DNA of 64,000 nucleotides from Parvularcula sp. IMCC14364 (GTDB lineage: Bacteria > Pseudomonadota > Alphaproteobacteria > Caulobacterales > Parvularculaceae), in assembly GCF_030758415.1 (NCBI RefSeq), contig NZ_CP132334.1, positions 2,616,001 through 2,680,000 on the forward strand. Reading direction: 5' to 3'. Shown piece by piece: positions 1-64,000 of this stretch (its first letter is position 1; each line of letters begins with the position of its first letter). Under the pieces are notes generated by a model that was not told the DNA's origin, did no database searches, and saw nothing but the letters and a program-made list of their open reading frames with translations. A program made the translations under genes and the position numbers.

Positions 1-197
1 TTTCACAAGACTTTCACAAAACCAACCCCCTGTTGACATTTATGCAACAGTCCCTGTCCTGAATTTTCAGGGATGGGCGCGAAACTTACGCGCTGGCCAA
101 CCCTTTTTTCCCTTGTATGCTTTAGGTAGATATAATCCCACCTGCTACATGCAGCAACGCACTTTGTGCGTATCGCAAGTATACCGCACAAGATGAT

Positions 198-398
198 TTA
201 GCCCCTAAATTTCAAAAATGAATCGAGGTTCTGCTTCAGCATTTCTGTCGTGGGATGCTTATCACCAAGCACGCGCTCCCAGGGGCTGTTGCGTTCTTCC
301 GCCCCGCTCGCGAGTGTCACAATCTGCGTGCGCCGCATTGGCCCGCCTTCCGCACCAAGCGAGATATGGCGTGGAAACCGTATGTCGTGAAAAGCCAT
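198..398 (-). pseudogene. N-terminal fragment of a GTA g12-type (DUF2460/TIGR02217) tail protein
   Basis: The first ~41 residues (MAFHDIRFPRHIS, then GGPMRRTQIVTLASG and ERNSPW) match my memory of the conserved start of DUF2460 proteins, the GTA g12 distal-tail component. After residue 41 the match stops and 25 unrelated residues lead to a stop, so the family sequence ends near position 276. Full members are about 200 residues. A GGAG ribosome site lies 8 bases before the ATG at 398, so the chimeric 66-residue product could still be made. It points away from the GTA head cluster at 9.6-16.7 kb, which lacks this gene. Likely a rearrangement remnant. Confidence 0.62.
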
Positions 399-689
399 TT
401 TTTCTGTCTCCTTCGTTCAAGGGGGAGACACTTTAAGGGCTGACAGAGGGGGGCACATAAATTATTAACCATTTTCCTGAAAAAGTGGTTTTTCCGCCAT
501 TTTTGGCGGTTACAGCACGGTTTGGACGCTTCCGGTGGACCCTGATGACAGGGGTTCCCGCCATATTGCGATACCTGCCCCCTGTCTTCACGAATTATTA
601 GTGTCTGGCGTGTATACCTCCAGTGTGAATGGTCCGTATGGGCTGTTTACAATTGTTAACGCCAGACGAGCTGGCAGGGAGACATGGTA
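399..689. other. Intergenic region with two hairpins, no gene seen
   Basis: I see no convincing reading frame. CCGCCA at 494-499 pairs with TGGCGG at 504-509 around a TTTT loop, and GACAGGGG at 547-554 pairs with CCCCTGTC at 579-586. Neither has a proper T-tract on either strand. The stretch must hold the divergent promoters of the g12 fragment and of the gene at 690. Confidence 0.4.
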
Positions 690-1148
690 ATGTCAGGTAT
701 TACAGGCATAAATGGTGGCCTGTTTGCACCGCCCGACAAGGTGCAGGCAGGGGTTATTACAACCATCGCTGCACAGACTGGTTTTTCCAGCGCGTCTTTT
801 CCGCCGGTTGAACAGGCTGGCAAGCAAAGCGGCATCACTTTCATCACCCAGGACCAGCGACAGGCGGCAGACAGTGCAGCCAGCGCCAGCGACGCCTTCA
901 CCGGCTTCTCGGCCACGCTGTCTCTTGGCAGCGCGGATGACGGTATCGAGCAGTTGTTGCAGCCGTTCACCCTGCCGGTGAAAACATCCGAACTACTGCC
1001 GGATTATGTGCCATTGCCACCGCCAAGCGAAAACAATGACCCGCTGCAGCAAAGCCCGCAGGACATGCTGAAAGTATTCGCAGAGGCCTATGGCGCGTTG
1101 TCCAACCGCACCGCCGTGATCGAAAGCAGCCTCGATCTGATGATCTGA
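690..1148 (+). CDS. Hypothetical protein, 152 aa
   Basis: I do not recognise this protein. It is rich in Ala, Ser, Thr and Pro, starts MSGITGINGG, and has no signal peptide, membrane segment or Cys. The middle (residues ~45-110) is low in charge, and the last third contains a proline patch (PLPPP) and a short amphipathic stretch ending in LDLMI. The ATG at 690 is 8 bases from AGGGAG and is preferred to the ATG at 684, which is too close to it. A strong hairpin terminator follows 107 bases after the stop. It stands alone, which gives no clue to function. Confidence 0.6.
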   Translation: MSGITGINGGLFAPPDKVQAGVITTIAAQTGFSSASFPPVEQAGKQSGITFITQDQRQAADSAASASDAFTGFSATLSLGSADDGIEQLLQPFTLPVKTSELLPDYVPLPPPSENNDPLQQSPQDMLKVFAEAYGALSNRTAVIESSLDLMI

Positions 1149-1252
1149 TCCGGATGATCTGGCCCGGTTTATGTGGCCCGGATAATCTGACAAGAGCGCC
1201 CTGCCCGAACTGGCAGGACAAAGCAGATGCAGCAAAATTCAGTCCATCCACA

Positions 1253-1330
1253 AGACGCCGCAATCAGCGGCGTTTTTTTGTTATCTGCTCAGGTTTTCAG
1301 GCGCAGTCAGAACAACGGGACGGTGCCTGA
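1253..1330 (+). repeat. Dispersed terminator-containing repeat, copy A
   Basis: About 75 bases including the hairpin, the T-tract, and then CAGGTTTTCA and ACGGGACGGTGCC are shared with 2195-2272 at roughly 80 percent identity by eye. The likeness extends well past the hairpin, so it is a repeated block and not simply two similar terminators. Confidence 0.7.
1255..1279 (+). terminator. Rho-independent terminator
   Basis: ACGCCGC at 1255-1261 pairs perfectly with GCGGCGT at 1267-1273 across loop AATCA, followed by seven T. It lies downstream of the gene at 690-1148. The same hairpin recurs at 2195-2219 as part of a longer dispersed repeat. Confidence 0.85.
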
Positions 1331-1501
1331 GAGCAGACTCTGTGTTTTGCCATTTGCGCCTCCATCCATTGATATTTTCGTCGCGACGTCTTTGGCACCG
1401 TACTCTTGCACGACAACCTGGGAGAAAATAGCAAACCGCGAGTTCAAAGTCTAATTCCCGCTCTGTGACCCAATACCGGTCATCCCGTGAGCGGCTTAAA
1501 A

Positions 1502-2149
1502 TCGCCAAGAACCGTCAATTCCGTGCATACCGCCAATGGCGGTACAGGAGCTTTTATCGGACGAATGCTTTACCGAATAGGCGCGCGCAGGTGAGCTGTT
1601 CAGAATGGGTTTTCCGAAGGAAATAAGTACGCACGAAGATCTCCGCTGCTGTCATGTCTGGCGCAGCATTGGTACACACATATGGTTTGAGTATGGCATT
1701 CCGAAAATTGAGTTGTTAAAAAATGGTCGCCGCACCGTGCACGGAGAACTGACGCTGCATGTCGAGAGTGACAACTGGCGACTTATAGTTGACGGTCAGT
1801 GCCCCCTAAATTCCGACACCGTGTCCGATGGCAATTTTAGAGCTTATGGACCGAGTTGGTTTCTAGACAAACCTCTTCCGCAATTCACCGACGGCTCCTC
1901 GAAACAAGTTGAACTGTCGTTCTCGCCCTCGATTTCACTTATCGTATTTCCAGATAGCTCTGGCGATGTCGATTATGAACTGTCAATCAGGCTTCCTGAC
2001 GGAACGTATTGGGGATTTCTCTTCAATCGAGGTTGGTTCTTATCGTCATAGCTCTGCATGCGACTAATGCGCTTGTTATTAGGCTGTTTACGTCCCGATT
2101 TCTGCCTTTGCATTTACTTTCGCAACCGTCAATTTTGGGCCAAACCCGG
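1502..2149 (+). repeat. 648-bp repeat unit, copy 1 (carries a 148-aa ORF)
   Basis: This block is nearly identical (a handful of substitutions, no indels seen) to 43420-44067, 42 kb away. Inside its left end is a palindrome (TACCGCCA/TGGCGGTA, 1528-1544). AACCGTCAATT occurs near both ends (about 1510-1520 and 2124-2134) in direct orientation. No transposase is encoded; the only ORF is the 148-aa protein. Copy 1 abuts a duplicated MFS-gene tail on its right. It behaves like a small non-autonomous mobile cassette. Confidence 0.85.
1605..2051 (+). CDS. Hypothetical 148-aa protein, copy 1
   Basis: Unrecognised, soluble, with no signal peptide. Aromatic and acidic residues and alternating hydrophobic stretches (WFEYG, ELTLHVESDNWRL, YELSIRLPDGTYWG) suggest a small all-beta fold. 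Its twin at 43523-43969 differs at only two residues (Asn/Ile near residue 69 and Ser/Arg near residue 84), so both copies look recently duplicated or under constraint. The ATG at 1605 has no good Shine-Dalgarno site, so the true start is uncertain. Lower GC than neighbouring housekeeping genes suggests foreign origin. It might be an immunity or antitoxin-like protein, but nothing in the sequence proves this. Confidence 0.6.
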   Translation: MGFPKEISTHEDLRCCHVWRSIGTHIWFEYGIPKIELLKNGRRTVHGELTLHVESDNWRLIVDGQCPLNSDTVSDGNFRAYGPSWFLDKPLPQFTDGSSKQVELSFSPSISLIVFPDSSGDVDYELSIRLPDGTYWGFLFNRGWFLSS

Positions 2150-2194
2150 CCTCACCTGCCTGACAGCACCTCATCATACAGGCCTTCCGGCACG
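2138..2194 (+). repeat. 57-bp copy of the LplT gene 3' end (left direct repeat)
   Basis: Bases 2138-2194 match 3518-3574 with one mismatch. The second copy contains the last 14 codons or so of the MFS gene and its stop (3532-3534). The repeats bracket a 1.3-kb segment with a terminator and a lipoprotein gene, as expected if that segment entered at the gene's 3' end and duplicated it. Confidence 0.8.
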
Positions 2195-2219
2195 ACGCCG
2201 CAATCAGCGGCGTTTTTTT
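2195..2219 (+). terminator. Rho-independent terminator, second copy
   Basis: ACGCCGC (2195-2201) and GCGGCGT (2207-2213) form a perfect stem with loop AATCA and a T-tract to 2219. It could end transcription of the 148-aa ORF upstream. It begins the second copy of the dispersed repeat (2195-2272). Confidence 0.8.
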
Positions 2220-2275
2220 GATATGCATTCAGGTTTTCAAGCACAGGCAGAACGACGGGACGGTGCCAGACAATA

Positions 2276-3424
2276 TCAGGAACTGATCAGGTCTCGTATT
2301 TGGAACACGAACACCTCTCCGTTATTAGCAACCACTGCAAGCCATTCCCCATCATCAGATATCTCGACATCCGTGTCGAAATCTATTCCCGCTGGCCTGG
2401 CCTTCGATGCGATGGTCAATTTGGCCAGCGTTTCGTTGCGCGTTCGGCTCCACAGACGGGCACGCTGGGCACCGGACTGGGAATTTACTTCCTTGATGAC
2501 CCGTAAATCATTTCGAGCGTCTCTGATTTGAACGATTTGCCAGCCTTCAACGGCGCATGTTGCACAGGCCACCGAAGCCAGAGCCAGATCCGTTGAACAG
2601 GTCAAAGTTTCGAACTCAGTGCGGGTCAGGTTCCAGCGCCAACACACTCCACCGTCGAAATTACCGAACACCGCGTCACCGTCGCGCGAGAATGTAGCCC
2701 GAACGCGACCCCCTTGGCGTGGCAGTGACAACGTTCCTAGTACAGAAGGTGCATCCCCAAGAAAGAGGCCGATCTCATGTGCAATAGGCACGTAAGGGGT
2801 GCGCCCCTGATTTATCAGTTGAATCAGGCGGGCGTCCTCTTCCGACCGATCTGCATCGTAATCATCGAAGGTCGGCCGCAACCAGACAGTCGCTTCGTCC
2901 TCACGCACCGCGATCGGGCCGAACCACTGGCGCGCAGAAGCCGGTGGTGGATAACTCGCGAAGGTTACCGTCCGCGCTACCGGCATGGATGATGGTCCGG
3001 TCTCTGATCCGCCGACAGTTGGCAGGAAGTAGTTTGGCCCATTCACCTCCAACCGGCGGCTTTCGGCGAAAGTGGCATTCGCCTCCGGTTCAACCTCCAA
3101 TGTCAGATTCGCGTCGTCAGTCTGATTATTTGGTCGCAGGCGCTTTAGGCTTCCCGACGATCCTCGCACTAGAAGCGCGTTGCTTTCGTCAAACATCAGG
3201 TGGGCGGTGCACCGGCGTGAGCGACGCTGTTCTTCAAAAGGGCCTGGCGTTATACGGAGCTCACTGCAAAAACGGGCCACTTGAAACTGGCCTGCTGCCT
3301 CGGCGCGAAGGTGCTCTGGATCCGCCGGCAATGTTGAAGAGGTGAGTGGGGATAAGCCATCCGACTGGCAGCCGACAATGGTTAGGCAGGAAATAAAAGT
3401 GATCCACAGTAATTTCACAGGCAA
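2276..3424 (-). CDS. Putative lipoprotein, 382 aa, with WD40-like C-terminus
   Basis: The N-terminus has a signal peptide with a lipobox ending in VGC (Cys19), so the protein is probably lipidated and envelope-anchored. Residues ~210-380 contain short blocks such as FSRDGDAVFGNFDG and ISDDGEWLAVVANNGEV that resemble beta-propeller blades, and a CATC pair near residue 285. No catalytic motif is seen. It is the only gene in the 1.3-kb segment bracketed by 57-bp repeats, so it may be a recent acquisition. It could be a degenerate fragment of a larger WD40-repeat protein. Confidence 0.6.
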   Translation of the reverse strand: MPVKLLWITFISCLTIVGCQSDGLSPLTSSTLPADPEHLRAEAAGQFQVARFCSELRITPGPFEEQRRSRRCTAHLMFDESNALLVRGSSGSLKRLRPNNQTDDANLTLEVEPEANATFAESRRLEVNGPNYFLPTVGGSETGPSSMPVARTVTFASYPPPASARQWFGPIAVREDEATVWLRPTFDDYDADRSEEDARLIQLINQGRTPYVPIAHEIGLFLGDAPSVLGTLSLPRQGGRVRATFSRDGDAVFGNFDGGVCWRWNLTRTEFETLTCSTDLALASVACATCAVEGWQIVQIRDARNDLRVIKEVNSQSGAQRARLWSRTRNETLAKLTIASKARPAGIDFDTDVEISDDGEWLAVVANNGEVFVFQIRDLISS

Positions 3425-3531
3425 ACCTTACCACATTTTCCGGCGGCAAATACTACGCACTTGCCAAAGTCCGAGCGCATGAAGACAACCGTTAAGATCT
3501 TGGTGAATAGCCACTACGGCCAATCCCGGCC

Positions 3532-4893
3532 TCACCTGCCTGACAGCACCTCATCATACAGGCCTTCCGGCACGGCGGCGGTGCGGCACAGCATGTACAA
3601 AACAACCAGCAGTTCCAGCGCGCCGATCACCAAAAGCAGGTCATGGGGGCGCATGGGCGTGATGGCGATCAGCAACACGAACATGGAGCCGAGCACCGCG
3701 CCAAAGGCGTTCAGCATGTTGCTGGTGGCCATGATCCGTGCCCGGTGTGCTTCGCGCACCCGGCGTTGCACGGCGGCCTGTAGCGGCACCAGAAAAACGC
3801 CCATGGCCGCCGAGGCCACCACGAATAATGCTGCCAGCAGAATGCCGCCGGGCTCGGCAAAAAATGCCGCGACCCCCAACAATTCCCCGTCGCGCGGGAC
3901 CGACATCATCTCGCTGACGGCAAACAGCGCGACATTGATCAGGATTGCCACCACGAACGCCCCCACAGAAAGAGACAGGCCGGACTTGGCCTTGGGCACC
4001 AGGGTGGTGATCGCGGCGCCGATCAGTCCGCCCACGGCGAAAATGCCCATCATGACCGTGGCCACGGTCCCCTTGGCCTGCAGCACGTCAATCGTGATAA
4101 TCGGGAAAGCCACCGTGATCGCGGCGGCGATGAACCAGAAAATCCCGCCGCCCAGCAGGGGCCGGATGACCGGCGGCTCTTCGCGCACCATGCGGATCAT
4201 GCTGCCCACCTGGCTGAACCAGTTCCAGTTGATTTTCAGGTCCGGCGAATCTGCCGCAGCGCGCGGCGCAAACAGGACCGCGCCCCAGCCGGCAGCTGCC
4301 ATCAGCACCAGAATGGCGGAAATCAGCCATGGGCCGAACGCGGCTTCAATCAATCCGCCGCCCACGGCATACCCCGTCAGGTTGGCGACAAACAGGCCGC
4401 CATAACAGATGCCATTGCCGCGCACGAGTTCCCCCGGCGTGAGATATTTCGGCATGGCCCCAATGCGCACCGGCGAGAAAAAAGCCGACTGGATGCCCAT
4501 GAAAAACAGGGTCAGGATCAGGATCAGGCCGTTATTGAGCAGAAAGCCCACAGCGGCCATCAGCATCAGGACAAATTCAATAAACTTGGTGCGCCGGAAC
4601 ATGAACGCCGTCTCGTATTTATCCGCGATCTGGCCTGAAAGTGGCGAGAACATGAACACCGCCATGGCGAACAGCGCCCCGGCAAAGGGCAGGATCACCG
4701 CCGGGTCAGAAATGCCCGGCAGCGTCAGCACCTTGTAGGTCAGGCCAATCAACAGGGCCTGTTTCAGCATATTGTCCGTAAACACGCCGAGCACAAAAGC
4801 CGTCCACATGGGCAGAAAGCGGCGTTGAAAGAAAAAATTGCCGCCCGTCTCGCCAGCCGCGTCACCTGCAATATTCATCCCGGTACTGCTCAT
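3532..4893 (-). CDS. lplT: MFS transporter, LplT-like lysophospholipid flippase
   Basis: A 453-aa protein with about 12 membrane segments. Features such as FLPMWTAFVLGVFTDN, a GQIADKYE loop after segment 2, and SAFFSPVRIGAMPKYL match the LplT/Aas-type MFS family, which carries lysophospholipids to the cytoplasmic face for reacylation. The ATG at 4893 overlaps the stop of the downstream-facing acyltransferase gene by four bases (ATGA), and a second acyltransferase and a TetR gene lie further upstream on the same strand. In Aas-type proteins flippase and acyltransferase work together or are fused, so the order supports the call. The true substrate is inferred. Confidence 0.75.
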   Translation of the reverse strand: MSSTGMNIAGDAAGETGGNFFFQRRFLPMWTAFVLGVFTDNMLKQALLIGLTYKVLTLPGISDPAVILPFAGALFAMAVFMFSPLSGQIADKYETAFMFRRTKFIEFVLMLMAAVGFLLNNGLILILTLFFMGIQSAFFSPVRIGAMPKYLTPGELVRGNGICYGGLFVANLTGYAVGGGLIEAAFGPWLISAILVLMAAAGWGAVLFAPRAAADSPDLKINWNWFSQVGSMIRMVREEPPVIRPLLGGGIFWFIAAAITVAFPIITIDVLQAKGTVATVMMGIFAVGGLIGAAITTLVPKAKSGLSLSVGAFVVAILINVALFAVSEMMSVPRDGELLGVAAFFAEPGGILLAALFVVASAAMGVFLVPLQAAVQRRVREAHRARIMATSNMLNAFGAVLGSMFVLLIAITPMRPHDLLLVIGALELLVVLYMLCRTAAVPEGLYDEVLSGR

Positions 4894-5678
4894 GCGGCCT
4901 CTCCCGGCTCTTTGGCGGCCTGCGCCTCTTTTCCAGACTGCGCCTCTGACATGCTGCCCGGCTGCGCGGCGCGCAAATGCGGCAGCAGCGACAAGGAGCG
5001 CGTTTCAATTTCATCTTCCAGCAGGCGCATAAACTCACCCTTCTCCATGCCCGGCTCGATCGGATCGAGAAATTCGATCGTTGCCGTGCCCGGCTTTACC
5101 TTACTGCTCTGTTGCGGCCAGCACAGACCCAGATTGGTCGCCACCGGCACCACCGGGCAGCCATATTCCTTGTACATGTAAAACACGCCCTTGCGATAGC
5201 GATGTTTTTTGCCCACTTCAGACAAGTGCCCTTCCGGATAGATCAGGATGCGGCGGTTATCTGCCTTGGCCTTGTCCATGGCATCTGCCAGCAGTTTCTC
5301 GCGCTCCAGCGGGCCACCGCAATTATTGACGATGATGCTGCCCATTTTCTTCAGGATACTGCCGACCACCGGAAACTTCTCCAGATGGTCACCGGTCACG
5401 AACGCAAGGTCATAAAACTGCGAGAACATCAGGAAACCGTCGCCCCAGCTCTGGTGTTTGGCGGCGATAATGCACGGGCCTTCCGGCAGGTTCTCGCGGC
5501 CTTTCACCTCCAGCCTGATGCCCGCCACATGCTCCATCCAGAAACACATCGTGCGGGTGTAGCCCAGGATCCACAGCATCATGACCTTCCGCCCGGGAAT
5601 CAACAGGAGCGGGATCGCCCCAAGGGCAAAAAAGATCGAGGTCAGCCAGTAGGCAAGACGGAAAAAGAAGGAACGCAT
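4890..5678 (-). CDS. 1-acyl-sn-glycerol-3-phosphate acyltransferase family (PlsC-like) 1
   Basis: A 262-aa membrane-associated acyltransferase. An N-terminal hydrophobic segment (residues ~5-40) is followed by the HX4D motif in AAKHQSWGDGF (~residues 74-80), the IYPEGHLS block and a VPVATNLG block, all typical of PlsC/lysophospholipid acyltransferases. The last ~35 residues are Ala/Glu-rich and add nothing known. It overlaps lplT by four bases and follows a paralogue by 27 bases. Together they would reacylate lysophospholipid after flipping. About 40 percent of residues appear shared with the paralogue. Confidence 0.85.
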   Translation of the reverse strand: MRSFFFRLAYWLTSIFFALGAIPLLLIPGRKVMMLWILGYTRTMCFWMEHVAGIRLEVKGRENLPEGPCIIAAKHQSWGDGFLMFSQFYDLAFVTGDHLEKFPVVGSILKKMGSIIVNNCGGPLEREKLLADAMDKAKADNRRILIYPEGHLSEVGKKHRYRKGVFYMYKEYGCPVVPVATNLGLCWPQQSSKVKPGTATIEFLDPIEPGMEKGEFMRLLEDEIETRSLSLLPHLRAAQPGSMSEAQSGKEAQAAKEPGEAA

Positions 5679-5705
5679 GAGATTATCCTTTAGTCGGGTT
5701 CAGGC

Positions 5706-6443
5706 TCAGGCGGCTTGCGCCGCACCGTTCGCACAGGTTTCAGGCAGCATTTCACGGCTGCGGGTTTCGATACGCGCTTCCAGAAGCGCCATGAATTCTT
5801 TCTGCGGCAGACCTGGCGGGATCGGCTCCAGAAACTCGATCGCTGCCGGGCCGGGTACAAAAGACCAGCTCTTGTCCAGCCAGCGCACGCCAAGATTTGT
5901 CGCCACCGGCACCACCGGACATTCATACAGTTTGTAGACGTAATAAACGCCCCGGCGATACCGGTGTTTCTGGCCAAGGGCCGACAGCTTGCCTTCGGGA
6001 TAGACCAGCACCGGGCGCGCCGCCGCGCGTAAATCCTCGATCATTCCGGCCAACTGGCCGTCCCGCCCCGCCGGGCCGCCGCGCTGATTATCCACCACCA
6101 CCGCCTGCATCTTGCGGAACACCCGGCCAATCAGCGGATATTTCAGGAACTGGTCGCTGATGATGAAGGCCGCATCGTCAAACTGCGAAAACAGGAAGAA
6201 CCCGTCGCCCCAGCTCTGGTGCTTGCTGGCCACAATCATCGGTCCTTGCGGCAGCCTGTCCCGGCCACGCACCTGCAGGTCAATGCCGCCGATCAGCCGC
6301 ATTAACAGGCAGACACTGCGCGTATAAAGGCGTGCCCAGATCATCAGGGGACGCCGTGTCGGCAACAGCAGCAAGACAGCACCGCTGAACACGAAGAAGA
6401 CCGAGACGAGCCAGAAGGCTCCCTGAAACAAGATTGAGCGCAT
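5706..6443 (-). CDS. 1-acyl-sn-glycerol-3-phosphate acyltransferase family (PlsC-like) 2
   Basis: A 245-aa paralogue of the next gene. It has an N-terminal hydrophobic hairpin, HX4D in ASKHQSWGDGF, VYPEGKLS and VPVATNLG. The tandem pair may differ in acyl-chain or sn-position preference, or act on different lysolipids. It starts at 6443, 18 bases after the TetR gene, so all four genes (TetR, two acyltransferases, flippase) probably form one operon under the operator at 7142-7161. Confidence 0.85.
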   Translation of the reverse strand: MRSILFQGAFWLVSVFFVFSGAVLLLLPTRRPLMIWARLYTRSVCLLMRLIGGIDLQVRGRDRLPQGPMIVASKHQSWGDGFFLFSQFDDAAFIISDQFLKYPLIGRVFRKMQAVVVDNQRGGPAGRDGQLAGMIEDLRAAARPVLVYPEGKLSALGQKHRYRRGVYYVYKLYECPVVPVATNLGVRWLDKSWSFVPGPAAIEFLEPIPPGLPQKEFMALLEARIETRSREMLPETCANGAAQAA

Positions 6444-6461
6444 GGATTGAACCGGATCAAC

Positions 6462-7124
6462 TCAGTCAAACGGATTGAGGACAGCGACCACAGCATCCGT
6501 TAGCGGCGTCTGATAATCCATCATCTTGCCCGGCAGGCGGCCATAGGCTTTGTGCAGGGCCGGTTGCAACACCACCCCCAAAGCGATGCCGGAGACCAGC
6601 ACCGGGTCGCCTTTGCGAATCTGGCCATTGTCCATTGCTTTCTGCACGATCATTTCAGAGGCAACCACCGGGTCGCGCGTCAGGTCATGTTCGCGTGGCA
6701 GAAATTTGTGTAAGGATAAAAGGTGAAAGCAGAAAAGCTGCCAGTCATCATCCGCCACCCGGCAATAGGCATTGACCAGCGCCGCCGCCTGGCCGCGCAC
6801 ATGGTCATCACTCATCGCCGCCGCCATGGCGAGGTCGCCCAGGCGCGCATGGATGGTGAAGAACAGGCCTTCCCAGATTTCTTCCTTGCTGGTGTAATGA
6901 CGATACAGCGCCCCTTCGGAGATGCCGGCCCGCGCCGCGATCGCCCGCGTGGTTGCCTTCTCCATTTCGCCCTGCTGGAACAGGGTCAGCGCCGCACGTT
7001 CAATTTTTGCTTTGGTTGTGCCGTCAACGGCGGTAACGCCGCGCTGTTCAGCAGCACTCATTTTCTTCTTGCTGGCCGGCTTGCGGCCAGGCGTTGTCTT
7101 TTTCTGTATGGCAGCCTCGGGCAT
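6462..7124 (-). CDS. TetR-family transcriptional regulator
   Basis: A 220-aa protein. After a Lys-rich N-terminal tail (residues 1-35) comes a TetR helix-turn-helix (residues ~40-85: ALTLFQQGEMEKATTRAIAARAG, then GALYRHYTSKEEIW). The C-terminal ligand domain is generic. It heads the acyltransferase/flippase operon, and a palindrome sits 18-37 bases before its start, so self-repression that responds to a lipid or fatty acyl ligand is the simplest model. Confidence 0.9.
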   Translation of the reverse strand: MPEAAIQKKTTPGRKPASKKKMSAAEQRGVTAVDGTTKAKIERAALTLFQQGEMEKATTRAIAARAGISEGALYRHYTSKEEIWEGLFFTIHARLGDLAMAAAMSDDHVRGQAAALVNAYCRVADDDWQLFCFHLLSLHKFLPREHDLTRDPVVASEMIVQKAMDNGQIRKGDPVLVSGIALGVVLQPALHKAYGRLPGKMMDYQTPLTDAVVAVLNPFD

Positions 7125-7141
7125 AAGGCGGGCCTCCCTTT

Positions 7142-7161
7142 ATGTGATCGTTCACTCACAT
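7142..7161. promoter_or_regulatory. Likely TetR operator
   Basis: ATGTGA (7142-7147) and TCACAT (7156-7161) form an inverted repeat with 8-base spacing directly upstream of the TetR start at 7124. Size and place fit an autoregulatory TetR box. Confidence 0.55.
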
Positions 7162-7284
7162 CTAGCGGGGCCACAGGCGCCTGTCAAGCAAAAAGTGAGC
7201 GATTGATTACGGACATGCGGCAGGCAGGCACATGCACGACAACTCTTCACGCCGACGCCGCCTCCCTGTTTGCGTAACAGCCTC

Positions 7285-7327
7285 TTGACATTTATTGGGC
7301 AAATGCCCAAATTTGGATAAATGCCCA
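7285..7327 (+). promoter_or_regulatory. Promoter and repeated TTGGGCA operator of the hydroxylase gene
   Basis: A perfect -35 (TTGACA, 7285-7290) is followed at once by the palindrome TTGGGCAAATGCCCAA (7295-7310), and a third half-site ATGCCCAA lies at 7321-7328. The palindrome fills the spacer between -35 and any -10 near 7308-7320, a classic repressor position. The TetR encoded at the end of this operon is the obvious candidate binder. Confidence 0.6.
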
Positions 7328-7341
7328 AAAACGAGGTTATC

Positions 7342-8205
7342 ATGCTCACAGACTTTCTTTCTCCCATCATTGGTGACTGGCCAGTTGCATTGCGATGGGG
7401 GGCCATCGCCGGGGTCGTATTTGCGCTAATCGCGGTGCGTTACTTTCTGGTGGCAGGGACCGGGTTCGGCATATCCACGCTGCTTGGCAAGATTGCCCCC
7501 TGGAGAAGATTGCAAAACCGGGACTTCTCCCGGCAACAGATTATGCGCGAGATTGCCTATTCCATGCTGAGCACGCTGATCTTTGTCGCAGTCGTCGGCC
7601 TGATATTCGTCATGACTTCGGCCGGCTGGACACAGTTATATACTGATCCGTATGCATATGGCCTTATCTGGCTGATCCTGCAGGTGCCTGTCGTTTTGTT
7701 GATCCAGGACTTTTATTTCTATTGGATGCACAGAATTGTCCATGAGCCAGCGTTTTATAACCGGGTACACAAAACGCATCACTTGTCGACAAACCCCAGC
7801 CCCTTTTCCGCGTTTGCCTTTCACCCCTTTGAAGCCGTGCTGGAAATAGCAATCCTCCTGGTGCTCGTTTTCATCATTCCCTTGCATGCGATTGCGCTCA
7901 TCACGGCCGGGCTGTTGTCGCTCGTGTACAATGTATATGGCCATCTCGGCTATGAAGTGATGCCGCGGTTTCTGGCAAACAGTCCGTTTGGATATTGGCT
8001 CAACAAATCCGCCTACCACAATCAGCATCACAGAACCTATCGCTACAATTATGGGCTTTACACGGTGATATGGGATCGGCTGTATGGGACTTTGCATCCG
8101 AAGGCAGATCAGCTCTATGATCAGGCAACGCAAAAGCCTGAAAAAGAACCCGTCATTTTCTCCCATGAAAAAAGTATCAGCCCCGCAACAAGACCTGACA
8201 GCTGA
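7342..8205 (+). CDS. Sterol desaturase/fatty acid hydroxylase superfamily membrane protein
   Basis: A 287-aa di-iron membrane oxygenase. Four membrane segments surround the His boxes HRIVH (HX3H), HKTHH (HX2HH) and HNQHH (HX2HH), the usual metal ligands; another His is in FAFHPF. The start is set at 7342 because GAGG lies six bases before it; the in-frame ATG at 7321 falls inside the operator repeat. Likely reaction is O2-dependent hydroxylation or desaturation of a lipid; the substrate cannot be read from sequence. The following TetR gene overlaps its 3' end, so the two are co-transcribed. Confidence 0.85.
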   Translation: MLTDFLSPIIGDWPVALRWGAIAGVVFALIAVRYFLVAGTGFGISTLLGKIAPWRRLQNRDFSRQQIMREIAYSMLSTLIFVAVVGLIFVMTSAGWTQLYTDPYAYGLIWLILQVPVVLLIQDFYFYWMHRIVHEPAFYNRVHKTHHLSTNPSPFSAFAFHPFEAVLEIAILLVLVFIIPLHAIALITAGLLSLVYNVYGHLGYEVMPRFLANSPFGYWLNKSAYHNQHHRTYRYNYGLYTVIWDRLYGTLHPKADQLYDQATQKPEKEPVIFSHEKSISPATRPDS

Positions 8206-8857
8206 AACACAAATTCTGTTTGGCACCAAGACCAGGGGAAAAATCCTCCAGGCGAGTCTTGTCCTCTTCAACGAAAGCGGATTTGACCGTGTCTCGACAG
8301 CCCAGCTGGCCGAAGCGGCCCAGGTTCTTGATGGGACACTCTGGTATCACTTCAAAGCCAAGCAGGACCTGGTGGTCGCCCATCTGGATGCCCTGGAGGC
8401 ACGTCTTGAAAATCATCTCGCTGCTGAGATTATGGAGAACCCGAATGGCATGGCAAAGCACTTCTTTGGCATGTTCGATATTCTCTGGGAATTTCGATAC
8501 TTGCTGCGCGACCCCTTGCAGGCTTTGCAGGAGGACGAGATGCTGGCCCGATTACAGCTGACCTATCGCGCCATAGAAAGCCGTGCAGAAGAGCGGCTCT
8601 TGCGGGTGGAGCGGCTGGGCTTGATTGATCTGTCTGAGACGGACGTCAAAGCCCTGGTGACTTCCTGCTTCATCGTCGGGCGCCATTGGCTCGACTATGT
8701 GCGCATACGTGAGGCTGGCCAGATCGACCTCGACCATAGCCGCCGCCAGGGGATGATCCAGCTGCTAACCTTAATCCGTCCGTATTTCACCGAAAAAGCC
8801 CGAACCCTTTTTGCCGGTCTGGACCTCCTGACCTTGATCCGTGAACAGAACGGGTAA
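8165..8857 (+). CDS. TetR-family transcriptional regulator
   Basis: About 230 aa. The helix-turn-helix spans residues ~20-65 (ASLVLFNESGFDRVSTAQLAEAA, GTLWYHFKAKQDLV). The reading frame stays open back to 8084, but ATG 8165 (MKKVSAPQQ) gives a normal TetR length and a 41-base overlap with the hydroxylase gene. The C-terminal half is Leu-rich and helical with no known ligand signature. Co-transcription with the hydroxylase and the palindrome in the promoter suggest feedback repression. Confidence 0.85.
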   Translation: MKKVSAPQQDLTAETQILFGTKTRGKILQASLVLFNESGFDRVSTAQLAEAAQVLDGTLWYHFKAKQDLVVAHLDALEARLENHLAAEIMENPNGMAKHFFGMFDILWEFRYLLRDPLQALQEDEMLARLQLTYRAIESRAEERLLRVERLGLIDLSETDVKALVTSCFIVGRHWLDYVRIREAGQIDLDHSRRQGMIQLLTLIRPYFTEKARTLFAGLDLLTLIREQNG

Positions 8858-9019
8858 TGCTCCACACGACTGAAGGGCCGTGGCTGTTTACGATTGATGC
8901 GCTGATTTTATCAGAGTTCACACACACACCTTCTCTTGACATCATTACACGCCTCCTGAATGCGACTCTGAACCGCGATATTTAGTAACGTCCTCTTGCG
9001 GAACAAAGGCCAAATAACT

Positions 9020-9107
9020 TGGTGGATGGTGGTGGATTCGAACCACCGAACCCCGTACAGGGGACCGGGTTTACAGCCCGGCGCATTTACCACTCTGCCA
9101 ACCATCC
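9020..9107 (-). tRNA. tRNA-Tyr (GTA)
   Basis: On the minus strand the sequence folds as a class II tRNA: acceptor GGATGGT (9107-9101) pairs with ACCATCC (9030-9024), CCA is encoded (9020-9023 with the discriminator), the T stem is GGTGG/CCACC around TTCGAAT, the anticodon GTA is at 9074-9072 in loop CTGTAAA, and a long variable arm follows. Length 88. Confidence 0.97.
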
Positions 9108-9648
9108 TGAAAGTCGCAATCGATCGCCACGTGAAAACAAATGCTTCAACGTTCAATCGCGTGCTTGAATATATGAAATTTGGCCCCAACAGGGCGCGCG
9201 CAAATACTCCCTTACAGGGAGTAATATCGTAATGGATATGTAAAACGCGTAATCATTTCACCCTAATGATAGGAAGGCGGACGAATGTCAAATAATATTT
9301 TCACTTTAAAATGAGGAAGTATTCCTGCCTCCAAGGCAGTAGTGCGGATGACGCTAAGCGTAGTTGGCCATTTGCCCCCTCCCTTCACCACTAATTAAAT
9401 TTGTCCCCCAAAATTTAATTAGCGGCGCTCTTAGATAAATGCCCTTAATTAGGACAGCGTCCACCCGCCCATTTCATCTGAAACAAAACGTGATGAAAAA
9501 ACTTATGGGCCTGGTCTAAACAGGCTAACCCTCTGATTCCACTGACAAACCCCTGAATCTATGGGCCCCCTCTCCCGTGGCCATATAGTCATCGCTCCTG
9601 AATGAGCCAGCGCCCGGCGGCGCCGGTCAAGATCAACGGAGCTATGAC
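9108..9648. other. 540-bp gene-free region with two strong palindromes
   Basis: No credible gene. TACTCCC (9205-9211) pairs with GGGAGTA (9217-9223). A perfect 12-bp stem CTAATTAAATTT (9391-9402) / AAATTTAATTAG (9411-9422) has loop GTCCCCCA. At 9497-9508 the sequence AAAACTTATGGGCC matches the block found upstream of the genes at 49818 and 54051, and TATGGGCCCCCT recurs at about 9558-9569. The region should contain the tRNA promoter and the GTA cluster promoter. Confidence 0.6.
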
Positions 9649-10191
9649 ATGAAAACATCGCCTGACACCCCGACGCACCGGCCGGACAAAACCCTGGCGC
9701 CGGTCCGGCGCTCCAGTCGCCTGCAGCGGCTGGTGGACTGTGTGCTCGACCAGACACTTGAGCACTGGGAAAATCAGCCTGCGGACGGGGGCACCGCCAA
9801 GCAGACAGAACAACTTCTGCAACAGCGTGCCCGCGCCATTGGCACCATCGCCATCGCCGCAACGCGCGCCCAAACCCTGGAAAGACACGCCAATGACCAA
9901 GCAGCAAAAGGTGACCCGAACGTTGAGACGGCTAAGGAAATTGTGGCCAGAGATAAAGAAGCTCAAGACAAATTTGCTCCTGTCCTTGCTGATATCGCAG
10001 GACTGGATGTCGATACGCTGGTTGATATGCAGATTATTTCTGATCCAGCGCAAGCTTCAGACGAACTGGAAACATCTCGCCCGGCCGGAACAGCGCGCAC
10101 CGGCAGGCCAGTGGACAACCTGGCTGGTTCTGGGCGGGCGCGGCGCGGGGAAAACCCGGGCCGGGGCCGAGTGGGTAAAAAGCCGCATTGA
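9649..10191 (+). CDS. Hypothetical protein at the GTA g1 (small terminase-like) position
   Basis: Reading frame of 180 aa. The N-terminal 145 residues are charged and helical (RLVDCVLDQTLEH, LLQQRARAIGTIAIAATRAQ, then acidic DIAGLDVDTLVDM). The last ~35 residues (Gly/Arg/Pro-rich) are just the shadow of the terminase frame, so the gene's natural end is unclear. Its place before the large terminase fits GTA g1, a small-terminase-like component, but I see no clear sequence match. A frameshift joining it to the terminase frame near 10068 would give a smooth ELE-HLARPEQ junction. Confidence 0.5.
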   Translation: MKTSPDTPTHRPDKTLAPVRRSSRLQRLVDCVLDQTLEHWENQPADGGTAKQTEQLLQQRARAIGTIAIAATRAQTLERHANDQAAKGDPNVETAKEIVARDKEAQDKFAPVLADIAGLDVDTLVDMQIISDPAQASDELETSRPAGTARTGRPVDNLAGSGRARRGENPGRGRVGKKPH

Positions 10192-11311
10192 AAGCAATAT
10201 CGCACGAAAGGTCGCACTTGTGGGTGAGAGTTTTGAAAATGTCCGTGAAGTGATGGTCGAAGGTCTGTCCGGCCTGCTCGCCATTGCCTCGCCCGGCCAC
10301 GAGCCGCGCTGGCTGCCCTCCCGGCACAAGCTGGTCTGGCCCAATGGCGCGGAAGCCCATTGCTTCTCCGCGGCTGACCCCGATGGCCTGCGCGGGTATC
10401 AGTTTGATACCGCGTGGTCTGACGAACTGGCCAGCTGGCGCAAGCTGGAAGACACCTGGTCGAACCTGCAACTGACCCTGCGCCTGAAAGGCCGGGATGG
10501 CAGTGCCCCGCAACAAGTCGTCACCACAACGCCCAAGCCCCTGCCAGCCCTGCGCAAACTGCGTGACAGCGAGATCACCGCCATGACGCATATGACGACC
10601 TATGACAACACTGCCAATCTTGCCCCGGCCTTCCTGACACAGATTGTGGCGCAATATGAAGGCACGCGCCTGGGCGCGCAGGAACTGCAGGGCGAAATCC
10701 TTGAGGATGTGCGCGGCGCCCTCTGGCAGCGGACCCTGCTTGAGGAAGCGCGCGCCCGCAAGGTGCCGCCGCTGGCGCAGCTGAACGAGATCGTTGTCGC
10801 CGTGGACCCGCCCGCAAGCAGCGCAGATGATGCAGCCGAATGCGGCATCATTGTTGCGGGCCGCCTTGGCACAAGGCGCGACGGGCTGGCCGTGGTGCTG
10901 GAAGATTGCTCCGCAGGCGGCCTGACCCCGCTTGGCTGGGCCGCACGCGCTGCCGCGGCCTGCACCAGATATACAGCAGACCGGATCGTGGTCGAAGCCA
11001 ATCAGGGCGGCGACATGGCGGTGAATGTGCTGCGCAATGCCGCGCCCGGCATGAAGGTCGTCAAGGTCCACGCCAGCAGGGGCAAGCATCTGCGGGCTGA
11101 GCCTGTCTCCCTCCTGTATGAGCAGCGCCGTGTTGCCCATGCGGGCACCTTCCCCAAGCTGGAAAAGCAACTTCTCACACACACGCCGCAGTCAGCCCAC
11201 AGTCCGGATCGACTGGATGCCCTTGTCTGGGCCCTGACAGAATTGATGGTCGGCCCTGAAAATGCCAGCCCGCGGATCCATCATCTGACTACAGAGCGCT
11301 TTGGGGCATAG
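10007..11311 (+). CDS. GTA/phage large terminase subunit (g2)
   Basis: About 434 aa when started at ATG 10007, which has AGGA four bases before it; the frame stays open back to 9740. It pumps DNA into capsids. The Walker A motif GGRGAGKT lies ~40 residues in, WSDELASW is the likely Walker B region, and the C-terminal nuclease domain shows VAVDPPAS, IVVEANQGGD and SPDRLDALVW with its acidic residues. LARPEQRAPAGQW before Walker A is typical of GTA terminases. It overlaps the preceding frame by 185 bases, longer than usual. Confidence 0.92.
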   Translation: MSIRWLICRLFLIQRKLQTNWKHLARPEQRAPAGQWTTWLVLGGRGAGKTRAGAEWVKSRIESNIARKVALVGESFENVREVMVEGLSGLLAIASPGHEPRWLPSRHKLVWPNGAEAHCFSAADPDGLRGYQFDTAWSDELASWRKLEDTWSNLQLTLRLKGRDGSAPQQVVTTTPKPLPALRKLRDSEITAMTHMTTYDNTANLAPAFLTQIVAQYEGTRLGAQELQGEILEDVRGALWQRTLLEEARARKVPPLAQLNEIVVAVDPPASSADDAAECGIIVAGRLGTRRDGLAVVLEDCSAGGLTPLGWAARAAAACTRYTADRIVVEANQGGDMAVNVLRNAAPGMKVVKVHASRGKHLRAEPVSLLYEQRRVAHAGTFPKLEKQLLTHTPQSAHSPDRLDALVWALTELMVGPENASPRIHHLTTERFGA

Positions 11312-11328
11312 TCAAAAAGGAACAAAAC

Positions 11329-12540
11329 ATGAACAATTTATGGACACAGATCAAATCCGCCCTCGCCACCGCCACGCCGCAGATGGCAGAGGCAAAAGCC
11401 AGCCAGACGGGGCCACTCATCGCCCTGCACGCTGCCGGCCAGCCTGTGTGGACACCGCGCGACTATCAGGCACTCGCCCGCACCGGCTATATGCGCAATG
11501 TCATCGCCTATCGCTGCATCAGGATGATTTCCGAAGCTGTCGCCTCTGTGCCGTTGTGCCTGCGCGATGCGAAAGGGCCGCTATGTGAGCACACACTGCA
11601 AAGGGTGCTCGCCCAGCCCAACCCGGCCCAGTCCGGCGCTGAGCTGATCGAGGAACTGACCGGCTATCTGCAAACCAGCGGCAATGCCTATCTCGAAGCC
11701 GTGCGCATTGAGGGGGACGTGCGTGAGCTATATGCCCTGCGCCCGGACAGGATGAAAATTCGCGCCGGGCGCGATGGCTGGCCCGCCGGCTATGAATACG
11801 AAGTTGCCGGGCGCAAGTCTGTTTTTACACCGCTCTCTGATGGCTTTCTGCCAGTCCTGCACCTGAAGCTGTTTCATCCGCTCCATGACCATTACGGCTT
11901 TGCCCCGCTGGAAGCGGCCGCAACGGCCATTGATATCCACAATGCCGCCGGCAGCTGGAACAAGGCCCTGTTGGACAACGCCGCCCGGCCATCTGGCGCG
12001 CTGGTCTATAAAGGGCCGGAGGGGGCCGGCAATCTCACCCCGGAGCAGTTCGCCCAGTTGAAAGCAGAACTGGAAGCAGGCTGGCAGGGGCGCGACAATG
12101 CCGGGCGCCCGCTGGTGCTGGATGGCGGCCTCGACTGGAAGCAAATGTCGCTCAGTCCGGCAGATATGGATTTCATGAATCTGCGCCACGGCGCAGCCAG
12201 GGATATCGCCCTTGCTTTTGGTGTGCCGCCACAACTGCTCGGCATCCCCGGCGATAATACCTATGCGAATTACCGGGAGGCCAATATCGCCTTCTGGCGG
12301 CAGACGGTGATGCCCTTGAGCCACAAACTCAGCGCCGCGCTCACTGGCTGGCTCTGCCCGGCGCGCACCAGTCTGCAGATTGCCAGTGACGCCAGCCAGA
12401 TGGATGCCCTGTCGCCCGGTGCTGACCAGCGCCTTGGCCACATTCTCGAGGCGGATTTCCTGACCGTTGCAGAAAAACGCCTCGCCCTCGGCTACCCCGC
12501 CACGCCCCCGGAAGATGACCAGACTGGATACCACCAATGA
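11329..12540 (+). CDS. HK97-family phage portal protein (GTA g3)
   Basis: A 403-aa portal forming the capsid vertex through which DNA passes. GYMRNVIAYRCIRMISEAVAS near residues 53-75, QPNPAQSG, the ELTGYLQTSGNAYLE block and LGIPGDNTYANYREAN near residue 305 are family hallmarks. Length fits the ~400-aa GTA portals. It follows the terminase by 17 bases and overlaps the next small gene by four. Confidence 0.95.
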   Translation: MNNLWTQIKSALATATPQMAEAKASQTGPLIALHAAGQPVWTPRDYQALARTGYMRNVIAYRCIRMISEAVASVPLCLRDAKGPLCEHTLQRVLAQPNPAQSGAELIEELTGYLQTSGNAYLEAVRIEGDVRELYALRPDRMKIRAGRDGWPAGYEYEVAGRKSVFTPLSDGFLPVLHLKLFHPLHDHYGFAPLEAAATAIDIHNAAGSWNKALLDNAARPSGALVYKGPEGAGNLTPEQFAQLKAELEAGWQGRDNAGRPLVLDGGLDWKQMSLSPADMDFMNLRHGAARDIALAFGVPPQLLGIPGDNTYANYREANIAFWRQTVMPLSHKLSAALTGWLCPARTSLQIASDASQMDALSPGADQRLGHILEADFLTVAEKRLALGYPATPPEDDQTGYHQ

Positions 12541-12788
12541 CCGAAGACCCCCTCACCCCCATATTGCACCCCAAACTTGCGCTGGCACTTCTCGCAACCC
12601 TCATTGTGCAGACCATCACTGCCCTGCTCTGGGCCGGGGCAGCAAGTGAACGCCTTGGCCAGCTCGAGCGCCGGGCCGATATTACCGGCGAATTGATCGA
12701 GCGCACCGCCCGGCTTGAGGCGCAGAACATATACATGCGCGAGACCCTGGAGCGCATTGAGCGCAAGATCGACGAGAACGCCCAGTGA
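12537..12788 (+). CDS. Small membrane/coiled-coil protein (GTA g3.5 position)
   Basis: An 83-aa protein with one hydrophobic segment (residues ~13-35, LALALLATLIVQTITALLW) and a C-terminal coiled coil (residues ~40-80). A small gene between portal and protease is common in GTA clusters. Its role is unknown. It overlaps both neighbours by four bases, so translation is coupled. Confidence 0.75.
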   Translation: MTEDPLTPILHPKLALALLATLIVQTITALLWAGAASERLGQLERRADITGELIERTARLEAQNIYMRETLERIERKIDENAQ

Positions 12789-13240
12789 GCCGGACCGCCA
12801 ATATCGAAGGCTATGCCGCCCTGTTCAACCGGCCGGACCTTGGCGGTGATATCATCCGCTCCGGTGCCTTTGCCCATGCGCAGGCGCGAGACATCCGCCT
12901 GCTCTGGCAGCATGACACGCGCACACCAATCGGGCGCTGGCTTCATCTCCATGAAGACAGAACAGGCCTGTTCGTACACGGCGAGTTACTGCTGGACAGC
13001 CCGCACGGAAGAGAGGCGCATACCCTGCTCACAGGGCGTGCCCTCAATGGCCTGTCCATCGGCTTCAACACCAGGGTTGCCCGCCGTCATAAAGGCGGAC
13101 GCACCATCCTGAAACTGGATTTGTGGGAAATTTCCATCGTGACCTTTCCCATGATGCCGGGGGCACGGATCACCCGGATCGGATCGGCACAAGGCCCGGC
13201 AGAAAAATTCCGTACCCTCACCAGGCAACACGCTGCCTGA
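12785..13240 (+). CDS. HK97-family prohead protease (GTA g4)
   Basis: A 151-aa U35-type serine protease that matures the capsid. It begins at GTG 12785 inside the previous stop (GTGA). The fold signature runs IEGYAALFNRPD, LLWQHD (catalytic His region), GRALNGLSIGF (catalytic Ser region), LWEISIVTFPM. The length is normal for GTA forms, and it sits directly before its substrate, the capsid gene. Confidence 0.92.
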   Translation: MSRTANIEGYAALFNRPDLGGDIIRSGAFAHAQARDIRLLWQHDTRTPIGRWLHLHEDRTGLFVHGELLLDSPHGREAHTLLTGRALNGLSIGFNTRVARRHKGGRTILKLDLWEISIVTFPMMPGARITRIGSAQGPAEKFRTLTRQHAA

Positions 13241-13273
13241 CACATCTCACCTGAAAACAAAAGGAAACAACGC

Positions 13274-14524
13274 ATGACACAGAATACCCCCCTTGAAACA
13301 CGGGCCTATGAGCCTGACCGTGCAGAGCCAGGCATCGCCGAGGCCATGCATGACTTCCTCGCCACTTTTGAGGAATTCAAACACGCCAATGACAGTCGTC
13401 TGGCAGAACTGGAATCAACCAGATCCGTCGATATCCTGACGACGGAAAAACTCGACCGCATCAACACGGCGCTTGATGAGCAGAAATCCCGGCTCGACCG
13501 GCTCGCCCTTACCGGCAGCCGCCCGGCGCGCGATGGCACCAGCCTGCCGCAGGCGGATGAACAGCGCCATGCATTCAACCGCTATGTGCGCAGCGGGGAC
13601 ACGCGCGGGCTTTTGCCCGATGACGCAAAGTCCCTTTCCGCCGGGTCAGACCCCGATGGCGGCTATCTCGCCCCACAGGAGACAGAGCGCTTGATCACCG
13701 CGGCCGTGCGCGACATCTCATCCTTGCGACAGATTGCCAGTGTACGTCAGATCGGCGCGAATAATTATCGCAAGCCCGTCTCGATTGCGGGAGCCGCCGC
13801 GGGCTGGGTTGGTGAAACAGCCAACCGGCCCGAGACCGCCTCGCCCACCCTTGCCGCTGTCGATTTCCCGGTCATAGAATTATACGCCATGCCCGCCGCC
13901 ACCCAGGTTCTGCTCGATGATGCGATTGTCGATCTTGAGCGCTGGATCGCGGATGAGGTCCAGGCGGAATTTGCCGCGCAGGAAAGCGCCGCCTTCGTCA
14001 ATGGCGATGGCAACAACACGCCGCGTGGCTTTCGTGATTACACGCAAGTGACAGAAGGCAGTGAAAGCTGGGGCCAGCTTGGCTATATCGCCACCGGCGT
14101 GGACGGTGACTTCGGTGCCAGCCCGCTCGATACACTGGTCGATCTGATCTACACCCCCAAACGCGCCTATCGCCCCGGTGCCCGCTTTGTCATGAATCGC
14201 TCCGTCCTCGGACGCCTGCGCAAATTCAAGGACAATGACGGCAACTATCTCTGGCAGCCGTCACTACAGGCCGGGGGAGCTTCCACGCTTCTGGGCTATC
14301 CGGTCACGGAAGTCGAGGAGATGCCGGGCATTTCCGCCGGGAGCGATTCGATTGCCTTTGGCGACTTTGCCCGGGGGTATCTGATCGTGGACCGGGTTGG
14401 TGTTCGCGTCCTGCGCGATCCGTTCTCAGTCAAGCCTTACGTCCTGTTCTACACAACCAAACGTGTGGGCGGCGGTGTGCAGGACTTTGCCGCGATTAAG
14501 CTCCTCAAATTTTCCGCCAACTGA
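13274..14524 (+). CDS. HK97-fold major capsid protein (GTA g5)
   Basis: A 416-aa capsid protein. Residues ~20-85 form a predicted helical scaffold-like delta domain removed by the protease. From ~residue 115 comes SLSAGSDPDGGYLAPQE, the classic start of the mature HK97 capsid, followed by the E-loop region AAGWVGETANRPE and a C-terminal YVLFYTTKRVGGGV. A GGAAAC ribosome site precedes it. Confidence 0.95.
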   Translation: MTQNTPLETRAYEPDRAEPGIAEAMHDFLATFEEFKHANDSRLAELESTRSVDILTTEKLDRINTALDEQKSRLDRLALTGSRPARDGTSLPQADEQRHAFNRYVRSGDTRGLLPDDAKSLSAGSDPDGGYLAPQETERLITAAVRDISSLRQIASVRQIGANNYRKPVSIAGAAAGWVGETANRPETASPTLAAVDFPVIELYAMPAATQVLLDDAIVDLERWIADEVQAEFAAQESAAFVNGDGNNTPRGFRDYTQVTEGSESWGQLGYIATGVDGDFGASPLDTLVDLIYTPKRAYRPGARFVMNRSVLGRLRKFKDNDGNYLWQPSLQAGGASTLLGYPVTEVEEMPGISAGSDSIAFGDFARGYLIVDRVGVRVLRDPFSVKPYVLFYTTKRVGGGVQDFAAIKLLKFSAN

Positions 14525-14536
14525 GGAGCACGCGCC

Positions 14537-15121
14537 ATGTCGCTGGAGATTTTGACAGCCACGACGACAGAGCCCGTCACCCTCAGCCAGATCAGGGCGC
14601 AACTGCGCCTTGATCCAGCAGACACGGATGAAGACGCACTCCTGACACGGCTGGCAACAACGGCCCGTCAACAGATCGAGCGGCTGGCAGGTCTGTCCAT
14701 CCTGACACAGACCTTTCGCTGGATATATCCCGGCAGCGTATCACCCGGCATAACGACAGTTGGTGGGAGCGCGCGCACGCTCTCCCTGCCGCGTGGCCCC
14801 GTCACGGCGGTCACACAGATATCTACCCTGACCGGGAGCAGCGGCTGGCAGCCCCTTCCGGCAACAGACTATACCCTGTTGCCGGGATTGCCGGGCAGCA
14901 TTGTCTGGCAGACGGCAATACCAGAAAGCGATCGTATACAGATCACCTTCACGGCAGGCTGGCCCAGCTTCGAGGAGGTGCCCGCCCCCCTACTTCACGC
15001 CATGCTCCTGCTCATTGCGCATTATCACGCGCGCCGTGAGCCCTATGAGAATGACCGGCTCACCTCCGTGCCCGCCACTGTCACCAGCTTGCTCGCCCCC
15101 TTCCGGAGGGTCTCCCTGTGA
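14537..15121 (+). CDS. Head-tail connector protein (GTA g6, gp6-like)
   Basis: A 194-aa protein of the phage head-tail connector family. SLEILTATTTEPVTLSQIRAQ at the start, EDALLTRLATTARQQIE, and the WPSFEEVPAPLLHAMLLLIAHYHARRE segment in the C-terminal third are typical. It would form the adaptor ring below the portal. It overlaps the GTG start of the closure gene by four bases. Confidence 0.88.
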   Translation: MSLEILTATTTEPVTLSQIRAQLRLDPADTDEDALLTRLATTARQQIERLAGLSILTQTFRWIYPGSVSPGITTVGGSARTLSLPRGPVTAVTQISTLTGSSGWQPLPATDYTLLPGLPGSIVWQTAIPESDRIQITFTAGWPSFEEVPAPLLHAMLLLIAHYHARREPYENDRLTSVPATVTSLLAPFRRVSL

Positions 15122-15432
15122 TCGGCCGGTTCAACACGAAAATCACGAAGCTGGAAGCCGTGCGCACACCCGATGGGGCGGGCGGGTTCCGCGTAACCTG
15201 GCAGCCCGCCGGGCAACTCTGGGCGGAACTGATCTAGCGGCGCGCCAGAGCCGCGCGCACAGGCCTGCGCCAAATCGGCATCCGCCGCCTGCGGCTGCGC
15301 CTGCGCGCCGATGACAGCATCAGTTTTGACACGCGGCTGGACATCGACGGCACAGCTTTTGCCATCCGCTCGATCCTGCCTGCTGCCAACCGACAACCTT
15401 ATCTTGTTCTTGAAACGGAGGAAATTTCCTGA
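15118..15432 (+). pseudogene. Head closure/head-tail adaptor (GTA g7) with in-frame amber codon
   Basis: The frame starts at GTG 15118 within the previous stop and runs 104 codons to TGA 15430-15432, which overlaps the next ATG (TGATG). Codon 40 is TAG (15235-15237). Before it: GRFNTKITKLEAVRTPDG and WQPAGQLWAELI; after it, in the same frame: TGLRQIGIRRLRLRLRADD, FDTRLDIDGTAFAIRSIL and QPYLVLETEE, the normal second half of the phage head-tail adaptor family. Without readthrough only a 39-residue stub is made, which would block particle completion. I see no frameshift, only the stop. Confidence 0.85.
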
Positions 15433-15851
15433 TGCTGACAAAACCCGCCCTTGCCCTGCAGGAAGCCCTGTGGCTGGCGCTGACCAGCGACCCTGTCCTG
15501 CCAACCCTGATCGGCAGCCCGCCAAGGGTGTATGATCAGCCGCCGCCAGAGGTTGTTTTCCCCTATCTCACCATCGGCGAGACCCGCTTGCGCGCGCTGG
15601 ATGGTATCCCCGGCGCCATCGAGCATGATCTGCGCCTTCATGCCTGGTCGCGATATGAGGGCCGTGCCGAGGTGAAGGAAATCATGTCCGCCGTCTACGA
15701 CATATTGCAGGACGCACCGCTGAACGTCACTGGTGCCCGGCTTGTCTGCCTGCGCTATGTCTTCGGCGATATTTTCCAGAAAGCTGATGCGGAGACGTTT
15801 CACGCGGTCATGCGCTATCGCGCCGTGACCGAGCCGGTGCACATCCCATGA
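15432..15851 (+). CDS. DUF3168 tail completion/terminator protein (GTA g8)
   Basis: A 139-aa protein of the DUF3168 family, a tail-terminator-like component in GTA and siphophages. ALQEALWLALTSDP, VFPYLTIGE, HDLRLHAWSRYEGRAEVKEIM and the FGDIFQKADAETFHAVMRYRA end match the family. Start and stop both overlap neighbours by a few bases. Confidence 0.9.
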   Translation: MLTKPALALQEALWLALTSDPVLPTLIGSPPRVYDQPPPEVVFPYLTIGETRLRALDGIPGAIEHDLRLHAWSRYEGRAEVKEIMSAVYDILQDAPLNVTGARLVCLRYVFGDIFQKADAETFHAVMRYRAVTEPVHIP

Positions 15852-16261
15852 CCTTGCACGCCGGAAAAGACCTTGTCCTGAAAATCAGTGACGGCCAGTC
15901 GCCCGCAGGGTTTCTGCCGGTCACCGGCTTCAGTGCAACCAGCATATCGCTCCGGACAGAGACGGTTGAGGCAACGCATCTTCATTCTCCGGGCTGGCGC
16001 GAACAGGTGCCCGGTGCCGGTCTCAACTTTGCCCGCCTTACCGCGCGCGGTCTGTTCACCACCAATCCCGGCATGACTCAGGCCCGCAAGGCATTCTTCG
16101 ACGGGCAAGCGCCAGACTGGCAGGTAACCCTGCCCGGCATTGGCCAGCTTGCCGGGCCGTTCAGGCTGACCCGGTTCGATTTGACCGGGCCATATGCCGG
16201 GGAAGTGCAGGCCGCGCTGACATTACAGTCCGCCGGAAAAATAACCCTTACGGAAGAATAG
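15848..16261 (+). CDS. Major tail tube protein, TP901-1 family (GTA g9)
   Basis: A 137-aa major tail protein. It opens GKDLVLKISDG and has TGFSATSISLRTETVEATH, a GLFTTNPGMTQARKAFFDGQ middle and a FRLTRFDLTGPYAGEVQAALTLQSAG end, all typical of GTA tail tubes. In the canonical order a tail chaperone (g10) follows, but here the next gene is tape-measure-like, so g10 is missing. Confidence 0.9.
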   Translation: MTLHAGKDLVLKISDGQSPAGFLPVTGFSATSISLRTETVEATHLHSPGWREQVPGAGLNFARLTARGLFTTNPGMTQARKAFFDGQAPDWQVTLPGIGQLAGPFRLTRFDLTGPYAGEVQAALTLQSAGKITLTEE

Positions 16262-16292
16262 ACACAGCGAAATCAACACGGAGAAATAACCC

Positions 16293-16688
16293 ATGAGTGA
16301 AACCAGCCCCACCCCTGACAGCGCGGCAACGCAAGAGCTCACCCGCGCCATTCGCGAAGAAATGTTGCCGCTTGCCGACCTGCTGGAAGAGACCTTCACG
16401 CGCACCGCCCGTCACATTGAAGAAGAACTGGCCACAGCGGCAAAAAACGGCAGCCTCTCCTTCCGCAGCATGACCGAGGAGATACTGAACGACCTTGCCC
16501 GCCTCGCGGCGGAAGAGCTGGTCCGTGAACCAATCGAAAACGCCATCTTGCGGGTGCTGGGTCAGGGCGGGATCAATCCGGGTGGCAGCACGGGCAACAG
16601 TCCCGGCCCGCAAAGCGGCCAGCGCTCCGGCACCCAGGCCGCCGAAGCACTTGCCAAAGCCCTGTCAAAAGCAGGCCGCAACGCGTGA
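16293..16688 (+). CDS. Short tape-measure-like protein (GTA g11 position)
   Basis: A 131-aa mostly helical protein. FTRTARHIEEELATAAKNGSLSFRSM followed by ILNDLARLAAEELVREPIENAI resembles the C-terminal part of short GTA tape measure proteins, where a Ser/Phe motif (SFRSM) is followed by a long amphipathic helix. The tail is Gly/Ser/Gln-rich. RcGTA's tape measure is roughly 200 residues, so this may be shortened. It is the last gene of the cluster; the baseplate and fibre genes (g12-g15) do not follow. Confidence 0.6.
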   Translation: MSETSPTPDSAATQELTRAIREEMLPLADLLEETFTRTARHIEEELATAAKNGSLSFRSMTEEILNDLARLAAEELVREPIENAILRVLGQGGINPGGSTGNSPGPQSGQRSGTQAAEALAKALSKAGRNA

Positions 16689-16706
16689 CGGCCTCAGCCA
16701 GACGCC

Positions 16707-17900
16707 TCAGTCAGACGCCTGCGCCGTTTCCTTGCGGGCGTCATTCCAGTAGGAAACACAGGGGATGCGGGTCTTGTCACATCGATCTGCGTACTTGTTG
16801 GCAATGTCGGTCACTTCTTCCATCAACCCTGCATCCAGCGTGATCGGATCAAGGCCAAGACCGAGCAGGCGGCGGTTTTCCACCACCAGCTCGTTCTCGT
16901 CGGCTTCATTGCGCGGGTTGGCAACATTCTCGATGGTGACACCGGTTTTGTCGGCAATCAGTTGCGCCAGATCACGCACCCGGTGCGTTTCGGTCATCTG
17001 GTTGAGGATATGCACGCGCTCGCCTTTCTGGGGCGGGTTTTCCAGCGACAGTTCAATACATTTCACCGTGTCCTGAATATGAATGAAAGCTCGCGTCTGC
17101 CCGCCAGTGCCATGAACGGACAATGGATAGCCAACCGCCGCCTGCATCAGGAAGCGGTTCAATACTGTGCCATAGTCACCATCATAATCGAAACGGTTGA
17201 TGAGTCGCTCGTCCTTGCGGGTTTCTGCCGTCTGCCTGCCCCAGACAATGCCCTGATGCAGGTCCGTGATGCGCAAGTCGTCATTCTTGTTATAGAACGC
17301 AAACAGCAACTGGTCTTGCGTCTTGGTCATGTGATAGACAGAGCCGGGATTGGCCGGGTACAGAATTTCCTGCGCGATGTGACTGCCATCTTCGGTTTCG
17401 ATTTTCACTGGCAGATAGCCTTCGGGAATTTTGATCCCTGCCGTGCCATAGCCATAGACGCCCATGGTACCCAGGTGAACCAAATGCGGGTCACCTTCAT
17501 ATTCAACAATCGCCGCCAGCACATTGCTGGTCGCATTGATATTGTTGTCAATCGTATATCGTTTGTGCCAGGAGGATTTCATCGAATATGGCGCTGCACG
17601 CTGCTCGGCAAAATGCACAATCGCATCAGGCTGGAACTTCTCCATCAGATAGAGAAGGCGCATGTAGTTATGAGCAATGTCACAGTTTTCAAACTGGATG
17701 CTCTCGCCGGAAATTTCTTTCCAGGCCTCAAGGCGTGTGGAAAGGGGCTGGATCGGTGTCAGGGAATCCACTTCCAGTTCCACATCAATCTTGCGGCGCG
17801 AGAGATTGTCAATAATCAACACCTCATGGCCACGCGCAGACAGATGCAAGGCTGTCGGCCAGCCACAGAAGCCGTCACCACCGAGAATTATTACTTTCAT
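16707..17900 (-). CDS. sqdB: UDP-sulfoquinovose synthase
   Basis: A 397-aa extended SDR enzyme that makes UDP-sulfoquinovose from UDP-glucose and sulfite. The NAD motif is GGDGFCGWP (residues ~7-15), with HFAEQRAAPYSM, TMGVYGYG and the catalytic YHMTK (Y-x3-K). WGRQT, FDYDGDYGTVLNRFL and GGQTRAFIHIQDTV are hallmarks of SQD1/SqdB and Agl3-type enzymes. The sulfolipid partners sqdA/C/D/X are not in the window; neighbours are a sugar phosphotransferase, acyltransferase and CysQ. The sugar may therefore be destined for a glycan rather than the SQDG lipid, but this is inference. Confidence 0.95.
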   Translation of the reverse strand: MKVIILGGDGFCGWPTALHLSARGHEVLIIDNLSRRKIDVELEVDSLTPIQPLSTRLEAWKEISGESIQFENCDIAHNYMRLLYLMEKFQPDAIVHFAEQRAAPYSMKSSWHKRYTIDNNINATSNVLAAIVEYEGDPHLVHLGTMGVYGYGTAGIKIPEGYLPVKIETEDGSHIAQEILYPANPGSVYHMTKTQDQLLFAFYNKNDDLRITDLHQGIVWGRQTAETRKDERLINRFDYDGDYGTVLNRFLMQAAVGYPLSVHGTGGQTRAFIHIQDTVKCIELSLENPPQKGERVHILNQMTETHRVRDLAQLIADKTGVTIENVANPRNEADENELVVENRRLLGLGLDPITLDAGLMEEVTDIANKYADRCDKTRIPCVSYWNDARKETAQASD

Positions 17901-18178
17901 GAATCACCTTTTCGTAGAACGCCCGTGACAGAACACAACCAGCAGTAGAAGGAGGATCGTCAGGCGGGCAGGAATTGCCTGTTAATTGGCTTAAAACCTG
18001 TTGACACGGTTTTCAATGCCACAGCTTTAGTGTAATCGGGCAATGTTAGTGTGCCCCTTGTATGATCCTGCTCGCCCTGGGACGATTGTCGGCTTATCCA
18101 GCTGCTGTTCCGGGCATTAAACGATGCACAACCTGTTTGTGCGATATATGACAGAACGGAAACGGTGACGGGTTGGAA
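17901..18178. promoter_or_regulatory. Divergent promoter region between sqdB and the DUF4174 gene
   Basis: 278 bases without a gene. TTGACA at 18001-18006 is a good -35 for the plus-strand gene but far from it. No clear operator palindrome is visible. Confidence 0.35.
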
Positions 18179-19351
18179 ATGACGTTCCTCATCGCAGTGG
18201 TGTGCTTGCTGGCTGGCCTTGCCGCCGGCATCTTTGCCCTGCGCCCGAGGGCCATGAAATCCCTTGATGTGGCTGTCGATGTAACCGAATCTTCCAGCCG
18301 TCCCGAATTCAGCCTGTCGCGCTCGCTGATGTTGATCGGGCCGGATATGGATGACCCGGTCTGCCGGGAACAGCGCCGCGAATTGCGCCGCATTCTCAAT
18401 CCGCTACTGGAAGCAGAGTTCAAGATTATCGAAATCTATGGCGACCTCGCGCCGGCAGAAAATGGCGAAGCCTATGACTGGCTCGACAATCAGCTATTGC
18501 GCAAAACCCTCAATGCGGAAGAAGGCTTCCATCTCATTCACGTCAACCGCGAAGGCAAAACCAGCTTTCACTCCGGCCGGGCGATCAGCGCCGAAGCGCT
18601 GCTGCATATCTTCGACCTCTGGGATTATATCACGGAAGATGCAGGCGAGGACCTGACCAATATCATTGACGAAGAGCCGCCTGTCGATCAGTTGCGCCTC
18701 GAAAAAATGCCCGACAGTGAGGATGAAACTCCTCAAGACAGCCCGCCAGTGTCCGTATCAATGTCAGTGGCCGAGCCAGCGCCAGGATGCCGCAATCAAG
18801 CCGCCGCTGAAACAGCACTGCCAGTGATGACGCGCACACCGGGCACGCCCTCCCCCCCGGCATCACAAGAAAATGTCTGGCGCGAAGCCGCTGAAGAAGA
18901 CTGGGAAGGCTGGACCTTATATCCGCTCGGGGATACCCCGGCGGAAGACGATCCTGGTACAGCTTCCCCATCAGAAGAATCTGTATCGGTCAACAGGCCG
19001 CTCAGATCGGCCCCGGCAACAGACGAGGAAGCCCTCGTCGCCTCGCTGCGCCCTGCCTCCAGCAGCGCAAAAACGGATCGGGAAGGCACGGGCATACCTG
19101 CCTCGAATGGGCATGACGCAATCAACCATAACACAAACGGTCATCATACGGATGCCAGCATTTATGCCACGAGCAGAATGCTCTCATCTTCACCGGCTTG
19201 CCCGGGCTCGGGGGTGAATGGCAGCGGCGACAGCAGGCTTTCCTTAAGCATGGAAAACATCAAGGATGACGCGGACGAAGCAACGGATCAACCTGCAAAA
19301 CGGGCACCACGGTCTGTCAGTAACGCCATCAGAAAAAGACTGGATACATGA
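18179..19351 (+). CDS. Membrane-anchored DUF4174 (thioredoxin-like) protein with long disordered tail
   Basis: About 390 aa. An N-terminal membrane segment (TFLIAVVCLLAGLAAGIFAL) is followed by a domain at residues ~45-150 that matches DUF4174: SLMLIGPDMDDPVCREQ, then FKIIEIYGD, LRKTLNAEEGFHLIHVNREG and SGRAISAEALLHIFD. The rest is Ser/Pro/Glu-rich and probably disordered. The thioredoxin-like domain lacks a CxxC, so it may be a binding rather than redox domain. ATG 18179 is preferred over the TTG at 18173. Divergent from sqdB. Confidence 0.6.
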   Translation: MTFLIAVVCLLAGLAAGIFALRPRAMKSLDVAVDVTESSSRPEFSLSRSLMLIGPDMDDPVCREQRRELRRILNPLLEAEFKIIEIYGDLAPAENGEAYDWLDNQLLRKTLNAEEGFHLIHVNREGKTSFHSGRAISAEALLHIFDLWDYITEDAGEDLTNIIDEEPPVDQLRLEKMPDSEDETPQDSPPVSVSMSVAEPAPGCRNQAAAETALPVMTRTPGTPSPPASQENVWREAAEEDWEGWTLYPLGDTPAEDDPGTASPSEESVSVNRPLRSAPATDEEALVASLRPASSSAKTDREGTGIPASNGHDAINHNTNGHHTDASIYATSRMLSSSPACPGSGVNGSGDSRLSLSMENIKDDADEATDQPAKRAPRSVSNAIRKRLDT

Positions 19352-19391
19352 GCCGCAGCGATAAAGCCTCGCTCAGCTTGCGAAGAAATAA

Positions 19392-20834
19392 TCAGTAAGC
19401 GTTCTTGGGGAACAGCACAGCCCATATAGTCATCAGTATAATCCGTATATCGAGGAATAATGACCAGTTTTCGATATAATAGAGATCATGACGGACACGC
19501 TCTTCCATCATCTCGTTTTCAGATGTCTCCCCCCGACAACCATTGACCTGCGCCCAGCCACTGATACCCGGTTTCACCCGGTGGCGCCCGGCATAATCTG
19601 CAATTACCTGCGCATATTGCTCATTATGCGCCACCGCATGGGGCCGTGGTCCAACAAGCGACATATCGCCTTTCAGCACATTCCAGAGCTGCGGTAACTC
19701 ATCCAGCGAATACCGCCGCAGGAAAGCGCCGATACGGGTGACGCGCATATCTCCCTTGGTGGCCTGCCGCACATCAGCGCCATTTTCCATAACTGTCATT
19801 GTCCGGAATTTATGTATCCTGAAAACATCGTGCTGAAAGCCATGCCTGTTCTGGCTGAACAATACAGGGCCCCGGCTGTCCAGCTTGATCAGCAAGGCGA
19901 TAAGCAACATCAACGGTGACAGGAACGCCAGCAAAAGGCTTGAAACGACCCGATCTTCAGCCGCCTTCAGAATGCCGCCCCACCCTTCCAGCGGGCGACG
20001 GTGAATGTTGAGCAACGGCACACCGCCCAGATGCGAAATACCGCCATGTTTGTTCTCGAGCCACAGCATGTCAGGGCATACGACAGTATTGGCTGGCAAA
20101 ACAGACAGCCGACGGAATATCTCATTGATCCGGTCCGTGGCAGACCATGGCAGGCAGATAACAATATCATCGAACCCGCCATGCATGGCACTATCCACAA
20201 GATCATCCACACTGCCACTGATCGCCAGCCCCCCGGCACGCTGCGGGTCACCATGACGGTCATCATAAACGCCCATAATCTGCACAGATTTATCTTCCTC
20301 TGTGGAAAGACTGATGAATTTCTCTGCCAGAGTACTTGCCCCGACAACAGCCACACGCCGGCTCAGCGAGCCCCCCACACGGCACATGCCCTGAAAATGA
20401 TAGGCCATGGCAAAGCGGCTGATCGCCACGCCTGCACCTCCGATCACAAACCAGTAAACTAGCCAGCGCCGCGAAAAGTCCTGCGAAATATCTGTCAGGA
20501 ACGCAAAACAGGTCAGTATCAGGAGGGCCAATGCCCATAGGGAAAGAATACCCGGCAGCACTGCCCATGGCCTCAGCAACCGGTCAAAATTGTAATATCC
20601 CTTGTGGCTGTAGAGTTCCGCTATCAGGATTCCGCCAAGGATGCCGACACTGAGATATTTCGACGGCTCGCTGTAAACACCAAGCAACAGCGACGCCAGA
20701 AGCGAGGATATGCCGACAACCGCCACCGTACTGATCGCGGAAATGTCACTACAAACTTTTCGGGAAAATCCTGCCTGCCGACGTGTAAACGCCCGCAAGC
20801 CCGCTCCCTCAAGCGCCTGCTGATACTCTACCAT
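19392..20834 (-). CDS. Undecaprenyl-phosphate sugar phosphotransferase (WcaJ/PssY type)
   Basis: About 480 aa. It starts glycan repeat-unit synthesis by moving a hexose-1-phosphate to undecaprenyl phosphate. Residues ~30-130 hold four membrane segments, then a CoA-binding-like Rossmann domain (VAVVGASTLAEKFI), a fifth hydrophobic segment, and the catalytic domain with HKFRTM, YSLDELPQLWNVL, GDMSLVGPRP and VKPGISGWAQVNG. The C-terminus VLFPKNAY is typical. Start could also be GTG 20849. It faces the MBOAT gene and suggests an exopolysaccharide locus, although glycosyltransferases, Wzx and Wzy are not in the window. Confidence 0.92.
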   Translation of the reverse strand: MVEYQQALEGAGLRAFTRRQAGFSRKVCSDISAISTVAVVGISSLLASLLLGVYSEPSKYLSVGILGGILIAELYSHKGYYNFDRLLRPWAVLPGILSLWALALLILTCFAFLTDISQDFSRRWLVYWFVIGGAGVAISRFAMAYHFQGMCRVGGSLSRRVAVVGASTLAEKFISLSTEEDKSVQIMGVYDDRHGDPQRAGGLAISGSVDDLVDSAMHGGFDDIVICLPWSATDRINEIFRRLSVLPANTVVCPDMLWLENKHGGISHLGGVPLLNIHRRPLEGWGGILKAAEDRVVSSLLLAFLSPLMLLIALLIKLDSRGPVLFSQNRHGFQHDVFRIHKFRTMTVMENGADVRQATKGDMRVTRIGAFLRRYSLDELPQLWNVLKGDMSLVGPRPHAVAHNEQYAQVIADYAGRHRVKPGISGWAQVNGCRGETSENEMMEERVRHDLYYIENWSLFLDIRIILMTIWAVLFPKNAY

Positions 20835-21020
20835 ACTACGTCCAAACACTACTCTGGAAACAGGTTTATCAGGTCATGCATAATAAACGGTAAAGCGTGC
20901 ACGTCTTTTTAACTGATCCCCGGCAATAAAGCATTATCTTTGATCCGCCAGCAGTTGGACGCATATAATCATCTGTTAACGGATTTGTACCATCACGGTA
21001 CAGGATGAGGTGTCAGGGAC

Positions 21021-22658
21021 GTGTTATTTAACTCAGGCATATTCTTTCTGTTCTTTGCCTGCTTCTTCTGCCTGTACTGGCTGATGCGCGGTCAGTTGCG
21101 CCTGCAGAACGGGCTGATCCTTGGTGCCTCATATCTGTTTTACGGCTGGTGGGATGAACGCTTCCTGATTTTGATTGCTCTCTCAACCGCCTGTGACTTT
21201 ATCTGTGGCCTGGGCACTGCGGGCCCGCGCTATCGCCGCGCGCATCTGGCAAAGGCCGCTGGCCTGTTACTGGCAGTTGCCTGCATCGCCACACTCCCGA
21301 CTATTGCCACAAGCTGGATTTATCTCGTCGCTATCCTTGGCCTGTTGCCTGTTGCCTGGCTTGTGCTGCGCCGTCTCGATCAACTTTCCGGCCCCATACG
21401 CCGCAAGGCTTATCTGGTGACATCCATTATACTCAATCTCGGCCTCCTTGGCATCTTCAAGTATTTTGGTTTCTTTACGGAAAGCTTTGTGCAGGCCTTT
21501 TCCTCGCTCGGGATGAACGTCAACGAGTCTCTGGTCCAGATCATTCTGCCGGTCGGCATTTCGTTCTACACGTTCCAGACCCTGTCCTATACAATCGACA
21601 TCTATCGCAAGCAGATGCAGCCGACCGAGCGACTGATTGATTTTGCCGCCTATGTTGCGTTCTTCCCCCAGCTTGTTGCCGGGCCCATAGAGCGGGCAAG
21701 AAACCTGCTGCCCCAATTTGAAAACACCCGCCAGTGGGATGGCGACAAGGCAACCAGCGGCGCGCTGTTATTCACCTGGGGCCTGTTCAAGAAAATCGTC
21801 ATCGCGGACAATATCGCCCCCATTGCCAATGCTGCTTTTGCCAGTCCGGCAGAAGCAGCACCTGTCCTTATGCTGGTGGGTATCATCGCATTTGCCTTTC
21901 AGATCTATTGCGACTTCTCCGGATATTCTGACATGGCGCGCGGGCTGGCCCGCATGATCGGGTTCGACCTGATGCTGAATTTCAATCTGCCATATCTCTC
22001 CCGCACCCCGTCAGAGTTCTGGCGGCGCTGGCATATTTCCCTGTCCAGCTGGCTGCGGGATTATCTCTATGTCCCGCTAGGCGGCAACCGCAAAGGCAGG
22101 CTCCTCACATACAGGAACCTGTTTATCACCATGCTGCTGGGCGGTTTATGGCATGGCGCTGCCTGGACCTTTATTGCCTGGGGCGCATTCCACGGCGCCA
22201 TCCTCGCCGTGTACCGCGTTTTGTCAGTTGATGCCTGGCTTGCCCGCCAGCAGGGGCCGACTGCCAGAAGTTTCAGTATCAATCTTGGTGCCTGGGCTGT
22301 CATGACCGTTCTGACACTCGTCGGCTGGACCTTCTTCCGGACACAAAGCATCGGGGACGCCTTCACGGCCATGGCTGTGGCAGGCAGCGCCGTGACCAGC
22401 GGTGCCATTTTCACAGAACTCTTCATCCTGCCACAAACCGGCCAGTTGCTGTTCTATCTCTGGCCCCTGCTGCTTGTGCAGACAATGCAGGCAACCACGG
22501 GCAAGCTGGAATTCATGCCACCGCTGATGAGAGCATCAGAGCAGGGCTCTGTTTCCCTGCGGCAGTTTGCCGGTCTCAATGCCCTGCTGTTCCTGATCTG
22601 TGGCATCTTCTTCCTGTCAGCGGATGGCGGACAGCAATTCATCTATTTCGATTTTTAG
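21021..22658 (+). CDS. MBOAT family O-acyltransferase (AlgI/DltB-like)
   Basis: A 545-aa polytopic membrane protein starting at GTG. Signature blocks are LYWLMRG, SYLFYGWWDERF, SFYTFQTLSYTIDIYR, FFPQLVAGPIERA, FWRRWHISLSSWLRDYLYVPLGGN and LLGGLWHGAAWTF with the catalytic His, followed by GAFHGA. It would carry acyl (usually acetyl) groups across the membrane to a periplasmic glycan. The SGNH gene starts 5 bases after its stop, matching AlgI/AlgJ-X-like pairs. Confidence 0.93.
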   Translation: MLFNSGIFFLFFACFFCLYWLMRGQLRLQNGLILGASYLFYGWWDERFLILIALSTACDFICGLGTAGPRYRRAHLAKAAGLLLAVACIATLPTIATSWIYLVAILGLLPVAWLVLRRLDQLSGPIRRKAYLVTSIILNLGLLGIFKYFGFFTESFVQAFSSLGMNVNESLVQIILPVGISFYTFQTLSYTIDIYRKQMQPTERLIDFAAYVAFFPQLVAGPIERARNLLPQFENTRQWDGDKATSGALLFTWGLFKKIVIADNIAPIANAAFASPAEAAPVLMLVGIIAFAFQIYCDFSGYSDMARGLARMIGFDLMLNFNLPYLSRTPSEFWRRWHISLSSWLRDYLYVPLGGNRKGRLLTYRNLFITMLLGGLWHGAAWTFIAWGAFHGAILAVYRVLSVDAWLARQQGPTARSFSINLGAWAVMTVLTLVGWTFFRTQSIGDAFTAMAVAGSAVTSGAIFTELFILPQTGQLLFYLWPLLLVQTMQATTGKLEFMPPLMRASEQGSVSLRQFAGLNALLFLICGIFFLSADGGQQFIYFDF

Positions 22659-22662
22659 GCCC

Positions 22663-23760
22663 ATGCAGAAACCGTTTCACATTTCCATTCTCTGCATTCT
22701 CGTCATCGGCTATGCGCTGATTTTTGCCGAAACCTTCCTGCGCCTGCTGGCACCACAGGCAATCATCCCGCGCCATGTCACTGCTGCCCCCTATGGCATC
22801 CGTATGAACGTGCCGGGTGCTGACTACGCACAGGTGACGCCGGAAACGCGTGTTTCCATCCGCATCAATGAACAGGGCCTGAGAGCCGAACTATCCTATC
22901 CGCTTGAGAAACCTCACGGCGTGACGCGTGTTGCCCTGTTTGGTGACAGCTATTTCATGGGCTATGAATCTGACCTTCAGGACAGTTTTGCCTGGCAACT
23001 GGAACAGGCCCTGCGGGCCGAACGCTGCCCGGTGGAAGTGCTGAATTTTGCTGTTTCCGGTTTCGGCACAGCGGAGATGCTGCGCACCCTTGAAAGCAAG
23101 GGCTTGTCCTTCACCCCGGACATCGTCCTGTTTCAATGGCATCACACGGACCCGGCCGACAATCTGCGCGCCGGGCTTTACGCCTATCAAGCCGGGCAGC
23201 TACAAGAGACCGGCGCAGCCTACATGCCTGCCATTCGTACACGTCAGCTTCTTGAGCGTATGCCGCTCTACAAGAGTGTCAGCGAGAACAGCCATCTTTA
23301 TGCCGCAACGCGCGAGAAGGCCGCCACATTCATCAAACATACACTGACAGGCGGTGCACTGGTCAACACAGCGGTGACCGCCGTCAGCAAGGAAGTGACC
23401 ATGCTGGACCAGCCGGACCGGCCCGATGCCAGTCCTCTTGATGTTGCGCTATTGACCCATGCAGAACAAGTCGCCACGCAGAATGATGCAGCATTTTTCG
23501 TTGTGGATATTCCCTCTTTCCACACGCGCACATCGTTCAGCTCCGCCTTCCGCCTGTTGCCAGCGCAGCTTGTCGCGCAACCGCATTTCATTTCACCCGT
23601 CGACTCTTTTCGGCAAGCCGCAAGGCCGGACACGAAACTGTATTGGGAACAGGGGCATTATCACCTGACCCCGACCGGCAATCGCCTGCTCGCTCAGGTC
23701 GTCGCCGACCGGCTACTCGCCCGGTCCGCCAGGCAACTTGCCTGCGCGAACAGCCAATAA
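22663..23760 (+). CDS. SGNH/GDSL-fold envelope protein, likely O-acetylation partner
   Basis: About 365 aa. An N-terminal signal anchor (FHISILCILVIGYALIFAETFL) exports it. The SGNH blocks are FGDSYFMG (catalytic Ser), VSGFGTAEM (Gly/oxyanion) and the C-terminal GHYHLTPTGNRLLA (His; the expected Asp position reads as EQGH, so the Asp-His pair is not canonical). Start at ATG 22663 gives 4-base spacing from the MBOAT stop. AlgX/AlgJ-like proteins finish acetyl transfer in the periplasm; this is the probable job. Confidence 0.8.
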   Translation: MQKPFHISILCILVIGYALIFAETFLRLLAPQAIIPRHVTAAPYGIRMNVPGADYAQVTPETRVSIRINEQGLRAELSYPLEKPHGVTRVALFGDSYFMGYESDLQDSFAWQLEQALRAERCPVEVLNFAVSGFGTAEMLRTLESKGLSFTPDIVLFQWHHTDPADNLRAGLYAYQAGQLQETGAAYMPAIRTRQLLERMPLYKSVSENSHLYAATREKAATFIKHTLTGGALVNTAVTAVSKEVTMLDQPDRPDASPLDVALLTHAEQVATQNDAAFFVVDIPSFHTRTSFSSAFRLLPAQLVAQPHFISPVDSFRQAARPDTKLYWEQGHYHLTPTGNRLLAQVVADRLLARSARQLACANSQ

Positions 23761-23822
23761 TACTTGCCATCTGTCGTCATGCCCCTTAGCCCTGCACCCA
23801 CAATAATCGGACAGGATCAAGC

Positions 23823-24629
23823 ATGACGGATTCAGTTTTGCTGGAAGGCATGACCCGTATCTCCCTTGAGGCGGGCAAGGTCATCAGTGATATTTATCAA
23901 ACCAACTTCGGCGTTGATACAAAAGCGGATGGTTCTGCCGTAACGCAGGCGGACAAACTGGCAGAGGCCCTTATTCTGAAAGGGCTGGCAGAACTCGCGC
24001 CTGATATGCCGGTACTGGCCGAAGAAGCCGCATCCGAAGGCAATATCCCGGTACTGGGCAATCAGTTCTTTCTGGTTGACCCCCTTGATGGCACCCGGGA
24101 GTTCGTCAACAGGACAGGCGAGTTTACCGTCAATATCGCTCTGATCCGCGATGGCAGACCCGTGATGGGGGTTGTCTATGCGCCAGGATGTGACAAGCTC
24201 TATTCAGGCTCACAGGACACCGGCGCGTGGCTGCGCATCGTCGCGCCCGGACAAAACATGTCCGAGGCAGGACCGGCAAAAGAGATTTCTGCGCGCCGCG
24301 TGGACACGGATAATCTCATCGCCGTTGCCAGTCGCAGCCACCGCTCACCCGAGACAGAAGAGCTGTTAACTGCTCTGGGCGCAAAAGATTTTACCCCTGC
24401 AGGGTCTTCCCTCAAATTCTGTCTGGTCGCTGAAGGCATAGCAGATGTCTATCCAAGGCTGGGCCGCACCATGGAGTGGGATACAGGTGCCGGTCAGGCC
24501 GTGCTTGAGGCTGCGGGTGGTCTGGTCAACGCGCTGGACGGGACTGATGAGGCCGGCCCCCTCACCTATGGCAAGGTGGCGCGAGAATTTGATAACCCGC
24601 ATTTCATTGCCTGGGGCAAGCGCGCCTGA
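23823..24629 (+). CDS. cysQ: 3'(2'),5'-bisphosphate nucleotidase CysQ
   Basis: A 268-aa inositol-phosphatase-superfamily enzyme that removes the 3'-phosphate from PAP left by sulfotransfer and sulfate reduction. Metal-binding motifs are LAEEAA (Glu), FFLVDPLDGTREF (DPLDGT) and EWDTGAGQAVLEAAGG (WDxAAxxxLL-like). Normal length. Its place beside sqdB is consistent with local sulfur use, though cysQ is also housekeeping. Confidence 0.92.
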   Translation: MTDSVLLEGMTRISLEAGKVISDIYQTNFGVDTKADGSAVTQADKLAEALILKGLAELAPDMPVLAEEAASEGNIPVLGNQFFLVDPLDGTREFVNRTGEFTVNIALIRDGRPVMGVVYAPGCDKLYSGSQDTGAWLRIVAPGQNMSEAGPAKEISARRVDTDNLIAVASRSHRSPETEELLTALGAKDFTPAGSSLKFCLVAEGIADVYPRLGRTMEWDTGAGQAVLEAAGGLVNALDGTDEAGPLTYGKVAREFDNPHFIAWGKRA

Positions 24630-24639
24630 TCTGCCCCGG

Positions 24640-26235
24640 TTATTGCCGGATCCAAAGATCATATGCTGGCGAGAGCTGTTCTGTTTTAGGGGCTTTTCTG
24701 TACTGGGTATAGAGAACAGCCTGCGCCGACACTCTGGCCTCGTCAGTACGCTGGTCAATGACCAACCTTGGCGCCAGTACGACCTGAGCTGTCTCTTTCG
24801 GGGACAGAAAGCCCTCCGCCAGCAGGGAGAGATTACCGCCGCTGACCAGTGCAACTTTTTGCTGCTGTGAATGCAGACGTGCCGCCAGCGCCAGGCCCTC
24901 TCCCATGAGCAAGGCCTGATCTGCGGCGGAAAGACTGATCCCCTGTGTCAGCACAACAGGATCAAGCTGTCGCGTCAGGATGAGTTTTGCATAATGCGGC
25001 TCTTGCGCGAAAGAAAACCCCAGCTGTGCTGTTTCTGCCATTGGCTGCGCTTTGTACTGATGGCTCAGGGATGCGCCTCCCTGCACGATCGCCAAGCCAG
25101 CGGCACAGAACAACATGGCTGACAGGGAGAATACGCCAGCAAGGGCGGGCCGGGGGCTGGACCCGATCGCATGGCGCTCCGCAGAACTCGTATGCGCGAA
25201 TGTGGCGGCAAATGCTGCAAGCAGCAGCACAGGCAGCGGGTCCATGCCAAAGGCAAGGCTGGCAGCACTTCCTGCCAGAACCATCAACAGCAGGAAGACT
25301 GTAATGACCGCATGATTGGCAGCGCGTGTCAGCAAGGCTATGGCGATGATACTCAGTGCGAGCAGGTGGGATAAACCCGGCAGGGCCGTTATCGGAGCAA
25401 TACCCAACCCTTCAAAACGCAAGGCGGCGAGGCTTTGCGCGAGTACCATCTGGCTCAACAATTCAGCACAGGCTGCAAGAATGAGGAAAACCGCAACAGC
25501 CATCAGGATAAAGACGAGGCCACGGCGGCCTTGAAGTACCAGCGTTGCCGTGACCCCCGTAAGAGCGGCGAAAAAAAGCGGCAGGGCTGTCATGTAGAGA
25601 AACCAGAGACCAACCCCTGCACACAAGCCTTCCATTTGCGCGCAGCGCAACATCGACCTGTGAGGACGTACCCAGAGTACAAGACTCAACCACAGGAACA
25701 CGGCCATTGAAAACATCGACGGTGCTGACAACACGCCTTGCGCCGGGACCATGACGATCATCAGGATGAACAAGGTCAATGCTGAAGCTGGCAACAACGG
25801 CAAGCGCATGGCAGCCCCATAGGCAAGCGGCAAGAGCAGCAGGATTGCCATCAGGCCTTGCGCCTTGAGAAGCGCTTCACCTGGCGTGCCCCCGAACAGG
25901 GTGGCGACGTTCACCAGCATCAGGTAGACGAAGCTGCCCTCTCCCAGGCTGCGCGCAGCAACATCAAGCGACGGCGGTTCCACCACAAGAGCGCGCGCAT
26001 CGAGCCAGAGCGCAAGCACATCCATCGGCGGATCGACAACAAACAGCGACGCAGATGTGAAGACGAGAAACAACAAAGGCATTACCACAACAGCCGAGAC
26101 ACCTGTGGCGATCAGGGGACCTGTCCTGAAATAAAACAGGGAAGCCATGCGCCCCGGCATCAGCGAGGGTGCTGCACTGTCTTGTTCCGGCTGATCTTCA
26201 GGTGCAGGATTGTACTGCAGGGGGGCGTGGGACAT
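24640..26235 (-). CDS. Polytopic membrane protein of unknown function
   Basis: About 530 aa when started at ATG 26235 (AGGAG ten bases upstream); the frame stays open to 26418, which would overlap queG. After a Pro-rich cytoplasmic leader there are about ten hydrophobic segments up to residue ~400, then a soluble C-terminal region. The long loop after segment 1 and the acidic patch near LGEGSFVY resemble GT-C glycosyltransferases or polymerase-like glycan proteins, but I cannot match a family. Located between cysQ and queG, it could be part of the glycan locus. Confidence 0.55.
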   Translation of the reverse strand: MSHAPLQYNPAPEDQPEQDSAAPSLMPGRMASLFYFRTGPLIATGVSAVVVMPLLFLVFTSASLFVVDPPMDVLALWLDARALVVEPPSLDVAARSLGEGSFVYLMLVNVATLFGGTPGEALLKAQGLMAILLLLPLAYGAAMRLPLLPASALTLFILMIVMVPAQGVLSAPSMFSMAVFLWLSLVLWVRPHRSMLRCAQMEGLCAGVGLWFLYMTALPLFFAALTGVTATLVLQGRRGLVFILMAVAVFLILAACAELLSQMVLAQSLAALRFEGLGIAPITALPGLSHLLALSIIAIALLTRAANHAVITVFLLLMVLAGSAASLAFGMDPLPVLLLAAFAATFAHTSSAERHAIGSSPRPALAGVFSLSAMLFCAAGLAIVQGGASLSHQYKAQPMAETAQLGFSFAQEPHYAKLILTRQLDPVVLTQGISLSAADQALLMGEGLALAARLHSQQQKVALVSGGNLSLLAEGFLSPKETAQVVLAPRLVIDQRTDEARVSAQAVLYTQYRKAPKTEQLSPAYDLWIRQ

Positions 26236-26260
26236 GCTCTCTATACTCCTGCCTTCCAAT

Positions 26261-27349
26261 ATGAAAGAAACGTGCCAGACGAAGCAGGGCAGAAAATTGA
26301 CCACAAACGGGAAAGAAGAGATCAGAACCAAGGCACTTGCTGAAGGTTTTGACGCCGTGGGCTTCACCACCGCGACATTGCCCGGCAAAGTGGGTGATGG
26401 CCTTTCTGACTGGCTCACTGCCGACCATCATGGCTCCATGGAATGGATGCGAGAGCGACAATCACAGCGTCGCTCACCCGATGCGCTGTGGCCTGCTGCC
26501 CGTTCCGTCATCATGCTTGGGCTGAACTACGGACCTGATGCAGATCCCCTGCAGAAACTGACATACACGGAGATGGCAAATATATCCGTGTATGCGCAGA
26601 ACAAGGATTATCACGACCTTATCAAGAAGCGCCTGAAGCGTATCGGCCGATGGCTTTGCGCCACCTATGACTGCGAAGTGAAAGTCTTTGTGGATACAGC
26701 ACCGGTTATGGAAAAACCGATTGCGGCGCAAGCCGGCCTCGGTTGGCAGGGCAAACACACAAATCTTGTTTCACGGGAATTCGGTTCCTGGTTATTTCTC
26801 GGTGCCATCTTTACAACGCTTGATTTACCTGAAGACAATCCGGAAGCAGATCACTGTGGCCGTTGCCAGAGTTGCCTTGATATTTGCCCCACCAACGCCT
26901 TCCCCCAACCCTATCAACTGGATGCGCGGCGCTGTATTTCCTACCTGACAATCGAGCACAAAGGGCACATCCCGACAGAATTTCGCAAAGCGATGGGTAA
27001 TCGCATTTATGGCTGCGATGACTGCCTCGCGGTCTGCCCGTGGAATAAATTTGCACAGCAAACAGAAGAAATGGCGTTTCATACACGCGCCAGCCTGAAA
27101 GCCCCTCTGCTCGTCGAGCTGGCGATGCTGGATGATGCTGGCTTTCGGGAACACTTTCGCGCATCGCCCGTCAAACGCATTGGGCGTGACCGCTTCATCA
27201 GGAATGTCATGATCGCCATAGGCAATAGCAGCGCCAGCCCTGAGCTGATTGCAGTGGCGCAACATAACATGAATGATGCCTCCGAACTGGTGCGAGAAGC
27301 CGCGCGCTGGGCGCTGGAGGAACTCACCCAGCTATCTTCAGGGAGTTGA
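26261..27349 (+). CDS. queG: Epoxyqueuosine reductase
   Basis: About 362 aa. It reduces epoxyqueuosine to queuosine in tRNA, using cobalamin and two 4Fe-4S clusters. Motifs: GLNYGP, VDTAPVMEKPIAAQAGLGWQG, and cluster ligands CGRCQSCLDICPT and CDDCLAVCPW. A HEAT-like C-terminus (ASELVREAARWALEEL) is present. ATG 26261 gives a normal N-terminus. Overlaps the next small gene's start region. Confidence 0.96.
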   Translation: MKETCQTKQGRKLTTNGKEEIRTKALAEGFDAVGFTTATLPGKVGDGLSDWLTADHHGSMEWMRERQSQRRSPDALWPAARSVIMLGLNYGPDADPLQKLTYTEMANISVYAQNKDYHDLIKKRLKRIGRWLCATYDCEVKVFVDTAPVMEKPIAAQAGLGWQGKHTNLVSREFGSWLFLGAIFTTLDLPEDNPEADHCGRCQSCLDICPTNAFPQPYQLDARRCISYLTIEHKGHIPTEFRKAMGNRIYGCDDCLAVCPWNKFAQQTEEMAFHTRASLKAPLLVELAMLDDAGFREHFRASPVKRIGRDRFIRNVMIAIGNSSASPELIAVAQHNMNDASELVREAARWALEELTQLSSGS

Positions 27350-27351
27350 TG

Positions 27352-27597
27352 ATGCTTGAAATGCGACCCGGCTGTGAGTGCTGCGACAAAGATCTGCCGC
27401 CAGAATCGACAGAAGCGCGTATTTGCTCGTTCGAATGCACCTTCTGCAAAACCTGCGCGGAAGAAAAGCTGGAGGGTATTTGCCCGAATTGCGGCGGCAG
27501 TTTCACCATACGCCCAACCAGACAAAAGGCGCTGCTACTCAAATATCCGGCAGCCACACATCGCATTTACAAACCAGACGGTTGTATGGGAGACTGA
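27352..27597 (+). CDS. DUF1272 small zinc-ribbon-like protein
   Basis: An 81-aa protein with Cys pairs CECC, CSFECTFCKTC and CPNCGG. The start MLEMRPGCECCDKDLPP is diagnostic of DUF1272. ATG 27352 is six bases after AGGGAG and two bases after the queG stop, so the two are coupled. Function unknown. Confidence 0.88.
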   Translation: MLEMRPGCECCDKDLPPESTEARICSFECTFCKTCAEEKLEGICPNCGGSFTIRPTRQKALLLKYPAATHRIYKPDGCMGD

Positions 27598-27726
27598 GGC
27601 CGCCGAAAAAAACAGACCAGCCAGATTCCAAGGGGGAGAGAGAAATCCGGCCAGTCTGCCTGTTCATCTGACGTCAGATGAAAATGCGTCGCCCCGCAAT
27701 GGGTAAGCAAGGCGAACATCTTTTCC

Positions 27727-27954
27727 TTAAACGAGACTGCTCGCGCTGATTGTCGCAGCGCCAGTTGTTGAAACGTCTTCATCATCCTCTTCCAGGCTAT
27801 TCACAACCCAGAGCGCGTGAAGGACGCCCGGGATAAACCCGCAAACAGTCAGCGCAAGGTTGATCACGAGGTAAAGACCACCGCCACGGCGGAATGCCAC
27901 AATAACAGGTGGCAGGATGATAGCGAAAATATTCTGTATAATTTTACCCAGCAT
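27727..27954 (-). CDS. Pmp3/YqaE family small membrane protein
   Basis: A 75-aa protein with two hydrophobic helices. ILPPVIVAFRRGGG, LVINLALTVCGFIPGVLHALWVV is the Pmp3/UPF0057 signature, followed by an acidic tail. Family members affect membrane potential and salt tolerance in eukaryotes; bacterial roles are less clear. A perfect CRP-type site lies ~230 bases upstream. Confidence 0.9.
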   Translation of the reverse strand: MLGKIIQNIFAIILPPVIVAFRRGGGLYLVINLALTVCGFIPGVLHALWVVNSLEEDDEDVSTTGAATISASSLV

Positions 27955-28226
27955 AATCAGTCTCCTAGACTACAGGCGCGTTTGTTGGGGAGAACCACAC
28001 GCACCGGTTTACATCCCTGCTGAGTGAGATTTACATCTCGATGACTGACACTTCCGTCCTTGTATTTGCTGAGCTGCCCAGCCCTTCAACACAAGAGGAT
28101 GATCGATTGTGGCCGCCTGAGCCTGATTGATTTTTCGATCATCTATCGTTCAAACCACGCTAAACACGGATTCCCGATCCGCATGTGACGCAAATCACAC
28201 CCACCGATGTTTCCTGCCACTAGCAA
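27955..28226. promoter_or_regulatory. Gene-free region with a long-loop inverted repeat and a CRP-type site
   Basis: GATGATCGA (28098-28106) pairs with TCGATCATC (28135-28143) across a 28-base loop. The CRP-like palindrome is listed separately. The region serves as promoter for the Pmp3 gene and downstream flank of the sirtuin gene. Confidence 0.4.
28184..28199. promoter_or_regulatory. CRP/FNR-superfamily binding site
   Basis: TGTGA-N6-TCACA (TGTGACGCAAATCACA) is the exact CRP consensus half-sites and spacing. It could control the Pmp3 gene 230 bases away, or act further off. Binding is inferred. Confidence 0.6.
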
Positions 28227-28949
28227 CTATCTGCTAACAGCGGACATCAATCGACCAACAAAGACGGGCACCTGCTCAGCCGCCGGTCCGTAAAAAGCCT
28301 CGTCAAAGAGGTGGGCGTTTTCAGATGGCTCAAGGTTGATTTCCATACAGGGAATGCCGAGCGACTTCGCCTCCCCCACAAATCCTGCTGCCGGATAAAC
28401 AGAACCGGACGTACCGATTGAGACGAACAGGTCTGCTTCTGCAACAGCCTCGGCGATTTCTTCCATCAACATCGGCACTTCCCCAAACCAGACAATATGT
28501 GGGCGCAACGTGCCGCGCTCTGCGCAATCAGGACAGGAGACAGTTACAGACAACGCATCGGCCCATTCCCGGACGGTGCCACAACTGGTGCATCTGGCTT
28601 TGGTCAACTCTCCATGCATGTGCCAGACACTTTTGCTGCCACCACGCTCATGAAGATCATCCACATTCTGGGTGACAAGTGTGAGGCAGCCACCTGCTTC
28701 ACGCTTCGCTTGCGCCAACTGTGCCAATGCATCATGCGCAGGGTTTGGCTGCACAGTTGGAAGCCCTGCACGTCGCAGATTGTAGAACTCATGCAACAGA
28801 TTAGGGTTCGCCGCGAACCCTTCCGGCGTTGCAACATCGCGGTAGTGATATTTCGCCCAGATACCGCCACTGTCCCGAAAGGTCGGCACGCCAGAGTCAG
28901 CGCTGATGCCGGCGCCGGTCAGAACAACAATTCTGTCTGAAAGGTCCAT
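28227..28949 (-). CDS. cobB: Sir2-family NAD-dependent protein deacylase
   Basis: About 240 aa. Motifs in order: GAGISADSGVPTFR, TQNVDDLHERGG, HGEL with catalytic His, zinc Cys pairs CTSC and CPDC, RPHIVWFGE, and SIGTSGSVYPA. The Ala/Tyr/Arg pattern after HYRD is not clear enough to predict desuccinylase activity. ATG 28949 (MDLSDR) leaves 51 bases for the divergent promoter; ATG 28991 would leave 9. Confidence 0.94.
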   Translation of the reverse strand: MDLSDRIVVLTGAGISADSGVPTFRDSGGIWAKYHYRDVATPEGFAANPNLLHEFYNLRRAGLPTVQPNPAHDALAQLAQAKREAGGCLTLVTQNVDDLHERGGSKSVWHMHGELTKARCTSCGTVREWADALSVTVSCPDCAERGTLRPHIVWFGEVPMLMEEIAEAVAEADLFVSIGTSGSVYPAAGFVGEAKSLGIPCMEINLEPSENAHLFDEAFYGPAAEQVPVFVGRLMSAVSR

Positions 28950-29000
28950 GGCTTGTTCTAACAGGATGACAGGACGCAGCAAAGCACGCATAATTGCCCG

Positions 29001-29468
29001 ATGAAGCGTATTCTATTCGTCTGCCTTGGGAACATCTGTCGCTCACCGGCTGCTGAGGGCGTTTTTCGCGCCCGGGCAAAGGAAGCAGGTTTCGATGTTT
29101 ATTGTGACTCTGCCGGCACGGGCGCATGGCATGTTGGCAAAGCACCTGATGCGCGCATGCAGGCGACGGCAAAACGGCGCGGGATAGGCCTGTCACAACT
29201 AAGTGCCCGCCAGGTAGACCTCGCTGACTTTTACGAATTCGATTATCTGGTGGCCATGGATCTCAATAACCACCATTCACTTCTGGCCATGGCCCCTGCC
29301 AACAGGGAATGTGATATTCGTTTGTTCCTCGATTTTGCAGGCTGCTCAGAGCGCGAAGTACCGGATCCATATTATGGTGGTGCTGATGGCTTTGAACATG
29401 TTTTCGATCTGATCGAAGATGCTGCGCGGGGATTTCTCGAACATCTGGAAAACGAGGATGACGGATAA
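29001..29468 (+). CDS. Low molecular weight protein-tyrosine phosphatase
   Basis: A 155-aa enzyme. The P-loop CLGNICRS (Cys-x5-Arg-Ser) is at the N-terminus and the general-acid DPYYGG near residue 125. Such enzymes often control BY-kinases for exopolysaccharide export, but no kinase is near. The next gene overlaps its end by 11 bases. Confidence 0.95.
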   Translation: MKRILFVCLGNICRSPAAEGVFRARAKEAGFDVYCDSAGTGAWHVGKAPDARMQATAKRRGIGLSQLSARQVDLADFYEFDYLVAMDLNNHHSLLAMAPANRECDIRLFLDFAGCSEREVPDPYYGGADGFEHVFDLIEDAARGFLEHLENEDDG

Positions 29469-30366
29469 ATCGCCGAACCATAACCACCTGCTTTGCCTCG
29501 GTTTGGGTTACACAGCTGGATACACGGCAAAAGCAATGCTCGAAAAGCGCTGGCTGGTGAGCGGCACAACCCGCTCAAGCGAAAAAGCTGAAAAACTAGA
29601 TAAAAAAGGCATCAAACCTCTTATATGGGACGCTGCCAAGGGCATTCCTGATACTGATTTTTCAAATGTCACTGAAATTCTCGTCTCAACTGCCCCTGAC
29701 ACAAATGGCTGCCCTTCACTTGAGATGATAAAAAAAGTCAAAAGCAGGATGACTGCCTTGCGCAGTGTTATCTACTATTCTTCCACAGGCGTATGCGGTG
29801 ATCATGGGGGAGACTGGATTGATGAGGATACGGAACCTGTCTCCACCTTGACTCGTGGCAGGCAACGCCTGAAAGCTGAGAAGCAATGGCGCACGTTCAG
29901 CGAGGAACAGCGCATTGCGGTTACCATTCTCAGACTTTCCGGCATTTACGGGCCTGGGCGAAATGCTCTGGTAACATTACAAAGACAGGGCGATGACGCC
30001 CGTCGTGTCTTCAAACCAGGGCAGGTTTTTAATCGCATCCATGTAGAAGATATTGCAGCCATTACGCGGCTTATTCTTGAAAGGTCCGCCACGAACTGTT
30101 TGCCCGCTCATAACCTTTACAATCTGGCAGATGACGAACCTGCCCCCCCACAGGACGTTATCGAATATGCGGCACAACTGTCAGATCGTGAAAAACCACC
30201 ACTGGTCTCTCTTGAAGACGCCAACCTTTCAGATATGGCAAGAAGTTTCTATGCTGAGAACAAGCGTATCAGGAACGACCGCCTGAAGCAGGACCTGGGT
30301 TATAAATTTCTCTACCCAAACTGGCGCGAGGGGCTGAAAGCCCTGGCGGCTTCCAGCTCTACCTGA
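29458..30366 (+). CDS. NAD(P)-dependent epimerase/dehydratase family protein (YeeZ-like)
   Basis: About 302 aa extended SDR. Rossmann motif GLGYTAGYTA, YYSSTGVCGDHGGDWIDE (active-site Ser-Thr region), RLSGIYGPGRNAL and NRIHVEDIA are typical of YeeZ-like proteins. The substrate is unknown. ATG 29458 falls within the phosphatase gene's last codons. Confidence 0.82.
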   Translation: MTDKSPNHNHLLCLGLGYTAGYTAKAMLEKRWLVSGTTRSSEKAEKLDKKGIKPLIWDAAKGIPDTDFSNVTEILVSTAPDTNGCPSLEMIKKVKSRMTALRSVIYYSSTGVCGDHGGDWIDEDTEPVSTLTRGRQRLKAEKQWRTFSEEQRIAVTILRLSGIYGPGRNALVTLQRQGDDARRVFKPGQVFNRIHVEDIAAITRLILERSATNCLPAHNLYNLADDEPAPPQDVIEYAAQLSDREKPPLVSLEDANLSDMARSFYAENKRIRNDRLKQDLGYKFLYPNWREGLKALAASSST

Positions 30367-30456
30367 GGTGGATATGGGCACTAAAGAACAACCATTTAAC
30401 CATATACCGGATGTTAAGCGATTTTGAGTAACGTCTGCTCGTCTAGAGGGTAGTAC

Positions 30457-30732
30457 GTGCGCAGTTCAATTAACAGGGAAGACAACCCCGTCTCACGGGA
30501 GTTGCTGAATTCTGCCGCTGAAGGCAGTGCGCTTGCAGCACTTATCAGCCTGCTCGGTGTCGCCTGTATCTATGCTGCGCTTTATCATCAAGCCGTGACC
30601 GTAACAGCAATTATATGGGCAGGCGCTGCCTTCTCTGTTGCTGGTGCAAGTCTGATTGTTTCCTCATTTGAATACAAGGGTGCCCGCCTGTTCAGCATAC
30701 CGGTGCAACAATTATTGTCTCTTAGAGCCTGA
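30457..30732 (+). pseudogene. Small membrane protein cut by IS copy 1
   Basis: GTG start; 89 native residues with two membrane segments (ALAALISLLGVACIYAALY, AIIWAGAAFSVAGASLIV). The last two codons and the stop come from the left inverted repeat of the IS at 30725, so the original 3' end is lost or lay a little beyond. Not recognised. Confidence 0.6.
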
Positions 30733-31654
30733 TCCAAAAGTATCTGGGTGATTTCAACGACTTATGATTCTCTTTGTTTGCTTAAGACACGGAGGATCAG
30801 ATGAGTTGGAATGAAACCACCCGCACATGTTATGACCGCAGTTTCCTGCGCTATGCAAGTGATCTGACGGACGACGAATGGGCTTTGATTGAACCTGAAA
30901 TACCTCTTCCAAATCGGATGGGGCGTCCTCGCAAGTGGCCGATGCGGGAGATCATGAACGCCTTGTTGTATATCGCGTCTACTGGCTGCCAATGGCGCAT
31001 GTTACCAAGGGATTTCCCGCCTTTTTCGACGGTTCAGAAATATTTTTATTGGTGGCGTGATGACAGATTGCTGGAAAAGATCAATCACCGCCTGCTGTTT
31101 GAATGCCGCGAAGCACACGGCAGAAGCCCACACCCCAGCGCAGGTGTGATCGATAGCCAGTCGGTTAAAACCACAGAAAGTGGCGGTATTACTGGCTTTG
31201 ACGCGGGCAAAAATATAAAAGGCCGCAAGCGGCATATTCTGACGGATACGGAAGGCTTTCTGGTGACAGCACTTGTGCATGCCGCGGATGTACAGGATCG
31301 CGACGGCGCACCAGCGGTGTTGATGGAAGCGCGAGACAAATTTCCATGGCTTCGCCATATCTTTGCCGATGGTGGCTATGCGGGAGATAAGCTAAAGCGC
31401 AAACTTAAAAAAGTCGGTCCATTCCGGATGGAAATCATCAAGCGATCCGATAAAATGAAAGGCTTTAAAGTCCTGCCCCGGCGATGGGTCGTAGAACGCA
31501 CATTCGCATGGTTAGGGCGATCACGCCGTCTCGCCAAGGATTGGGAACGATGCTGGACCTCAGCTATCGCATGGCTATTCATGGCTCACATCCGTATCGC
31601 AACAAGACGACTGGCAAGAGCATGTTTCATATGAAAGACTTTTGATTCAGACTC
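30725..31654 (+). mobile_element. IS5-superfamily insertion sequence, copy 1 (930 bp)
   Basis: Imperfect terminal inverted repeats: GAGCCTGATCCAAAAGT at the left and, on the other strand, GAGTCTGAATCAAAAGT at the right. One transposase ORF. Flanks are TTA on the left and TAA on the right, so a 3-bp target duplication does not match, unlike copy 2 at 52984-53913, which has TGA on both sides. The two copies are the same length and nearly identical. Confidence 0.92.
30801..31634 (+). CDS. IS5-family transposase
   Basis: A 277-aa DDE transposase with the N-terminal insertion-element helix-turn-helix (DLTDDEWALIEPEIP), catalytic Asp118 (VIDSQS), Asp190 (FADGGYAG) and Glu232 (WVVERTFAWLGR). Full-length and apparently functional; it differs from copy 2 by Cys/Tyr at residue 10 only. 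Confidence 0.95.
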   Translation: MSWNETTRTCYDRSFLRYASDLTDDEWALIEPEIPLPNRMGRPRKWPMREIMNALLYIASTGCQWRMLPRDFPPFSTVQKYFYWWRDDRLLEKINHRLLFECREAHGRSPHPSAGVIDSQSVKTTESGGITGFDAGKNIKGRKRHILTDTEGFLVTALVHAADVQDRDGAPAVLMEARDKFPWLRHIFADGGYAGDKLKRKLKKVGPFRMEIIKRSDKMKGFKVLPRRWVVERTFAWLGRSRRLAKDWERCWTSAIAWLFMAHIRIATRRLARACFI

Positions 31655-31743
31655 TAAGTATTAACTTACTCTCGAAGTTATTACTCGTAGATCCAAATAC
31701 TATTCTATATAAAGAAATAATTCCTTCTGCCGTTCCGGTTCTA

Positions 31744-32577
31744 GGGTCTGTACCCAATTTAACTGATTGATTTGTTTGTGCAAAGCGTGATTCAGGGATT
31801 TCCGAAAGGGAGTCTTAAATGGCGCGGTTTGATTTGTCGGATGAAGAATGGGCGGTGATTGAACCGTTGTTGCCAAAGGTTAGCCGCGGCCCGAAGCGCA
31901 AAGATGATCGTACGATCCTGAACGGCATCTTTTACATTTTGCGCACAGGCGCGCCATGGCGGGACTTGCCGGAACGATATGGACCGTACACGACTGCTTA
32001 CAATCGGTATAACAGGTGGGGCGAGCGCGGCGTCTGGAAGGGCATATTCGATGCGCTCGCTGAAGAATGTGAGGACAGTCTGATCTTCATAGACGCCTCG
32101 ATTGTCAAAGCTCACCGCGCAGCGAGTGGCTCAAAAAGGGGGAACTGGCGGAAGATATTGGACGCTCACGGGGCGGTCGCACAAGCAAAGTTCACGTGGC
32201 CGTAGATGAAAATGGCAGGCCATTGCGCATTGAGGTCACTGGCGGCCATGTTCATGACAGCCAGGTGATGAATGTCTTCCTCGACTGGGAGATGCCGCCT
32301 CTGGCGATGGTCCTGGACAAAGCCTATGGCAGTGCGAAGATCAGGCGCGATATCGCCGATGAAGGTGCGTTGGCGGTTATTCCCGCCAAGTCCAATGCGC
32401 GCAATCCGGTCCCGCATGACACCAGCCTTTACGCCATGCGTAATATTGTCGAGCGGTTCTTCTGCAAAATGAAAGACATGAGACGGCTGGCTACACGGTT
32501 CGAGAAATCTCGAAGGAACTTCATCAACATGATATATCTCTTCGCAGCAAAATGCTGGATCAATTGAGTCCACACCC
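31744..32577 (+). mobile_element. IS427-type IS5-family element (834 bp)
   Basis: Inverted repeats begin GGGTCTGTACCCAATT on the left and GGGTGTGGACTCAATT on the right (minus strand). TA flanks both ends (31742-31743, 32578-32579) as a 2-bp target duplication. The element sits 89 bases after IS copy 1. Confidence 0.88.
31819..32567 (+). CDS. IS427-type transposase in two frames (frameshifted orfA/orfB)
   Basis: orfA runs 31819-32205; orfB is open to 32567 in the -1 frame. Joining them at CAAAAAGGGGGAA (about 32130-32142) restores the usual GRSRGGRTSKVHVAVDENGRP sequence. Catalytic residues are split: Asp92 (FIDASIVKAH) in orfA, and Asp (VLDKAYGS) and Glu (NIVERFFCKM) in orfB. The family normally uses programmed -1 frameshifting on an A/G run, so the gene is likely intact. 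Confidence 0.88.
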
Positions 32578-32860
32578 TAGTCGCTGTTGTCTTGCGGCTC
32601 CGAATGCGCGGCACACATGTCCACGAAATTTAGTGAACTATAAAGGACGTAATGATGCGCTGAAAACGTCAGCTTGTGGTCGCGCCTAAGACCACCGAGG
32701 GCCAGCGTTCAATGCCGCATATGGGCCAATAACCGTCCTCCAATTTCAAACTGAGACACTACCCAGACCCGTGCTGCCTTGCCCGCTACGGGATTAGAAG
32801 CTAGGCTTTGCCTTACCAAACACTTGGGCGCTGCAAACATCCGGGCGCTGAAAGGCAGGA
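32578..32860. other. Gene-free stretch after the IS pair
   Basis: About 280 bases with no supported gene or clear hairpin. It may include remnants of the locus disrupted by the two insertion sequences and the promoter of the 32861 gene. Confidence 0.3.
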
Positions 32861-33133
32861 ATGATGAAAAAAGACAATGATGTCTGGACCCGCAATGAGG
32901 ACGGCAGCGTCACCTTCAAGCTGATGAAGACCGCGTCCACAACCCTGATTCAGGACGACAAGGTCGCCGTGCAGGTCACTTTTCAGCATAAACCATCTGC
33001 AGACCCGGCCTTCAAGCCGGAAGAAGTGCAGTTCGTCATGCCCCTGTCAGCCGCCAGAGAACTCGCCGACTATTTCCAGCGCCTCGCCGCCATGGCCGAT
33101 GACACTGACCCCGCCAACGCAACACTGCATTAG
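32861..33133 (+). CDS. Hypothetical protein, 90 aa
   Basis: A small, soluble, charged protein (WTRNEDGSVTFKLMK near the start, then PEEVQFVMPLSAARELADYFQRLA). It has no Cys motif or membrane segment. Tandem ATG codons occur at 32861 and 32864; AGGA precedes them. Codon usage looks native. Not recognised. Confidence 0.6.
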   Translation: MMKKDNDVWTRNEDGSVTFKLMKTASTTLIQDDKVAVQVTFQHKPSADPAFKPEEVQFVMPLSAARELADYFQRLAAMADDTDPANATLH

Positions 33134-33200
33134 GGCATCGCAATCGCTAATATATCTACCCAATGTGATATGCTGACTCAAACGCCATATAGACAGGCCG

Positions 33201-33228
33201 AAATAATTAACCTATTAGTTAATTATTT
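33201..33228. promoter_or_regulatory. Operator palindrome of the ArsR-type regulator
   Basis: AAATAATTAAC (33201-33211) and GTTAATTATTT (33218-33228) are a perfect 11-bp inverted repeat with spacer CTATTA, ending 18 bases before the regulator's start. Size and place fit ArsR-family self-repression. Confidence 0.7.
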
Positions 33229-33246
33229 AGAAGGTTAATCAGTTTC

Positions 33247-33582
33247 ATGGATGCTGTTTTTGAAGCGCTTGCCTCTGGCCCGAGACGCAAAATTCTCGCT
33301 TATCTGTCAGAGGGAAAGCTGACTGCTGGCGAAATCGCAGCGCGATTTGAAATGAGCAAGCCCGCCATATCAAAACATCTGCAAATTCTCGAAAATGCCC
33401 GGCTCATTACGGGCAGGCGCGCTGGTCAGTATACCCACTATGCTCTTGTTGCCGATAACCTCGTCAACACATTGAATGGCTATGTGCAGGAAGTCTGCCC
33501 GGTCTCTCGCCCCATAAAATACGAACGCAAGCGAAAAAGCAAAGCTCTACGGGATGTTGAGGAGCAGGAGAGTACATCATGA
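33247..33582 (+). CDS. ArsR-family winged-helix regulator (SdpR-like)
   Basis: A 111-aa repressor-type protein: VFEALASGPRRKILAYL, then the recognition region LTAGEIAARFEMSKPAISKHLQIL and wing RRAGQYTHYALV. No metal-binding Cys, so it is not an arsenic-type sensor. It overlaps the desaturase start (ATGA), implying that it controls lipid unsaturation with its operator at 33201-33228. Confidence 0.92.
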   Translation: MDAVFEALASGPRRKILAYLSEGKLTAGEIAARFEMSKPAISKHLQILENARLITGRRAGQYTHYALVADNLVNTLNGYVQEVCPVSRPIKYERKRKSKALRDVEEQESTS

Positions 33583-34562
33583 AACTGGTGAAAGGGTCTG
33601 AACGCATCATTGCCATAAACAACGAAGATCCGGCACGCGGGCACGTCATCTGGAAACCGGCCAAGTCAGTCTGGATTGGCACAATGACGATAGTTGCCAT
33701 TATTGGCGCACCACTGACCTTCAGCCTTGAAGCGCTCCTTGTTTTCCTTGTACTGACAGGAGCAACACTATGCGCGGGGCATTCTGTCGGTATGCACCGG
33801 CGTCTGATTCACAGCAGCTTCGACTGCTCGCTCTGGCTGGAATACTTTCTGGTCTGGCTGGGTACACTTGTCGGGATGGCTGGCCCCATCGGCATGATCC
33901 GGCAACATGATCTGCGCGACTGGGCACAACGCCAACCGGCGTGTCATGACTATCTGTGCCACGCACGTGGCATCTGGCAGGATTATTTCTGGCAATGCCA
34001 CTGTGATGTCGCACTGGAGAATGAACCAGAGTTCAGGCTTGAGGACCGATTACGTAATGACAAAGTCTATGCCTGGATGGAGCGAACATGGATATGGCAA
34101 CAACTCCCGCTTGCGCTGCTGCTGCTGTTTCTGGGTGGCTTACCGTGGCTCATCTGGGGTGTGGCGCTACGCGTCACAATAAGTGTAACGGGCCACTGGC
34201 TGGTTGGCTATTTCGCGCATCACGAAACAAAGCATCGTAATGACAGAATGAGCTGGCGTGTCCTGGGCGCAAGTGTGCAGGGTAAGGATGTTCCGGTTGC
34301 CGGGCTTATCAGCATGGGGGAAAGCTGGCACAATAATCATCATGCCTATCCGGGTTCAGCAAAAATAGGCCTGTTACCCGGACAACCTGATCCCGGATGG
34401 TGGTTCATCAAGTTTCTGGAGCGGTTAGACCTCGCCTGGGATATCAAAACCCCTGCTGTAATGCCCGACCGGGAAGAGCTGATCCGCTTGCAAAATACAG
34501 ATACTGGATGTACGATATGCCACTTGCGTCGGCACATATGGAGAAGAGTTTTCGGCGCCTAG
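33579..34562 (+). CDS. Acyl-CoA/fatty acid desaturase
   Basis: A 327-aa di-iron membrane desaturase. The His boxes are HSVGMHRRLIH (HX4H-like), HHETKH and ESWHNNHHAYP. About four membrane segments. It introduces a double bond into acyl chains, probably in membrane lipids. Its TAG stop is followed within 20 bases by the convergent lipoprotein gene. Confidence 0.9.
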   Translation: MKLVKGSERIIAINNEDPARGHVIWKPAKSVWIGTMTIVAIIGAPLTFSLEALLVFLVLTGATLCAGHSVGMHRRLIHSSFDCSLWLEYFLVWLGTLVGMAGPIGMIRQHDLRDWAQRQPACHDYLCHARGIWQDYFWQCHCDVALENEPEFRLEDRLRNDKVYAWMERTWIWQQLPLALLLLFLGGLPWLIWGVALRVTISVTGHWLVGYFAHHETKHRNDRMSWRVLGASVQGKDVPVAGLISMGESWHNNHHAYPGSAKIGLLPGQPDPGWWFIKFLERLDLAWDIKTPAVMPDREELIRLQNTDTGCTICHLRRHIWRRVFGA

Positions 34563-34581
34563 AACAGACCGAGACTAACCA

Positions 34582-34977
34582 TCACTCTCGCCTGGGCTGC
34601 TCTGCACTCCTAACGCGGCGCTCGAAAAACGCCATCGCCGCAGCTTCATCACCAGCATACCAGCCCCGCTGCTGAAGCTGCAAAGCGTCCTGCGCCTCCA
34701 CTTCCACAAAGCCCCTGAACAAGGCCGCAGGATGAGCCGGATGCTCGCCGAACGTAAAGCTGTAGACTTCGCGCCCCTCACTGACGACACAGACGCTGAC
34801 ATTCTCAGCAGGGCTCATGCAGTCAGCATCATCACGGCCGGAGACCTTCTGCATCAATTCAATCAGACCGGGGGCGGAGGTTTTGATGCCAAGCTCGGAA
34901 ACGGCAGCTTCTTCCACAGGTGTTCCCCCGCAGGCTGTCATGGATAAGGCGAGAAAGCCTGCAATAATTTTTTTCAT
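34582..34977 (-). CDS. Putative lipoprotein, 131 aa
   Basis: Signal peptide MKKIIAGFLALSMTAC with lipobox Cys16. The mature part contains CMSPAENVSVCVVSEG with two Cys that may form a disulfide. ATG 34977 chosen over 34992. Adjacent to the YbjQ gene on the same strand. Unknown function. Confidence 0.75.
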   Translation of the reverse strand: MKKIIAGFLALSMTACGGTPVEEAAVSELGIKTSAPGLIELMQKVSGRDDADCMSPAENVSVCVVSEGREVYSFTFGEHPAHPAALFRGFVEVEAQDALQLQQRGWYAGDEAAAMAFFERRVRSAEQPRRE

Positions 34978-34988
34978 GCCCGCCTCCC

Positions 34989-35303
34989 TCACGCCAGCTT
35001 CACGGCTGTACCAAACGCCAGAATTTCTGCAGCACCCGGCGTAATGGTCGACGTCGTAAAGCGCATCCCGATAATGGCGTCCGCGCCCAGTTCCTCCGCG
35101 TGGCGCACCATGCGGTCATAGGCCTGCTCGCGCGCTTCCGCCATCAGCTTGGAATATTCCGTCATCTCCCCGCCGACAAGATTGCGCAGGCTGGCCACAA
35201 AATCAGTACCCACATGTTTCGCCCGGATCACATTGCCCCGGCAGATACCGATCGTTTCCACCACATCCCTGCCAGCCACATATTCCACAGTTGCCACAAG
35301 CAT
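34989..35303 (-). CDS. YbjQ/UPF0145 family protein
   Basis: A 104-aa protein matching the YbjQ family, which forms pentameric rings: RDVVETIGICRGNVIRA, LRNLVGGEMTEYSKLMAEAREQA and ADAIIGMRFTTS. Function unresolved. It follows the small membrane gene by four bases and probably shares its operon. Confidence 0.92.
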   Translation of the reverse strand: MLVATVEYVAGRDVVETIGICRGNVIRAKHVGTDFVASLRNLVGGEMTEYSKLMAEAREQAYDRMVRHAEELGADAIIGMRFTTSTITPGAAEILAFGTAVKLA

Positions 35304-35307
35304 CCGC

Positions 35308-35529
35308 CTACTCCTTTATGTTCTTCTCATAATAATCGTCTTCCTTGTTGTTCATCCGCTGCAGGACGACGCCCAGAAAGACAAACACAAATATGCCGCC
35401 CAGCGCCAGAATGGGCAGGCCGAACGGAAATGTCGCGATAGTGCCAAGCACAATCAGCACACCATAAAACAAGACACCAATGCCGGAAATAATCAGAATC
35501 CCGATCAGGGCAATATCTTCAAGCTTCAT
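35308..35529 (-). CDS. Small two-helix membrane protein, 73 aa
   Basis: Two hydrophobic helices separated by a short loop (IALIGILIISGIGVLFYGVLI; LPILALGGIFVFVFLGVVL) with a charged C-terminus. It leads the YbjQ-lipoprotein group. GGAGG is well placed before ATG 35529. Unknown. Confidence 0.75.
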   Translation of the reverse strand: MKLEDIALIGILIISGIGVLFYGVLIVLGTIATFPFGLPILALGGIFVFVFLGVVLQRMNNKEDDYYEKNIKE

Positions 35530-35668
35530 ATGCCAGGTCCTCCCTTTACAAAATATGTGGGGTTTGCAGGCTGTTTTGCAAGCCTGCCTTCACACATTCG
35601 CTGCCCTATATAAGCACAGGCGCAACAACCGCCCTCACGCGACACCGCCAAGGCCAGCCTGCAGACGG

Positions 35669-36598
35669 CTAGTCATAATCCACGACACCAGCGCCCTGCG
35701 TGCGCCCCTGCGGGCTTTCCAGCCACGCTTCACAACAGGCCTTGGATAGAGTACGCACACGGAGAATATAGGACTGGCGCTCCGTCACGGAAATCACACC
35801 CCGGGCATCCAAAAGGTTGAACAGGTGTGACGCCTTGATGCACTGGTCATAGGCCGGCAGCGCGTAAGACTTGCCAGCCGCCTTGCCTGCCTCAATCGTT
35901 TTCAGGCAGGCCGCTTCCGCTTCCCGGAACTGGTCGAGCAGATCATCCGTGTTTGCCAATTCAAAATTGTAGCCGGAAAACTCAACCTCCTGCTGGTGGA
36001 AAACATCCCCATAGGTGACACCCGCGCCATTGAAGTCCAGATCATACCCGTTATCGACACCCTGCACATACATCGCGAGGCGCTCCAGACCATAGGTCAA
36101 TTCGCCGGTCACGGGCTTGCAGTCAAAACCACCAACCTGCTGAAAATAGGTGAACTGGGAAACTTCCATCCCGTCGCACCAGACTTCCCAGCCAAGGCCC
36201 CAGGCCCCCAGCGTCGGGCTCTCCCAGTCATCCTCCACGAAACGGATATCGTGAATCGCCCGATCGATGCCGAGCGCGTCAAGACTGCCAAGATAGAGTT
36301 CCTGAATATCGTCCGGGGACGGTTTCAACACCACCTGAAACTGATAATAATGCTGGAAGCGGTTCGGGTTCGCGCCATAGCGCCCGTCGGTCGGGCGGCG
36401 GCAGGGCTGCACATAGGCCGCTTTCCAGGGCTTCTCCCCCAGCGAGCGCAAGGTTGTCGCCGGGTGAAACGTGCCCGCGCCCATTTCCATGTCATAGGGT
36501 TGCAAAATCACGCAGCCATGAGCCGCCCAATATTGCTGCAACGTCATGATAAGCCCCTGAAAGGACTGGTCTTTCTTCTCACCGTCGGCCATGGCCAT
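35669..36598 (-). CDS. glyQ: Glycine--tRNA ligase alpha subunit
   Basis: A 309-aa catalytic alpha subunit of the alpha2beta2 glycyl-tRNA synthetase. [54 protein letters not shown] and [18 protein letters not shown] are highly conserved. The partner glyS is not downstream here; the next same-strand gene is the unrelated 73-aa membrane protein. Confidence 0.97.
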
Positions 36599-36685
36599 AA
36601 ATCTTTCCCGGATCAGTTTGGCCGGACGCTACTGATCGTCAACCCGGGGGTCAAGAGAGCCATTCGGCCGGCAACGGCAAAATGC

Positions 36686-37699
36686 CTATTCTGCGCTTTT
36701 CTTCATCCGGCGCGGGTCAAACCCGGCGATCTTCATCGACACAACCTCATCCGGCGCCGGCAGCGCATAACCGCGCGAGGTAAACGCCTCCAGATAGCTC
36801 GCGCTGATACCGTGAATCCGGAACGCGATCAGTTCATCCGCGGTAATATCTTCATACCCCATATCCCGGACAGCAGCGATAAAAGCCGGTGTCACCCCGT
36901 GAATGCGAAAGGCGATCAGTTCCTTCGGCTCAAGACCATCAAACCCAAGCGCCGCATACTCGTTTGCAACGATTGGCGTGACGCCATGTATCCGCATCGC
37001 CATCAGGTCATCACTGTCAAGATCGGCGAAACCGGGGCCCATATCGCGCACGGCACGGGCAAAATCGGCTGTCACGCCATGAATACGAAAGCCGACCAGA
37101 TCATCAGGCCGCACCCCAACGGACGCAAGCTCGCGCACATAATCACCGTCTACCCCATGAATGACCAGTGCGATGAAATCATCCAGTTCAGGCACGTCAT
37201 ATCCAGCTGCGCTCATGTCATCCAGCAGCGAAATCCTCGCGTCCTGCAGGGCCAGCAGAAACATCTCGCTTTCCTTGGGCGCATCGAGGCCACGCGCCAC
37301 CAATGCATCAGAAAATGCTGATGACGGAGCAAAATCGCACAGGCCAATCCCGGCCCCCTCCCCCGCCTGCCCGTCACAGGTCAGCTCCCCGGCATCGCGG
37401 CGCATGGCAAAGGATACCTCCCGGCTGCCCGCAGCATTCAGGTCCTGCGCCCGCAACCCTTCAAGGTCCTCAAGGGGAAAATGATCGCTGCTGTTCATCT
37501 GCCCGCCACGTGTGGTGATCTGGCGCAAATGCAGTTTTACATGTCCCTCTGGCAGGGCATCAGTGGCGGGCGTGATGCGCCAGTCAATCGCGCCATCAGC
37601 TGCCTGGGCAACGCCCGAACCGGGCAATCCCAGACCTGCCAGCAGCAGGGCACCACTTGCCACCACGGCACTGACTGTTGTTTTTTTTATGATACGCAT
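36686..37699 (-). CDS. Secreted protein with HGV repeats, partner of the M56 peptidase
   Basis: A 337-aa exported protein. A signal peptide (residues 1-33, ending AQAADG) precedes a beta-rich N-terminal domain to ~residue 165, then five to six tandem repeats of ~31 residues with consensus GY.dLdaDdLIaFRIHGVTp.y. The same repeat makes up the C-terminus of the adjacent M56 peptidase. It follows that gene by 11 bases on the same strand, so BlaI, M56 and this protein form one operon. I infer a periplasmic partner, ligand or substrate of the sensor. Confidence 0.7.
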   Translation of the reverse strand: MRIIKKTTVSAVVASGALLLAGLGLPGSGVAQAADGAIDWRITPATDALPEGHVKLHLRQITTRGGQMNSSDHFPLEDLEGLRAQDLNAAGSREVSFAMRRDAGELTCDGQAGEGAGIGLCDFAPSSAFSDALVARGLDAPKESEMFLLALQDARISLLDDMSAAGYDVPELDDFIALVIHGVDGDYVRELASVGVRPDDLVGFRIHGVTADFARAVRDMGPGFADLDSDDLMAMRIHGVTPIVANEYAALGFDGLEPKELIAFRIHGVTPAFIAAVRDMGYEDITADELIAFRIHGISASYLEAFTSRGYALPAPDEVVSMKIAGFDPRRMKKSAE

Positions 37700-37710
37700 G
37701 TGGAATATCC

Positions 37711-39348
37711 TTATTGGTCGGAAAGTTTTTTGAGAGTGCGCACGTCCACGCCATGGGCGCGCATATCGATCATGTCATCAGCATCGAGATCGTCATAGCC
37801 AATGTCCCGGAAAGACTGGATATAGTCTGGCGTCACGCCCATGATCCGGAATTCCAGCAAGTCGTCAAAATCAAGATCCGGGAAACCGGCATCGGCAATC
37901 TGCCGTGCAAATTCTGCGCTGATGCCGTGAACACGCGCCTCGACAATTTCATCAACACCCAGTGTGCCAAATCCGGCGCGCTGGAGGCCGCGCAGATAGT
38001 CTGCACTCACCCCGTGAATCCTGAACTCGATCAGCGCATCCAGTGTGATGTTGTCGAGACCCGGATAGGCCATTGCGATTTCCTCGGCATAAGTCGGCGT
38101 GACCCCATGAATTTTTGCTTCAACAAGCTGGTCAATATCGGGGTCATGTGCCAGCGCGTGCATCGCCGGTGCCTTTTTTTCCATCCGCACAGAAACATCA
38201 GGCAGAACCGGCGCAGGCGGCGTGACGCGCAAGGCAGGCGCTTCCACAATCTCCGGCATGTTGGCAAGCAGCGGCGGATAGGTCGGGGCTGTTTCCTGAA
38301 AGGTCAGGGCCGCAACCGGGGCCGCGCATAAAAGCATGACCACGAGCGCCGCAAGACCAGCGGGCAATGCCATCGCCTGACGCCGGGCATTTTCATCCAG
38401 CACCCGCTCGACACGCTGGCGCAGGGAGTTTTTGCCCGCCGCAACACCATGGGCCGCAGCAACCCCGTGCGTATTGTCATGACGCACCGCATCCACCAGC
38501 AATTTGGCATAGCCCGTCCGGCTGGCACCATTCATCAGAACGGTATCATCCGTTGCTTCTTCGCGCAACTGATGGGCCTGACGCGCCAGTTGCCAGACCA
38601 GCGGGTTGAACCAGAAAACCGCCACAGCAGCGCGCGAAATCAACAGTTTCAGCCAGTCCCCCCGGATCACATGGGCCAGTTCATGGGAAATAATACCGGC
38701 TGCCTGGTCGCTGCTGGCGTCAACTGTCTCCGGGTCAATAACAATCACCGGACGGATGAACCCCCAGCTGATCGGCGAACTGACTTTCTCACTGATCAAC
38801 AGCGCCGCCCCTTCCCGGAATCGGAAGTCAGACTGCGCCTGCGCCAGCGCACTCAGCCATACGGGCGACTGTACCACATCGGAGGACTGACGAATGCGCA
38901 CAAGCTCCGTCAGGTTGAACAGGATCATCAACAGCATCAGCGCAGCAGGCACCGCATAGATCGCCAGCACCAACTGCGGGGCCCATGCGGCAACCATCTC
39001 TTTACTGATGACCACGAAAGGCCCGTCTGCGGCCTCTCCCTGCCCTGATACCACAGCACTATCTGTTTCGGGGGCACGCGATGTCGCCTCCGCCACCAGT
39101 TCCCGAACCTGCCGATCCGCATCACTCAGGACAGGACTCTCGGCGGTGCCAAATCCGCTCACCGGGGTTACAGATACACCCGGCAATAACAGGCTTGCCG
39201 GCACCAAAAACAACAACGCCACAAAGCCGCTATGGACCATAAAAGACCTCTCAGCCGCAGATCGTTTGCGTAACAGCTACAGCACCAACAGCACCAGCGC
39301 GGCCACCACAACAGATTTCAATGCAAGTTCCACCGCCCACAACATCAT
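37711..39348 (-). pseudogene. BlaR1-like M56 metallopeptidase with HGV repeats, interrupted by an in-frame amber codon
   Basis: The natural start is ATG 39348, inside the BlaI stop (ATGATG). It reads MMLWAVELALKSVVVAAL, then codon 24 is TAG (39279-39277), then in the same frame LLRKRSAAERSF and the rest. The first helix and RRxSAAER linker are normal for M56 proteins. An internal ATG at 39240 could give a 509-aa form lacking helix 1. Zinc motif HELAH is at residues 186-190 of that form, with RGDW and LREEATDD. The periplasmic C-terminus (last ~150 residues) holds five 31-residue HGV repeats. It would sense an envelope signal and cleave BlaI. Confidence 0.8.
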
Positions 39349-39755
39349 GACACCTCACCTTTTTCGTCAGATGACGGATCACTACCAGCCCGCGCCTTCG
39401 CAATCATCTCTTCAAGCTGCTCAATATCGCCGTCTTCCAGCTTGTCAGACATGCCGATCAGGGCCGACGCCGCATTGACAGCGGAGCCACCGAAAAACGT
39501 GCCGACAATCTTCTGCAACGCGGTCTGGCGCGCCGTATCTTCCGGAATTTTTGGCGCATACACAAAGCCGCGCCCTTCGCGCCGCCGGTTGACATAGCCC
39601 TTGCCTTCCAGGCGCGAGAGCATGGAGCGCACGGCCTGGGCACTGACAGCCTCTGACAGGTTTTCACTGATCGCAGCCGGGCTCATGGCCCCGCGCTCAT
39701 AAAGTAGTGTGACAATTTCGCGTTCCCGCGGCGGCAAATGGTCAAGCATGGTCAA
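39345..39755 (-). CDS. BlaI/MecI/CopY-family repressor
   Basis: A 136-aa winged-helix repressor: LPPREREIVTLLYERGAMSPAAI, AVRSMLSRLEGKGYVNRRREGRGFVYAP, followed by a dimerisation helix. In the family, a partner M56 protease cleaves it to induce the operon. The M56 gene overlaps it by four bases, and a strong dyad lies just before its start. Confidence 0.94.
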   Translation of the reverse strand: MTMLDHLPPREREIVTLLYERGAMSPAAISENLSEAVSAQAVRSMLSRLEGKGYVNRRREGRGFVYAPKIPEDTARQTALQKIVGTFFGGSAVNAASALIGMSDKLEDGDIEQLEEMIAKARAGSDPSSDEKGEVS

Positions 39756-39763
39756 ACCTCAAA

Positions 39764-39798
39764 GCGCTACATTTGTCGCGATGCTACAAATGTAGCGC
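39764..39798. promoter_or_regulatory. BlaI operator dyad
   Basis: GCGCTACATTTGT (39764-39776) and ACAAATGTAGCGC (39786-39798) are a perfect 13-bp inverted repeat with a 9-bp spacer. Each arm carries the TACA/TGTA core of Bla/Mec-type boxes. It starts 9 bases upstream of the BlaI ATG. Confidence 0.85.
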
Positions 39799-39879
39799 AT
39801 AAAGTCAACCCCCGCTCCGGAACTTGCCTCTAGCCATTAGCCTGCTTAAGCTGTGCTTTGGGCGAAGAGGAGAATTTGC

Positions 39880-40398
39880 ATGAAAACGATTACGTCCATT
39901 GTCCTTATCGTTATTCTCAGTTTCATCGCGCATGAGGCCGCCCATTTCATCATGGCCATTGCCCTTGGCTATGAAGCTGTTGCCACCATCAATCATGTGC
40001 GCCCTGTCGGCCCGGTTGAGCCGGGTCATGCCCTGCTGATCGCCGCTGCCGGTCCCGCCCTGACATATGGTCAGGGCATCATCGGTTTCCTGATGGCGCG
40101 GGGCAGTGCCTCCATGCTTGGCCTGCATCTGGTCGTGGTTGCCGCTATCCAGCGGCTGATGGCGGCCATTGTCAGCATGAACAACCCGAATGACGAGATG
40201 CGCATCAGCCTTGATCTGGGGCTTGGGCAATGGACACTCCCGGCCATCGTCACCGGGTCACTGCTGCTCCTGATGATCCTCAGTGCCCGCACTGTCAGAC
40301 CCGGTTGGCTTTATGTCTTCTATGCCTGGCTCGGCCTCAGTATCGGCTTTTCGCTTGCGGTCTTCGGCGAGCCATATCTGCCAGTGATACGCTTTTAG
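39880..40398 (+). CDS. M50-like membrane metalloprotease-family protein
   Basis: About 172 aa with five to six membrane segments. The first carries HEAAH (HExxH), and AAAGPALT follows in a loop-helix, as in site-2 protease-like proteins. No clear Asp for the third ligand (the NPDG motif is absent), so catalysis is uncertain. ATG 39880 has GAGGAG seven bases before it. It is divergent from BlaI and shares the control region with it. Confidence 0.65.
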   Translation: MKTITSIVLIVILSFIAHEAAHFIMAIALGYEAVATINHVRPVGPVEPGHALLIAAAGPALTYGQGIIGFLMARGSASMLGLHLVVVAAIQRLMAAIVSMNNPNDEMRISLDLGLGQWTLPAIVTGSLLLLMILSARTVRPGWLYVFYAWLGLSIGFSLAVFGEPYLPVIRF

Positions 40399-40454
40399 CG
40401 CACTGGCAAAATGCAACCTTGCCAACGGGGCTGAAACTGCCGACAAATACGCCC

Positions 40455-41153
40455 ATGGAAAATAACTGGAAAGACTGGGAGACACCGCCGGGCGGCACGG
40501 GCAATAATCTCGATTCTGCGGCGATTGGCGCCCTCGCCCATCTTTACCGGGGTGAAGTCTACCGCTCAACCATCTGGCGCACCCGCCTGGACACCACCAC
40601 AAACTGGTCCGTGGTCACCCTCGGTCTGGCCATGTCGATCAGCTTCGCCAGCCCGGATGCCTCGCCCCTGCCTTTGCTGCTTGTTGGTATCCTGATTTTC
40701 ATGTTCCTGATTCTGGAAGCGCGCCGTTACCGTTATTTCAATGTCTGGCGCGCCAGGGCCCGCTGGATCGAGACTAATTTCTACGCCCCGATGCTGTTGC
40801 GCTCTTCCACGCCGGAGCCGGGCGAGTGGCAAGATGTACTGGCGCAGGACTATCTCACCCCGCAATATCATATCGGTTTCTGGCGCGCGCTGGGTCGCCG
40901 CCTGCGCCGCAATTACATGTGGATACTGAGTTTTCAGGCACTGGCCTATTATGGCAAGATCATCATCCACCCGACCCCGCTGACAAGCCTGGAGGAACTG
41001 TTTGACCGCATGACCCTCGGGCCCCTGCCGGGCATCGCCGTCTTCCTCATCGGTCTCGCAATTCATACAAGCTGGATCACCCTCGCTTTCAGCACCCGCA
41101 ATGCGGACCGTCGCAAACACGGTCACCGCGATGCGGTGGACTCAATGGGCTGA
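40455..41153 (+). CDS. DUF2270 membrane protein
   Basis: About 232 aa. LAHLYRGEVYRSTIWRTRLDTTTNW is the conserved DUF2270 N-terminus, followed by two membrane segments, EARRYRYFNVWRARARWIE and a C-terminal membrane segment. ATG 40455 is chosen; the frame extends upstream without a start that fits the family. Function unknown. Confidence 0.88.
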   Translation: MENNWKDWETPPGGTGNNLDSAAIGALAHLYRGEVYRSTIWRTRLDTTTNWSVVTLGLAMSISFASPDASPLPLLLVGILIFMFLILEARRYRYFNVWRARARWIETNFYAPMLLRSSTPEPGEWQDVLAQDYLTPQYHIGFWRALGRRLRRNYMWILSFQALAYYGKIIIHPTPLTSLEELFDRMTLGPLPGIAVFLIGLAIHTSWITLAFSTRNADRRKHGHRDAVDSMG

Positions 41154-41175
41154 GCGAATACCTCCCTATACCGAC

Positions 41176-42447
41176 TTATCCGCACAACCCCAGCTCTGCC
41201 GCCAACACGGGAATTTTCTTCTTCAACCCGAAGAAGCCCTTGCGGGCATGTGGCCAGCACGCGCTGTCGTAATCGCGCAATAGCTGCACTAGTGTGATGC
41301 CATTATCAGCCAAAATGGTTGCCACCCCCGCCAGCTTGTCCGCGACGGGACCAACCGGCGCATAAGCCGTCACCACGATATTTGCCCCGGCGCGTGTCGC
41401 CATCTCCATCAGCGCCGTTGCCCAGTCATCGCGTGTGCTCACCTGACTGATGATCTCCCCCTCAGCCGCCACCACCTCAACGGCGTCAACCACGGCCCCT
41501 TGCGCGAAATCTTTTGCCCGCGCGCCAACCGGCAGGGGGGAGCGCGTGTCCGTTGCCACCAGGCCGATCACAGCGGCCGGCGCAAAAGGCAGTGACAGGC
41601 TCTGTGGCTGGCAGTCTTCCTCCGTCACGAGCAGCACGAAAGGTGCATCAACTTTCGGGGCCGGTGGCGGCACAAACGCCCGGAAGGGCGCTGGCAGCGT
41701 TTCGTCCAGCGCGGGGGCCTCATCAGCAAGGCCCGTTGCCGGCGCAAACCTTCCATCCGTGTACTTCTCTATATTGCTGGCCCTTGCCAGATAGGTCTTG
41801 CCCTTCGTATGCAATCCGCCAACCCAGCGCCAGGACAATGTGTTGGACGCCGCATCCCCATCCAGCAGGTGACGGTAGAAAAAATCCGCCCCCAGCACCC
41901 AGGGCAGTTTCAGGGTGAAAATCCAGATACTGGCAAACCACATCCGCGCATGATTGTGCAGATACCCCGTTTCTGTCAGCTCCTGCACCCATGCATCGAA
42001 ACAGCCAATGCCGGTCTGCCCGGCCCATGCCTGTTCAACGGCCCCGCGCAAGCCGCTATTGCCTGCGAGATTTTCCAGCGCCTGGTCAAGCCCCTGCTGA
42101 TAGTCCGCCCAGATATCAGGGTGTTGTTCAAGATACCCCTTGAAATAACTGCGCCAGAAAACTTCCTGCACGAACTTGTCTGCTGTGCTGAGGCTGTATC
42201 TCTTCAACACTCCCCGCAGCACCTCCTCTTCACGCAGCAGCCGGTGCCGGACCCATGGAGACAGGCAGGAGATATTGTTCCGGCGCGCCGGGCCGTAATC
42301 ATGATTGCGGGTGCTGGCATAGGCCCGGCCCGCATGGGGCAGGAACGCTTGCAACCGCGCCAGCCCGGCAGCCCGTGTCGGCACCCAGTCCGGGGCTCCC
42401 GCCTGCGCCGCCGCTGGCTGATCGTCAAAAAGGGAATGCTGTGTCAT
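41176..42447 (-). CDS. Photolyase/cryptochrome-like protein with FAD domain first
   Basis: About 423 aa. The photolyase FAD-binding domain is at the N-terminus (residues ~25-270): LSPWVRHRLL, VFWRSYFKGYLE, GIGCFDAWVQELTETGYLHNHARMW, LLDGDAASNTLSWRWVGG. A second domain (residues ~290-423) looks like a Rossmann-type photolyase antenna domain and ends DYDSACWPHARKGFFGLKKK. Classical photolyases have the reverse order. ATG 42447 has GGAG nine bases upstream. DNA repair or light sensing cannot be decided. Confidence 0.8.
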   Translation of the reverse strand: MTQHSLFDDQPAAAQAGAPDWVPTRAAGLARLQAFLPHAGRAYASTRNHDYGPARRNNISCLSPWVRHRLLREEEVLRGVLKRYSLSTADKFVQEVFWRSYFKGYLEQHPDIWADYQQGLDQALENLAGNSGLRGAVEQAWAGQTGIGCFDAWVQELTETGYLHNHARMWFASIWIFTLKLPWVLGADFFYRHLLDGDAASNTLSWRWVGGLHTKGKTYLARASNIEKYTDGRFAPATGLADEAPALDETLPAPFRAFVPPPAPKVDAPFVLLVTEEDCQPQSLSLPFAPAAVIGLVATDTRSPLPVGARAKDFAQGAVVDAVEVVAAEGEIISQVSTRDDWATALMEMATRAGANIVVTAYAPVGPVADKLAGVATILADNGITLVQLLRDYDSACWPHARKGFFGLKKKIPVLAAELGLCG

Positions 42448-42561
42448 GCGTCCAACTCCATCCCGGCAGATATAGGGCCACTCCTGCAAACCCGCCACTG
42501 CCGCTCTCAGCGCGCTGTCACCAGGATCAGAACAGGCCCGCAAAGGGCTGGGCGCAAAAAT

Positions 42562-42581
42562 ATGACAAATAAACTTGTCAT
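42562..42581. promoter_or_regulatory. Candidate operator upstream of the membrane/XRE pair
   Basis: ATGACAA (42562-42568) and TTGTCAT (42575-42581) form an inverted repeat; another TTGTCA follows at about 42607-42612. It may bind the XRE regulator at 43145. Confidence 0.45.
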
Positions 42582-42667
42582 TTGCCACCAGATATGCAAA
42601 GTTTACTTGTCACATTACACCAGCCAGCGGGCAGCGCGCCTGAAGCGCTGAAAAAAAGGAGACGGAA

Positions 42668-43138
42668 ATGAAAAAGACATCCCCTGCCATGGCGGCCTCC
42701 ACCAGATGGCTCGGCATCCTTGTCGTGCTCGCGCCCCTTGCTTTTCTCGCGTCCCTGCCATGGCTCAGCAACCAGCCAGACGCGATTGTTTTCCTCGCCA
42801 CAGGCATCGCGACCACAATCGTGGTCATTGGCAGTCTGATCATTGCAGCGGTAAAAGATCAGGAGATGGATGAATGGCATCGCAGCGCGGCACGTTTTGC
42901 AAGCCAGTGGGGCTGGATCAGCGGCGGCAGCCTCATCGCCATATTGCTCGCTGTCCCGGCTGTGCACGACGCCTTGCTTGGCGTGGTCATGTTATTTGCT
43001 GACGGCCCGTCACTTGAGGAAGACCTTGTCCTGATGATTGTAACCTTGAGCTTTATGGCCGTGATCGCCACCCAGGCAATCTGCACCGTTGCCCTCAACA
43101 TGCTGTGGCGCGCGCGCATGTCAGGCCCGGCCCGCTAG
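42668..43138 (+). CDS. Four-helix membrane protein, partner of an XRE regulator
   Basis: A 156-aa protein with four membrane segments and a cytosolic MDEWHRSAARFA stretch. A small membrane protein followed at once by a 65-70-aa XRE regulator (6-base gap) is a common bacterial pair, with unknown role. AAGGAG is well placed before the ATG. Confidence 0.75.
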   Translation: MKKTSPAMAASTRWLGILVVLAPLAFLASLPWLSNQPDAIVFLATGIATTIVVIGSLIIAAVKDQEMDEWHRSAARFASQWGWISGGSLIAILLAVPAVHDALLGVVMLFADGPSLEEDLVLMIVTLSFMAVIATQAICTVALNMLWRARMSGPAR

Positions 43139-43144
43139 GCGACC

Positions 43145-43342
43145 ATGAAAAACCATATCCGGGAATTACGCCAGGCACGCGGCTGGAGCCAGGCAGCATT
43201 GGCAGAACATCTGGGGGTCTCACGAAACTCCGTAAACTCCATTGAAAACGGACGCTTCGACCCCTCCCTGCCCCTCGCCTTCGATATCGCCGAAGCCTTT
43301 GACCTGAGCATAGAAGAAGTTTTCATCCGTACAGATGAATAA
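43145..43342 (+). CDS. XRE-family helix-turn-helix regulator
   Basis: A 65-aa Cro/CI-type protein consisting almost only of the HTH domain: IRELRQARGWSQAALAEHLG, VSRNSVNSIENGRFDP, then EAFDLSIEEVF. It likely represses its own operon through the repeat at 42562-42581. Confidence 0.93.
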   Translation: MKNHIRELRQARGWSQAALAEHLGVSRNSVNSIENGRFDPSLPLAFDIAEAFDLSIEEVFIRTDE

Positions 43343-43413
43343 CAGGCAGCCAGAACAAAAGAGCCCGCAGCCCTGCCGAAAAATGTCCAGGCGCTACGCC
43401 CAATTTGAACGAC

Positions 43414-44070
43414 GGGCATTCGCCAAGAACGGTCAATTCCGTGCATACCGCCAATGGCGGTACAGGAGCTTTTATCGGACGAATGCTTTACCGAATAGGC
43501 GCGCGCAGGTAAGCTGTCCAGAATGGGTTTTCCGAAGGAAATAAGTACGCACGAAGATCTCCGCTGCTGTCATGTCTGGCGCAGCATTGGTACACACATA
43601 TGGTTTGAGTATGGCATTCCGAAAATTGAGTTGTTAAAAAATGGTCGCCGCACCGTGCACGGAGAACTGACGCTGCATGTCGAGAGTGACAACTGGCGAC
43701 TTATAGTTGACGGTCAGTGCCCCCTAATTTCCGACACCGTATCCGATGGCAATTTTAGAGCTTATGGACCGAGGTGGTTTCTAGACAAACCTCTTCCGCA
43801 ATTCACCGACGGCTCCTCGAAACAAGTTGAACTGTCGTTCTCGCCCTCGATTTCACTTATCGTATTTCCAGATAGCTCTGGCGATGTCGATTATGAACTG
43901 TCAATCAGGCTTCCTGACGGAACGTATTGGGGATTTCTCTTCAATCGAGGTTGGTTCTTATCGTCGTAGCTCTGCATGCGACTAATGCGCTTGTTATTAG
44001 GCTGTTTACGTCCCGATTTCTGCCTTTGCATTTACTTTCGCAACCGTCAATTTTGGCCCAAACCCGGGCA
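43414..44070 (+). repeat. 648-bp repeat unit, copy 2, with CGGGCA flanks
   Basis: Bases 43420-44067 match 1502-2149. CGGGCA occurs at both edges (43413-43418 and 44065-44070), a possible 6-bp target duplication, although three of these bases also fall in the shared unit end. The right end is 11 bases from the stop of the GNAT gene. Confidence 0.82.
43523..43969 (+). CDS. Hypothetical 148-aa protein, copy 2
   Basis: Same protein as at 1605-2051 apart from two residues (Ile for Asn, Arg for Ser). Most of the few base changes between the units lie upstream or are single substitutions; the frame is intact in both. Not recognised. Confidence 0.6.
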   Translation: MGFPKEISTHEDLRCCHVWRSIGTHIWFEYGIPKIELLKNGRRTVHGELTLHVESDNWRLIVDGQCPLISDTVSDGNFRAYGPRWFLDKPLPQFTDGSSKQVELSFSPSISLIVFPDSSGDVDYELSIRLPDGTYWGFLFNRGWFLSS

Positions 44071-44080
44071 CGCTGATTGC

Positions 44081-44653
44081 CTACGCCCCACCGGCAAGCA
44101 CCGTGTCATAGAAACACGCCCGGTTCTGGCCGAAAGCCAGGGGCGGTGACGGCTGATCCGGCAGGGCCTGCAACGCGCGCCCCCACCAGCCCACATCCCG
44201 CCACGCGCCTTGCTTGAAGCCAACACGCGGATAGACCCCCACGGGGCTGAACCCCATCTGCTCATGCAGGGCCACGCTGGCTGCATTTGGCAGCGCGATC
44301 CCGGCAAATACACTGCCAAATCCCTGTTTCGTCAGTGTCGCGAATAATTGCCCGTAAAGAACGCAAGCAAGGCCCTGACGCCGCGCCGCCTCAGCCACAT
44401 AGACGCTGACATCGCAGGACCATTTATATGCAGCCCGCGTGCGATGTGTCGTGGCATAGGCATAGGCCCTGATGCCCGCATCACTTTCCGCCACAAGCCA
44501 GGGGTGCGTGCGCACCGTCGCCTCAATGCGCTGCGCCATCTCATCAGCGCCCGGCGGCGTTTCCTCAAAAGAAATGAATGTGTCCCTGACAATAGGCGCA
44601 TAAAGGCGCGCAATCTCAGCGCCATCTTCCGCGTGGGCAATGCGTATCCTCAC
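44081..44653 (-). CDS. GNAT N-acetyltransferase (phosphinothricin acetyltransferase-like)
   Basis: About 190 aa. RIRIAHAEDGAEIARLYAPIVRDTFISFEE, WLVAESDAGIRAYAYA, the acetyl-CoA loop EAARRQGLACVLY (R-x2-G-x-A variant), and LHEQMGFSPVGVYPRVGFKQGAWRDVGWWGR match the PAT/MnaT subgroup. Start is placed at GTG 44653 after AGGGA; ATG 44680 is also possible. It acetylates a small amine; substrate unknown. Confidence 0.88.
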   Translation of the reverse strand: MRIRIAHAEDGAEIARLYAPIVRDTFISFEETPPGADEMAQRIEATVRTHPWLVAESDAGIRAYAYATTHRTRAAYKWSCDVSVYVAEAARRQGLACVLYGQLFATLTKQGFGSVFAGIALPNAASVALHEQMGFSPVGVYPRVGFKQGAWRDVGWWGRALQALPDQPSPPLAFGQNRACFYDTVLAGGA

Positions 44654-44869
44654 CTGTCCCTCTCGCCATAACACCGCCACATCATGCCGCGGTTTCCCGC
44701 GTGTTTAATACAGCAAATGCGAGCAGCGATATAGCATCCACCACCAGGCCCGACCCGTAAGAAGAAAATTTTGCACATAAACCGCCGCAAAAGGATGAGA
44801 TTTCTGGTCATTCCCCCACTGCCCTGTATGCTGTCCCCATCAGTGGAGCTATGGTGAAGGGACCTTGAA

Positions 44870-47575
44870 ATGAAGACCTGTTTTCTCAATAAAACTTTTC
44901 TCAGTGTAAGTACAATATGCCTAGGGATAGCCTTGGGCTGGACCATGCTGCCAGGAGCGGCCTATGCCGAGACCTGTACCCTCGACACGGACGGCGACGG
45001 CATTGCCGATGGTGTTGCAAACGCCACAGACAACAGCAGCGAAGACAGCAATCTCGCTTGCGGCACAGATGCAGAAGCCAGTGGCGGCAGCGGCGCCACA
45101 GCCATCGGCGAAGAGAGCATTGCCAGCGGGAGCGCCTCAACCGCTATCGGGGCGGCCGCAGAAGCCACAAATGTTCAGGCAACAGCTGTCGGCTCGCTTG
45201 CCGTAGCAAGTGGCGGCAGCGCGACAGCCATCGGCTATCGGTCCGTGGCATCAGCCGCTGATGCCACGGCTCTCGGCAATGCCTCCTCTGCGTTTGGCGA
45301 GGATTCTACTGCTGTCGGTGCTGGCGCCTTTGTCACAGCCGCCGACGCGCTGGGCATTGGCGCCGGTGCCATGGCAGCCAGTGAACGCGCCATTGCAGTT
45401 GGTCGGAGTGTTATTGTCTCCGGCGAAGGTGCCATCGCCATTGGCAGCGACGGAGATGATGTCGATGACGCTTCTGATACCAGTGTCCGCATTGGCGCTC
45501 AGGCGAGCGGTGATTACGCCGTCGCCCTTGGCGCAGATACAGAAGCCTCCGGCAGCGCGGCCTTCGCGGGCGGTTACGGCGCCCAGGCCAGCAATACGGA
45601 CACTGTGGCTCTTGGCATCAATACCGTCGCCAGCGGCAACTCATCCATGGCGCTGGGCCAATCTTCCATCGCCACTGCGCAGAGAAGCCTCGCCATCGGA
45701 ACAGATAATCTCGCCAGTGGCTTCTCTGCGATCGCCATCGGTGCACTTTCCGACGCAACAGCGCAACAAACCGTCGCCATCGGCAGTGATGCAAACGCCA
45801 CCGCCAGAACAGCCATAGCAATAGGCACCAACACTAATGCGACGGCTAGAAATGCCATCGCTATGGGCAATAACTCGGACGCAACCGGTGAAAACGCCTC
45901 TGCCTTTGGCCCGTCTGCGGATGCAGTAGCTGATAACAGCGTCGCGGTTGGCATTGATGCCCGTGCAGAAGAAGAAAGCGCGATCGCGATGGGTAACGAT
46001 GCCCTGTCAAGCGGGGTCAACAGCATTAGCCTTGGCACTTTGAGCTCAGCCGCGGCTGACAACAGCCTGGCTTTCGGGGCCAACACATCGGCGATTTTCG
46101 CAAACAGCGTGGCATTGGGCGCCGGGTCCGTTACAGACCGGGAAGACAGCATTTCCGTCGGTTCTGACGGTAATGAGCGACAGATTACCAATGTGGCAGA
46201 CGGGACAGAAGATACAGACGCCGTGAATGTCGGCCAACTGAACATTATCTCTGCATCAGTCAATATAAATACATCCAATATCACTACGAACACGGCTGCG
46301 ATCAGCGGTTTGGATGCCCGCCTCACAACTCTGGAAAACAGTGTTACAGGTGGCAGTCTTGATGGAACTGGCGATGACAGCACTGCGGTAGGAGACAACG
46401 CTGATGCATCCGGGGACGGATCAACAGCAGTCGGAGACGACACTGGTGCCACAGGCGATGATTCAACTGCCCTTGGTTATGAATCAACTGCCAACGGCAC
46501 TGCTTCTACGGCACTGGGGGCGGGCGCGGAGGCTGATGGTCTTGGTGCCACCGCTGTGGGCTTTGGGGCGGAAGCAGATGAGGATTTTGCCGTCGCTGTT
46601 GGCGGCCAGTCCTCTGCCACGGGAGAAAACTCAACGGCCATAGGTGATTCCGCCACAGCAAGCGCAGATGACGCGACAGCGCTTGGCGCAAATGCCCAGG
46701 CTTTTGGCGAGGACTCCACGGCCGTTGGCGAGGGCAGCTTCGCCTCGGCTGAAGGGGCAACGGCGCTTGGCGAAGACTCACGAGCGACCGGCATTGAGTC
46801 GACAGCGATTGGCGAGAACGCCACAGCCTCTGGTAGCAACTCTATTGCTCTTGGTACTGATGCAAATAATGACGGTGTTGGCGCGAGTGCCTCTGGCGCA
46901 GGCGCTGTTGCCATCGGCGCGGACGCATCGGCCGAGTTCGACAACTCCGTCGCTATCGGTCAGGGCGCAACGACAACGCGAGCAGACCAGATTGTGGTCG
47001 GCTCCAGCAGTAACACGGTCACCATGGCTGGCATCACCTCGGCAGAAAGCGCCGCAGCCCAGTCCGGCGCGATTGAGCTTGTTACAACAGATGCCAACGG
47101 CAATCTCGCCAGCGATGGCGGGGCCCTGCAGGCGCAGGTTAACACCAACTCGGCAGATATTATCAGTAACCGTACCGCAATTACGACGAACGCTAATAAT
47201 ATTTCAGCCCTGCAAACCAGCGTCTCGTCAAACGCCACAGCTATCTCGGCAAACTCTGCCGCCATCGCTTCCAATTCGAGCCTGATTGACCTCAACGCCT
47301 CGGCCATCGCCATCAACACAGGCGCCATCGGCGAGCTGCGCGAAGGCACCGCCTCTCTCGCCGCGATCCCCGACCTTTATCTGAACAAGGATGAAACCTG
47401 GACAATCGCCGGCGGCTTTGGCGGTTATGACGACGGCTTTGGTGGCCTGGAAACAGCCTTTGGCGGCGGCTTCCAGATGCGCAGCTCAACCTCAGATAAC
47501 TGGTCTGTCGGCATGGTCGGCAGCGTCTCCCAAAACACCCAGACCTTCCGTGTACAAGCCCGTATCGGGGGATAA
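44870..47575 (+). CDS. YadA-type trimeric autotransporter adhesin (type Vc)
   Basis: A 901-aa surface protein. Signal peptide 1-32 is followed by a Ca-binding-like LDTDGDGIADGV, then a head (residues ~62-425) built of ~14-residue YadA/Hep_Hag repeats (AxAxGxxSxAxGxxS). A neck motif ends DTDAVNVGQLN (~residue 450), followed by a short stalk with NINTSNITTN-type heptads, a second head (~495-705), a coiled-coil stalk (~755-830) and a short YadA-like anchor from DLYLNKDETW to the final Gly. It trimerises, inserts a 12-strand barrel and likely binds surfaces or cells. AAGGGA precedes the start. Confidence 0.93.
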   Translation: MKTCFLNKTFLSVSTICLGIALGWTMLPGAAYAETCTLDTDGDGIADGVANATDNSSEDSNLACGTDAEASGGSGATAIGEESIASGSASTAIGAAAEATNVQATAVGSLAVASGGSATAIGYRSVASAADATALGNASSAFGEDSTAVGAGAFVTAADALGIGAGAMAASERAIAVGRSVIVSGEGAIAIGSDGDDVDDASDTSVRIGAQASGDYAVALGADTEASGSAAFAGGYGAQASNTDTVALGINTVASGNSSMALGQSSIATAQRSLAIGTDNLASGFSAIAIGALSDATAQQTVAIGSDANATARTAIAIGTNTNATARNAIAMGNNSDATGENASAFGPSADAVADNSVAVGIDARAEEESAIAMGNDALSSGVNSISLGTLSSAAADNSLAFGANTSAIFANSVALGAGSVTDREDSISVGSDGNERQITNVADGTEDTDAVNVGQLNIISASVNINTSNITTNTAAISGLDARLTTLENSVTGGSLDGTGDDSTAVGDNADASGDGSTAVGDDTGATGDDSTALGYESTANGTASTALGAGAEADGLGATAVGFGAEADEDFAVAVGGQSSATGENSTAIGDSATASADDATALGANAQAFGEDSTAVGEGSFASAEGATALGEDSRATGIESTAIGENATASGSNSIALGTDANNDGVGASASGAGAVAIGADASAEFDNSVAIGQGATTTRADQIVVGSSSNTVTMAGITSAESAAAQSGAIELVTTDANGNLASDGGALQAQVNTNSADIISNRTAITTNANNISALQTSVSSNATAISANSAAIASNSSLIDLNASAIAINTGAIGELREGTASLAAIPDLYLNKDETWTIAGGFGGYDDGFGGLETAFGGGFQMRSSTSDNWSVGMVGSVSQNTQTFRVQARIGG

Positions 47576-47873
47576 CGCAAAACAGACCCTGCCCTCTCAA
47601 GCATCCAGAGGTCAGGGCAGAAATCCCTCCCCGCGTCATCCCGTAATGCGCTACGGCATGAAATGCTGCTGCGCAGATACGGGACAAATCTCCGGAACAC
47701 ACCGCACTCATGAAGTGCTCCGTAAGCAGACAAAATCAGCGCCACCTTGATGGACGTCAAGCTACCAATATGAGCAGTCGTTAGAAGACAGTGCAGCCTT
47801 TAGCGAAACTTATGGTCAGACCGGATAATCAGGTTTGGCGTACTACGCTTTGGGCTTCATACACCCAACTTGC
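47576..47873. terminator. Possible terminator and gene-free region after the adhesin gene
   Basis: CTGCCCT (47589-47595) pairs with AGGGCAG (47614-47620), 14 bases after the adhesin stop, but no T-tract follows. The rest, to 47873, holds no supported gene and marks the drop into AT-rich sequence. Confidence 0.4.
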
Positions 47874-48308
47874 TCAATTTTGGATAATTGATATATTCTG
47901 GGTAACCGAGAAAAGACCGCTGGATGTAAAACTTGTTACCTCAACAAAATCTTGGCTATGCGGTTCGCCCATTTGGAGCAGATAGATGCTCTTATCATTA
48001 GAATCTAATGTAACCGCATTAAACTGTCCACCTAGTATCTCCTGAGTTGTTAAGCTACCGGACAACTGAGAAAGGGTTTGCGGTGCAGCTCCCTCATAAA
48101 TCGAGGCGACAATCTCCCCCTTGATGGCAACTTCATGAACATAAAAGTCCACACCAGCTGTGTAGAGAACATTAGCCCCAACCGGCAATTCGAGACATAC
48201 ATATTGCCCTCTGTAATCACAGTTTTTTGCCACCATGCTTGGAGTGAATGCACATACGAATAAAACCAATCCAATCAGTGAAGTCACTGTCTTACCCTTA
48301 GTCTTCAT
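47874..48308 (-). CDS. Putative secreted protein, 144 aa
   Basis: Signal peptide KTVTSLIGLVLFVCAFTPSMVA is followed by CDYRGQYVCLELPVG with two Cys and a beta-rich body. AT-rich codon use differs from the flanking core genes, suggesting transfer. Unrecognised. Confidence 0.6.
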   Translation of the reverse strand: MKTKGKTVTSLIGLVLFVCAFTPSMVAKNCDYRGQYVCLELPVGANVLYTAGVDFYVHEVAIKGEIVASIYEGAAPQTLSQLSGSLTTQEILGGQFNAVTLDSNDKSIYLLQMGEPHSQDFVEVTSFTSSGLFSVTQNISIIQN

Positions 48309-48478
48309 TACCGACTCCTAATCGCTTCACAATTACAGCCAAAGTTCATAATCATATTCAACTTCCTGCCCGAACATAAATACCATTAAGAGACGTCACA
48401 TTTCCAGTGCGTAGGGCACATTACGACTTCGGCTTCATCCGCCATTTGCGCGCCCTCTCTCCAGCGCTAATTAAACGG

Positions 48479-49708
48479 TGCCGATTCAACCGGTCATCGC
48501 AACACAGGTATTTAATCGCTCAGCTGGGGTCTCATAGTCCAGTGTTTTTCTTGGGCGCTCATTTAGTTCTCTGGCGATCGCGTCCAACTGCTCCTGGGAG
48601 TGCACTGACAGATCCGTTCCCTTGGGGAGATATTGGCGCAATAGCCGATTGGTGTTTTCGTTCGTGCCGCGCTGCCATGGACTTTGCGGATCGCAGAAAT
48701 AGACTTCGATATCCGTTTCAACAGTGAAGCGCTTATGCTCTGCCAGTTCATGGCCTCGATCCCAGGTAAGGGATTTATAGAGTTCGTCTGGGATTCTGTT
48801 GGCATGTTCGATCAACGCATCGACGACGGTTTCAGTGCGCCGGTTGGCTACCTTTGCAAGCATCACATAGCGCGAGTGACGCTCAACCAGGGTCACGATG
48901 AAGCTATGCTTGGGACCACAAATCAGGTCACCTTCCCAGTGACCGGGGACGGCGCGATCCTCCACCGAAGCAGGTCGTTCGCTGATCGAGACCGCATCCT
49001 TGATCTGTCCGCGTGGGTCTTTGCCTTTAAGCGCATGTCTTGAACCGCGTAACTGGCGACACGTTCGTAAATACTGCACGAGCTCTTTCTTCAGCACACC
49101 GCGCGCCTGTACGTATAGGCTTCGATAGATCGTTTCATGAGACACGTTCATCGCCTCTTGCCTTGGGTGCGCCCGCGCTAACCAGCCGGCGATCTGCTGT
49201 GGTGACTAATGGCGCTGAAGCTTGCAAACTACAACTTGCCGCAACTCATCATGCATGGCCAGCTTGCAAGGCTTCGGACGTAGGGCCTGCTTCCAGGCGC
49301 GCTTATCTGCTTTGACCGCGCGGTAACGCCTGGCGCCACCATTGCGCTTGATCTCCCGGCTGATGGTTGAAGCAGCACGCCCCAAAGCGCGTGCAATCGA
49401 TCGGATGGATCGGTCCACCATAAGTCCTCGAGAAATCTCTTCACGCTCAGCCAAACTCAAACAGCCGGGCGCGCGGCGACGTTCAACCGGAGTATACCCA
49501 CCCGTCGAACGAATATGTTTGAAAATGCTCGAAGATGGTTTTCCGAACTCTCGCCCGATCGACTTCATTTGTTCGCCGCGTCGCCATCGCTCCCACAGCT
49601 CTGCCTTTTGAGCCGGTGTAAAGCCAACCCGTACGTATTTCTTCCTCATCACTGTCGCTCCACATATCGAATTTATCGTATGTGTTGCGACGACCCATTG
49701 AACGCACA
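48479..49708 (-). mobile_element. IS30-family insertion sequence inserted in a palindrome (1230 bp)
   Basis: 28-bp imperfect inverted repeats start TGCCGATTCAACCGGTC on the left and TGTGCGTTCAATGGGTC on the right, both continuing to TCGCAACACA. GG flanks both ends (48477-48478, 49709-49710). Removing the element rejoins CCAGCGCTAATTAAACGG and CTTTAATTGGCGCTGAGAG, a long hairpin like the intact one at 53924-53965, with the insertion at its loop. Confidence 0.92.
48486..49652 (-). pseudogene. IS30-family transposase with in-frame amber codon
   Basis: 388 codons. N-terminal HTH (FTPAQKAELWERWRRG; RSIRSIARALGRAASTISREI), then codon 149 is TAG (49208-49206) exactly where the family has Trp (KLQRH-W-SPQQIAGWL), a single TGG to TAG change. 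The frame continues with SHETIYRSLYVQARG, GHWEGDL (Asp), TWDRGHELAEH (Asp) and NENTNRLLRQYLPKG (Glu), i.e. a complete DDE core. Inactive unless the stop is read through. Confidence 0.9.
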
Positions 49709-49710
49709 GG

Positions 49711-50051
49711 CTTTAATTGGCGCTGAGAGCCTACCCCCCCAAAAAAAACTTATGGGCCCCCTTCTGCCAGCCCTTAACATGCTGCCCCTCGAGATAAATC
49801 CAGCAGGAGATGCGTGCATGTATGACTCTGAGATCAGCCCGCCCGAAAGCGATACCATCATCCCGGAGAGTGATCTCTCCGCTGACCCGGCAGATACTGA
49901 AATGCTGCCGGAAGACGCCGCCGCGTTCACGGCCGCCTATCCGGTGGATGAAGAAACAGCCCAATGGCGACAACAGAACCTGACGGCGGAAGCGGACCGG
50001 GAGAGCTATATTTCCGGCACTGATCCGGTGCGCGCCTTGCGCGAAGCCTCC
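49711..50051 (+). repeat. ~340-bp duplicated gene start, copy A
   Basis: Matches 53946-54284 at about 97 percent, covering half the palindrome, a poly-C/poly-A run, the CTTATGGGCC block and the first ~78 codons of the gene. Homology ends abruptly after CGAAGCCTCC. The two copies bracket the AT-rich island 50.2-53.9 kb in direct orientation. Confidence 0.9.
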
Positions 50052-50177
50052 AAAGCCGCTTTTGAGCAGATGATAGAGCAGTCCATTGCCAATGGCACAA
50101 TGGACATGACCCTCGAAGAAATCATCAAGGAAGCCGTAACCCGCTACAAAGCGTACAATCAGGATGAACGGGTCTGA
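49818..50177 (+). CDS. Chimeric/truncated copy of the 54051 gene, 119 aa
   Basis: Begins MYDSEISPPESDTIIP with AGGAG eight bases upstream, as in the full copy. The first ~78 residues are near-identical to that protein; the last ~41 (AAFEQMIEQSIANGTMDMTLEEIIKE...) are unrelated and helical. The junction coincides with the end of DNA homology, so a recombination replaced its 3' part. Its end overlaps the convergent methyltransferase gene by 19 bases. Confidence 0.6.
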   Translation: MYDSEISPPESDTIIPESDLSADPADTEMLPEDAAAFTAAYPVDEETAQWRQQNLTAEADRESYISGTDPVRALREASKAAFEQMIEQSIANGTMDMTLEEIIKEAVTRYKAYNQDERV

Positions 50178-50974
50178 ATTTCATTCCAAGATGTATATTC
50201 CGACCTTTTTTTTCCCTTAGCCCGATGAAACTCTTCAAGACCTTCCACCTTCAGTCGTCGTCTATGGCTATGGTAAAATCCAAGTGACTTCAATTCGGGC
50301 TGCTGGAATAATATGGTCCCAGGGGCAGAGATGATACTCCCCCCAGGGGCAAGAGCATCGCGAAATTTAAGATAAATATCCCTGCGAAAATTTTCTTCAA
50401 TATGAATTGTTGTAGAAAAATCAAGAATGTAATCAAACTTAACCCCAATACCCTCTACACTGAACATATAGTCTTCATATATGTTCGGGCTTTTATTCTG
50501 CAAGTCTCTCAAGGGTACTTCATATGCAGAAAAAGCGTCTAAAGAAGGCCTGTGGCTATCGAAACCATGATAGTTTCCTCGATCCAAGTAATCTATAAGA
50601 TGTATACCAATACGACCTGCACCACAGCCAGCATCTAGAACTTTATGATTTTTCATCAGACCTCTGATTTTAAGTAAATCAAAGTAAACTTTTCCCATCA
50701 CCCATGGCATGCCATAATATGAATGATGTTTTTCGTGGAAGAAATGTCCCAAGGAATAAGTTTTCCTTACCTTCTCAGGATCAAGTTCCAGTTCAGGCTC
50801 TACCGAGAGACCAGTCGTGCGCATCGTCTCGCGCCAACCCAATGCGCCAAAATTTGGAGCACGGCTGAGTTGCTGGACAGGGACACCTTTAGCCAAGCCA
50901 AGCTCCAGAACAGGTGTACCATTATTAGCTTGCGAACTATCTCCATTCTCGTTGGTAGTTTGATCTTTAGTCAT
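50159..50974 (-). CDS. SAM-dependent methyltransferase
   Basis: A 271-aa class I methyltransferase. Motif I VLDAGCGAGRIG is at residues 112-123, HGFDSHRPSLD is the acidic loop, and FDYILDFSTTIHIEENFRR plus FRDALAPGGSIIS follow. An unusual N-terminal ~110 residues may position a carbohydrate or peptide substrate. AT-rich; it lies in the island next to a 2OG oxygenase with a carbohydrate-cluster signature, so a sugar substrate is plausible. Confidence 0.85.
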   Translation of the reverse strand: MTKDQTTNENGDSSQANNGTPVLELGLAKGVPVQQLSRAPNFGALGWRETMRTTGLSVEPELELDPEKVRKTYSLGHFFHEKHHSYYGMPWVMGKVYFDLLKIRGLMKNHKVLDAGCGAGRIGIHLIDYLDRGNYHGFDSHRPSLDAFSAYEVPLRDLQNKSPNIYEDYMFSVEGIGVKFDYILDFSTTIHIEENFRRDIYLKFRDALAPGGSIISAPGTILFQQPELKSLGFYHSHRRRLKVEGLEEFHRAKGKKRSEYTSWNEIQTRSS

Positions 50975-51101
50975 GGCACATACGTCTCACGTTTCTAAAC
51001 GGGGTGTTTTTCCAATTCCATCGGCAGAAAATGACTTTTTCCCAAAAATCTACTTGCTTTTTTAATTCCTTAGGGGTGTATTGCTCATGAGTGTCAATCA
51101 T
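50967..51101 (-). CDS. Possible 44-aa leader ORF of the methyltransferase gene
   Basis: MIDTHEQYTPKELKKQVDFW is followed by an aromatic/basic tail; the stop overlaps the methyltransferase ATG (ATGACTAA), as in coupled genes. The frame stays open to 51245. It may instead be the remnant of a larger gene. Weak support. Confidence 0.3.
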   Translation of the reverse strand: MIDTHEQYTPKELKKQVDFWEKVIFCRWNWKNTPFRNVRRMCHD

Positions 51102-51136
51102 AAAGTGTTCGCGGGTATCAATAGGGACAAAGATGT

Positions 51137-52153
51137 ATGTTTGGCAGTTATACCTCAGATATTGTGACATACATAAACACCCGACACAGGAAAACCTTCG
51201 AGGAATTATGGCTGGATCTTTTAAAAAGGAGGGATAGCCTTTCATCGCACGAACCTTCCAGAAGGGATTTGATGGATTTTTTTTCCACCAGTAAATTCAG
51301 GAAGGTATACGCACAACTGGCTAGTGAACTCTGCGAAGCATACGCCATTCCAAGAGGAAAATTCATTATCCAATCCCAACCAACCCCCAGAATTTTCAAG
51401 CCCGAAAGTCACGGAACAAGCTGGCATACAGATTACTGGTATGGGCACGGTAAAGAATTTTTTACTGCATGGGTACCCCTTCAAGGGGTAGTTGCTGGGG
51501 CAACATTTGAAACTCTCCAAAGTCTCGAACATAACAACAAGTTACTTAATCACTATACAAATAGTCCAGAATTATTGCAAAAAGACTTCGATCTGCTTGG
51601 TTACGAGCCTTCCATTGTTTTGCCTGCAAAAGAGCAAATAGCTGTATTTGGTTCTACTGTACTTCATGCATCCCTAAAGAATAAAACAAAAACAACTAGA
51701 ATATCATTTGATTTCCGCTTTGGCCCTTCCGGAGATATAACCTCAACTAAAGACTATAATAATTATCTTGCCCTGGATGTACATGGTGATCTCAGGTCAC
51801 GTGTCAGTAAGCACAAGTCCTTCCTCAAGTACATCAGAGGGGGGAAAAATGTTAGCACCAGCTCTCAACATATACTTCTGGAAGCATGTTGCGAAGCTAA
51901 TCAAGTTGAAATCATCGCCCAAGAGGCAGAAATAGAACGATATGGACAACCAATGTTTATAAAACATGTTAAAGAAATAATGCGTGGCGAATCCAAATTC
52001 GCCGGAATAGCTGTAGGCTGCAAAGCTCTAATAGATCCTGAAAATATGGACTTGGTGAAACAGACCAGGGTTCCCATTTACTTTGCCCTTGAAAATACCT
52101 TTTTGACTCAATCTGACAGTTCGACTTACGCCGGATCGAGAACAAAAATTTGA
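51137..52153 (+). CDS. 2OG-Fe(II) oxygenase fused to a sporadic-carbohydrate-cluster-like domain
   Basis: A 338-aa protein. The oxygenase part (~1-200) has SWHTDYW (His97, Asp99), VLHASL (His177) and Arg188 for 2OG, so all iron and cofactor ligands are present. Residues ~240-330 (SSQHILLEACCEANQ, then AGIAVGCKAL and VPIYFALENTFL) resemble, from memory, the LIC12192-type sporadic carbohydrate cluster protein normally encoded separately beside such an oxygenase. It is AT-rich and divergent from the methyltransferase, with ~36 bases between the leader ORF and it. Likely carbohydrate modification. Confidence 0.65.
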   Translation: MFGSYTSDIVTYINTRHRKTFEELWLDLLKRRDSLSSHEPSRRDLMDFFSTSKFRKVYAQLASELCEAYAIPRGKFIIQSQPTPRIFKPESHGTSWHTDYWYGHGKEFFTAWVPLQGVVAGATFETLQSLEHNNKLLNHYTNSPELLQKDFDLLGYEPSIVLPAKEQIAVFGSTVLHASLKNKTKTTRISFDFRFGPSGDITSTKDYNNYLALDVHGDLRSRVSKHKSFLKYIRGGKNVSTSSQHILLEACCEANQVEIIAQEAEIERYGQPMFIKHVKEIMRGESKFAGIAVGCKALIDPENMDLVKQTRVPIYFALENTFLTQSDSSTYAGSRTKI

Positions 52154-52947
52154 TTCGCAATTTTTGAAAGTTTGTAATTAGAAATTAATAGTTCAGCACC
52201 TTTGTATACAAAAATAATGTCTCCATCAACTTCATTCATAAAAGCCATAGCAATCTCAACTGTAGAGAAGCCAAACCTTGACAAATCAAGAGCATCATTA
52301 GCACTAAAGTCTACAATAATATCCTGACCTGAACCAGGCTCATAAAGGAAAGTATCCGCGCCCCCCATACCAGATAAGAAGTCATTACCTGGTCCACCAA
52401 AGATAATGTCATTATTCCGCCCACCGTATAACAGATCGTCACCTTCTTCACCGAACAAGACATCGGCAGCCCTATTTCCATAAAGAGTATCATCATCCTC
52501 CCCGCCGAAGAGCAGATCGACTCCCTCACCACCTAATAAAAGGTCAGGCCCCAACCCACCCGACAGACGATCATTACCAAATTGCCCCCTTAAAGTGTCA
52601 GCTCCTTCGTCGCCGTGCAAGTCATCATCGCCGCCTCCACCTTCAACATAATCATTATCCTCACCTCCGAAAATCCTATCATAACCACTTCCGCCAAAAA
52701 GATGATCTGGACCACGCAAACCAAGAATGACATCATCACCATACTTACCTGAAATTACATCCCCCCCCGGCGAACCGGATAAATTATCTTGATCGTTTGT
52801 TCCCCACTTGCAGGAAATGATTAAGTTACTCCTGCCCATATCAGCTTTGCACCACTCTGACATTTCTGAATGCGGCAGTTGCAATAAGACTAAACTGGCA
52901 AGAAGCGCTGACTTTAACACAACACCCTCTCTTTTATCCATTCCCAA
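52126..52947 (-). CDS. RTX-type calcium-binding repeat protein
   Basis: A 273-aa protein. A short hydrophobic N-terminus (LKSALLASLVLLQLP) is followed by about 15 nonapeptide repeats GGxGxDxLx (residues ~55-205; e.g. GGEDDDTLYG, GGLGPDLLLG) that bind Ca and form a beta roll, then a C-terminal domain (GQDIIVDFSANDALDLSRFGF) typical of type I-secreted proteins. No catalytic domain. It overlaps the oxygenase gene's 3' end by 28 bases. Confidence 0.88.
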   Translation of the reverse strand: MGMDKREGVVLKSALLASLVLLQLPHSEMSEWCKADMGRSNLIISCKWGTNDQDNLSGSPGGDVISGKYGDDVILGLRGPDHLFGGSGYDRIFGGEDNDYVEGGGGDDDLHGDEGADTLRGQFGNDRLSGGLGPDLLLGGEGVDLLFGGEDDDTLYGNRAADVLFGEEGDDLLYGGRNNDIIFGGPGNDFLSGMGGADTFLYEPGSGQDIIVDFSANDALDLSRFGFSTVEIAMAFMNEVDGDIIFVYKGAELLISNYKLSKIANQIFVLDPA

Positions 52948-52983
52948 AGACCATACTTCAGTACGGAAGAAACCGCTACTTGA

Positions 52984-53913
52984 GAGTCTGAATCAAAAGT
53001 CTTTCATATGAAACATGCTCTTGCCAGTCGTCTTGTTGCGATACGGATGTGAGCCATGAATAGCCATGCGATAGCTGAGGTCCAGCATCGTTCCCAATCC
53101 TTGGCGAGACGGCGTGATCGCCCTAACCATGCGAATGTGCGTTCTACGACCCATCGCCGGGGCAGGACTTTAAAGCCTTTCATTTTATCGGATCGCTTGA
53201 TGATTTCCATCCGGAATGGACCGACTTTTTTAAGTTTGCGCTTTAGCTTATCTCCCGCATAGCCACCATCGGCAAAGATATGGCGAAGCCATGGAAATTT
53301 GTCTCGCGCTTCCATCAACACCGCTGGTGCGCCGTCGCGATCCTGTACATCCGCGGCATGCACAAGTGCTGTCACCAGAAAGCCTTCCGTATCCGTCAGA
53401 ATATGCCGCTTGCGGCCTTTTATATTTTTGCCCGCGTCAAAGCCAGTAATACCGCCACTTTCTGTGGTTTTAACCGACTGGCTATCGATCACACCTGCGC
53501 TGGGGTGTGGGCTTCTGCCGTGTGCTTCGCGGCATTCAAACAGCAGGCGGTGATTGATCTTTTCCAGCAATCTGTCATCACGCCACCAATAAAAATATTT
53601 CTGAACCGTCGAAAAAGGCGGGAAATCCCTTGGTAACATGCGCCATTGGCAGCCAGTAGACGCGATATACAACAAGGCGTTCATGATCTCCCGCATCGGC
53701 CACTTGCGAGGACGCCCCATCCGATTTGGAAGAGGTATTTCAGGTTCAATCAAAGCCCATTCGTCGTCCGTCAGATCACTTGCATAGCGCAGGAAACTGC
53801 GGTCATAATATGTGCGGGTGGTTTCATTCCAACTCATCTGATCCTCCGTGTCTTAAGCAAACAAAGAGAATCATAAGTCGTTGAAATCACCCAGATACTT
53901 TTGGATCAGGCTC
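52984..53913 (-). mobile_element. IS5-superfamily insertion sequence, copy 2 (930 bp)
   Basis: Same element as 30725-31654, in the opposite orientation. TGA flanks both ends (52981-52983, 53914-53916), a clean 3-bp target duplication. It sits between the RTX gene promoter and the intact palindrome. Confidence 0.93.
53004..53837 (-). CDS. IS5-family transposase, copy 2
   Basis: 277 aa, identical to copy 1 except Tyr10 for Cys. Complete DDE triad (Asp118, Asp190, Glu232). The near-identity of copies shows recent movement. Confidence 0.95.
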   Translation of the reverse strand: MSWNETTRTYYDRSFLRYASDLTDDEWALIEPEIPLPNRMGRPRKWPMREIMNALLYIASTGCQWRMLPRDFPPFSTVQKYFYWWRDDRLLEKINHRLLFECREAHGRSPHPSAGVIDSQSVKTTESGGITGFDAGKNIKGRKRHILTDTEGFLVTALVHAADVQDRDGAPAVLMEARDKFPWLRHIFADGGYAGDKLKRKLKKVGPFRMEIIKRSDKMKGFKVLPRRWVVERTFAWLGRSRRLAKDWERCWTSAIAWLFMAHIRIATRRLARACFI

Positions 53914-53923
53914 TGAGTCACTC

Positions 53924-53965
53924 GCTCTCAGCGCTAATTAAACGGCTTTAATTAGCGCTGAGAGC
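53924..53965. repeat. Perfect 19-bp-arm palindrome (42 bp)
   Basis: GCTCTCAGCGCTAATTAAA (53924-53942) and its complement (53947-53965) flank loop CGGC. A near copy at 48455-48478 plus 49711-49730 has been split by IS30. It lies just before the CTTATGGGCC block upstream of the 54051 gene. It could be an operator, a cruciform-prone target, or part of a terminator; no T-tract follows. Confidence 0.9.
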
Positions 53966-54050
53966 CTACCCCCCCGAAAAACTTATGGGCCCCCTTCTGC
54001 CAGCCCTTAACATGCTGCCCCTCGAGATAAATCCAGCAGGAGATGCGTGC

Positions 54051-55037
54051 ATGTATGACTCTGAGATCAGCCCGCCCGAAAGCGATACCATCATCCCGGA
54101 GGGTGACCTCTCCGCTTACCCGGCAGATACTGAAATGCTGCCGGAAGACGCCGCCGCGTTCACGGCCGCCTATCCGGTAGATGAAGAAACAGCCCAATGG
54201 CGACGCCAAAACCTGACGGCGGAAGCGGACCGGGAGAGCTATATTTCCGGCACTGATCCGGTGCGCGCCTTACGCGAAGCCTCCGGCCAGACCCTGCAGC
54301 GCATTGAGTACAGCGAATTGATGCTCGACCGGCTCTCGCGCCAGGTGATGGGCTTGTGCAGCGAGCAGGAAAGCGTCGAGGAAAAACGCGTCAAACAGGT
54401 GCTGGACAAGACCCGCATGGTGACCAGCATTATCCGTGGCTATCAGCACCTTTTCACCATGCATGAGGAGCTGATTGGCCGGGTGAGCCGCCTGCATGAG
54501 CGGGACGAAAAAGCAGGGGCTGCCTTTGACCGGCTGCAGGCGGAAAAGGCACAAACCGGGGAGCACCCGATCCCCGCCACTCCGGCTTCTCCCACAAGGC
54601 CGGTTTCCACCGCCCCAGACCACGCAAGGGAAAATCAGGGCAACGCAGAACAGCGCAACCAGTCGCGCAAGACGCCGCGTCACCGGAAGACCCAGAAAAA
54701 TATGCAGAAAAAGGCCCCAAAAAAGCCGCAGAAAAATCTGCAGAAAAAAAATTCTGCCCAGAGCGCCGGACACACTGCCCGCGCAGCTGCCGGTCCGGCA
54801 CCAGCCCCTTTCGCTTCTTCCCCGGCAGACGCGGAGCTTGAGGTGCTGCTGGATCAAAATCCCTGTGAGGGCACAGATGTCGAGAGCACAGATCTTGACA
54901 ATATCGACCTGCTGCTTGCCCGCGAAACATTGCCGGCCCAGGCCCGCAACAGCCTGAAATCCCTGCGCACGGCCCTGTCCCGAACTGCCGCCATAAAACA
55001 GGCAGCACGGCGCCATCACCAAAAGCAGCAACCATAG
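54051..55037 (+). CDS. Hypothetical protein, 328 aa, full copy
   Basis: Starts MYDSEISPPESD with AGGAG eight bases before ATG 54051. Residues 1-80 are acidic and disordered; ~85-170 form a helical, charged domain (LQRIEYSELMLDRLSRQ, then VDKTRMVTSII-like heptads and RVSRLHERDEKAG); ~180-265 are Lys/Pro/Gln-rich and low in complexity; the end is helical (LLLARETLPAQARNSLKSLRTAL). No known family. A partial copy at 49818 shows that the 5' end has been duplicated. The upstream TATGGGCCCCCT block resembles that near the GTA cluster, which is suggestive only. Confidence 0.6.
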   Translation: MYDSEISPPESDTIIPEGDLSAYPADTEMLPEDAAAFTAAYPVDEETAQWRRQNLTAEADRESYISGTDPVRALREASGQTLQRIEYSELMLDRLSRQVMGLCSEQESVEEKRVKQVLDKTRMVTSIIRGYQHLFTMHEELIGRVSRLHERDEKAGAAFDRLQAEKAQTGEHPIPATPASPTRPVSTAPDHARENQGNAEQRNQSRKTPRHRKTQKNMQKKAPKKPQKNLQKKNSAQSAGHTARAAAGPAPAPFASSPADAELEVLLDQNPCEGTDVESTDLDNIDLLLARETLPAQARNSLKSLRTALSRTAAIKQAARRHHQKQQP

Positions 55038-55088
55038 CCGCCAGGGGTGACGCCGGTTATACTCCAAAAAAAATCACTGGAGTGCACC

Positions 55089-55664
55089 ATGTCTCACCTG
55101 CCGCTTATCATCGGGCTGATCCTTTTTCTCGGCGTTCACCGAATTCCGGCGATGCCGGGCTTGCGCGCCAGCCTGCATGAGCGCTTTGGTGCGGGCGGCT
55201 ACAAGGGACTGTTTTCACTCGGCTCTTTCCTTGGCCTTGGCCTCATCATCTGGGGGTTCGGCCTCGCCCGGCAGGCGCCGGTGTCCCTATACGTGCCGCC
55301 AGCCTGGCTCGCCAATTTTACCGCAGAGTTGATGATCCCGGTATTCATCCTGCTGGTTGCTTATGGCCTGCCGGGGCGCATTGCCGCGTTCACCCGGCAC
55401 CCGATGCTGCTGGCAATAAAAATCTGGGCCCTCGCCCACTTGTTCAGCAACGGGTTATTGCATGAAGTCCTGCTGTTTGGCGGGTTTCTCGTCTGGGCCA
55501 TTCTCGACCGGATTTCCCTGAAAAAACGCGGCGTGGCCGGCGCGACGGTTGGGGCCCGCCCCATGGTCTATGACGGTGTGGCCCTGTTTGGCGGGCTCGC
55601 TGCCTATGTCATCTTCATGATCTGGCTGCATCCGCTGCTGATCGGCGTCCCGGCGGTCTATTAG
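55089..55664 (+). CDS. NnrU family membrane protein
   Basis: About 191 aa with five to six membrane segments. LILFLGVHRIPAMPGLRASL, FTRHPMLLAIKIWALAHLFSNG is the conserved NnrU/isoprenoid-methyltransferase-like core (RHP, WA.AHL.NG). NnrU genes are linked to nitrite/NO reduction in denitrifiers; here the NO-sensing H-NOX operon is 3 kb away, which may be coincidence. Confidence 0.88.
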   Translation: MSHLPLIIGLILFLGVHRIPAMPGLRASLHERFGAGGYKGLFSLGSFLGLGLIIWGFGLARQAPVSLYVPPAWLANFTAELMIPVFILLVAYGLPGRIAAFTRHPMLLAIKIWALAHLFSNGLLHEVLLFGGFLVWAILDRISLKKRGVAGATVGARPMVYDGVALFGGLAAYVIFMIWLHPLLIGVPAVY

Positions 55665-55673
55665 GCAGGCACC

Positions 55674-56375
55674 ATGGAAAGTCTGCGCGATAAGTTCACC
55701 GCCATTGTCATCGGGGCCAGTGGCGGCATCGGCAGCGCGGCCTGCGCCGAGCTGAAAAAAAATCCGCGTTGCGGCACCCTCGTCGCCCTGTCCCGCGAAA
55801 GCGCCCCGGCGCTGGACCTGACGGACTCGGCCAGCATCGCCGACGCTGCGGCGCAGGTGAAAAAAAATCATGGCACAGCCGATCTGGTATTCGTCGCCAG
55901 TGGCATCCTCGCCCCGGCTGGCAAGGGACCGGAAAAAAGCATCCGCCATCTCGATATGGCCGACATGTCAGAAGTCTTCGCCATCAACGCCCTCGGGCCG
56001 GCGCTGGTCGCACGCCATTTCGCGCCGCTATTGCCCCGAGACAGCAAGTCAGTACTGGCGTTCCTGTCCGCACGGGTCGGCTCCATCAGCGATAACCGCC
56101 TGGGCGGCTGGATTTCCTACCGCGCCGCCAAGGCCGCCCTGAACCAGATTGTCCGTACAACCGCTATTGATGTAGCCCGCAGCCGACCTTCATCGGTCTG
56201 CCTTGCCCTGCATCCAGGGACTGTGGACACAGCCCTGAGCAGTGACTTCACCACGGCATATGAAAAATTCACCCCGGCTGAGAGCGCCCGGCAGTTACTG
56301 CAGGTCATGGACCAGAAAAGCCCGTCACAAAGCGGCGGCTTTTTCGCCTATGACGGGGAGAAGATAGAATGGTAA
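55674..56375 (+). CDS. Short-chain dehydrogenase/reductase
   Basis: A 233-aa classical-type SDR: GASGGIG near residue 15, an NxAG-like VASGIL, Ser in LSARVGS, and YRAAKAALNQ (Tyr-x3-Lys). HPGTVDTALS is as in CsgA/C-factor-like SDRs. Nine bases after nnrU. Substrate unknown. Confidence 0.9.
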   Translation: MESLRDKFTAIVIGASGGIGSAACAELKKNPRCGTLVALSRESAPALDLTDSASIADAAAQVKKNHGTADLVFVASGILAPAGKGPEKSIRHLDMADMSEVFAINALGPALVARHFAPLLPRDSKSVLAFLSARVGSISDNRLGGWISYRAAKAALNQIVRTTAIDVARSRPSSVCLALHPGTVDTALSSDFTTAYEKFTPAESARQLLQVMDQKSPSQSGGFFAYDGEKIEW

Positions 56376-56385
56376 CCCACAGCCC

Positions 56386-57537
56386 TCAGGCAACGCGAGC
56401 GACATTTTCCTCAGCACGCGGCAAGGACATGACAACACTCGTCCCGGCAGCATCATTCGACGTGATTTCAAGGGAGCCATGGTTTGCCTTGGCAACCGTC
56501 GAAACCAGCGCCAGTCCAAGGCCGATCCCGTCATGTTCACGGGACAGGGAACTGTCACCTTGTTTGAATGGTTCGCACACATCCTTCAGTACGGCCTCCG
56601 GAATACCAACGCCTGTATCCGCCACCCGCACCAGCACGCAATCCGGCCCGGTCTTGACCATGACACTGATATGCCCATTTGGACGATTGAATTTCAGTGC
56701 ATTACTGAGCAATTCCCGCATGGCTATCGTGATTTCAGGCTTATGGGCAAAAACATCAACATGGCGGCGGAGGCTGTCCAGCGAAATGGTGATGCGTTTT
56801 GCCTTGAGCTTCGGGCGCAGGGCATTGATCTCCCATTGCAGGCAGGCAATCAGGTCAAAAGCGCTGGGCTTTTCATTGCTCTGTTCAGATCGCAGCCGCG
56901 CAAATTCAAGCATCCGGTTGACAAGCAGCAGCATGTCGCTGCCGCTCTCTCTGATCTGCGACAGGAGCGCGATTGAATCGGCATCATTATTACTGACCCC
57001 GCCATGGTCACCTTCCAGAACATGCGCCAAACCAATAATATGATTAAGCGGTGTACGCAGCTCATGATTCATCATGGCCAGAAATGCGTCCCGTGCGGCT
57101 TCAGCTGGCACATTATCAGCTAGCTGATCACCTGCTTCCGCCGCCTTCTGCCTGGCGAACTGATAATCGCTCAAGGCGTGACTGATCGCCTCTTTCAGCA
57201 CATCTGCTTCACACGGCTTACGCAGGAAGCGCATCACCTGCCCCTCATTCACGGCGGCAATGGCTGTCTCTTCATCAGAGTTCCCGGTCAGCATGATCCG
57301 GCGAATATCAGGCGCTTCTGCCCGGACACGCTTCAGCAACTCAATACCGTTCATCTCCGGCATTTTCATGTCAGCCACAATAACGCCAATGTCATCATGC
57401 TCGGCAATCAACTCAAGCGCCTTCGCGCCCCGTTCGGCAGTAATGATATTGAAATCCATGGACATGCGCCGACGCAACCCGGCAAGCAGGCGCGGTTCAT
57501 CATCGACAAGAAGAATTTTCTCAGGCGGCACTGGCAT
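56386..57537 (-). CDS. Response regulator-histidine kinase hybrid (REC-HisKA-HATPase)
   Basis: A 383-aa protein with the receiver domain first: VDDEP (acidic pocket), Asp56 in VADMKMP, Thr in MLTGNSD and Lys107 in RKP. A linker then leads to the kinase: His158 in MNHELRTPLNHI, N-box region, DTGVGIP and DGIGLGLALV. It overlaps the upstream PAS kinase by 17 bases. It probably receives phosphate from that kinase and relays it, in an H-NOX controlled pathway. Confidence 0.92.
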   Translation of the reverse strand: MPVPPEKILLVDDEPRLLAGLRRRMSMDFNIITAERGAKALELIAEHDDIGVIVADMKMPEMNGIELLKRVRAEAPDIRRIMLTGNSDEETAIAAVNEGQVMRFLRKPCEADVLKEAISHALSDYQFARQKAAEAGDQLADNVPAEAARDAFLAMMNHELRTPLNHIIGLAHVLEGDHGGVSNNDADSIALLSQIRESGSDMLLLVNRMLEFARLRSEQSNEKPSAFDLIACLQWEINALRPKLKAKRITISLDSLRRHVDVFAHKPEITIAMRELLSNALKFNRPNGHISVMVKTGPDCVLVRVADTGVGIPEAVLKDVCEPFKQGDSSLSREHDGIGLGLALVSTVAKANHGSLEITSNDAAGTSVVMSLPRAEENVARVA

Positions 57538-58897
57538 TTTCTACATCTCCATAAAGATTAGTAAGCAGATTATTTTGTATCGGCAAGCAAATGAGGAACG
57601 TGGTTGCGTAACCGGGAATATCGACAAGCGTCAGTTTCCCGTCATGTCCCTTGATGATGCAATCCTTGGCAAGGGCAAGCCCTTGCCCGGTGCCTTTGCC
57701 AACAGGCTTGGTCGTAAAGAACGGGTCAAAAATCTTCTGGCGCAACGAATCGGGAATGCCCGCGCCTGTATCGCTGATCAATACAGATACATAATTTTCG
57801 CTGGACATTGTTTGAATACGGATACGACCATAACCCGATTCAGTGTCTGCCACAGCATCGATGGCATTAATGACGATGTTCAGAAGAACCTGCTGCACCT
57901 GCCCCTTACGGCACAGTATTTTGGGCAGGTTCTCGTCCAGTTCCAGCTTAATATCTGCGACGGTCTTGTGTCTGCTGCGACATATCCGGATGACATTTTC
58001 AATAACAATATTCAGATCCGTCTCATCGTCATCCCCGGTGCCCGGATGCGCAAAATCCTTCATCAGAAGGACAATATCCCTGACTTGCCGGATACCATCT
58101 CGCGATTCAGCAAGCGCTTCCCCGATCTCACTGACAAGAGACTCAAGGCAGATGGTGCTGTTATACTCATTGATCTGCTGAATTTCCGAGGTGAAATCCA
58201 GAATGCCGGAACCGGAAACAACTTTCCGCAGAGCCTCATAGAGAGCATACGACTTATATATCTTGCCAAGACCATCCACCAGATAATCAAGGTTATCGCC
58301 AATGAACTGAATGGGCGTATTGATTTCATGAGCTATGCCACTGGACAATGCACCAATAGCTTCAAGCCGGCGTGCCTCATCAATCTGCTGCGCCATCTGA
58401 GTACGTGCTTTTTCTGCCTTCAGTCTCGTACTGATATCATTGAAGACCAGAAGATAATGGATATTGCTGCCAACAGGCCCCTTATATCCCCTGACTTCCA
58501 CCGGGACTGTAAAGCTACCACCCGATTTGACATACTCCTGCTCAAACAGAAAATGCCCCTGCTGCAAATCTTCAAGCCTGCTGCCAAGTCCGGACAGAAT
58601 ACTGTCAAGATGTATGCCGTGAATATCCGCAGCGCTCACCTGCAACAAGTCTTCAGCAGCCTTGTTTACGCCTTCGACAACAAATTCCTTTGTGCAAAGA
58701 ATGATACTGTCCGGAACTGTTGCCATGATGCCTGACAGAATAGAATTGGAATATTCCAGCTGCTCAGTATTCTTCTGTAACTCAACATGTTTGTTGTATA
58801 ATTCTCGGCTCTTGCTTTCGAGAAGCGTTTCGGCAGCTTTACGCCCGGCTTTTTCACGGCGCGCTATGGCTTCATATGTTGAAAGGCTTTCTGACAT
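57521..58897 (-). CDS. PAS-containing histidine kinase (H-NOX-associated)
   Basis: A 458-aa soluble kinase. N-terminal coiled coil (5-55), PAS domain (~52-160), His190 in GIAHEINTPIQF, an insertion typical of the HWE-unlike 4-helix kinases, N-box LLNIVINAIDAV, DTGAGIP and GKGTGQGLALAKD. No membrane segments, so input must be cytosolic. It starts one base after the H-NOX stop, matching the H-NOX/HahK arrangement in which NO-bound H-NOX alters kinase activity. Confidence 0.92.
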   Translation of the reverse strand: MSESLSTYEAIARREKAGRKAAETLLESKSRELYNKHVELQKNTEQLEYSNSILSGIMATVPDSIILCTKEFVVEGVNKAAEDLLQVSAADIHGIHLDSILSGLGSRLEDLQQGHFLFEQEYVKSGGSFTVPVEVRGYKGPVGSNIHYLLVFNDISTRLKAEKARTQMAQQIDEARRLEAIGALSSGIAHEINTPIQFIGDNLDYLVDGLGKIYKSYALYEALRKVVSGSGILDFTSEIQQINEYNSTICLESLVSEIGEALAESRDGIRQVRDIVLLMKDFAHPGTGDDDETDLNIVIENVIRICRSRHKTVADIKLELDENLPKILCRKGQVQQVLLNIVINAIDAVADTESGYGRIRIQTMSSENYVSVLISDTGAGIPDSLRQKIFDPFFTTKPVGKGTGQGLALAKDCIIKGHDGKLTLVDIPGYATTFLICLPIQNNLLTNLYGDVENASAA

Positions 58898-58898
58898 A

Positions 58899-59441
58899 TC
58901 AGTTCTTCACAATGGTGAATTCAATGCGGGATACAGCGTCGTCTGCCAGGACTTTTCTGGTCACGCTGGCTGGCTCGGCAAAATACTCAAGACAACCAAC
59001 AATCAACCCCTCACAGACATCACCAAGGTGCCGGCTGGAATTATAGATCATCACAAAACGGTTCGCGCTATGCTCTGTCACTTCAAATGACGGCAGTTCA
59101 GCATCAGGATATAACTTCAGCACTTCCTTGTGGATATGATCCTCAATGGAGGCCAGAAAACTGAATGCATCCGAACTGTCGGCAAAAAACTGCGGATAGA
59201 TATGCGCAAATCGTCCGAAAAGATGCTTGCCGAATGTTTTCATCAAATCAGTTACAGGCACACTCATCTTCTGGGATAAGGCCTGAACCAGTGCCCCCAT
59301 CTCGCAAACGGGATAGGTCCCAACTGACGTATAAGCCCCACCCGACGGGAGGTCGGCTTCATTGATGGCTTCCTGAAGAAAGGCAGGCGACTGCGCATCC
59401 TCAACAAGTTCCATCAACTCGGTAAAAACGATACCTTTCAT
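58899..59441 (-). CDS. H-NOX heme nitric-oxide/oxygen sensor
   Basis: A 180-aa heme protein. It begins MKGIVFTEL as in the family. IHKEVLKLYPDAELPSF holds the proximal heme His (His104), and YNSSR (Tyr133, Ser135, Arg137) is the YxSxR motif that binds heme propionates. No distal-pocket Tyr is evident, so NO rather than O2 is the likely ligand. First gene of a three-gene signalling operon. Confidence 0.95.
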   Translation of the reverse strand: MKGIVFTELMELVEDAQSPAFLQEAINEADLPSGGAYTSVGTYPVCEMGALVQALSQKMSVPVTDLMKTFGKHLFGRFAHIYPQFFADSSDAFSFLASIEDHIHKEVLKLYPDAELPSFEVTEHSANRFVMIYNSSRHLGDVCEGLIVGCLEYFAEPASVTRKVLADDAVSRIEFTIVKN

Positions 59442-59509
59442 ATGCCCTGCTCCCTTGAGAAAAAGAAACGTATGAGAAGGCTCTTACATACTAAAAGTTG
59501 AGTTTTTGT

Positions 59510-59532
59510 TGATCGTCAGATGATAACGATCA
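59510..59532. promoter_or_regulatory. Inverted repeat upstream of the H-NOX operon
   Basis: TGATCGT (59510-59516) and ACGATCA (59526-59532) flank 9 bases, about 70 bases before the H-NOX start. A plausible regulator site; the binder is unknown. Confidence 0.45.
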
Positions 59533-59566
59533 TTTATCCAGTTTGATAACAAAGCTAATAATCTGT

Positions 59567-60496
59567 TTACCAAGAAAAACGGGTCAGTTCTTCGGATACC
59601 TGCCAGAGTTGATCGGCGGCTTTATTGTCGCGGGCAAAAGTTTCAGGTTCTGTCTCGCGGACCGGGCCACCCATATCCTGAAAACCGGTCGGGCCATAAT
59701 AGCCGCCGCTCCTGGCTTTCGGGTCTGTTGCCGCCAACAATGTGGGGTAGGCACCGTATTTTGCGCTCTGGGCGAAGATGATATTCATCAGGCCAAAGGC
59801 AGGCTTCCACAGTTTGCCAGGCCCGGTAAACTGCAGGTTGGTCGCAGAATAGCCGGGGTGGCAGGCGGCCGCGACAACAGCACTGTCCGCCTTTTTCAGG
59901 CGTCTGCTCACTGCATGAGTGAAAAGAAGGTTGGCCAGTTTGCTCTGCGAATAGGCCAGAACAGGATTATAGGATTTCTCTGATTGCAGATCCTTGAAAT
60001 TGATCCGCTTGCGCCCATATTTATGGGCAATACTTGCGACGCTGACAATGCGCCCTTGCGCCTTTTCCACCAGCGGGAACAACTGACCGGCAAGCGCAAA
60101 ATGCCCAAGATGATTGACACCGATCTGCATTTCAAACCCGTCCTGCGTCACTTCACGCTTGGGCGGCATCATGATCCCGGCATTGAGCAGCAGGCCATCA
60201 ATGCTGTCTGTCTCTTTCGTCAGCAGGCTGGCTGCCTGTGCCACAGAAGACAGGTCGGCAAGATCAAGTCCGATCGCGCGAATATCAGCTTGTGGGGCTT
60301 CTGCCTTGATTTGGGCGACAGCCTTGTCGGCTTTTTCCGGACTACGGCAGAGGATGATAACCTCTGCCCCGGCACCGGCAAGAACACGCGCCGCTTCAAA
60401 GCCGATCCCGCTATTCCCGCCTGTAATGGCATAGCGCCTGCCCGACACATCCGGCATGTCCTCGACCCGCCAGCCATTGATCCCAAAACGCTGCAT
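59567..60496 (-). CDS. SDR oxidoreductase (retinol dehydrogenase-like)
   Basis: A 309-aa SDR: ITGGNSGIGFEAARVL (cofactor motif), LNAGIM (NAG), VSVASIAHKYG (Ser) and YSQSKLANLLF (Tyr-x3-Lys). GRINFKDLQ and the late GGYYGPTGF loop are as in retinol/WW-domain-type SDRs. Substrate unknown. Confidence 0.92.
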   Translation of the reverse strand: MQRFGINGWRVEDMPDVSGRRYAITGGNSGIGFEAARVLAGAGAEVIILCRSPEKADKAVAQIKAEAPQADIRAIGLDLADLSSVAQAASLLTKETDSIDGLLLNAGIMMPPKREVTQDGFEMQIGVNHLGHFALAGQLFPLVEKAQGRIVSVASIAHKYGRKRINFKDLQSEKSYNPVLAYSQSKLANLLFTHAVSRRLKKADSAVVAAACHPGYSATNLQFTGPGKLWKPAFGLMNIIFAQSAKYGAYPTLLAATDPKARSGGYYGPTGFQDMGGPVRETEPETFARDNKAADQLWQVSEELTRFSW

Positions 60497-60545
60497 TCGT
60501 CCGTATCCTCTTTAATTCAATGCCAAACTATAGGGTTTGCAGCCG

Positions 60546-61373
60546 TCAAAAGCCATAGCGCATGTTATGCTCCGCAGCAGCGCCCACATTCCGCTTTGCC
60601 GGGGCGAGACTGGCATAGGCAGAGACAGCCTCTGCATCATCCGGGAAGGCCTTCAGATAGCGCTCAAAAAGATCACGTGCGCGGGCTATATCACCGGCAG
60701 ATGCAGCACAAAGGGCAACCTTCTTGTAAGCGGCCATATCCCAGCCATTCTGCTGCAGTCGCTGATAATAGGCTGTGCAGGCCTGCGTATCAGCAGGCAT
60801 CTCAAGCAGCGCCGTTTTTTGCTTGTGCGCCACAGTCTCTTGATGAGACTTTACCTCATCACCCAAAGCGCGCGACCGCTGGGCCGGGGCGCTCTGCTCT
60901 GGTGCAGCCCTTCGCGCCATTTCAGGGGCGGACGCTTGCCGTGTTTGGGTATTTCCCTGCAGGGAAGCAGGGGCAACATCCGGGGAAACCGTCCCCGCCG
61001 GATGATAAAAGTCCACGCACACTGTCGTCTGCCCACATGGCGCAATTTCGCTACGGATGGGCGGTGCTGCTGTATCGACAGACAGAACAGCACCGGTGCG
61101 CAAATCAAGTATATTCAGGGCAGAAACGAACTTTCCCGCCTCACGCATATCAATATCCAGCGCGCCGGACACGCCTGAAAGATAAAAGCGCCCATCGGGC
61201 TGCTTTTGCGCGGCACATGCCCGGCCACACATTACGATCACCCGGGATACCCCCGGCGCCTCACCAACCTTTACATTATCGAAGGTCGGCAAAGCGCGGC
61301 TGTCATTTGCCTGTGCTGAAGCCACAGACAGGCAAAATGCCGTGAAAAGAGCCGATAAAATGAACCTGCGCAT
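60546..61373 (-). CDS. Exported protein with TPR-like C-terminus
   Basis: A 275-aa protein. Signal peptide cleaves near ASAQA (residues 18-22). CGRACAAQKQPDGRFYLSGVSG and CGQTTVCVDFYHP contain Cys pairs; a Pro/Gln/Ala linker (~140-185) leads to two TPR-like helices pairs (TAYYQRLQQNGWDMAAYKK; ARDLFERYLKAFPDDAEA). Probably periplasmic. Not a known family to me. Confidence 0.7.
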   Translation of the reverse strand: MRRFILSALFTAFCLSVASAQANDSRALPTFDNVKVGEAPGVSRVIVMCGRACAAQKQPDGRFYLSGVSGALDIDMREAGKFVSALNILDLRTGAVLSVDTAAPPIRSEIAPCGQTTVCVDFYHPAGTVSPDVAPASLQGNTQTRQASAPEMARRAAPEQSAPAQRSRALGDEVKSHQETVAHKQKTALLEMPADTQACTAYYQRLQQNGWDMAAYKKVALCAASAGDIARARDLFERYLKAFPDDAEAVSAYASLAPAKRNVGAAAEHNMRYGF

Positions 61374-61442
61374 AGCAGAATTTCATGTCGCCGTTCGCCA
61401 TGGAAAATCAAGACAGTGATAAATCCCCTGACGGGCCTGCCC

Positions 61443-62765
61443 TCAGTCAAAACTCTCGGGCAATGCAGCTATCCGGTCAATCGTCTGCGCGGCAGAGACA
61501 AGGTCAACATCGCCGCGCCAGAAGACAACCCACTCCCCCCGGCGCACAGCCCCGTCCGTCTGGTTATGATAGAAATCATTGAAACCATTATCTTTCCGGG
61601 AGCGGAGGAAAAAGTGTGGTTCGGCCCGTTCAAGCTGCTGCCATACACCCTTGGCGAGACCTTCACCCCGCGCGCTTTCTGCCACCGCAAACTTGTCGAG
61701 ATATGGCACACCCCCGCCCGGCAGGGTCGTCACCACCGCAGCAGCCCGATATTGTTCGGTGATAATTGCCTGTCGCAGATCAAGACCATCCCACCAGTCA
61801 GGTTTCAGTTGCCGACTGAAACTCTCTTCGACAAGAGCACTCAAGCGCACACCGTCAATCGCGGTGCGATCTGTGTACTCAACAATGCCCTCGCCCTGAC
61901 GGATATAGGTGCCCGAGCCGCCATGGGTAAACAGCTCTCGCACCAGCTCCTGCGGGCGGGTGATCGACACCGAGCTTTCAAGCGGCAGATCCCCCAGCAG
62001 CTTGCGGATTTCCTCCAGCTTCAGACGCATCCCGGAATGCAGCCAGTCAGCCTGCATCAACGGCTCGTAATCAGTGGTCAGATTGATCGTGTCGATGATT
62101 TCACCCCCGTCATCCAGCAAGCCGCCGGCACCGGACAGGAAGATGATTTTCATCGGCTGCAGGACATGTACCAGCGCCGTGACAACCGCATCGCCATTGA
62201 TATTGACGATCTGCCCGCCCGGCGTAACGCCAAGGCAGGTCAGGATCGGCACTGCACCGGAGGCAATCACGGAGCGGATCAGATCCTGCTGGATACCGGT
62301 CGCCTGCCCCACCAGCCCGAAGCGCTGCTGATCCAGATAATCAGCTTCAATAACACCGGCATTCAACGTATGCGCCTCAACCCCCCGCGCGCGCACCGCT
62401 TCGACCAGCCTGAGATTCTGGGCAAGGAAGACCTTGCGCGCCACCTCCAGCACCTCTGGGGTTGTGACCCGCAAGCCGTCGATCTTCTCCGGTACCAGCC
62501 CGGCTTCCGCCATCGCCCTGTCCAGCTGCGGCCCGCCGCCATGGATCACCACGGGTGTCAATCCGACCTGATGCAGGAAGGCAAGTGCCGCGGCAGTTTC
62601 TTCCAGCTGCTCTTCCAGAATTGCACCGCCGATCTTGATAATGCCAAAACGCTCGGCATCAAGCCCGGCAAAACGCTGCAGATAGGTGCGCACCTCTTTC
62701 GAGCCACTCACATGAGAGAGCAGCTCGACAACAGTCTGTCTGATAGTCTCGGCAGATTCCGTCAT
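61443..62765 (-). CDS. argB: Bifunctional N-acetylglutamate synthase/kinase
   Basis: A 440-aa fusion. The N-terminal amino-acid kinase domain (residues ~20-285) has IIKIGGAIL, VVIHGGGPQLD, GVTPGGQIVNINGD and LSGAGGLLDDGGE. The C-terminal NAT domain (~295-440) has TTLPGGGVPYLDKFAVAESARGEGLAKGVW and FLRSRKDNGFNDFYHNQTDG. Such vertebrate-like NAGS-K enzymes were characterised from Maricaulis and Xanthomonas and cover the first two steps of arginine synthesis. A good lineage clue. Confidence 0.95.
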   Translation of the reverse strand: MTESAETIRQTVVELLSHVSGSKEVRTYLQRFAGLDAERFGIIKIGGAILEEQLEETAAALAFLHQVGLTPVVIHGGGPQLDRAMAEAGLVPEKIDGLRVTTPEVLEVARKVFLAQNLRLVEAVRARGVEAHTLNAGVIEADYLDQQRFGLVGQATGIQQDLIRSVIASGAVPILTCLGVTPGGQIVNINGDAVVTALVHVLQPMKIIFLSGAGGLLDDGGEIIDTINLTTDYEPLMQADWLHSGMRLKLEEIRKLLGDLPLESSVSITRPQELVRELFTHGGSGTYIRQGEGIVEYTDRTAIDGVRLSALVEESFSRQLKPDWWDGLDLRQAIITEQYRAAAVVTTLPGGGVPYLDKFAVAESARGEGLAKGVWQQLERAEPHFFLRSRKDNGFNDFYHNQTDGAVRRGEWVVFWRGDVDLVSAAQTIDRIAALPESFD

Positions 62766-62858
62766 GTCGGGCCTTCAATAAAACGTGCCCGGTACAAAAC
62801 CGGGACTGGTTCTATGCCGGGGCACGCAAACAGAATCAAGCAAGAGGCTTGTTTTAGC

Positions 62859-63389
62859 TTAACCGCGTGCTGGCAGCACTTTCGGGTTGCGCAGGATTGC
62901 GGCGGACACCAGTGTCACGATCAGCGCGACCGGAAAGATTTCCGTAAAGGTGATAAGGATGCGCGTCAGCGGGTTCTGGTACATCTCATTGATCTGCTGC
63001 AGCTCTTCTGCCTTGCGGGCAATCTCATCAGCCGGCATCCCCTCTGCTTCGTATTTTGCCAGCAAGCCATCAACATATGTCGTGATGAAGCTGTAATCCG
63101 TGGCGGCAAGATACGCCTCCCAGCAGATGATGTAGGCAACGCTGGCCACCAGCGAGATCAACAGGCCCAGCTGAAACGCCTTGCCAAAAGAGATTACCCC
63201 ACCCAGATCCCTGTCGCGATAGCGCTTGATGCCAATGAAGATCAGCGACAGCGCCACGATCATGAACAGATAGCCAAGTATCTGGGACGAGCCGAACCCC
63301 TTCCCGTCAGACAGCGCAAACCCGATCACCATACTGGTGATGATAACGGCCCCGGCAATAGCGCCGTAGGTCAGTGCGATACGTATCAT
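62859..63389 (-). CDS. DUF4199 membrane protein
   Basis: About 176 aa with four membrane segments. YGAIAGAVIITSMVI, FIGIKRYRDRDLGGVISFGKAFQLGLLISLVAS and a charged loop before the last helix fit DUF4199. ATG 63389 is 8 bases after GGAGG. Often found next to LuxR-type genes, as here. Confidence 0.88.
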   Translation of the reverse strand: MIRIALTYGAIAGAVIITSMVIGFALSDGKGFGSSQILGYLFMIVALSLIFIGIKRYRDRDLGGVISFGKAFQLGLLISLVASVAYIICWEAYLAATDYSFITTYVDGLLAKYEAEGMPADEIARKAEELQQINEMYQNPLTRILITFTEIFPVALIVTLVSAAILRNPKVLPARG

Positions 63390-63500
63390 TTCTGTGCCCT
63401 CCTTTTTTGGCATGATAGCGCCTACGAAGCCCGCTATCCCCCGGAAAATCTATCGCCCGAACGGGTGATCAGGCGATATTCACCCGTTCAGAGTGGCTTT

Positions 63501-63914
63501 TCAGGGAATGAGCGCCAGCTCCCGCGCTTTCTGGATGGCCTGTGTGCGGCGCTGCACCGACAGTTTCTCGTACAGATTTGCCAGATGCGTTTTCACTGTA
63601 TTCGGGGAAATTTCCAGACTGCGCGCGATTTCCTTGTTGCTCTGCCCGTCTGCCAGCAAGGACAAGACTTCATGTTCGCGGGCACTGACCCCGAGCGACT
63701 TCAGCGCCGCCGTGTTCAGCTCAAAGCCAGCGGCCACCCGCCGGCGCGTCAGCTGATACCCCACCCAGGCCCCCAGCACAGTGAATCCTACAGCGATCAG
63801 CACGATGTAAATCTCTGCGGAATAGGCGTGGGTCAGGTGCCTGAATTCCAGCCATTCCAGCAGGAAAGCAGCCCCGGCCATCACCACGGCATAGATCAGG
63901 ATTGTTCTGGTCAT
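63501..63914 (-). CDS. Membrane-anchored LuxR-type HTH regulator
   Basis: About 137 aa. Two N-terminal membrane helices ([40 protein letters not shown]) and a C-terminal GerE/LuxR HTH ([36 protein letters not shown]). No receiver domain. It probably senses a membrane state together with the DUF4199 protein encoded 111 bases downstream. ATG 63914 preferred over 63932. Confidence 0.88.
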
Positions 63915-64000
63915 CCCGGCAGTTTGCCGCAAAATGGAGCCCGGAGCCAGTGCGCTCGTTTGCCCTCTGGTCAGCCCCGGACGGCCTGGGCTAGGCTGCA

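Follow-up and report, generated by a model that had tools for sequence, protein, structure and literature searches.

What might a BlaI-type repressor paired with an M56 peptidase respond to when the peptidase carries no penicillin-binding domain? The repressor/membrane-protease pair of Staphylococcus senses penicillin. BlaI/M56 pairs are, to our knowledge, common, and the signals established for them are mainly beta-lactams. The question is raised by a locus in the window analysed here, a stretch of 64,000 nucleotides from Parvularcula sp. IMCC14364, in which a blaI-type repressor gene shares a tightly packed minus-strand operon with genes for an M56 (BlaR1-like) peptidase and a protein with a signal peptide (Table 1). 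The last two proteins share a repeat, and our analysis was concerned with what this repeat, its relatives in other genomes and the operator of the operon indicate about the circuit.

Table 1. Features of the operon and its surroundings, in window coordinates
Feature	Position	Strand	Basis or remark
blaI-type winged-helix repressor, 134 aa	39345..39749	-	Penicillinase_R; likeness to solved BlaI/MecI
M56 peptidase gene as conserved in relatives	37711..39348	-	Peptidase_M56 profile; frame interrupted here
M56 open reading frame, 509 aa, from the ATG at 39240	37711..39240	-	ORF list; Pfam
In-frame TAG, codon 24, end of first transmembrane helix	39277..39279	-	M56 frame
HELAH zinc-binding motif of the peptidase, residue 186	38671..38685	-	sequence
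Five 29-residue repeats, C-terminal part of the peptidase, predicted extracytoplasmic	37720..38154	-	residues 363-507, iterated profile
Secreted repeat protein, 337 aa, signal peptide	36686..37699	-	ORF; repeat profile
Beta-rich N-terminal domain of the secreted protein, residues ~36-126	37322..37594	-	model; no family match
Six repeats of the secreted protein, residues 166-336	36692..37204	-	iterated profile
Double BlaI-type operator within the dyad	39764..39798	.	CTACATTTGTCG 39767-39778; CTACAAATGTAG 39784-39795
Small membrane protein, HEAAH motif	39880..40398	+	divergent from blaI across the operator-bearing intergenic region

Organization of the operon

Profile searches and open reading frames confirm the three genes named in a preliminary description of this DNA, namely a BlaI-family repressor, an M56 peptidase with HELAH and a signal-peptide protein. 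The repressor belongs to the Pfam family Penicillinase_R, with a score of 74.7 bits against a cut-off of 22.6, and resembles solved BlaI/MecI structures. The M56 open reading frame likewise belongs to Peptidase_M56 (PF05569; 101.5 bits, cut-off 31), a family matched by all 15 members of alignment A3, while its score against NCBIfam blaR1_generic is 70.7 bits, below the cut-off of 400. In addition to HExxH, the downstream E-x3-D residues of gluzincins are present, and H222, E223, H226, E263 and D267 are invariant in A3. Values of dN/dS between 0.05 and 0.15 indicate purifying selection on all three genes.

The penicillin-binding sensor domain is indeed absent, as had been claimed; Pfam scans for it in the window protein and 15 aligned members were empty, and beta-lactam sensing through a hidden PBP domain was rejected on this ground. 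No C-terminal class D beta-lactamase-like domain was found, and that region of the M56 protein is occupied by the repeats. The operon also contains no beta-lactamase or PBP gene.

Downstream, the next gene on the same strand in the window is glycyl-tRNA synthetase alpha subunit-like, a name given by sequence inspection. On the other side of the operator-bearing region lies the divergent gene for a membrane protein with a HEAAH motif, which keeps its position in one relative (L017). The protein had no match among the Pfam protease families; it is possible that its gene is an extra target of the circuit. Three further BlaI-family genes were seen in the same genome (G000:C1:2575474, 1156934 and 424827). 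Transposase-like frames at 31819-32567 of the window, split across two frames, are likely an insertion sequence.

A repeat common to the peptidase and the secreted protein

It had been noted that the C-terminus of the peptidase and the secreted protein have a repeat in common, in at least five copies each. An iterated profile recovers five and six copies, respectively, and shuffles of the repeat region gave 0/1000 copies under E 1e-3 (best 1.5). The period of 31 residues originally given was not borne out: over all loci the spacing is 29 residues in 200 of the 285 cases, 28 in 70 and 31 in 12. The consensus is roughly D-x-L-I-x-F/M-R-I-H-G-V-T-P-x-Y/F-V-x-x-M. Neither Pfam nor NCBIfam holds a family for the repeat or for the beta N-terminal domain of the secreted protein. 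Pfam matches of the relatives' repeats to LYTB, the MnmG C-terminus and HHH_5 are weak, unconnected and summed over copies, and were rejected as chance or short-motif likeness.

The view that the secreted protein is made of repeats holds for residues 166-336 and fails for residues ~36-126, which form a separate domain. In the high-confidence AlphaFold2 model (mean pLDDT 90.3), this domain consists of six beta strands, and the short helices after it are paired into an alpha solenoid. A Foldseek search of the model against solved structures returned no match at E 0.001 or better. The likeness to TAL-effector-type two-helix arrays (VIA-align; Z of about 6.5, rmsd 6.6 over 192-201 residues) is in the common-repeat range, and no relation is claimed.

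Hydropathy gives four transmembrane helices in the M56 protein of the intact relative L024, with the repeats after the last one. The AlphaFold2 model of this protein has a mean pLDDT of 75.0, below that of the secreted-protein model. For the M56 part of this model, cryo-EM structures of S. aureus BlaR1 were matched with E 1e-5 and probability 1.0; the repeats at the C-terminus adopt an alpha solenoid made of helix pairs of the kind seen in the secreted protein. BlaR1 has an N-out/C-out topology that places its sensor on the outer side and its zinc site toward the cytoplasm (PMC9834060). Since four transmembrane helices precede the repeats in intact relatives, and by analogy with this topology, the M56 repeats are expected to be periplasmic and to share this compartment with the secreted protein. 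The suggestion that the repeats are the sensor is supported by their place after the last transmembrane helix, like the BlaR1 sensor domain, if it is widened to an extracytoplasmic sensor or docking part. Of the roles suggested for the secreted protein (ligand, decoy or substrate), that of a substrate is unlikely, given that BlaR1 has its M56 active site on the cytoplasmic side (PMC9834060).

A recent duplication of repeats between the two genes was considered and rejected. The closest counterparts of the M56 repeats are by far the M56 repeats found in other genera within a phylum (mean best BLOSUM of about 85-113, in Myxococcota); against the secreted repeats of their own locus the score is much lower, at 44-53. 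Because the M56 repeats are closer to those of related genera, the M56 and secreted arrays appear, from these comparisons, to be old and distinct partners that have long been inherited together.

Operator and probable autoregulation

A perfect dyad of 13 bp had been reported with the BlaI-type repressor. The dyad is present but larger than described, with 16-nt arms that are 94% complementary and lie 3 nt apart; within it, two BlaI-type operators stand in tandem at a distance of 17 bp. The operator is a palindrome of the TACA/TGTA type ahead of its own blaI gene and is the only exact site in the genome; one near-match was found, at G000:C1:1097845. The sequence CTACANNTGTAG occurs once or twice before this blaI in 8/8 alphaproteobacterial genomes tested, and in six of the eight its exact form is found nowhere else. 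Since the exact operator stands only before this blaI in these six genomes, the operon is probably its own main target and the circuit self-regulating. A larger regulon was rejected on the same count, a result that applies to exact operators only. A predicted operator that is essentially unique to this operon also lends support to the earlier characterization of the circuit as self-contained.

Distribution in other genomes

Contigs of GTDB were scanned with the secreted-protein alignment, and relatives were found in Parvularculaceae, Sphingomonadaceae, Acidobacteriota, Myxococcota and others, most of them with the gene order blaI, M56 with repeats, secreted protein. Matches occurred in 63/193 sampled genomes of Myxococcota, 30/199 of Acidobacteriota and 3/398 of Pseudomonadota; these counts are of matches to the secreted-protein alignment, against which M56 repeats can also score. 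In the genomes searched one by one, the repeat matches were confined to one locus, and plasmid records gave distant M56 matches only.

The pairing of the repeat with M56 genes survives a check of its co-occurrence elsewhere: the pair occurs in at least three phyla, with loci in Alphaproteobacteria, Acidobacteriota and Myxococcota. In Myxococcota the two genes lie side by side in 28 of the 28 testable loci (29 were fetched, and the remaining one starts at a contig edge). The three-gene module was found in Acidobacteriota at L136, L137, L141, L151, L157, L160 and L164. At two other loci of that phylum (L143 and L146), M56, beta domain and repeats are fused into one protein, with no separate secreted gene, and a locus in Zixibacteria (L042) probably encodes an M56 fusion too. 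With both parts joined in one M56 protein, such fusions are the strongest indication of joint action by the secreted module and the protease and, at the level of sequence, good evidence of a functional link. At another locus (L038, 5115-6843), two tandem secreted paralogues stand behind one M56 gene, and the first has only two recognised repeats.

Stand-alone secreted genes are found in many Acidobacteriota. Those at L144, L145, L149, L153 and L158 encode relatives with about four repeats, and their neighbours are a conserved secreted protein of ~440 aa and an aminotransferase-like gene. The family also ends operons of another kind: in Kangiellaceae (L044/L169; 6452-9920 in L169) and in Acidobacteriota (L152, 3356-6925), genes for an ECF sigma factor, a putative anti-sigma factor and a DUF4097 protein are followed in one operon by a gene for a secreted HGV-repeat protein. 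A further member, at L148, occurs without M56, and only a DUF4097 gene neighbours it on the contig. Since it occurs without M56 both in ECF/anti-sigma/DUF4097 loci and alone, the secreted family is not exclusively a partner of M56 but a signalling accessory of wider use.

Working model and alternatives

We lean, by a little more than an even chance, towards a regulated-proteolysis circuit of the BlaI/M56 type in which a solenoid stands in place of the penicillin sensor and a soluble repeat protein works with the protease. In such a circuit, BlaI dimers bound to the double operator would hold down expression of the operon that encodes them. The signal would be a change in the periplasm, upon which the M56 solenoid and the secreted protein docked to it, through contact between the two solenoids, would shift in conformation. 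The cytoplasm-facing zinc site would then cleave BlaI, and the operon would thereby be released. Release would raise production of the secreted protein, together with that of a TonB-dependent receptor in several relatives; newly made secreted protein may bind back on the M56 solenoid and so reset or tune the peptidase, acting as co-sensor or feedback regulator. More tentatively, and as a possibility that we would rate short of probable, the loci may represent a widespread class in which matching repeat arrays mediate recognition between protease and soluble partner, and in which the direct on/off ligand is the partner itself instead of a small molecule.

The main rival to a co-sensor or feedback role is that the secreted protein is the output of the circuit, an envelope effector that would, for example, bind damaged or foreign envelope material, with the repeat shared because each protein binds a common ligand and not the other protein. 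The secreted gene is last or next-to-last in an autoregulated operon, its product has a beta domain of its own, the family is also found away from M56, and the M56 and secreted repeats have clearly diverged, all of which would suit an effector. At L143 and L146 the protease itself carries the beta domain and the repeats, which fits a sensor or regulatory role better, and we consider a pure effector rather unlikely. Still less credence is given to a scheme resembling nutrient uptake, which we judge improbable, in which the secreted protein would deliver a ligand to, or act as co-sensor for, an outer-membrane TonB-dependent receptor under the control of the circuit. Such a receptor is encoded in the operon at five alphaproteobacterial loci, being the next gene in L018, L019, L026 and L165, and the Plug domain scores over its cut-off in both operon receptors scanned; in some Acidobacteriota, a carboxypeptidase-like receptor of the TonB type adjoins the secreted gene. 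However, no adjacent TonB-dependent receptor was found in the window, in its genus relatives or in Myxococcota, and at L166 the receptor directly follows M56 with no secreted gene.

A different alternative concerns this genome. The natural M56 frame, which the preliminary description did not mention, starts at 39348, where it overlaps the 3' end of blaI, and is interrupted by TAG; the 509-aa open reading frame starts downstream of this stop and is without the first transmembrane helix. The M56 gene may thus have decayed to a pseudogene, with the operon now constitutively repressed by BlaI. Consistent with decay, the frame is uninterrupted in relatives (L017/L024 and L023), including two close Aquisalinus relatives; a homologue of the TonB-dependent receptor elsewhere in this genome (G000:C1:1436434-1438533, L055) also has an in-frame TAG, and its relatives in G114, G443 and G074 have long uninterrupted frames. 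However, the remaining 509 codons of the M56 gene are open, with dN/dS of 0.08-0.15 against relatives, and GAGAGG lies 6 nt upstream of the following in-frame ATG, so that translation may restart there; an assembly error of the substitution type is also possible. Decay strikes us as doubtful, and it would affect this strain only, so that it is compatible with a repeat-based BlaI/M56 circuit as the explanation for the family. The TAG may be recent, may be tolerated by restart or may be a sequence error, and unless it is an error this particular strain may have an impaired circuit. Both interrupted genes are homologues of genes found in operons of the module elsewhere, for which decay, sequence error or coincidence may account. 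Genome-wide recoding of TAG as a sense codon was rejected, since, in a crude gene list for the window, roughly one putative gene in four has TAG as an ordinary stop.

Comparison with known systems

No description of the module was found in the open-access papers searched, and the three-gene set looks like a means, widespread and apparently not yet described, by which bacteria sense something beyond the inner membrane. A conserved alternative M56 sensor with a soluble cognate partner offers a testable handle on sensing by BlaI/M56 pairs. The analysis also defines an apparently uncatalogued repeat and an apparently uncatalogued beta domain, both of which are also present in ECF sigma-factor loci.

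As in BlaR1/BlaI and MecR1/MecI of S. aureus, a winged-helix repressor and an M56 metalloprotease are encoded in one operon with an operator of the TACA/TGTA type. BlaR1 and MecR1 further resemble the M56 proteins of the relatives, for which four transmembrane helices are predicted, and the putative sensor would likewise be C-terminal and extracytoplasmic. In contrast to BlaR1/BlaI, a repeat solenoid takes the place of the penicillin-binding domain, a secreted repeat partner is present, and a beta-lactamase or PBP gene is lacking. In envelope stress responses of the RseA/RseB and CpxP type, a soluble periplasmic protein tunes a membrane signalling protein and is made under its control; the likeness lies in the working model only, and the transducer here would be an M56 protease with a repressor, not an anti-sigma factor or a kinase.

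Mycobacterial BlaR (Rv1845c)/BlaI is an M56/BlaI pair that also lacks a beta-lactam sensor domain and is a precedent for non-classical M56 sensors; the passage that describes it mentions no repeat solenoid or secreted repeat partner (PMC5473688). Finally, the ECF sigma/anti-sigma/DUF4097 loci (L169 and L152) resemble the present operon in ending with a member of the secreted repeat family, but they use another transducer, and the secreted family is therefore common to more than one signalling system.
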